From Candidatus Sumerlaeota bacterium (GTDB taxonomy: Bacteria > Sumerlaeota > Sumerlaeia > JAPLSS01), in contig JAPLSS010000511.1 in assembly GCA_026398515.1 (NCBI GenBank), positions 1 to 35,681 on the forward strand: DNA of 35,681 nucleotides, in the 5' to 3' direction. A program made the translations under genes and the position numbers. Shown piece after piece: positions 1-35,681 of this stretch (position 1 is the stretch's first letter; each line of letters starts with the position of its first letter). The notes under the pieces were generated by a model. It was not told the origin of the DNA. It did not search any database and was given only the letters and a program-made list of their open reading frames with translations.

Positions 1-1
1 C

Positions 2-343
2 GGAACGCCGCACACTCCATCCGACGCCTGGTCATATGTCCATAGCAGATCCGCGGGGACGTGGAGACTCGTGTGGGACGAGGAGATCTATGGCACGTGG
101 CTCGTCCAGATCATCGTTTACCAGAACGGCGTGGGGTGGATTCAGACCGACGGCCCGAGCGGGACGTCGCTTTGGCACTTCCTGGACTACGGCGGCCTGG
201 CCTACGACCCGGCGAAGGCCAGCTTCCTGGACGGGTGGGCCGACTTCACGTTGCCTCCCGGCGGCTCCTACGTCTTCTTCCTCAACTTCCGGGCGTGGGA
301 CGGCGTGACCGAAGGTCCGTTCGCCTTCGCGGAAACGTATTGA
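2..343 (+). CDS. C-terminal part of a hypothetical protein (truncated at window edge)
   Basis: Frame 2 is open from the window start to TGA at 341-343 (GTPHTPSDAWSYVHSRSAGTWRLVWDEEIYGTWLVQIIVYQNG...FAETY*). The ORF track lists only the part from 71. No family recognised. Confidence 0.55.
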   Translation, partial: GTPHTPSDAWSYVHSRSAGTWRLVWDEEIYGTWLVQIIVYQNGVGWIQTDGPSGTSLWHFLDYGGLAYDPAKASFLDGWADFTLPPGGSYVFFLNFRAWDGVTEGPFAFAETY

Positions 344-575
344 GCGGCGCCTCCGAACCGACCGCGGATTCCACCATACCGTCGAGGGCCGGATCGGCGC
401 CGTCCATCGCTTCATCCCCCCAGGCAAGAAGAACCACCAAGCCGATGTCGAATCTTTCCACGAGCGCATCGAGTCCGAGTTCTTTGACCTCGAACCGTTC
501 GCCGATCGACTCGACTTCTTCCACAAAGATTCCGCCTATCAGCTCTGGTGGAACAGCACTTCCTGGGCGCGCCCT
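342..575 (+). pseudogene. Remnant of a DDE/rve integrase-core transposase (IS481-like C-terminal half)
   Basis: Frame 3 reads ERRLRTDRGFHHTVEGRIGAVHRFIPPGKKNHQADVESFHERIESEFFDLEPFADRLDFFHKDSAYQLWWN. This matches the rve-domain pattern TD.G......IPPG..N.QADVE.FH..IE.EFFD. No N-terminal half is present; the frame has a stop at 306-308. Confidence 0.6.
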
Positions 576-678
576 ATGTCATTGCATGCCGGCGGTTTCG
601 CCTCTAACCTCTCGTGGTTGACCATACCGGCGGCATCGTCTGGGCGGCCCATTTCACTGGATCGCGAGTTGAGGCAAC

Positions 679-3477
679 ATGGCCGTGAGCAGAATTCACC
701 ATCTCCTCCGCAATCCGACGGCAAGAAGGATCGCCTTCGTCAATCTGGCTCTGGCCTTGTTGGTCGCCGGGGGGATGATGCCTCGCATTGGCCGTTCCCG
801 GATCGACGTGGGATTGGACCTTGTGGAGGGAGAGGAACTCCCCGCTCCGGTCGATCTCGCGCCGACTCCGCCCGAGAAGTTCTTCGATCGGGACTATCGC
901 TTCGATCTGATCGCCACCGGCGAGCGGAACCCGCGCTCCAAGGGCGCCGAGGTATGGCTGAATCAGTTCCCTCACCGCGATCGGCTTCAGCAAGATCCGC
1001 CCGATTCCTGGGTTGCGCGCGACGAGAACCTGATGGGGAGTCAAGCCGCCGTGCACTGGGACGGCCCGCTCTCGCCTCCGCTGATCGTGCTGGGCAAGCA
1101 CGATTATTCCGGAATTGCCCGGCTGACCACGTCGGCTGGAGACGAGGTGATCGACTTGTTCGATCCGGACGGCGGCTGGGTCGTCAAACCCATTCCTCCC
1201 GCCGCTCCACGGAAAGAGTCGGCGAAGAAAACCGGGCCGTCTTCCCGTGCGAGCGGGGTGACCGTGGCGTGGGGCGATGCGGTCGATGAGCGAACGACGA
1301 TGCGGCCGATCGACGACGAGGACGGCCCGGGAAAGGCCCTGTTCCGCTTCGAACTCATCGCCACCGGACTGAAGAACCAGGACTCCAAAGGCAAAGAAGT
1401 CTGGATCACCGATTTTCGCGAGTTGAGTTCCTTGAAACAGGACCCGCCCAATTCCTGGCGGCTCGTCAACAAGGCCCTCGTGAGCCGGGACGCAACGTTT
1501 CCGTGCGTGCGCTGGGAGGGGATCGACACCCAGGCGGTCATCACCCTGCTCAAGCATCCGTGGTCGGGCGTTGCCCTGCTGCGGACGAGCGCCGGCGATC
1601 AATTGATTGATCTCTATGACCCCGAAGGCAACAAGACGATCACCATTCCGATTGCGCCGGTTCGCCGGCCCGTCAAACAGTATCGGGCCAGCATCCCGCG
1701 GCGCGCGTTGGCCGGCTTTCGCATTTCGCTCGGCGACAGCGGGCGCTTTCCGATTTCGCGACTCTATGTCGGCTCCTTCTGGCCCACGATCTTCCTGGCA
1801 TCGGGTGCGGAAGCGGGCGAGGACGTCTGGGGCCGCGTGATCCCCCACTGGAGCCCTTCCATTGAGCAAGGCCGGCTGATCGTGCCGTCGCTTTCGCGCC
1901 TGGAGCAGGGGGGATGGGCGACGTTTGGCGTCCTGGCCCCGTCGCTGTTCGCGTTGGGCTTGGGCTTGAGCGTCCTGGCGTTCCTCGCCAGCCGGCTATG
2001 CCGTTGGCTGGTTCGCCAATCGTCTCCGGGAACGCGGACGCTCGCGCCCTTTCGCGCCGGACCGTTCCTGGCCTTCTGGCGCCCGCTGGTCGTGGTCTGG
2101 ACGCTGATCTGGCTCTGCTTCTGGCCCGCCACGATGGAGACCGATTCCTGCTTCCAGTGGCATCAGGCCCAGACGATGCAGATCAATGACTGGCATCCCC
2201 CGCTGCACACGTTGACGATGAAGCTGGCTTCGATGGCGTGGGCTTCTCCGGGCGCGCTGATCGCGGTTCACATTCTCGCGTTGAGCCTGTGCGCCGCCTA
2301 TGGTTTCTCGCTGCTGCTGCGGGCGGGCGTTCCGCGCCGCCTGGTGATCGCCGCCTATCTGGTCGCCCTGTGCTCGCCGCGCAACGCGATGATGGCGGTG
2401 CTCGAGGAAAAGGATGTTCTCTATAGCGTCTGCGTGTTTCTCTTTGCCGTCATGCTCGCGCACAGCCTTCTGGATCACCGGATGGGAAGACGCCTTTGGT
2501 TCTGGGTTGCGCTGGGGGTTTGTCTGGGATTGATCCCCCTGTATCGCCACAACGGCATCGCCATTCTGTTGCCGATGCTTCTCCTGCTGCCCGTCTTCCT
2601 GTGGCCGTGGCGGAAACTCGCGATTCTCTCCTTGGCCGTCGCTCTGTTGGTCTTCGGCGGCGCGCGGCTCGTTTTGTTCCCGCTGTTTCGGGTCGAGCAT
2701 CTGAAGGGATTCTGGCCCGTCGCCTACGCGATGACCGAACTATCGCCTATCGTGGCTCAAGACCCGCCTCTCTCGCAAGAGGAGCGCGACTTCCTCACAC
2801 GCATTCGCCCGATGACGGATCGTTGGGACTACAGCCCGGTGACCAGCAATCCGGCCCTATACAAGACCACCGATCTTCCCTATGCGGAAGCCAATGCGGA
2901 TCGTCTCCTTGCGCTTTTCGGCTCGCTCTTGGAGCGATACCCGGGCCTCGTGCTTCATCATCATCAGTTGAACGCGGCCTACCTGATCGTCCCATGGGAT
3001 TCCGTGCGCTACCCCATAGAATATCCGTATACAGAGTATTTCGGCGGCGCCATCCGCCCCAATGCCTGGGCGGACAAGTACGGGATTGCCATTCGTCCGT
3101 TCTTCCCCGAGCTCCATGCCGCCATCCTGGAGTTCCTGGGAATCCTGGCACAACGGCCTCTCAACTGGCTCTTCTGGCGAGTGGGATTGCCTCTCTACGC
3201 GGTCCTGGCGGCGCTGGGGATTCTCCTGGCGCGGCTTCGGGATTGGCGGCTCCTCCTGGTGTACCTGCCGGCGCTCCTGAACACGGCGTTTTTCCTGCTA
3301 GGCACGCCGAGTCAAAGCACCCGGTACCAGTTTCCGCTGACGTTCTCCGCCGCTTTTCTGGTTTGTTTGGCGTTTCTGCCGAAAACGGGAGCGCCTTCCT
3401 GGCCGGCGGCTAATGACGCCCCACCTTGCCCGGAAACGTCCGAACACGCGGTTCGAGGCGCGACCTCCGGGTCGTAG
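679..3477 (+). CDS. Polytopic membrane protein, GT-C/DUF6020-like, with two tandem copies of an extracytoplasmic beta-rich domain
   Basis: 932-aa ORF. N-terminal TM, two related ~100-aa repeats (FRFDLIATG.../FRFELIATG...), then many hydrophobic segments with WPATMETDSCFQWHQAQTMQINDWHPPLHT, resembling DUF6020/GT-C proteins. Confidence 0.75.
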   Translation: MAVSRIHHLLRNPTARRIAFVNLALALLVAGGMMPRIGRSRIDVGLDLVEGEELPAPVDLAPTPPEKFFDRDYRFDLIATGERNPRSKGAEVWLNQFPHRDRLQQDPPDSWVARDENLMGSQAAVHWDGPLSPPLIVLGKHDYSGIARLTTSAGDEVIDLFDPDGGWVVKPIPPAAPRKESAKKTGPSSRASGVTVAWGDAVDERTTMRPIDDEDGPGKALFRFELIATGLKNQDSKGKEVWITDFRELSSLKQDPPNSWRLVNKALVSRDATFPCVRWEGIDTQAVITLLKHPWSGVALLRTSAGDQLIDLYDPEGNKTITIPIAPVRRPVKQYRASIPRRALAGFRISLGDSGRFPISRLYVGSFWPTIFLASGAEAGEDVWGRVIPHWSPSIEQGRLIVPSLSRLEQGGWATFGVLAPSLFALGLGLSVLAFLASRLCRWLVRQSSPGTRTLAPFRAGPFLAFWRPLVVVWTLIWLCFWPATMETDSCFQWHQAQTMQINDWHPPLHTLTMKLASMAWASPGALIAVHILALSLCAAYGFSLLLRAGVPRRLVIAAYLVALCSPRNAMMAVLEEKDVLYSVCVFLFAVMLAHSLLDHRMGRRLWFWVALGVCLGLIPLYRHNGIAILLPMLLLLPVFLWPWRKLAILSLAVALLVFGGARLVLFPLFRVEHLKGFWPVAYAMTELSPIVAQDPPLSQEERDFLTRIRPMTDRWDYSPVTSNPALYKTTDLPYAEANADRLLALFGSLLERYPGLVLHHHQLNAAYLIVPWDSVRYPIEYPYTEYFGGAIRPNAWADKYGIAIRPFFPELHAAILEFLGILAQRPLNWLFWRVGLPLYAVLAALGILLARLRDWRLLLVYLPALLNTAFFLLGTPSQSTRYQFPLTFSAAFLVCLAFLPKTGAPSWPAANDAPPCPETSEHAVRGATSGS

Positions 3478-3531
3478 CGGTTTTCCAGATTTCAGGCGCT
3501 TCCTACAACTGAAGGTTGCACTACGAACCGC
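3448..3531. repeat. Imperfect REPIN-like inverted repeat overlapping the stop codon of the preceding CDS
   Basis: Left arm GCGGTTCGAGGCGCGACCTCCGGGTCGTAGCGG (3448-3480). The right arm reverse complement is GCGGTTCGTAGTGCAACCTTCAGTTGTAGG (3502-3531). Confidence 0.6.
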
Positions 3532-3549
3532 ATTTCCGTGAGAGCCGAC

Positions 3550-4584
3550 TCACACCCCCATCAAATGCTCCAGGATCGCCAGGTCGAGCGTTTCGTAGTC
3601 GCGGTCGCCGATGCATTGGCGCCAGAGGTCCATGTCGAAGGAGCGCGCCTTGTCCAGCAGCGCCAGGAAGACGCGGCGGCTGTTGGCCAGGTGAAGGGTG
3701 GCGGACTCGGCCTTCTGGGTGCGCATGGCTTTGACATCGAGGCCGACAAACGCGCCGGTTTGCGGGTAGCCGCCCTGCTCCAGCACCCAGACCTGGTCGA
3801 ACGCGCGGCGCAGGTTGGCCGAGCCGAACGTCTTGTCCTGGTCGAACTTCAGGCCGTTCTGGTCGTTGAGGTGGACGCTCCAGAGTTTCCCGGCCGACAG
3901 CGCGAAGGCCATTTCGTCCGAGGGATCGAGGCCGGCGAGGATCGCGTGAGCCGTCTCAATTAAGCCGCCCACGCGTTTCGGATCGCACGCCCGCGACGCC
4001 AGGGCCAGCGCGTGGCCGATGGTCGGAATGTAGGCGTGATCCATCGGCTCATTGGGCTTCGGCTCGATGGCGATGCGGATCTTCGGGTCGTGTTTGAGAA
4101 TCGCGTTGATGGCTTCGAGCAGCCAACGATGCGCGTTGATCGCCGGCTTCGATTCGCGGATGTACGTCCCCTCGCGCGCCAGCCACAGGACCATCAGATC
4201 GCACCCGAGTTCGCGGGCGATGTCGGCGGCGCGTTTCGAGCGGTCGATGGCCCAGCGGCGCGCCTTGGGATCGTTGGCCGTGTAGCCGCCGTCGATCCCG
4301 CGCGGGTCTTCCCAAAGGCGCGGGGCGACAAACTCGGCGACGAGCCCTTCGCCGGCCAGCATTTTGCGGACGGCCTTGGCTTCCTTGCGAACTTGGGCGG
4401 CGGTCTTGGAGTCGACCTGCGGCACGGCGTCGTCGTCGTGGAACTGCACGCCGTCGAAGCCGAGTTGTTTGTAGGCTTTCAACTTCTTCGCGAACGTCAC
4501 GGTCGGCCGGACCGTGGGGCCGAACGGGTCGGCGCCTTCGTGAATGTTCCACGGGCCGAACGAGAAATGATAGTCGACGGGCAT
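3550..4584 (-). CDS. Xylose isomerase / sugar isomerase-like TIM barrel
   Basis: Protein from MPVDYHFSFGPWNIHEGADPFGPTVRPTV...LGFDGVQFHDDDAVPQ...; the FGPW...DPFG...FHDDD signature is that of the xylose isomerase family. The ORF-track start at 4995 overlaps the neighbouring gene, so start 4584 is preferred. Confidence 0.8.
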   Translation of the reverse strand: MPVDYHFSFGPWNIHEGADPFGPTVRPTVTFAKKLKAYKQLGFDGVQFHDDDAVPQVDSKTAAQVRKEAKAVRKMLAGEGLVAEFVAPRLWEDPRGIDGGYTANDPKARRWAIDRSKRAADIARELGCDLMVLWLAREGTYIRESKPAINAHRWLLEAINAILKHDPKIRIAIEPKPNEPMDHAYIPTIGHALALASRACDPKRVGGLIETAHAILAGLDPSDEMAFALSAGKLWSVHLNDQNGLKFDQDKTFGSANLRRAFDQVWVLEQGGYPQTGAFVGLDVKAMRTQKAESATLHLANSRRVFLALLDKARSFDMDLWRQCIGDRDYETLDLAILEHLMGV

Positions 4585-4619
4585 GGCTGGCGTCTTTCTT
4601 GGAGGATAGTGTTCTTCTA

Positions 4620-4658
4620 GTCGGACCTGTCGGACGGGTCTGACGGGTCTGACGGATT
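4620..4658. repeat. 9-bp-period degenerate tandem repeat
   Basis: TCGGACCTG TCGGACGGG TCTGACGGG TCTGACGGA in the intergenic gap. Confidence 0.75.
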
Positions 4659-7496
4659 TCAGCTGGCGCTCTCGATCGGCTTCGGATGCCCCAGCCACAC
4701 CGGGCTGCTCCAGGCCATCTGGGCGTCCTTTTGGATCACCCGCACGTAGTAGTAACTCCACGTGTCCAGCGGCTTTGGGTCGACGAAAGTCAGTTCCGCC
4801 TCTTTGCCTTCGGGCTGATTGCAGTAGATGAACTCGTTGTTGCGGCAGACTTCGACGCGGTCGATGTCGCCGGGGCAGCGGACGCGGATCTTGACCTCGA
4901 CCGGCTTGCCCTGCGCGGGGGGCAGGATGTCGCCCATCAGCGCCCCGTTCACCCGCACGTCGAGGAAGATGCGCGCCGCCGTCGTGCCGAAGCAATGGCG
5001 GGCGCGCATGGCGTCGAGCAGCGCCTCGCGGCTGAAATCCGGCGCGAAAACGCAGGCCTTGCCCTTGCCGCCGCCGTGATCGGGGCTGGCGATGACGCCG
5101 ATCACCAGACCCTTCGCCCAGGCGTCCTGAATGAAGTGGCCTTGCTCCGGCGTCGCTCGCTTGGCCTGGCCGGGCGCGCCCAGGTATTCATAGGAGCCGC
5201 GCCCCTGATAGATCTCGGCCACCGGCTGCGCCACCTCGTCGTGGAACGACCAGTCGGTCGGCACATTGCCCGTGTCGGCCAATTGGTGCGGGATGTGGAT
5301 GAAGTTGGCGTTCATCGCGCGCAGATCCTTCCACACGTCGGCCGGGGTCTGGCCGTTCATTTCGTTCCAGAAACGGGGGAAATACGGGTCGGCGAAGATC
5401 AGGTTGCGGTGGCCGTAGAAGCCGTAGGGATACTTGTCGCTATATTCCTCGAAGGTCGAGGTCCATTCCTCGGCCAGGAAGGCGACGAAGCGGCTGGGGT
5501 CGGTATTGACGCGGGCCATCTTGCCGGTGAAATACCACAGGTACGGCGTTTCGTCGTAGCCGTGGTCGGTCACGCAGGCGAAGTCCAGGTGGGCGATGTC
5601 GCGCATGTTCTGGTACGACTCGTCGATGGATTCATCCCCCGTGCGGTTGCAGATCGAGACCTCGGTGTGATCGTGCAGATCGCCATAGTACAGTTTCAAC
5701 GTCTTGCCATTGAAATCGATAGACGGGGTTGGCGTGTCTTCGCCGTAAGCGACACGACACTCCGCGGGGCCGAACTTGTCGGCCGGCTCGGCGAATCGCT
5801 CCAGGTCGGGCGTGGTCGCCGGGGTCGAGCCTTTCAGGTCGAGCGTCGTCAGGTAGATGTCGCTGTGCGACTGCGCGCTCTGCTCTTCGTTTTCATACCG
5901 CGGCGGCATGTCGTCGGCCTGGAAGGCGACGATGGCTTGGTCGCCGTCGACGACAAGCGCCGGCCGGCGGTCCATGCAATGCATGTTGGACAGCGGCGCC
6001 AGCGGCTCCCACGACTGGCCGGAGAAGCCCGTCAGGCTCAGCGACCACGAGCGCTCCATGGCGCGCAGATAAGCGAGCCAGATTCGCCCCGAAGCGTCGG
6101 CATACGGCGCGGGGGCCTCGCCGCCATGGAACGGCGGCGCCTGTTTCGCAAGATCTCGGGACGCTTCCAGGCCATCCGGCGTCACGCGCGCGACGATGAT
6201 GCGCTTGAGCGACGCGCCGCCGATTCGGTATTCGCTCATCAGCGCGTTCTCGTAAGCGATCCACAACTCGCCGCCGCGTTCGAACAGCATCGGCGCGCGG
6301 TCGATCGAAGGCGCCTGGGTCAGGCGGCGTTCGGCGTTCCACTGGCCTTCGCCCGAACGGCGGCGCATGTACACGTCGTCGTTGTTCTCGCGGAAGCTGT
6401 GCCAGGCGACGGCGACCTGCCCGCCCGGCAACGCGGCGACCGAGGGCGAGTAGTTGGAGCAGCCGTCGGCGCTGAGCGGCTCGGGCTTGGAGACGGCGCC
6501 GTCGCGCATGGAAGCCGCGTAGATCCGTCGCCCGCCGTCGCGGTTCGATTCCCAGGCGACCCACAGCGTTCCGTCGCGCCAGGCGCCGGCGGGCTTCACA
6601 TCCACTGGCGCGTCCGAGGTCAGGGCGATGGGTTTGCCCGGCCCCTCGGGAGCGCACGGAACGGCGCACACGTCCCACTTCCCATTTTGTTCCGCGGCAT
6701 AGAGCACGAAGGCGTTCGGCCCCGCCGCGACGACGCGCGGACCCAAGACGTACGTGCCCTTGCCCCCCAGAACCTGCCACGCGCCCAACCGCTTGAACGC
6801 TCCGTTGGCCAGTTGCCAGCGCGCCACCTGGAGCGAGTCGGCTCCGTCGCGGAAACTATTCCAAGCCAGGTAGAAACTGCCGTCGTCGGCCCGCGCCATC
6901 GAGGGCTCGTCGTTGAAGCCCTGGCCCTCGGACACGGAGGTGGCGGCGGGAGCCGTGTATTCGGACAGGGAGATGTCGTCGAACCACATGCGTCCGGCGG
7001 GCGCGCCGTTCGAGTTCGGCCCGACGATCTGCAGTTCCAGATCGCCCGTCTTTTCGGCCTTGAACGAGACCTCGAAGCGTTTCCAGAGCGCCGGCACGCT
7101 TTTGAACTGGCCGATGCTCTGCTTGGTCTTGCCGCCGCCGGGCTGCACGACGAAGAGCGTGAGCCGCGTTCCGTGCGTGGCCCGTGCCCACAGTTCCAGC
7201 CGATACGCCTTGCCTTCTTCGACCGGCACGTTCCGGCGCAGGATCAGGAACGTGTTCGGCTCGGCGATCTCGCCGGACAGGCAGGCCTGGCCCGAATGCG
7301 GCGCGCCTTCGAGGGTCACGATCTCCTGGCCCTTCGCCCGCGACCAACCGCTCAGGCCGTCCTCAAAACCGCCGTTGAAGAGAAGGTCCTTCCCCCCCGC
7401 GCAGAACGCCGATGCCGGCCAGGCCGCCAGCAGACACAAGAGGACGAGGCGCGACGCGCGATTCCACGTTTTGACTTCCCCTGCGAACGACACCAT
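4659..7496 (-). CDS. Secreted protein with N-terminal CBM-like domain, beta-propeller repeats and C-terminal DUF3604 (PHP-like) domain
   Basis: Signal peptide, then LLFNGGFEDGLSGWSRAKG (CBM4_9-like), propeller-type repeats, and LKLYYGDLHDHTEVSICNRTGDESIDESYQ (DUF3604). AAAGGGGAG precedes ATG at 7496; the longer start at 7541 is possible. Confidence 0.8.
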   Translation of the reverse strand: MVSFAGEVKTWNRASRLVLLCLLAAWPASAFCAGGKDLLFNGGFEDGLSGWSRAKGQEIVTLEGAPHSGQACLSGEIAEPNTFLILRRNVPVEEGKAYRLELWARATHGTRLTLFVVQPGGGKTKQSIGQFKSVPALWKRFEVSFKAEKTGDLELQIVGPNSNGAPAGRMWFDDISLSEYTAPAATSVSEGQGFNDEPSMARADDGSFYLAWNSFRDGADSLQVARWQLANGAFKRLGAWQVLGGKGTYVLGPRVVAAGPNAFVLYAAEQNGKWDVCAVPCAPEGPGKPIALTSDAPVDVKPAGAWRDGTLWVAWESNRDGGRRIYAASMRDGAVSKPEPLSADGCSNYSPSVAALPGGQVAVAWHSFRENNDDVYMRRRSGEGQWNAERRLTQAPSIDRAPMLFERGGELWIAYENALMSEYRIGGASLKRIIVARVTPDGLEASRDLAKQAPPFHGGEAPAPYADASGRIWLAYLRAMERSWSLSLTGFSGQSWEPLAPLSNMHCMDRRPALVVDGDQAIVAFQADDMPPRYENEEQSAQSHSDIYLTTLDLKGSTPATTPDLERFAEPADKFGPAECRVAYGEDTPTPSIDFNGKTLKLYYGDLHDHTEVSICNRTGDESIDESYQNMRDIAHLDFACVTDHGYDETPYLWYFTGKMARVNTDPSRFVAFLAEEWTSTFEEYSDKYPYGFYGHRNLIFADPYFPRFWNEMNGQTPADVWKDLRAMNANFIHIPHQLADTGNVPTDWSFHDEVAQPVAEIYQGRGSYEYLGAPGQAKRATPEQGHFIQDAWAKGLVIGVIASPDHGGGKGKACVFAPDFSREALLDAMRARHCFGTTAARIFLDVRVNGALMGDILPPAQGKPVEVKIRVRCPGDIDRVEVCRNNEFIYCNQPEGKEAELTFVDPKPLDTWSYYYVRVIQKDAQMAWSSPVWLGHPKPIESAS

Positions 7497-7611
7497 GACA
7501 CACTCCCCTTTATTCACAACACCCGAGACGTGAAAAGACATTTATTGTAACATGCCCGGCCTGGCCCCATGATGCAACGGCATTCCGGCCAAGGGAGAAG
7601 GAGTTTTATCG

Positions 7612-9276
7612 ATGTCCAAACGCATGACACGTCGTGAACTGCTGCGCGCCGCGGCTGGCGCGTCGGCGGGGTTGGGGCTGGGTTGGGCGGCCCGCCCGTC
7701 TGGGGCCTTGGGCGCGGATGCCGCCTCCGCGCCGCCGAAGAAGCGCCCCAACATCCTGTTCGTCATGGTCGATGAGATGCGCTGGGACGCGATGCATTGC
7801 GCCGGCCATCCGGTCGTCAAGACGCCCACGCTCGATCAGTTGGCCGCCGGCGGCCGGCGCTTCCTGAATTTCTATTCGGTGGCCCCCGTCTGCTCGCCGG
7901 CGCGCACGTCGGCCTTCACCGGCCGCTACGCGCACGTCCACGGCGTTATGGGCAATGAACGGCCGGCCAATCCGGGCGAGGTGTACATCACCTCGATCCT
8001 CAAGCATTACGGTTACACGACGGCCATCTCCGGCAAACTCCACTACGTGCCGGCGCAGTGGGATTTCGACTTCGATCAGTTCTACTCGTTCTCCAGCGAA
8101 GGGCCGGGAAAACTGGAGCGTTATCCAGAATACCTGAAGCGCAAATATGGTTCGCCCAGCGTCTGGGCCAAAAAGGAAGGCTCGTGCCCCTATCCCGACG
8201 ATCCGCTGGGCAAGGACCTTGGCGAGTTCGCGTATCCCAAGGAGGATTTTCAGAGCTTCTGGATCACCGACCGCTCGATCGATTTCCTGCGGTCGCAGAA
8301 GGGGAGCGACAAGCCTTGGTTCCTGTTCACCAGTTACCTCCAGCCCCACAGCCCGTACACCACGCCCGAGCCGTACCACTCGATGTATCCGCCCGACAGT
8401 TTCGACGTCCCGAAACTTGGGCCCGAACTGGCCGAGGAGCGCGCAAAACTGACGGGTAAGTCGATGCGTCATCTGATCGCCGACGAGACGATGCTGCGGG
8501 CGATCACCGCCCAGTATCTCGGCCACGTGACCAACGTCGACGACAACCTCGAGCGGCTGTTCGCCGAAGTGAAGAGCCTCGGGATGATGGACGACACCAT
8601 CGTCCTGTTCAGCGCCGACCACGGCAACATGCTCGGCGACCGCGGGCGCATGTTCAAAGGCGTCATGTACGAGGGCTCGTCGCACGTGCCATTGATCATC
8701 CGGGCCGCGAAGAATTTGCCCATCGCCGGACGCTTCAACACCGGCGCGCCCATCGAGGGAATCGCCGAGACCGTCGATCTGCTGCCGACGCTGCTCGACA
8801 TGGCCGGCGTGCCGATTCCCGAAACGGGCATTCAGGGCAAGGGCCTGGCGCCCGTGGCGCTCGGCGAGGAGAAGACCTGGAAGAACCGCGCGTTCGCGGC
8901 GCTGGCCACGTCGATGATTCGCACGCCGCAATACAAACTCATCGACAACGGCGAGGGAGCGGCGCAACGCTTCGAACTCTACGACATGACGAAGGACCCC
9001 AAGGAGCAGACCAGCCTCGCTGGCGACCCGCAATGCAAGGACGTTGTTCACGACCTGGCCAAGCGGCTGGACGAATGGCGGAAGGACAAGCCGGGGCCGG
9101 TCGTCGTTCCCGGCCTGGAGACGCCGTATTATGCCAAGCCGCTGTCCCCGGAGGAGCAGGAGAAGTTGAAGCAACGGGCCGGCCAGAAGAGGCAGGCGCA
9201 GTCCCGTCTGAACGCCAAGACGGGAGGAAAGAAGGCGGCTCCCAAAGGGAACCCCGGCGAAGATGAAGAGGAATGA
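7612..9276 (+). CDS. Sulfatase, Tat-exported, Cys-type (formylglycine motif CSPAR)
   Basis: MSKRMTRRELLRAAAGASAG twin-arginine signal; NILFVMVDEMRWDAM; CSPARTSAFTGR; SADHGNMLGDRG. Confidence 0.95.
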   Translation: MSKRMTRRELLRAAAGASAGLGLGWAARPSGALGADAASAPPKKRPNILFVMVDEMRWDAMHCAGHPVVKTPTLDQLAAGGRRFLNFYSVAPVCSPARTSAFTGRYAHVHGVMGNERPANPGEVYITSILKHYGYTTAISGKLHYVPAQWDFDFDQFYSFSSEGPGKLERYPEYLKRKYGSPSVWAKKEGSCPYPDDPLGKDLGEFAYPKEDFQSFWITDRSIDFLRSQKGSDKPWFLFTSYLQPHSPYTTPEPYHSMYPPDSFDVPKLGPELAEERAKLTGKSMRHLIADETMLRAITAQYLGHVTNVDDNLERLFAEVKSLGMMDDTIVLFSADHGNMLGDRGRMFKGVMYEGSSHVPLIIRAAKNLPIAGRFNTGAPIEGIAETVDLLPTLLDMAGVPIPETGIQGKGLAPVALGEEKTWKNRAFAALATSMIRTPQYKLIDNGEGAAQRFELYDMTKDPKEQTSLAGDPQCKDVVHDLAKRLDEWRKDKPGPVVVPGLETPYYAKPLSPEEQEKLKQRAGQKRQAQSRLNAKTGGKKAAPKGNPGEDEEE

Positions 9277-9350
9277 AGCCCGAGAAGCCGACGCGCGCGC
9301 TCCGTCTGTCGTTCACGAGCAATAGAAAGCCAGGAACGAGAAACCAGGTT

Positions 9351-9376
9351 CCATACGACCTGAAAGTCGCACTGCC
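9351..9376 (-). repeat. Solitary REP-like hairpin half-site
   Basis: Minus strand GGCAGTGCGACTTTCAGGTCGTATGG, same pattern as 26636-26665 and 3502-3531. Confidence 0.5.
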
Positions 9377-9396
9377 AACATGCAAAGGAGACAATC

Positions 9397-10401
9397 ATGG
9401 CGGACAAAGTCAAACTTGGTTTCATTGGCTGTGGCGGCATCGTGAAGAGCCACTTGAAGCAGGGGCTGGGGGCGTTCCCCGACGTCGAGTTCGTCGGCTG
9501 GTGCGACCTGCGGCCCGAAGCGGCCGAAGAGCGCAAGGCCGAAGTCGGCGGCAAGGGCACGGTGTACACCGACGCCGCGAAAATGCTCGACGAGGCCAAG
9601 CCCGACGCGGTCTACATCATGCTTCCGCCCTTCGCGCACGGCGCCGCGGAGGACGTCGTGCTCGAACGCAAGCTGCCGTTCTTTGTCGAAAAGCCGGTCG
9701 CGATCGACATGAAGACCGCGCAAAAGGTGGCGGATGCGGTCAAGAAGAACAACCTCCTCACGTCGGTCGGCTACATGACGCGCTACCGCCAGTCGGTGCA
9801 GAAGGTGCGCGACCTGCTGAAGAGCCAGAAGCCGGTCCTGCTGCACGGCGGCTGGCTGGGCGCGGGGCCGAAGACCTACGACGGCATCGGCAAGTGGTGG
9901 GTGCAAAAGGACAAGTCCGGCGGCCAGTTTCTCGAGCAGACCACCCACACCATCGACCTGGCGCGCTGCCTCTTCGGCGACGTCGAAAGCGTCTTTGCCG
10001 TGGCGGTGCATGGCCGCAAGGAGCGCCCCGAGTTCTTCACCATCGAAGACGCGTCGATGGTCCAGTTGAAGTTCAAGAACGGCGCGGCGGGCAATCTCTA
10101 CAGCGCCTGCTGCCTGGGGACCGCCGGCGGCGTCATGCTGACCGTGTTCGGCACGGCGATGCGCGCCTCGTTCACCGGCTGGGAGAACACGGTCGCCATC
10201 CAGACGGCCGGCGGCGAGAAGATCGACATCAAGGGCGAGGACAACATCTTCGCGCTCGAAGACCGCGCGTTCATCGATTCGGTCAAGGCGGAGAAGAACG
10301 TGGGGATTCTCGCGGACTATGCCGACGGATTGAAAGCTACCGAAATCGCGTGCGCGGCGAATGAGTCGATGGCGACGGGGAAAGTCATCCAGTTGGCCTG
10401 A
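9397..10401 (+). CDS. Gfo/Idh/MocA family oxidoreductase
   Basis: MADKVKLGFIGCGGIVKSHLKQGL nucleotide-binding N-terminus; FVEKPVAIDMKTAQKVADAVKKNN motif; RBS aaaggag. Confidence 0.92.
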   Translation: MADKVKLGFIGCGGIVKSHLKQGLGAFPDVEFVGWCDLRPEAAEERKAEVGGKGTVYTDAAKMLDEAKPDAVYIMLPPFAHGAAEDVVLERKLPFFVEKPVAIDMKTAQKVADAVKKNNLLTSVGYMTRYRQSVQKVRDLLKSQKPVLLHGGWLGAGPKTYDGIGKWWVQKDKSGGQFLEQTTHTIDLARCLFGDVESVFAVAVHGRKERPEFFTIEDASMVQLKFKNGAAGNLYSACCLGTAGGVMLTVFGTAMRASFTGWENTVAIQTAGGEKIDIKGEDNIFALEDRAFIDSVKAEKNVGILADYADGLKATEIACAANESMATGKVIQLA

Positions 10402-10415
10402 TGCTTTGAAGAACA

Positions 10416-10489
10416 CCTCTTGCCGCGAAGGCGCGGAGGCGCGGAGAGACGAGGCGTTCTTCCTCTGCGGCTTCGCGTCTCCGCGGCGC
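10416..10489. repeat. Palindromic intergenic element (CCGCGGAGACGC class)
   Basis: Left ccgcgaaggcgcggaggcgcgg is complementary to right cttcgcgtctccgcggcg. Confidence 0.6.
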
Positions 10490-10544
10490 AGGAGTAGAAT
10501 GCGTCAACAAGAGGCCTGAACAGGGCCGGGCTATACGATTCTCT

Positions 10545-10619
10545 CCTTTGCCGCAAAGCCGCCAAGGCGCAAAGCATGGAATGCCTGCCTCCGCGCCTTC
10601 GCGTCTCCGCGGCAAAAGG
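10545..10619. repeat. Second palindromic intergenic element of the same class
   Basis: cctttgccgcaaagccgccaaggcgcaaag ... cgccttcgcgtctccgcggcaaaagg, imperfect inverted repeat. Confidence 0.6.
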
Positions 10620-10661
10620 TCGTCTCCGTCTATCCTTGGGACCTTAGAGGGAGATACACCC

Positions 10662-11501
10662 ATGAAACCACACTGCCGTCCCGGCCCCATCATCGCCTTT
10701 GTTGCGATTCTGTGTAGCGTGCGCGCATTCGCCGCGGACGCGCCGAAACCCGTGACCGCCATTCTGGGGGCGATGAATGGCGAGGTGGAATTGCTCAAGA
10801 AGAATCTGGAGAGTTCATCCACCCTCACGGTCCAGGGAGTGTTGTTTTCGTTTGGCGCGCTGAATGCCCGCCTGGTCGTTGTGGCGCGAACCGGCGTGGG
10901 CAAGGTCAACGCGGCGATGACGACCACGCTCCTGATCGACCACTTTGCGCCCAGGGAAGTCGTGTTCACCGGCATCGCCGGCGGCCTCAATCCCGATCTT
11001 CTGCCCGGCGATATCGTTATCGCGGCCCAAACCGCGCAACACGATTTCGGCGTCATGACTGAAAAGGGCCTTCAACACTCGGGAACGCGCAATCCCATCG
11101 ACGGAAAGAGGAACCCGCTCTTTCTTCCCGCCGACGCGCAACTGCTCGAGTTGGCGGTGGAAGCCGGCCGCGGTCTCGCGTTGGAGGTCATTCCCACGTC
11201 GCTTGGGAACCGGCAGCCCCGAATCGTCCAGGGTGTCGTGACGACGGGCGACTTGTTCATCGCGTCGGAAGAGAAGAAATGCGAACTGCGCGAGAGCCTG
11301 CACGCCGACGCCGTGGACATGGAAGGCGCGGCCGTCGCCCAGATCTGTCGTCACCTCGGCGTGCCCTGCCTCGTGATCCGCAGTCTGAGCGACCTTGCGG
11401 ACAAGAGCGCTCCTGACGACTCTCAGAGATTCTCCAGGATCGCGGCCTTCAATTCGGCGCAGCTGGTCATGCGCCTCATGGAGCGCCTGCAAACCCCGTG
11501 A
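10662..11501 (+). CDS. 5'-methylthioadenosine/S-adenosylhomocysteine nucleosidase-like protein with signal peptide
   Basis: MKPHCRPGPIIAFVAILCSVRAFAADAPKPVTAILGAMNGEVELLKKNLE...GIAGGLNPDLLPGDIVIA...VDMEGAAVAQICRHLGVPCLVIRSLSDLAD. The ORF start at 10548 lies in repeat sequence; ATG 10662 has upstream gaggga. Confidence 0.85.
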   Translation: MKPHCRPGPIIAFVAILCSVRAFAADAPKPVTAILGAMNGEVELLKKNLESSSTLTVQGVLFSFGALNARLVVVARTGVGKVNAAMTTTLLIDHFAPREVVFTGIAGGLNPDLLPGDIVIAAQTAQHDFGVMTEKGLQHSGTRNPIDGKRNPLFLPADAQLLELAVEAGRGLALEVIPTSLGNRQPRIVQGVVTTGDLFIASEEKKCELRESLHADAVDMEGAAVAQICRHLGVPCLVIRSLSDLADKSAPDDSQRFSRIAAFNSAQLVMRLMERLQTP

Positions 11502-11524
11502 CTTTCGGAAAGGAGCGCAAGCCC

Positions 11525-13038
11525 ATGCGATGGATCGTCGGAGCAATCGTCATGTGCCTCAAGTGCGGGTTCTCCTGTTTCGTCGGTGCGGCGGACCTGC
11601 CTCCGGGCGGCGTCTCGATTCTGCCAAAGGACGCGCTGGCCTCCCTCAAACTCGTCGGCCCCGGCGCCGCGAAAACAACGAAGGAGATCGTCCCCGTCGA
11701 AGGGCAGCCGTTTGATCAGGCGATCCGCGTGCGCGTGGGCGAAACGGCGGGGCCAAACAGACCGTCGAGATCGGCGGCCTGCAAGTGATCAACTACCAGT
11801 CTTCGGTTCCCCTGGGGAAGCTGCCGATGACGCGCCACACCTACGCGGGCCGTGAACCCGACGCGCCCTGGCGCCAGGCGGCCGACGAGCGCATCGAGAA
11901 GATCCGCAAGGGCGACCTGACCGTCTCGGTCGTCGACGCCGCCGGCAAGCCCATCGAAGGCGCGGCGGTCAAGATCGCCATGCGTCGGCACGCCTTCCAT
12001 TTCGGCACGGCGGTTTCCGCGCGCAACATCATGGGCGAAAGCCCGGACGAACAAACCATGCGCAAGCATATCCTGGAACTCTTCAACGAAGTCACCCTGG
12101 AGAACGACCTGAAGTGGCCGGGGTGGGAGACTGAAGCCAATCGCCCGATCACCATGCAGGCGTTGAAATGGATTCAGGACCACGGCTTGCGGCTGCACGG
12201 CCACGTCCTCGTCTGGCCGGGGTGGAAGCGCCTGCCCGCCGACGTGCCCAAGTTGCGCGACGACAAAGAGAAACTGGCGGCGCGCGTGCTCGACCATATC
12301 CACGACGAAGGCGAAGCGTTGCGCGGAATCCCAGAGGAATTCGACGTCATCAACGAACCCTACACCAACCACGATCTAATGGACGTCCTGGGCAAAGAGG
12401 CGATGCTCGACTGGTTCCAGGCCGCGCGCGAAGCCCTGCCCGAAACGCAACTCTTCATCAACGACTTCTCGATCCTGAGCGGGGGAGGGAAGGACACGAA
12501 GCACCAGGACCATTACTACAACACGATTCGTTATCTCTTGGACAACGGCGCGCCCCTTCAGGGCATCGGGCTGCAGAGTCATTTCAGCGGCAGCCTGACG
12601 CCGCCGGAGCGCGTCCTGGAGATCCTCGACCGCTTCGCCCAGTTCGGCGCGGCGCTGCATGTGACCGAATATGACGTCAACACTCCCGACGAGGAACTGG
12701 CCGGCGATTTCACCCGCGATTTCCTCACCTGCATCTTTTCCCATCCGGCGACGAAGGGCTTCATCATGTGGGGCTTCTGGGACGGGCGGCACTGGAAGGG
12801 CAACGCGCCGCTGTTCCGCAAGGATTGGTCGCTCAAGCCAGCCGGGCAGGCCTACATGGACCTGGTGTTGAACAAATGGTGGACCAACGCGGAAGGCAAG
12901 ACCGACCCCTCCGGGCGGTTCCTCACGCGCGGCTTCCTCGGCGAGTATGAGGTCGAAATCTCCGTCGGCGGGAAGACCAAGACGGTCAACGCCACGCTGG
13001 GAAAGGGCGGCGCGGCGGTGGAGGCGAAGATGGACTGA
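11525..13038 (+). pseudogene. GH10 endo-1,4-beta-xylanase-like gene with internal deletion/frameshift in the N-terminal module
   Basis: N-terminal fragment (frame 2, stop at 11788) is followed in frame 1 by ...GGAKQTVEIGGLQVINYQSSVPLGKLPMTRHTYAGREPDAPWR...; the GH10 catalytic domain is intact (FGTAVSARNIM, ENDLKWPGWE, HVLVWPGWKRLP, VINEP, HVTEYDV). Confidence 0.75.
11785..13038 (+). CDS. GH10 catalytic module (intact ORF downstream of the frameshift)
   Basis: 417-aa ORF; acid/base region FDVINEPYTNH and nucleophile region LHVTEYDVNTPDEEL. Confidence 0.85.
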   Translation: MINYQSSVPLGKLPMTRHTYAGREPDAPWRQAADERIEKIRKGDLTVSVVDAAGKPIEGAAVKIAMRRHAFHFGTAVSARNIMGESPDEQTMRKHILELFNEVTLENDLKWPGWETEANRPITMQALKWIQDHGLRLHGHVLVWPGWKRLPADVPKLRDDKEKLAARVLDHIHDEGEALRGIPEEFDVINEPYTNHDLMDVLGKEAMLDWFQAAREALPETQLFINDFSILSGGGKDTKHQDHYYNTIRYLLDNGAPLQGIGLQSHFSGSLTPPERVLEILDRFAQFGAALHVTEYDVNTPDEELAGDFTRDFLTCIFSHPATKGFIMWGFWDGRHWKGNAPLFRKDWSLKPAGQAYMDLVLNKWWTNAEGKTDPSGRFLTRGFLGEYEVEISVGGKTKTVNATLGKGGAAVEAKMD

Positions 13039-13096
13039 AGTGGCGCAGGAAAGTTGCGCATCCCGCAGTGTAATTGCGAAGAACAGGAGTGCGCGA

Positions 13097-13227
13097 AGCG
13101 CTTTGGAGTGCGGCGGCTTGCCGCCGCTTTTGTTTCAAATAGCGGCCAGTCGAAGGCAAAGCGGCGGAAACCTCGGCGGCGCAACGGCCTGCCGCCTGCT
13201 GGGCAAGCCGCCGCACTCCAAAGCGCT
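13097..13227. repeat. REPIN-like element with 26-bp perfect terminal inverted repeats
   Basis: AGCGCTTTGGAGTGCGGCGGCTTGCC (13097-13122) versus the reverse complement of 13202-13227; internal GCGGCGGC-TT-GCCGCCGC hairpin at the left. Confidence 0.85.
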
Positions 13228-13419
13228 CCGCGGACTCACTCTTGCTCTGGCGCTCCAAGGAATCCACACCGCTGGATGCAGCCGCCGGACAGTCCAAACC
13301 ACTCACGCCTTGACACCCGTCCGGGGGCGCGCGAAGCATAGCCCCAGGAAACGTTGCTGGTTTCCGCGCCATTCCTGCAACAGCGGCGGCGGGAACAACG
13401 CCGCCTTAGAGGTGACGCC

Positions 13420-14337
13420 ATGCGCCAGCCGGGCCGCGCTCTGGATCTCTCAAAAATCCCCACGCAAAGCGTCCGCGAACGCGAAGCGCGACTGACGGCG
13501 GAGGACTTGGCCTCGCCGCCCGATCCGACCGGCACGGCGCTGGACCTGCTCGCCTCGCTGCCCAAGGTCGGCGCGGCGAAGGAGTTGAACGAGACGGCGC
13601 TGGATGTGCGCGAGGCCGCCCGGCGCGGCCAGGCGATGATCGCGCTCGTCGGGCGCGAGGCGATGGCCGCCGGGTGCTCGCCGCTCATCGCGCTGCTGAT
13701 TGAGCGGGGCTACCTGAGCGCGGTGGCGCTGGACGGGACCGCGGCGTTGTTCGACTTCGAACTGGCGTGTTACGGCCAAACGAACGAAACCCCCTCGTCG
13801 AACCTGTACGGCTCGGCTCGGGAAGTCGGCGACGTGTTCAATACGATTGTCAACGAGGGGGTGACGCGCGGCTTTGGCCTGGGCGAATTCCTCGGGCGGT
13901 CGCTGGTGGAGCGATCCCCGCGGCGAGTCGACCTGTCCATCCTGGCGCACTGCTCCGTGAAACGCATTCCGGCGACGGTCCACCCCCGGCCCGGCGCCGA
14001 CCCGGTGCACCGCTATGTCGGCGCCGATGGCGCCCATCTCGGCAAAGGAGCGCAGCGCGATTTCCTCTTGTTCGCCGGCCAGCTGCCCTCGCTCGATGGG
14101 GGAGGCATCCTCCTCGACTTGTGGTCCGAAGGGTTGGGCGGCGTTCTGGAGCAGGCCCTGGCCGCCTCGGCCCAGGCAACCGCCGCGGTCCCGGCAGGCT
14201 GGCGCTACGTAGCCTTCGTGAACGCGCAGGCGCCGGAACGGCTTCCCCGCGCCGCGATGGAGGGGGCCACGGCGACGCGCATCGCCGGCGATCCGTTCCT
14301 CCTCTCGTTCCTCGTCGCCGGCGCGCTGGCCGAGTAA
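13420..14337 (+). CDS. Deoxyhypusine-synthase-like conserved protein
   Basis: AMIALVGREAMAAGCSPLIALLIERGYLSAVALDGTAALFDFELACYGQTNE resembles the bacterial DHS-like family (GLSP.IIDLMERG...VA.NGAG.IHDFELA..G.TSE). ATG 13420 is one candidate start. Confidence 0.5.
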   Translation: MRQPGRALDLSKIPTQSVREREARLTAEDLASPPDPTGTALDLLASLPKVGAAKELNETALDVREAARRGQAMIALVGREAMAAGCSPLIALLIERGYLSAVALDGTAALFDFELACYGQTNETPSSNLYGSAREVGDVFNTIVNEGVTRGFGLGEFLGRSLVERSPRRVDLSILAHCSVKRIPATVHPRPGADPVHRYVGADGAHLGKGAQRDFLLFAGQLPSLDGGGILLDLWSEGLGGVLEQALAASAQATAAVPAGWRYVAFVNAQAPERLPRAAMEGATATRIAGDPFLLSFLVAGALAE

Positions 14338-14347
14338 GAGGCTTTCC

Positions 14348-14421
14348 GGGAGCGCGGACGGCCTCGTCCGCAATCTCCTGTGATGCGGCCAGATCCGGCG
14401 GACGTGGCCGTCCGCGCCCCC
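14348..14421. repeat. REPIN-like inverted repeat
   Basis: GGGAGCGCGGACGGCCTCGTCCGC (14348-14371) versus reverse complement of 14398-14421, GGGGGCGCGGACGGCCACGTCCGC: 22/24 matches. Each arm contains the GCGGACG-N4-CGTCCGC hairpin. Confidence 0.85.
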
Positions 14422-14514
14422 AGAAACCGCATTCCTCTTGCCGACTTCCACGGGGGTCCTTATCGTGCACCGTGTTCTGTTGTTCAATCCGCTGCGCCGA
14501 AAGGCCTTTCCGCC

Positions 14515-15675
14515 GTGTCCACCCAATCCTCGGCTCCTGTTTCGTCCGAATCCCTCGCGCCGCTTGAACCGACGGCGAAAGCCCCGCGCTTGGCGTCCAT
14601 CGACGCGCTGCGCGGATTCGACATGTTCTGGATCATCGGCGGCGAAGGGCTCGTTCCAGCGGTGGCGGCGCTCTTCGGCTGGACCGGTTTGCAGGGCATT
14701 CTGGAGCGCAATCTCGAACACTCGAAATGGAACGGCTTCACCGCTTACGACCTGATCTTCCCGCTGTTTCTGTTTCTCTCCGGCACGACCATGTCGTTCG
14801 CCTTGACGCGCCGGCTGGAGCAGGGCGAACGAAAACTTGTCCTGCACTGGCGCATTCTCCGCCGCATGATCCTCCTGGTTTTTCTTGGCCTGCTCACGGA
14901 GGGCCTGCTCAAGTTCAAGGGATACGACCAGCAACGGTTCGCCAGCGTCCTCGGCTTGATCGGCGTGGCTTACTTCTGGGCGGGGCTGGTGGTCATCCAC
15001 CGCGGCGTCCGCGGCCAGGTCGCGTGGATGGTCGGGATTCTCCTGGGCTACTGGGCGGCAATGAAGTTCATCCCCGTGCCGGGCGTCGGCGCCGGGGTGT
15101 GGACGCAAGCCGGCTACCTCGGCGGCTATATCGACCGCCACCTGCTGCCGGGGAGACTCTACGGCAAGATTTTCGATCCCGAGGGCCTGTTCGTCACCCT
15201 TCCGGCCGCCGCGCTGGCGCTCATGGGCGCCCTGACCGGCCACTTCCTGCGCGCTCCCAGCCCTGCCGGATACCGCAAGGCCGTTTACCTTCTCCTCGCC
15301 GGCGCCATCGCGATCCGCGTCGGGCTGATCTGGGACCATTGGTTCCCGGTCAACAAGCAGATGTGGACGAGTTCGTTCATCGTCTTCTCGGGGGGACTGA
15401 GCCTTGTGTTGCTGGGGGTGTTTTACTGGGCGATCGACGTGGCCGGATGGCGGTGGTGGGCGTTTCCCTTCATTGTCATTGGCATGAATCCTTTGACGAT
15501 CTACGTCGGGCAACATTTCATCAGTTTTCGCTTCACCTCCGACGCGCTGTTCGCCGGCGTGAAGCGTCTGGCCGGAGCGCCGTACGAGCCGGCGCTCAGT
15601 TCGCTGGGCCTGCTGATCGTCGAGTGGGCGTTTTTGTATTTCCTGTATCGCAAGAAGATCTTCCTGAGGGCGTGA
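14515..15675 (+). CDS. DUF5009/heparan-alpha-glucosaminide N-acetyltransferase-like (NagX-type) membrane acyltransferase
   Basis: RLASIDALRGFDMFWIIGGEGL...IFPLFLFLSGTTMSFAL; polytopic. GTG 14515 is suggested because the ATG at 14380 lies inside the upstream inverted repeat. Confidence 0.8.
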   Translation: MSTQSSAPVSSESLAPLEPTAKAPRLASIDALRGFDMFWIIGGEGLVPAVAALFGWTGLQGILERNLEHSKWNGFTAYDLIFPLFLFLSGTTMSFALTRRLEQGERKLVLHWRILRRMILLVFLGLLTEGLLKFKGYDQQRFASVLGLIGVAYFWAGLVVIHRGVRGQVAWMVGILLGYWAAMKFIPVPGVGAGVWTQAGYLGGYIDRHLLPGRLYGKIFDPEGLFVTLPAAALALMGALTGHFLRAPSPAGYRKAVYLLLAGAIAIRVGLIWDHWFPVNKQMWTSSFIVFSGGLSLVLLGVFYWAIDVAGWRWWAFPFIVIGMNPLTIYVGQHFISFRFTSDALFAGVKRLAGAPYEPALSSLGLLIVEWAFLYFLYRKKIFLRA

Positions 15676-15680
15676 CGGCT

Positions 15681-15941
15681 ATGGGCAAGCGCGCGTGGGG
15701 CATGATGGGCTTGGTTGGCAAGAGCGTGTTGGAGCTAGCGCTGGTCGTGGCGCTGGTCGTGGGAATCGGCTGGGGCCTGATGACGGCGGCGCAACTGCGG
15801 CCCGAGCCTCCCACGGTCAAAGAAAAGCGCTCGGAAAAGAGGGAGAAACCCCTGAAGAAGGAGCAGCCCCTGCCAATCGAAACCCCGCCTCCCGACGTCT
15901 TCCACCTCTTGGGCGATTCCGGCGCGGCCGAGGGGAAATGA
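15681..15941 (+). CDS. Small single-TM hypothetical protein
   Basis: MGKRAWGMMGLVGKSVLELALVVALVVGIGWGLMTAAQLRPEPPTVKEKRSEKREKPLKKEQPLPIETPPPDVFHLLGDSGAAEGK; starts 5 bp after the preceding stop. Confidence 0.55.
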   Translation: MGKRAWGMMGLVGKSVLELALVVALVVGIGWGLMTAAQLRPEPPTVKEKRSEKREKPLKKEQPLPIETPPPDVFHLLGDSGAAEGK

Positions 15942-16039
15942 ACAGCGCCGGCGTTTTTCGTGGCGTAGGCCTCCTCCGCCGCCATCCCCTCTTGACAGGG
16001 CCACGCCGACGGGGTACTCTTTCTTGTTACCCACCTTGT

Positions 16040-16403
16040 GGGGGCGCAACGGTTTCGACGGGGATGATAGTGGAGGAGACTGCAAGCCGAGGACGGTTCC
16101 GTCCCCCTCGTTAATCCGGCGGAACAACCAAACATAAACGCGGAAGCTGAACTTCCACTGGCTGCCTAATTAGGCAGCCCGTCTTGACGCGGCTCGCCTG
16201 TGGCTGCGTTAAAGACGCCGACTAGCAGGCTGGCCAAGAGGCCCTCCGCCTGGGGGCCCGAGGCGAGATCAATCAGGCTGGCGCGCGGGAGGGCTAGCCG
16301 GACTGCCGGCCCAAGCGCGAGAGAATCAATCGACCGGCTACGCTTGTAGACGTCGCCTCTTCTCCATCTTCGGACGCGGGTTCAACTCCCGCCGCCTCCA
16401 CCA
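16040..16403 (+). ncRNA. ssrA: tmRNA (transfer-messenger RNA)
   Basis: 5' GGGGGCGCAACGGTTTCGACGGGG, 3' GGACGCGGGTTCAACTCCCGCCGCCTCCACCA. The acceptor GGGGGCG pairs with CGCCTCC. The tag reading frame ends ...ELPLAA*. Confidence 0.97.
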
Positions 16404-16431
16404 TTCGACGCGCGCCTCGCTGACGCTCGGC

Positions 16432-16561
16432 GCTTGCTCATGGCAGGCCGAGCGAAGTCGAGGGACCAAATTCGAGTTGGTTGATACCCAGGAACGATGC
16501 AGTAGCTTGCTCATGCCAGGCCAAGCCCTTGCTCATGGCAGGCCGGGCGGAGTCGAGGGAC
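16432..16561. repeat. Three direct repeats of a CTTGCTCATGGCAGGCCGAGCGAAGTCGAGGGAC-type unit
   Basis: 16432-16467, partial 16505-16527, and 16528-16561. Confidence 0.75.
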
Positions 16562-16598
16562 TTGATTCCGGCTGACCCGAGACAACGAAGCAACTCCC

Positions 16599-16889
16599 AT
16601 GAGCCGCGGCCGGCAATTCGTCTACATCCTCCGTTGCGCCAATGGCTCTTATTACGTTGGACACACCAGCGATGTGGTCGAACGACTCAAAGCCCACAAC
16701 GACGGCCGCGGGGCTGCCTACACGTTCAAGCATCGCCCGGTCGAATTGGTCTATTCCGAGCCCGCGGAAGATGAACAAGCGGCCATAAAGCGCGAGGTCC
16801 AGATCAAGAGCTGGAGCCGGGCGAAAAAGGAAGCCCTGATCGCCGGGGACTTTCAAAAACTGCACGCGTTGGCTGTTAGCCGGGATTGA
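16599..16889 (+). CDS. GIY-YIG nuclease superfamily protein (UPF0213-like)
   Basis: MSRGRQFVYILRCANGSYYVGHTSDVVERLKAHNDGRGAAYTFKHRPVELVYSEP. Confidence 0.88.
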   Translation: MSRGRQFVYILRCANGSYYVGHTSDVVERLKAHNDGRGAAYTFKHRPVELVYSEPAEDEQAAIKREVQIKSWSRAKKEALIAGDFQKLHALAVSRD

Positions 16890-17031
16890 CTCTCGGAGCG
16901 GGTTTCCACGAAAATGTCACGGCGAAGGCGGCGGCGGCTCACGGCGCCTTGCGCCACTCGGAAAGGCCGAGCCTGGAAACGCCCCGCGCAGAGAGTCCAC
17001 GCCCGGAATCCTGCTGAGCCGGGCCGCAAGA

Positions 17032-18255
17032 CTACTGGCTCATCCGGGCGGAGAACGCTTTGGTCGGCGCCCAATCCGTGTCGGACACCCTCCACTCGTA
17101 GGACGCCGCTTCCGCTTTGCCCTCTTGATCTTTTGCGCGCCCGATAGTCTTCACAAACGATGCCGTAAGCGATATCTCCTCGCCCGCCAGGACGATCCTC
17201 ATCTCAATTCGCGCGGAACCGCTGGATTCCTTGTCGATCTTGGCTTGGACCAACTTCGCTTCACGCCAGGCGGCCGCGGTATTGGCGTACCTGGCCGCGA
17301 GTTTGTCGTCGCCCGTATCGTCGGCGGCCAACTGAGTGTACATCTGATCGTAGTAATCACGGACTGCCTGGGCCAGGGCCTCCGTGGACGGGAACGGGAC
17401 TTCCTTTAGCTCGGGCGGTTGTTCTTCTTTCGGAACGGGTCCTTCCTTCCCGCCCGTGGGATGACCGTCCAACGCGTCTTCTCTCTGAATGGCCTTCTCC
17501 GCGTGGGCTTTGAGAAATTGGCTAAGTCCGACGATGGCGAGGGCGGCGACACTTCCCACGGCGAGCAGGAGGATTGGCCTTCTGCCGGTCTTCCTGCCCT
17601 CAAAGTCCGCGGAGCCCGGAATGGGATTGGGGGCCAGGGCCTTTTCCGCGACCTCCCGGAGTATCGCCTCGGCGCTCCTGGCCGGGACAGACACGAGATA
17701 AGTCCCGCAAGAGGGGCAGATTCGATCCGAAGCGCCAGCTGTCTTCGCACAGCGCGGGCAGCGTTTCTCCGTTGACGGTTCGCTCGGCGCAACCGCCGGC
17801 TCATCGCCGTTTTCTGGATGGAGCGCCGCCGCCGCGCCCGCCTGCGGAGGCCCTGCTTCGAGAAGCGCCTTCTTGAGTAAGGGGTGCTCGCCGATGGGTT
17901 TCCAGGATATGTCGTTCATATCCGTGGCCATATCGATGGGGCGCAGTTCTCCGGCTTTGACAAGGTAGGCGATCTGATCGGCCGTCAGCGGTCCGATCCG
18001 GTCCGTGCCGTGAGTGACCTCGAAGCGGGCCAGCTCTTTCGGCGACCGGGCCGGCGCCTTCGGACCGGGATCGGAGCTGGGCGGCGCCGTAGGCAGTTGG
18101 AACAGAGAGAGGTCGAATGGCGCCGGGGCTTGCGGCGGGGGAGCGGGAACCGTCACCGGCCCCTTGCACTTGGGACACTTGCCCGTTTTCCCGGCGTGCT
18201 CTTCCGCGATGCTGAGGGTCGATTGGCAGTTTGGGCAGTTAAACCGGATGGGCAC
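17032..18255 (-). CDS. Zinc-ribbon / GYF_2-like / single-TM protein
   Basis: IRFNCPNCQSTLSIAEEHAGKTGKCPKCKGPVTVP; GPLTADQIAYLVKAGELRPIDMATDMNDISWKPIGEHPLL (GYF_2-like); second CPRC...CPSC ribbon; TM. GTG 18255 has AGGAG upstream; ATG 18309 is the alternative. Confidence 0.7.
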   Translation of the reverse strand: MPIRFNCPNCQSTLSIAEEHAGKTGKCPKCKGPVTVPAPPPQAPAPFDLSLFQLPTAPPSSDPGPKAPARSPKELARFEVTHGTDRIGPLTADQIAYLVKAGELRPIDMATDMNDISWKPIGEHPLLKKALLEAGPPQAGAAAALHPENGDEPAVAPSEPSTEKRCPRCAKTAGASDRICPSCGTYLVSVPARSAEAILREVAEKALAPNPIPGSADFEGRKTGRRPILLLAVGSVAALAIVGLSQFLKAHAEKAIQREDALDGHPTGGKEGPVPKEEQPPELKEVPFPSTEALAQAVRDYYDQMYTQLAADDTGDDKLAARYANTAAAWREAKLVQAKIDKESSGSARIEMRIVLAGEEISLTASFVKTIGRAKDQEGKAEAASYEWRVSDTDWAPTKAFSARMSQ

Positions 18256-18432
18256 GTTGAATTCTCCTCGCAAATCGTCCGCGCGGCTCCTGCTCGCCGA
18301 ATCCGTCATCGGCCGTGGGCGGAAGATTTTCAGAGAACCGGACGCCAGTCAGCTTGAAAACCCCGAGGAAGAGGGTCAAGGAAAATCCCACTGCTAAGTC
18401 TGCGTGCGATGTAAATGCGAGCCATCCTGCCG

Positions 18433-18467
18433 CCGTCCATAATGCATTGTGATTGCATTATGGACGG
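18433..18467. repeat. Perfect 14-bp inverted repeat with 7-nt loop
   Basis: CCGTCCATAATGCA-TTGTGAT-TGCATTATGGACGG. Confidence 0.9.
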
Positions 18468-18534
18468 TTAGCCGCATGTCGCCAAGAGCGGAACTCGATT
18501 CTCTCGCCAGAAAATGCGTGAAGGCGGCAAGTTT

Positions 18535-18621
18535 GAGTTCGCGGGCTCGTAGGCGGTCTCCAGGCGGCTCGACCCCTCGTCGGATCTACGTGGCCGCCTA
18601 AAGGCGCGACTACGAACTCGT
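18535..18621. repeat. Degenerate REPIN-like inverted repeat
   Basis: Left ...CTCGTAGGCGGTCTCCAGGCGG; right reverse complement ...TTCGTAGTCGCGCCTTTAGGCGG. Confidence 0.5.
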
Positions 18622-18896
18622 GTCTCGTGCGACTGATTTCACTATGGTTACGCGCATGTTCGGGTCAAACGCTGGCGACTGGAGCCGCCTTCTATGCCAA
18701 ATGCTTATAGACCGCACACGCAGTATTAGAATTATTCATTCCCAGTTCCTTGACTCGGGATGCGCGCTTCATTACATACTCGCGCGCGTGAGATTGCGCT
18801 CTTTTGTTCAGCGCAATCGTTCTTACCTCTGTTTTCCTTCCAACCCCTGCGGCGTTCGCCCTCGCTTGCGGACGTCAAAACGAAGGAGCCTGTGTC

Positions 18897-22097
<3,201 letters not shown>

Positions 22098-22100
22098 AAC

Positions 22101-22146
22101 GAATGGACGGGATGGACGGAATGGACGGGATGGACAGGATGGACGC
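22101..22146. repeat. 9-bp-period tandem repeat
   Basis: GAATGGACG GGATGGACG GAATGGACG GGATGGACA GGATGGACG. Confidence 0.9.
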
Positions 22147-22464
22147 GAAGGGAAAGCGACATCTTGTGAGTCCTATTGATCCCGTCCAAGAAGGCGCCGT
22201 CCTGTAGTTCTCGCCGGAAGCCGCTTGTTCGCGGAAACTGGCCCTCCGCAATCGCGTCGCGGCGGAATAGATTGCGGGGGCTTCTCTGTTGTGAGACGAT
22301 CGCAATCAACTCGGGGCGTTTCGCCGGGAGATCTTCCGGCACTCCGCTCGCACCGGATGGCCAATCGCCGCGATTTATGCGGCGATTTCTTCAAGACGGG
22401 CCGCCTCCGCTCAACTTGAAACCCGAAAAACCAGAAATCAACAACCAGAAATCCCATACCACCC

Positions 22465-23235
22465 ATGGATAAGCCTTTACAGAACAAGATCGCCATCGTC
22501 ACCGGCTCCACCGCCGGCATCGGCGAGGGGATCGTGCGTCGATTCGCCGCGGAGGGCGCGAAGGTCGTCGTCAGCGGCCTGGAGAAGAAAACGGGCGAGC
22601 GCATCGCCGCTTCGATTCGCCTGGCCGGCGGCGAGGCCGTTTTCCAGTTCGCCGACCTGCGCAAGCCGGAGCACTGCAAGGCGCTCATTCGCCGCGCTGT
22701 CGATGAATTCGGCGGCCTGGACGTCCTCGTCAACAATGCCGGGATTTACCCGCACTCCAAGTTCGAGGAGACGACGGCGGATTTTTGGGACACGATCTTC
22801 GAGATCAACGCGCGCGGCGTCTTCCTGTGCGTTCAGGCGGCCGCGCCCGCGATGCGTGCGCGCGGGGGCGGTTCGATCATCAACATCGGCTCATGTTGCG
22901 CGTTTCAGCATTACGAAGGGTTGTTCGCCTATGGCGCGACCAAAGGGACGCTGTATCACATGACGATGGCGATGGCGCGGAAGTTCGCGCCGGACCACAT
23001 CCGCGCCAACTGGATCACCGTCGGCTGGGTCCCCACGGAGAACGAGAGGAAGGTCGAGGCCGCCGAGGGCCACGACGAGGCGTGGTATGAGCAGGCTCGG
23101 CAGCGCCTGCCCGGCCAGGAGTTCCAGACGGTGGACGACGTCGCCGCCGGCTGCGTCTTTCTGGCCGGCGGCGAAGCCCGCCAGGTCACCGGCTCCGATT
23201 TGCGCGTCACCGGCGGGCAGTGCGTGCGGTTTTAG
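22465..23235 (+). CDS. Short-chain dehydrogenase/reductase
   Basis: KIAIVTGSTAGIGEGIVRRFAAEGAKVVVSG; NNAGIY; YGATKG; C-terminal VTGSDLRVTGGQCVRF. Confidence 0.92.
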   Translation: MDKPLQNKIAIVTGSTAGIGEGIVRRFAAEGAKVVVSGLEKKTGERIAASIRLAGGEAVFQFADLRKPEHCKALIRRAVDEFGGLDVLVNNAGIYPHSKFEETTADFWDTIFEINARGVFLCVQAAAPAMRARGGGSIINIGSCCAFQHYEGLFAYGATKGTLYHMTMAMARKFAPDHIRANWITVGWVPTENERKVEAAEGHDEAWYEQARQRLPGQEFQTVDDVAAGCVFLAGGEARQVTGSDLRVTGGQCVRF

Positions 23236-23252
23236 CGGACATTCGCTGGGGG

Positions 23253-23293
23253 GAATGGACGGCGTGGACGGGGTGGACGCAGTGGACGGGGCA
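23253..23293. repeat. 9-bp-period tandem repeat
   Basis: GGAATGGAC GGCGTGGAC GGGGTGGAC GCAGTGGAC GGGG. Confidence 0.85.
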
Positions 23294-23352
23294 GGCCGTG
23301 TTGGCTTGGGCTCCCACGCGCCAGGAGGAACATCTTTCCGGGAGGGAAATGA

Positions 23353-24801
23353 ATGAACGCCCACTGGCTTTGTATGCTCGTGTTTTGTTCCTTGGCATTC
23401 AGCGGCGGCGCGGCGGGGCCGTCCTCGTCGCGGCAACCCGCCTATCCCGTCTTCGGCATCCTGGAAACCGATCCGCCGCTGCAGGGCAAGGAGGTCAAAC
23501 TCGAGGGCCGCGAGAACTTTGACATCCTGAGTCAGTTGCAGCTGGTCTACACCAGCGACACCCCTGCGCTGCAAATGGTGCGCGACGCCAAGAAACAATT
23601 CGGCTACCCACTGCCCGTCATCGTCTACATGGGCGGCTTCACCACCAACGCCGGCGGCGCCACGCTCATCGAACAAAAGTATCGCAGCGCGGTGGGCATG
23701 ATCGACGTGACGAAACTGGCGCAGGCCATCGACGCCACGGCCACGGAATTCGCCGTGGGCATTCCCGACGACGGCGAACTGCCGATCGTGGCCAGCACCG
23801 CCGACGTCAGCGATCCCAAGGATTTCAACAGCTGGCCCGGCGGACCGGACTACCTGCGCTACGGGCTCGATCCGGCGACGGAGGCGGCGCAGCGTTTCAA
23901 GGCCGACATGATCGTCAATCTGATGAAGACCGGCTACGACGGCGCCTGGCTCGACACGTTCCAGGTCGGCCTTTACAACCATTGCGACGGGGTGGGGCGG
24001 AAAATCCAGTTCTTCTGGGACTTCAAGGCCGGCCGCCGCTACGACCACGAGTCGCGCATCGCCGCCTTGCAGGAGATGGTCCGTAGCATTCGAAAGATGG
24101 TGAAAGACGCCGTCGGACGCGACCCGTTCCTAGCGGCCAATTCCGTGTCGGGCACGTACGACACCGGCGGCAAGGAAATGTTCGCCGCGCCCGATCGCCC
24201 CGGGCTGCTCGATGCGTACGACTTCGAAGACTCTTATATCGCCCCGAGAGCCACGCGCGCGCAAGGGCGCAAACTGAACGCCGCGTTTGTCCCGGTCGCC
24301 ACCGTACGGTGGACGAAGAACATGATCAACCAGAGCGACGCGGCGAAGAGCGGCCTGCGCGCTCTGTGCATGATCGGCCCGGCGGGTTACGTCGCCGCCT
24401 ATATCAACCCGTCGCTGACGAACTACGATCAGCTCGTCCGTTTCGGCTGGTGCTCGTTCCTGCTGACGGTGACCAAGGAGCGCACGACGTGGTTCGGCAT
24501 GCCGCTGCTGGTGACGAATCTCAAGGACGGCGTCGGCTTTCTGCCGCTGCCCGAGATGGTCTTCTCTCCGATTGGCGATCCGGTCGAAGACGTGGATCTG
24601 AAGCCCCTGCAAGAAGGTGACTCGGGTTGTTACATGCGGCGCTTTACCAACGGGTTGGTGGTCGTGAACTCAGGCGCGAAGAAGGGCAAGCAGACCGTCG
24701 GCATTCCGGCTGGCTATGTCGATCGGATGACGAAGAAGCCGGTCAAGGAAGTCACTCTCGACGGCGGCGATGCAGGATTGCTGTTGAAGGCGGGGAAGTA
24801 A
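23353..24801 (+). CDS. Secreted glycosidase-like TIM-barrel protein (putative glycoside hydrolase)
   Basis: Signal peptide MNAHWLCMLVFCSLAFSGGAAG; MKTGYDGAWLDTFQVG...DAYDFEDSYIAP pattern of putative glycosyl hydrolase barrels. Exact family uncertain. Confidence 0.5.
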   Translation: MNAHWLCMLVFCSLAFSGGAAGPSSSRQPAYPVFGILETDPPLQGKEVKLEGRENFDILSQLQLVYTSDTPALQMVRDAKKQFGYPLPVIVYMGGFTTNAGGATLIEQKYRSAVGMIDVTKLAQAIDATATEFAVGIPDDGELPIVASTADVSDPKDFNSWPGGPDYLRYGLDPATEAAQRFKADMIVNLMKTGYDGAWLDTFQVGLYNHCDGVGRKIQFFWDFKAGRRYDHESRIAALQEMVRSIRKMVKDAVGRDPFLAANSVSGTYDTGGKEMFAAPDRPGLLDAYDFEDSYIAPRATRAQGRKLNAAFVPVATVRWTKNMINQSDAAKSGLRALCMIGPAGYVAAYINPSLTNYDQLVRFGWCSFLLTVTKERTTWFGMPLLVTNLKDGVGFLPLPEMVFSPIGDPVEDVDLKPLQEGDSGCYMRRFTNGLVVVNSGAKKGKQTVGIPAGYVDRMTKKPVKEVTLDGGDAGLLLKAGK

Positions 24802-24843
24802 CGGCGCGCTGGTTTCCTGATCCTTCTATGCGCGCTCCGCAAG

Positions 24844-25019
24844 ACCCTCTGCCGCGGAGACGCTGAGGCGCAAAGGCGGATTCGCCAATTGCTCTGCGTT
24901 TTCGCGTCTCTGCGGGAATTTGCTTCGGCAAGGCGTCGGGAGTGAAAACCCTCTGCCGCGGAGACGCTGAGGCGCAAAGGCGGATTCGCCAATTGCTCTG
25001 CGTCATTGCGTCTCTGCGG
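24844..25019. repeat. Two near-identical ~72-bp palindromic elements in direct orientation
   Basis: ACCCTCTGCCGCGGAGACGCTGAGGCGCAAAGGCGGATTCGCCAATTGCTCTGCGT at 24844 and again at 24948; each is internally an imperfect palindrome. Confidence 0.9.
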
Positions 25020-25022
25020 CAC

Positions 25023-26579
25023 TCACGGATCTGCCGGCAAGATCCCCGCCACCCGCCCGCGATACAGAACCGCAATGCGATCGCTGAGGGCGAAGATCTC
25101 CTCCAGGTCCGCCGAGATCAGCAGAATCGCCGTCCCCGCATTGCGCTCCTCGCGCAGCCGCGCGTGGATGACTTCGATCGCGCCCAGATCGACCCCGCGC
25201 GTCGGATGCGCGGCGACGAGGGCGCGCGATCCGTGCGCCAAGCGCGAGGCCGCGAGCGCCTTCTGTTGATTGCCCCCCGAAAGCGCGCGAATCGGCGCTT
25301 GGGGCACGGGCGGCTCGATACGGAAGGCGTCGATGCATTGGGCGGCATGGCGGCGCAATGTCGACGGCCGCAGCCAGCCGAAGATCGCAAAGCCGCGGCG
25401 CCGCTGGTGCGAAAGCAGCAGGTTTTCTCCAAGGGTCATGCCGAGCGCCAGCCCGCCTCGCGAGCGGTCGGGCGGCAGGATCGCCAATCCGCGCGCCACT
25501 CGCGTTCGCGGCGAATCGCGGGTGACGTCCACGCCGTCCAACCGAAAGGCGCCGCGCGTCGGCCGCCGGATTCCCGCGAGGCATTCGACCAGCGCCTCTT
25601 GCCCATTTCCGTCGACCCCCGCCAGTCCCACGATCTCCCCGGCGTGGATAGCGAGAGTGAAATCCCGCAGCGGCGATCCCGAAGCCCCGGCGCTACGGAG
25701 GTCTTCGATTTCGAGAACCGGCTGGCTCGCCTTGAGTGGCATAGGCTTTCCAGCCTGCGCTGTTTCGAAGCCAGGGCGGGAAAATGCGCAGGCTGGAAAG
25801 CCTACGCCACTTCTCCGCGGCAACTCGCGTCCGATCATCAGGCGCGCGATGTCGTCTTCGCGAAAGCCCGTCAGCGGCCCTCCGCCCGCCACGCGCCCAT
25901 GCCGCAGGACGGTGAGATCGTCGGCGATGGCCATGACCTCCGGCAGCCGGTGCGTGATGAACACGATGGAACGCCCGCCCGCGCGCAGGCGGCGCAGGAT
26001 GGCGAACAAACCCTCGACCTCCGGCGGGGCGAGCGCCGACGTCGGCTCGTCGAGAATCAGGATGCGCGGCTCGCGAATGAGCGCCTTGAGGACCTCTACG
26101 CGCAGTCGCTGCGCCAAGCTCAACGCGCTGGCGCGCGCCTGCGGGTCCAGGTCGAACGCGTAGGCGTCAATCGCGCGGCGCGCCGCTTCGACGGCGCGGC
26201 GCGTTCCCGGGCGTCCGACTGCGGCGCCGGCGCTCAGGGCCACGTTTTCCGCGACGGTGAACGCTTCGACGAGCGCGAGGCGCTGGGGAACCATCGCGAT
26301 TCCCAGGCGCGATGCGTCGGCCGGCGTCCGAAGACGGACAGGGCGCCCGTCGACGCGAATTTCTCCGGAATCCGGCGCCGTCAGACCGGCCAGAATGCGC
26401 ATCAGGGTGGTCTTGCCGGCGCCGTTTTCGCCGACCAGCGCGTGGATCGTCCCCCGCCCCAGCGACCAGTCGATCTCGTCGTTGGCGCGGGCGGCGCCAT
26501 AGGCCTTCACCATTCGCCGCATTTCGACGATAGGATTCTTAGGGCCATTGTGGCTGACGGGGTCGGGCATGGGCGGCAA
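25023..26579 (-). CDS. Sugar/nucleoside ABC transporter ATP-binding protein with two ATPase domains (RbsA/MglA/YufO type)
   Basis: ALVGENGAGKTTLMRILAGL (Walker A), ILILDEPTSALAPPEVEGLF (Walker B), second domain with IVGLAGVDGNGQEALVECLAG and LSGGNQQKALAASRLA. Confidence 0.93.
   Translation of the reverse strand: MPPMPDPVSHNGPKNPIVEMRRMVKAYGAARANDEIDWSLGRGTIHALVGENGAGKTTLMRILAGLTAPDSGEIRVDGRPVRLRTPADASRLGIAMVPQRLALVEAFTVAENVALSAGAAVGRPGTRRAVEAARRAIDAYAFDLDPQARASALSLAQRLRVEVLKALIREPRILILDEPTSALAPPEVEGLFAILRRLRAGGRSIVFITHRLPEVMAIADDLTVLRHGRVAGGGPLTGFREDDIARLMIGRELPRRSGVGFPACAFSRPGFETAQAGKPMPLKASQPVLEIEDLRSAGASGSPLRDFTLAIHAGEIVGLAGVDGNGQEALVECLAGIRRPTRGAFRLDGVDVTRDSPRTRVARGLAILPPDRSRGGLALGMTLGENLLLSHQRRRGFAIFGWLRPSTLRRHAAQCIDAFRIEPPVPQAPIRALSGGNQQKALAASRLAHGSRALVAAHPTRGVDLGAIEVIHARLREERNAGTAILLISADLEEIFALSDRIAVLYRGRVAGILPADP
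25736..25810. repeat. 75-bp inverted repeat (REPIN-like) in frame within the ABC ATPase gene
   Basis: GTGGCATAGGCTTTCCAGCCTGCGC (25736-25760) versus reverse complement of 25786-25810, GTGGCGTAGGCTTTCCAGCCTGCGC: 24/25 identical, 25-bp spacer. Confidence 0.95.
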
Positions 26580-26635
26580 GCCGGCGATGGTCTGAGCCGA
26601 TTATCCACACCGGCCCCGAAGAGCAAAGAGAAGAA

Positions 26636-26696
26636 GCTCGCAGTGCGACCCTCAGGTCGTATAGGTCACATAGGTCGAATAGGCCCTCTAGGTCCC
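26636..26696 (+). repeat. REP-like half-site followed by 9-bp-period tandem repeat
   Basis: GCTCGCAGTGCGACCCTCAGGTCGTATAGG, then GGTCGTATA GGTCACATA GGTCGAATA GGCCCTCTA GGTCCC. Confidence 0.8.
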
Positions 26697-26708
26697 ATCG
26701 CTTCAAAC

Positions 26709-28226
26709 ATGACCGCCCCTGCTCCCACGCCCCCTTCCTCCGACGCCGACCGCCGCCGGCTGGACCACCGCCGCAAGGCGCATAATCGTCTCGCCGCGCG
26801 CCTGATCATTTCGATCCCGGCGCTCTTCTCGCTGGTCGTCATCGCCTATGGCGTCGCGGTCCTCAACATCGTCTTCTATTACGCGCGCGCCGACGATTGG
26901 TACCACGTGGCGTTCTGGATTCTCTTCGCCCTGCTGGGATTCAGCCTGCTGGCGGCGGCGATCGGCGTCGGGCTGGCGTATTCGATTCTCTCGCCGCTGC
27001 GGGCGATCGCCCAGGCGCTGGAGCGCGTGGCGCAAGGGGCGCTGGAAGAAACTGTGCAAGTAGTGGCCGGCCAGGAGATCGAGGCCATCGGCGAGAGCTT
27101 CAACTCCATGGTTCAGCAGCTCAACAAGGTCTTCCAGGAACGCAACCGCTACTTGGTGGACACCTCCCGCGTCGGCTTGCTGACCGTCGATCCGGAAACG
27201 CGCCTGGCCACGCTGAACACCGCCGGCGAGCAGATCCTCGGCCTTCGCGCGAACGACATCCTGGGCAAACGGCTTGGCGACCTGCCCCCGTCGCTCCTGA
27301 CCGATTCCGGCTGCGCGCCGTTCTTCCAGCGGATCGGCGAGGCCGTCGTTTCGGACGAGCATTCCTTCCATTCCGATCTGATCGCGCTGCGAGGCGAAGC
27401 GGGGGAGAGGCGGCTGAGCGTCACCCTGTCGCTCGACCGCCAGTCCGAAGGCCTGCCCAAGGGCTACGTGTTCACCTTTCGCGACGTCACCCAGGGTGAA
27501 GCGATGCGCCGGCGCCTGGCGCGCACCGACCAGTTGGCGGCCATGGGCGCCTTCGCCATGGGCCTGGCGCACGAACTGCGCAATCCGCTGGGGTCGATCA
27601 AAGGCATGGCGCAACTGCTGGAAGAGACGGCCGTGATCGACGAAGCCGCCTCCAACTTCGCCAGTCGGATCGCGGACGAGGTCGACCGGCTCGACTCGTT
27701 TATCCGCGAGTTGCTGGAATTCGGGCAAGAGGCGCCCGAATCGCCCGCGCCGTCTGATTTGGGCGAACTGGCCGCCGAGGCGCTTCACTTGGCCCGAAGC
27801 GGCGCCGCGGAACTGGTGGACAAAGGGCTGCGGGTCGAAACGAAGTTTGCCGCGGCGCCGCCTATTGCGCTGCAGCGCCACCGCGTCGTGCGCGCGTTGG
27901 CGAACCTCATCTCCAACGCCTTCGACGCCGCGCCGCCGGGCGCCGTGGTGCGCGTGGCGACCTGCATTGAAGGCGCTGCCCCCCTGGAACGCAGCGTCGT
28001 CGAAGTGGAAAACGAAGGCCCGCCGATTCCGGAAGAGGATTTGCCGCGAATCTTCGAGCCGTTCTATACGACCAAGCCGAAGGGCACCGGCCTGGGGCTG
28101 GCCATCGCCTATCAGATCGCCGTGCAGAACGGGGGCGACCTCGCCGTCCGCCGCGCCGACGGCCGGACCCGCTTCGCCCTGTCCTTCCCCCTGCCGCTGG
28201 ATCTTGCGCGCGCCATCAAATTGTAA
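26709..28226 (+). CDS. Membrane sensor histidine kinase (TM-HAMP-PAS-HisKA-HATPase)
   Basis: Two TM segments; HAMP-like ILSPLRAIAQALERVAQGAL; PAS region; MGLAHELRNPLGSIKGMAQLLEE; NLISNAFDAAP; FEPFYTTKPKGTGLGLAIAYQI. The ORF-track start at 24942 is an antisense artefact. Confidence 0.93.
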   Translation: MTAPAPTPPSSDADRRRLDHRRKAHNRLAARLIISIPALFSLVVIAYGVAVLNIVFYYARADDWYHVAFWILFALLGFSLLAAAIGVGLAYSILSPLRAIAQALERVAQGALEETVQVVAGQEIEAIGESFNSMVQQLNKVFQERNRYLVDTSRVGLLTVDPETRLATLNTAGEQILGLRANDILGKRLGDLPPSLLTDSGCAPFFQRIGEAVVSDEHSFHSDLIALRGEAGERRLSVTLSLDRQSEGLPKGYVFTFRDVTQGEAMRRRLARTDQLAAMGAFAMGLAHELRNPLGSIKGMAQLLEETAVIDEAASNFASRIADEVDRLDSFIRELLEFGQEAPESPAPSDLGELAAEALHLARSGAAELVDKGLRVETKFAAAPPIALQRHRVVRALANLISNAFDAAPPGAVVRVATCIEGAAPLERSVVEVENEGPPIPEEDLPRIFEPFYTTKPKGTGLGLAIAYQIAVQNGGDLAVRRADGRTRFALSFPLPLDLARAIKL

Positions 28227-28227
28227 A

Positions 28228-28353
28228 GGAGAAGCGGGCGGCGCTCCCCCTGCAGAAACGCCGACCCGCTTCTCCGGGAAAGGAGGCGCCTCGCGAGGAA
28301 GCGCCTCCTAACCATCGTGACAGAAGAGTGGGACGCCGTCCGCCCTCTTCTCC
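28228..28353. terminator. Cluster of three hairpins between convergent genes (putative bidirectional terminator region)
   Basis: GGAGAAGCGGGCGGCG.../...CGCCGACCCGCTTCTCC (28229-28276); AGGAGGCGC-N11-GCGCCTCCT (28281-28309); AGAAGAGTGGG.../...CCCTCTTCT (28322-28352). Confidence 0.55.
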
Positions 28354-28354
28354 T

Positions 28355-29800
<1,446 letters not shown>

Positions 29801-30127
29801 GCGCCTGAACTCCTTTCGGTTGACATGGGCGGAAAGGGCCAATCCAACGGCCCTTTCGTCGAATCGACGCCCTGCTCAGGGCAATCTCCATGCCGCGAAA
29901 GCGCGGGCGGCGGATTCCGGCCAAATCCGCCGCCGATTTTCTCCGCCGAATGCTGTCAATGCGCAACTTGCATGTTTGCTTATGATGTCCCAGCCGAATG
30001 CCGCGTTAATGGAATACCGCCCCGCCGTCTGGTTACGATCTGGGCGCCATGAGCAAAAAGAGCCAAATGGCGACGAGCTGCGCAAAAACAGATGACTCCC
30101 CCCGCCTTTCCCCGCTACAGTGGCCCC

Positions 30128-31366
30128 ATGGACAACGCCGTCGAACTGCGCGGGCTTTCCAAGAAATACGTGGTCGAGGAAGACCGCGCCTACACCTTGA
30201 AGGAAAGCGCGTTGCGGCTGTTCCGCACGACCGCGCGCCAGGAGATCGAGGCGCTGCGGCCGCTCGACCTGGACGTGCGCCGCGGCGAGACGCTGGGCAT
30301 CGTCGGGGCCAACGGCGCCGGGAAGAGCACGCTGCTGAAGTTGATTTCCGGCGTCGCCTCGCCCACCGCCGGCACGGTCCGGGTCGACGGCACGTTGATG
30401 GCGCTGATCGAACTCGGCGCCGGCTTTCAACCCGAGCTGTCGGGGATCGAGAACGTGTTCCTCAACGGCTCGCTGCTGGGCCTGTCCGACCGGCGGATCC
30501 GCGAACTGCTGCCGTCGATCCTCGAGTTTTCCGGCCTGGGCGTTTTCGTCCACACGCCGGTGAAACGCTATTCCTCGGGCATGGTCCTGCGGCTGGGGTT
30601 CGCCATCGCGGCGCACGTGGAGCCGGACGTCATTCTGCTCGATGAGAATCTGGCGGTGGGCGACGCGGCCTTCCAGATCAAGTGCCAGGCCAAGTTGGTC
30701 GAGTTGAAACGCAGCGGCCGGACCATCGTTCTGGTGACGCACAGTTTGGACATGGCGGAATGGCTGTGCGACCGCATCGTCTGGCTGAGCCATGGCGGGG
30801 TGGCCTCGATGGGCGCGCCGGGCGAGACGATCAAGCGCTACGAACAGGCGATCGCCGACATGGAACTGCGCCCGTGGAGCGAAGAGGCGCGCCGCCAGCA
30901 TCGCCATTCGCCGCTGACCGAGCGTTTTGGCACGGGCGACGCGGTGATCCGCGAGTTCTCCCTTCGCGACTCGACGACGGGCGCGGCCCGCCACGTGTTC
31001 GGCGAAGGCGAGCCGATGACCATGGAAATCGCCTATGAAGCCCGGCGCACGATCCCCAACCTTAACGCCGAGGTGTCCGTTCATCGCGAAGACGGCTTGT
31101 CGGCTTTCCTCGTCAACGCGACCGAGGAAGGCCGGACGTTTCACGTGGAACGAGGGGAAGGGGTCATCAAGATCGCGTTCGACCAACTGTGGCTTCGGCC
31201 GGGGCGCTATCTGGCGTACGTGGGCCTGAGCCCGAACGACAATCCGAGCGTGTTCTTCGATCTGCACCTGCGGATGTACCACTTCCTCGTTGAGCCGCGC
31301 CACGCCACGCAATTCGCCACGGCGATCCGCCTGCCGGCGCGGCTGGAGATGCGGACGGGGGGGTGA
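30128..31366 (+). CDS. Polysaccharide ABC transporter ATP-binding protein with C-terminal Wzt_C-like domain
   Basis: LGIVGANGAGKSTLLKLISGVASPTAGTVRVDGTLMALIELGAGFQPELSGIENVFLNGSLLGL; RYSSGMVLRLGFAIAAHVEPDVILLDENLAVGDAAFQ; C-terminal beta domain. Confidence 0.9.
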   Translation: MDNAVELRGLSKKYVVEEDRAYTLKESALRLFRTTARQEIEALRPLDLDVRRGETLGIVGANGAGKSTLLKLISGVASPTAGTVRVDGTLMALIELGAGFQPELSGIENVFLNGSLLGLSDRRIRELLPSILEFSGLGVFVHTPVKRYSSGMVLRLGFAIAAHVEPDVILLDENLAVGDAAFQIKCQAKLVELKRSGRTIVLVTHSLDMAEWLCDRIVWLSHGGVASMGAPGETIKRYEQAIADMELRPWSEEARRQHRHSPLTERFGTGDAVIREFSLRDSTTGAARHVFGEGEPMTMEIAYEARRTIPNLNAEVSVHREDGLSAFLVNATEEGRTFHVERGEGVIKIAFDQLWLRPGRYLAYVGLSPNDNPSVFFDLHLRMYHFLVEPRHATQFATAIRLPARLEMRTGG

Positions 31367-31408
31367 GGCGAGGACCAAAGGGACCTATTGGTTTTCTTGC
31401 CCCGACCC

Positions 31409-32263
31409 TCACGGCAAAGTCGCCAGGGTCTCTTTGACGCGCTCGGTTTGCGGGTACGTGGGATATCGGTCGAGAACCAGCTGGAGGGCTTTCCGGGCGT
31501 TTTCGTTGTCCTTCAGATAGTAATAGCAATATCCGATTTTCGCCGCCGCCTCCGACTCGTAGCTGCACCCCGGATAGTCTTTGAGCACTTTCTGATAGAC
31601 TTCGATGGCTTTGAGGAATTCACCCTTGGCGGCCGCGGGCAGTTCGCCGGCGCCTTTGGCCTGGCCCAGCCCCTTGCTGTAATGGCACTCGCCAACCCAG
31701 AACAGGGCGTCGCCCGCGCGCGGATGCTTGGGGAACGCCTGCACGAACTGCTCGTATTTCACCTGCGCGCGGTCGATGTCCTGGGCGGTCCACGCCTTCG
31801 TCGCCTCCAGGTACGCGTCCTCCGGCGAGATGCCCGCCAGGGGCGAGGCAGACGCCGCCGGAGTCGGCGTCAAGGTGCCGGCCGTGGCGGACGGCGTGGC
31901 CGGGGCCGTGGGCGCCCCAAGGCTCGACGTCGAAGCCGGCGGGATTCCCGTCGCCATCGGCGCGCCGCCCGGCGCCGCCCCTTCGGGCGGGCGGGCCATC
32001 ATGTCCGCCAGCCGCTCGTCGACATCGCGCAGCGTCGATCCGAGCGACTCATGCCGCACGTCCAGCTTCTCCTCGATGGCGTTGAGCGAGTACATGATCT
32101 TCTGGTCGTTGCCCGTGGACGTTTCCTTCAGCCGGTTCAACTCCAGCTTGATGTCGCGGATATCGCTCTGAATCTGATTGGCCTCGGACCTGGTCAAAAA
32201 CGAGCATCCGACGCTCGACATGGCGAGCGCCGCCCCCATCGCGGCCACGATCGTGCGCTTCAT
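31409..32263 (-). CDS. YbgF/CpoB-like tol-pal system TPR lipoprotein
   Basis: MKRTIVAAMGAALAMSSVGCSFLTRSEANQIQSDIRDIKLELNRLKE...; C-terminal TPRs DAYLEATKAWTAQDIDRAQVKYEQFVQAFPKHPRAGDALFWVGECHY; adjacent to pal. Confidence 0.85.
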   Translation of the reverse strand: MKRTIVAAMGAALAMSSVGCSFLTRSEANQIQSDIRDIKLELNRLKETSTGNDQKIMYSLNAIEEKLDVRHESLGSTLRDVDERLADMMARPPEGAAPGGAPMATGIPPASTSSLGAPTAPATPSATAGTLTPTPAASASPLAGISPEDAYLEATKAWTAQDIDRAQVKYEQFVQAFPKHPRAGDALFWVGECHYSKGLGQAKGAGELPAAAKGEFLKAIEVYQKVLKDYPGCSYESEAAAKIGYCYYYLKDNENARKALQLVLDRYPTYPQTERVKETLATLP

Positions 32264-32387
32264 CGCCCTGCTCCAGGAGACTCGAATGGCTCCGCCCCGC
32301 CCCTCGCCGGCGCTCAGGGCCTGCGTCCGGGGCGGATTCCAACGCCGGCCGAGCCCAACGCCGGCCGATTTCCCGCCCGGGTCCAAC

Positions 32388-33011
32388 TCATTTATACACG
32401 AGGAACTGCACGCGGCGGTTCTTGGCCCAGGCCGCCTCGTTGTGCCCGGGATCGATCGGCCGGTCTTTGCCGTAGCTGATGACCTTGAGGTTCTCGGGCC
32501 GCACGCCCTTGGCCGCCAGGAACTCGCGCACCGCGATGGCGCGCCGTTCGCCCAGCGCGAAGTTGTATTCGCGCGTTCCCCGCTCGTCGCAATGGCCTTC
32601 GAGCAAGACCTGCGTGGTGGGATTCTCCTGCAACCACGCGGCGCTGCTTTCGAGTTTGGCCTGCTCCCGGCTGTCGATATCGGCCCGGTCATAGGCGAAG
32701 TACACGGTCTGCAGCGCGGAGACCGCCTCGGTGGCCCCGCCCGTCGGCCGCGCGTTGGCCAAGTTCATGTTGCCTTCGCCCGGCACTTCGGGCATTTGCA
32801 GCCCTTCTGGGGTGACTTCGGGGCCGCCGGTCATCGGCGGAGGGGGCAAGGGTTCCAAATTCTGCTCGGGGCCGGGCGCCGCCTTGGTCTCTTTGCTCCA
32901 GAAGTCCCACCACGGTTTGCCGGAACTGCTGCCGCGGCAGCCCGCCGTCACAACGCACACCAACATCAGCATGCCGGCCAGCCGGGCCGTCTGGATCGCC
33001 TGCTTGGACAT
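32388..33011 (-). CDS. pal: Peptidoglycan-associated lipoprotein (OmpA C-like), paralog 1
   Basis: Lipobox VTAGC; VYFAYDRADID...VLLEGHCDERGTREYNFALGERRAIAVREFL...ISYGKDRP...NRRVQFLVYK. Confidence 0.92.
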   Translation of the reverse strand: MSKQAIQTARLAGMLMLVCVVTAGCRGSSSGKPWWDFWSKETKAAPGPEQNLEPLPPPPMTGGPEVTPEGLQMPEVPGEGNMNLANARPTGGATEAVSALQTVYFAYDRADIDSREQAKLESSAAWLQENPTTQVLLEGHCDERGTREYNFALGERRAIAVREFLAAKGVRPENLKVISYGKDRPIDPGHNEAAWAKNRRVQFLVYK

Positions 33012-33147
33012 GTCGGGATTCCTCCTGCTCGAATTCGAAAGATGAACAGCGGTTGCGGCGCCGAAACTCGGCCGCCGCTTCGGCCTATTCCTCCACAGAC
33101 CCCGCTCGCCCCATGGAGTTCCCCCCCGGGAGGGCTTCCCCCGCATT

Positions 33148-33768
33148 CTATTCATTGTAGACCACGAAACGGACTCGCCGGTTTAGACGCCAGGCGGTTT
33201 CGTTGTCGCCTGAAGCCACCGGCCGCTCCTTGCCATAGCTGATCGTGTGCATGCGTTTGGGATCGGCGCCCTGTTCGATGAGGAACGCGCGCACCGCGTC
33301 GGCGCGCTTCTGCCCCAGCATCAGGTTGTATTCATGCGTTCCGCGCTGATCGCAGTGGCCCTCGATCTGGACCCGGGCCTTGGAATGACGCTTCAGCCAC
33401 TCCACGGCGTCGGCCAGCGCCTGGCGCGTCTCCGAAGTCAGCTCCGCCGAATCGTAATCGAAATAAACCGTTCGCAGCTGCGGCACGGCGCTCACGGCGG
33501 GCCGGCGCGGCGGCTCGGGCCGTGAAGCCCGCTCGCCCGGATCGGCGCCTGCGTCCTTGGTTGACAGGACGGGGTAGGCGTCTCTTTCCAATTCCGGGGA
33601 AACCAAAGCGCTCTGTCCCGCGTCGCTTCGGCCTTTCTCGCCGCCGAGCCCTGACGGCCACGTCGCGCACCCGCCGACAACCACGGCGAGCGCGCCCGCA
33701 ACAAGCCCTAAGCCGCCTTGGCGCAAGCGCCCGCGTGCAGCGCCACTGATAGTGCCGCGCGCTTTCAC
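33148..33768 (-). CDS. OmpA-like / Pal lipoprotein, paralog 2
   Basis: Lipobox VVGGC; VYFDYDSAELTSETRQALADAVEWLKRHSKARVQIEGHCDQRGTHEYNLMLGQKRADAVRAFL...NRRVRFVVYNE. Confidence 0.9.
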   Translation of the reverse strand: MKARGTISGAARGRLRQGGLGLVAGALAVVVGGCATWPSGLGGEKGRSDAGQSALVSPELERDAYPVLSTKDAGADPGERASRPEPPRRPAVSAVPQLRTVYFDYDSAELTSETRQALADAVEWLKRHSKARVQIEGHCDQRGTHEYNLMLGQKRADAVRAFLIEQGADPKRMHTISYGKERPVASGDNETAWRLNRRVRFVVYNE

Positions 33769-33838
33769 GGCCTGTCAACTCCTATCATGAGAAAGTCCCG
33801 CCGGATGCCCCGCCGGCCGGCGCTACGAACAGCCCGCT

Positions 33839-35188
33839 CTACTTTGTCGGCGGATATGGCCCCCAATCCGGGGAATGGCTTTCCCCCTGGAACGTGATCT
33901 GGCGCACGTTGGTCCCGTCGGAATTCATGATGTAGAGCTGATACGAGCCGGTCCGGTCCGACGAAAACACCAAGTGCTCGTTGTCGGGCGCCCAGGAGGC
34001 GTCCTCGTTGTTGCCGCCGCCGTTGGTCAGTTGTTTCCAATCCTCCCCCTCGACGTTCATCGTGTAGATGTTGTAGTCGTCGCCATAGGAGACCTGCGAG
34101 GTGAAGGCGATCCGGTCGCCCTTGGGCGACCAATCGGGCGAGACGTTCTGGTAGTTCTTGAAGGTGATGCGCCGCGGGTTCGTGCCGTCGGCGTTCATGA
34201 TGTAGACGTGCGGATGGCCGGTGCGGTCGCTGACAAAAGCGATTTCGCCGGCATTGGGGCTCCAGGACGGCGAACCGTCGATGGCCTTGTTGGTGGTCAG
34301 GCGCGTCAGACCCTGGCCGTTGCGGTCCATGGTGTAGATTTCGGCGTTGCCGTCTTTGGACAGCATGGCGGCGATCAACTGGACCGCCGGGCTCCAGTCG
34401 GGGGAGAGGTTGGAGCCAGAGCGGCGCGAGATGAACCACGACTTCGAGCCGTTGGTGTAGACGCCGCACATGTCGGGGTTATAGTCCTTGTACGAGGTGT
34501 AGTAGAGTTCGGTGGCGTTGGCGCCCCAGGTGGGCGTGGCGTCCAAACTCTTGTCCGAGGTGGCCTGGCGCGGGTTCTTGCCGTCGGCGTCGCAAAGGAA
34601 GATTTCCTTGTTCTGCCCCTGACGGCTGACGTAGGCGACCTGGGTCGAGGCGATGCCGCGCACGCCGGTGACCGCCTGGACGATCTCGTCGGCGATCCAA
34701 TGCGCCAGCGCGCGGTATTCCGCGGCCTTCTGGGTATAGCGCTTGCCCAGAACGCGCTGGCCTTCGTTCACGCTGTATAGTTTGCAGTCGATGGACAGCG
34801 TGTCATCGCCGGCGATCTGATATTCCGCGACGACCAGGAATTGGGCCTGCAGGGCGCGCCAATCGACGAAATTGATGACGCCGGATTTGCGGTCGCGCGC
34901 GGCGGCGTCTTCAATCAGCCCTTGTTGGTCCCGGTCCCCGACCTGCTTGAAATAGCCCGAAATCTCCAGGTCATTGTAGATGATGGTGTTGAAGACTCCC
35001 GGCTCCAGCTGCCTGGCGGAGCCTTGCCCGGGCTGGAAGCTGGGAATGGCGATGGTCGAGACCGTGCGGCCTTCTTGCGCGCGCACGACGCCGATGTCGG
35101 CTTCCACTTCGGCGCCAGGGGCGAGAGGAACGAAGGGGGTCAGGAGGGCGCACAATCCGGCGAGGGCGATCCATGTCTTCCGCAACAT
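33839..35188 (-). CDS. tolB: Tol-Pal system protein TolB
   Basis: Signal peptide; N-terminal domain VFNTIIYNDLEISGYFKQV; repeated propeller units (SDRTGHPHVYIMNADGTNPRRITF, SSDRTGSYQLYIMNSDGTNVRQITF). Confidence 0.95.
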   Translation of the reverse strand: MLRKTWIALAGLCALLTPFVPLAPGAEVEADIGVVRAQEGRTVSTIAIPSFQPGQGSARQLEPGVFNTIIYNDLEISGYFKQVGDRDQQGLIEDAAARDRKSGVINFVDWRALQAQFLVVAEYQIAGDDTLSIDCKLYSVNEGQRVLGKRYTQKAAEYRALAHWIADEIVQAVTGVRGIASTQVAYVSRQGQNKEIFLCDADGKNPRQATSDKSLDATPTWGANATELYYTSYKDYNPDMCGVYTNGSKSWFISRRSGSNLSPDWSPAVQLIAAMLSKDGNAEIYTMDRNGQGLTRLTTNKAIDGSPSWSPNAGEIAFVSDRTGHPHVYIMNADGTNPRRITFKNYQNVSPDWSPKGDRIAFTSQVSYGDDYNIYTMNVEGEDWKQLTNGGGNNEDASWAPDNEHLVFSSDRTGSYQLYIMNSDGTNVRQITFQGESHSPDWGPYPPTK

Positions 35189-35422
35189 GCCGTAGAGCCT
35201 TTCCGAGAGAGGGAATGAGAAGGCGGCGAGGCGCGCCGCCCGCGGAGCGAAATGACAACGCCGCGGACAAGTCCACGTCCTGCGCCGGGCAAAGTCGCCT
35301 GTTCCCGCAGGCACGGACTTCCACAATCGTCGAAATTGTTGGCGGGAGCGGGAGCGTTTTTCAACCCATTTCTTTTCTCCCCCGTGCGACCAGACCCGCC
35401 GCGCGCGGCGAGGGTTTGATCC

Positions 35423-35511
35423 GTTGAGTTCGGAGTGACGCCTTTAGGCGTTCGGACGGCCAATCCGGAAGCGCCTGGAATAACGCCTGAAGGCGTCACT
35501 CCGAACTCAAC
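35423..35511. repeat. REPIN-like element with 30-bp inverted arms
   Basis: GTTGAGTTCGGAGTGACGCCTTTAGGCGTT (35423-35452) versus reverse complement of 35482-35511, GTTGAGTTCGGAGTGACGCCTTCAGGCGTT: 29/30 identical. Confidence 0.95.
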
Positions 35512-35599
35512 GCCCGAAGTCTCTGTTGTCGTTTTCCGCCAGTTGTGTACGATACGTGGAGGATGTCTCGCGGTCATTCCCGTTACGGAGGGCTGAACG

Positions 35600-35681
35600 A
35601 TGGCTCGCAAATCCCCGCTCCAGGAACGCGCGGCGGAGGCCTGCAAACGCCTGAAGAAGAACTACCCCGACGTGACCATTC
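35600..35681 (+). CDS. N-terminal fragment, possibly endonuclease III-like (truncated by window edge)
   Basis: MARKSPLQERAAEACKRLKKNYPDVTI; resembles Nth N-termini (RLKK.YPD), but too short to be sure. Confidence 0.35.
   Translation, partial: MARKSPLQERAAEACKRLKKNYPDVTI

Follow-up and report, generated by a model that had tools for sequence, protein, structure and literature searches.

The stretch of DNA analysed here (the window) is a contig of 35,681 nucleotides from a Candidatus Sumerlaeota bacterium. It carries an intact gene for a tandem-domain ABC transporter ATPase, inside which lies a hairpin-forming unit of 75 bp, built of two 25-bp arms around a 25-bp spacer (Table 1). Read along the window, the unit runs as GTGGCATAGGCTTTCCAGCCTGCGC, the spacer and GCGCAGGCTGGAAAGCCTACGCCAC, and in the ATPase it encodes the peptide VGFPACAFSRPGFETAQAGKPMP. 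The position, length, three-part layout, arm complementarity and peptide given in a preliminary description were each found in the sequence. When folded as a single strand, the unit had an energy of −56.4 kcal/mol, compared with −23.9 ± 3.1 kcal/mol for shuffled sequences (z = −10.4), and none of 200 shuffles folded as well. Only two matches to the arm were present in the window, both at this unit, where 0.04 would be expected. A search of Rfam returned microRNA models only, far below the gathering score, which is expected for any long hairpin, and no target-site duplication was evident by eye at this one copy.

Table 1. Repeat units and genes described in the text; positions are those of the window unless another contig is named
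Feature	Position	Strand	Remarks
ABC transporter ATPase gene, tandem-domain, sugar/BMP (RbsA/YufO-like) type, 518 aa, intact ORF	25023..26579	-	two PF00005 (ABC_tran) stretches
REPIN, complete 75-bp unit, two inverted REPs and spacer	25736..25810	-	in frame; ends coincide with the conservation edge over 206 arms
Left REP arm GTGGCATAGGCTTTCCAGCCTGCGC, which forms a short hairpin of its own (loop TTCC)	25736..25760	+	24/25 complementary to right arm
Spacer, 25 bp, from the weakly conserved family spacer	25761..25785		best match 17/27, to copies L043:4726 and L086:9309
Right REP arm, identical to the family consensus (GTGGCGTAGGCTTTCCAGCCTGCGC on the minus strand)	25786..25810	-	from arm matching in genome and window
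AddA-type helicase-nuclease gene with a pair of in-frame REPINs	L031:4131-4210 (80 bp), 4424-4498 (75 bp)		between helicase and nuclease domains
In-frame 78-bp REPIN in PMT_2/TPR membrane protein gene	L275:5096-5173		encodes VTQAFRPV...HRLESLRHE

The unit encodes approximately residues 257–282 of the ATPase, in the linker between its two domains. Over both domains the protein is 41–45 % identical to its five closest Sumerlaeota homologues. We aligned the linker with those of 18 homologues from the class; 14 of them have a short linker at this site, while among the five closest four have a linker that is longer and unrelated in sequence. The segment is absent from the homologous ATPases, and none of them shares its linker sequence, which would have spoken against an insertion. 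An AlphaFold2 model built on the 18-homologue alignment gave pLDDT values below 50 at residues 255–284 and mostly 80–97 in both domains, so that the REPIN, as modelled, probably adds about 25 floppy amino acids to the linker. The uninterrupted reading frame, the alignment and the model agree with the earlier placement of the unit in frame in the inter-domain linker. The host is the sole member of its family in a class set of 39 genomes, with no relative near enough to offer a true empty site, and it is the comparison with homologues of at most 45 % identity and variable linkers that suggests an insertion.

A sequence search of the PDB with the ATPase gave generic ABC matches only. Its second Walker B motif reads AAHPTRGVD; a degenerate motif at this position is usual in YufO-like ATPases, and for this reason we did not take it as a sign of decay. 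Four of the five closest homologues (L187 to L190) have, as judged by reading, an ABC permease ORF that comes after the ATPase gene or overlaps its end. The ATPase stands alone in the window, and a permease homologue (43 % identical, with an open frame of 372 aa) lies on another contig of the host. Since a homologue of the partner permease exists elsewhere in the genome, the transporter is not obviously dead. We also noticed a 94 % direct repeat (CTCTGCCGCGGAGACGCTGAGGCGCAAAGGCGG...) just downstream of the gene, at window positions 24835–24910 and 24945–25014, with about 15 weaker matches in the genome, and short ATAGGTC-type repeats upstream, at 26655–26700.

The host genome is a 7.6-Mb metagenome-assembled genome (MAG) in 1012 contigs, estimated as 92.6 % complete. 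The 19-bp core of the arm had 472 matches in it (238 + 234) at three mismatches or fewer, compared with four (4 + 0) for a reversed-pattern control; this number of arms would correspond to roughly 230 units. BLAST recovered some 40 relatives of the 75-bp unit at full length. It is clear that the unit is not single-copy but belongs to a mobile multi-copy repeat, as the preliminary description had supposed. In a first pass over 80 contig stretches and the window, 76 of 78 pairs of arms were arranged head-to-head, mostly with 26–32 nt between the 19-bp cores. The units of the host family are mostly 74–78 bp long, and in the family as a whole, which is mostly intergenic, only two lengths are commonest, 75 bp being one of them; the length was therefore not selected for coding.

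The ends of the unit are sharp and lie exactly where the preliminary description had placed them. Over 206 arms, conservation was 0.97 at the first base of the 5′ GTGGC, whose positions are each conserved in 89–100 % of arms, and it fell to 0.57 or less just outside the unit. Inside the arm only two positions vary freely: the T of GTAG, replaced by C in 45 %, and a base near the inner end, which is C in 69 % and T in 30 %. GTAG itself occurred in 102 of the 206 arms and GCAG in 81, and C also replaced this T in most of the copies listed from elsewhere. The GTAG-tagged layout first ascribed to the arms, which in that REP superfamily means a conserved GTAG at the 5′ end of the hairpin, was thus not found, the conserved 5′ tag here being GTGGC. 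In 30 units whose 24-bp arms enclose a 27-nt spacer, the identity of a spacer to its nearest neighbour was 0.72; the flanks gave 0.49 and shuffled spacers 0.47. Because the spacers are related between copies and the unit ends are sharp, the arms and spacer travel together as one replicating unit, a REPIN. Its identity as such is upheld by the copy number, the head-to-head arms, the fixed ends and the shared spacer: it is an inverted pair of REPs in one hairpin, high-copy and interspersed, with arms and spacer inherited together, and mainly extragenic. Around 98 host REPINs, the nine bases that adjoin the unit on either side were complementary to each other at a rate of about 0.43 (shuffled, 0.33), and in some copies the stem was extended by 9–11 bp more, as if they had been inserted in existing hairpins.

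An ad hoc 3-periodic Markov gene caller was used to locate the copies relative to genes in 117 contig pieces (1.21 Mb, 76.7 % coding). Sampling relied on well-matched arms, which leaves heavily degraded copies under-represented; single-arm matches with more than four mismatches were dropped as likely chance. Away from contig ends there were 110 pairs: 90 intergenic, 15 overlapping gene ends and five in genes, of which four were clear (a pair in L050, with 6 and 6 mismatches, was left out). All four clear units are in frame: one in the ATPase, two in an AddA-type helicase and one in a PMT_2/TPR membrane protein. They make up about 4 % of the units, and the binomial chance of four or fewer in genes under random placement is about 1e-60. 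REPINs of this family are therefore nearly excluded from genes, and the ATPase copy is an exception. In other phyla, 85 of 91 units away from contig ends were intergenic. The AddA-type protein scored 426 bits against TIGR02785, below the equivalog cut-off of 708; it also carries a tandem triplicate of DQAGGVVAA.

Some genes were seen to end 9 bp inside a REPIN (L021:7059, L028:951, L043:4792, L055:2324, L061:479 and L065:4333), and here GTGGCGTAG would supply the stop codon. Eight genes apparently split at REPINs were also considered. By reading, with no family search, the recognisable ones proved to be separate neighbours and not disrupted genes (dapF-like and phosphodiesterase-like, SufS-like and SufU-like, thiD-like and peptidyl-prolyl isomerase-like), with the stop in or beside the REPIN.

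Candidate transposases were found next to the REP in other genomes. In two deltaproteobacterial MAGs a Y1/RAYT gene is flanked by the same REP (L240) or by a close form (L239); in L240 the gene stands between two inverted copies of the core GCAGGCTTTCCAGCCTGCG. The host has a homologue, L281, which is 46 % identical to the L240 protein over 164 residues, and both proteins pass the cut-off of NCBIfam NF047646 (REP_Tyr_transpos). L281 adjoins a close REP variant, GTGGCACAGGCTTCCAGCCTGTG, with a loop one base shorter than that of the family REP (GTGGCGYAGGCTTTCCAGCCTGY). A RAYT flanked by exactly the REP of the ATPase copy was not found in the host MAG (92.6 % complete); the L281 RAYT, or a missing one, may have moved the ATPase unit. 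The first five host Y1_Tnp genes were rejected as partners of the REPIN, since the repeats on either side of them are different ones. Around other IS200-like transposases in this genome (L010, L012, L013 and L014) there are other palindromic repeats, for example CCCCGAAGGGG and GGGAGCGCCGACGTCCTCGTCGGC, and several REP families seem to coexist. In the RAYT frames L240:1342-1941 and L281:1489-2388, REP sequence codes for the N-terminal part of the protein (GAGFPAC and GTGFQPV).

Beyond the host, the 23-bp arm was present in all 16 other genomes tested, with 1 to 96 matches each at one mismatch or fewer and none for the control. These genomes had been chosen for matching the arm and so show breadth, not frequency; they include Deltaproteobacteria, Acidobacteria, Zipacnadia, Anaerolineae and Verrucomicrobia.

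Taken with the location of the copies, it is very probable that the ATPase segment is a selfish REPIN mobilised by a RAYT and tolerated since it is open and in frame in a flexible linker. The REPIN is a miniature, non-autonomous element made up of two REP hairpins in inverted orientation, and would be copied by an IS200-like RAYT which presumably placed one copy in the ATPase gene. Three circumstances may have let this copy survive: the frame was preserved, the reading phase is stop-free (GGC GTA GGC, not GTG GCG TAG), and the site was a variable, disordered linker between the nucleotide-binding domains. On the simplest reading it would be near-neutral, giving 25 extra linker residues and an mRNA hairpin that may affect expression, as first proposed, but at most modestly. 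A broader proposal, that one REP–RAYT family has spread over several phyla with its 23-bp REP almost unchanged, and that its in-frame linker copies, the two in one AddA-type repair helicase among them, are no mere accidents but are retained for an effect of the peptide or the mRNA hairpin on the protein or its expression, seems to us unlikely.

We give still less credence to co-option at this locus, in which the extra linker or the stable mRNA hairpin would tune the folding, expression or activity of the ATPase. The stability of the transcript hairpin (−56 kcal/mol), the intact ORF with its near-perfect arms, and the recurrence of in-protein insertions in the host genome, two of them in one AddA-type gene, would all suit such a role. 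However, a recent neutral insertion accounts equally well for the intact arms, the segment is predicted to be disordered, the linker varies freely among homologues and nearly all sister copies are intergenic. It is also highly improbable that two contigs were misjoined at the repeat, although REPs are repetitive and the MAG is fragmented into 1012 contigs: both halves of the ATPase belong to the same protein family and are in one frame, the AddA-type and PMT/TPR genes are arranged likewise, and the spacer is copy-specific (the closest 27-nt spacer is 63 % identical), so assembly through it should be unambiguous. An ordinary linker that is palindromic by chance, with no mobile element, can be dismissed, for although four of the five closest homologues are also long-linkered, their linkers are unrelated in sequence and the same 75-bp unit recurs across the genome, mostly between genes.

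The selfish REPIN preferred here has close counterparts. REPINs, or REP doublets, with RAYTs are established (Bertels and Rainey, 2011; PMC3116915), and our unit resembles them in its inverted REP doublet with spacer, its hairpin, its conservation as a unit, its hundreds of mainly extragenic copies and, probably, a link with RAYT genes, which occur in the host genome or beside the REP elsewhere. It differs in the REP sequence, in the host phylum, Sumerlaeota, and in that the ATPase copy lies inside a gene. The preliminary description named Rickettsia as a known case of in-frame palindromes, but in-frame REP dimers within proteins are not confined to that genus: a 2013 survey of intragenic GTAG/CGTC REPs in several bacteria had reported ones of 20–30 codons (PMC3733652). 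That survey also described genes hit twice, listed recBCD and UvrD/Rep as targets, noted TAG stops supplied by REPs to neighbouring genes, and suggested that flexible linkers might explain why the insertions are tolerated; its main text does not mention ABC transporter ATPases. Inserts of 20–30 residues, linkers, a double insertion, a repair helicase and TAG stops are all seen here too, the difference being that our invariant tag is GTGGC and GTAG inside the REP is not conserved. Many Rickettsia palindromic elements, as cited in the same survey, lie in frame within ORFs. Our element is likewise palindromic and in frame in protein genes, but with in-gene copies at about 4 % of units and a fit to RAYT-type REPs it is set apart from them on the ground of location.

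The ATPase REPIN is thus a rare example of something already known from other bacteria, all but its tag fitting the 2013 account, and it leaves the current understanding of REP/REPIN elements unchanged. The occurrence of one REP across several phyla makes a case for studying the horizontal spread of REP–RAYT systems. For a little-studied phylum, the family clearly shows both the strong exclusion of REPINs from genes and the character of the rare survivors, which combine an open phase with a disordered linker.
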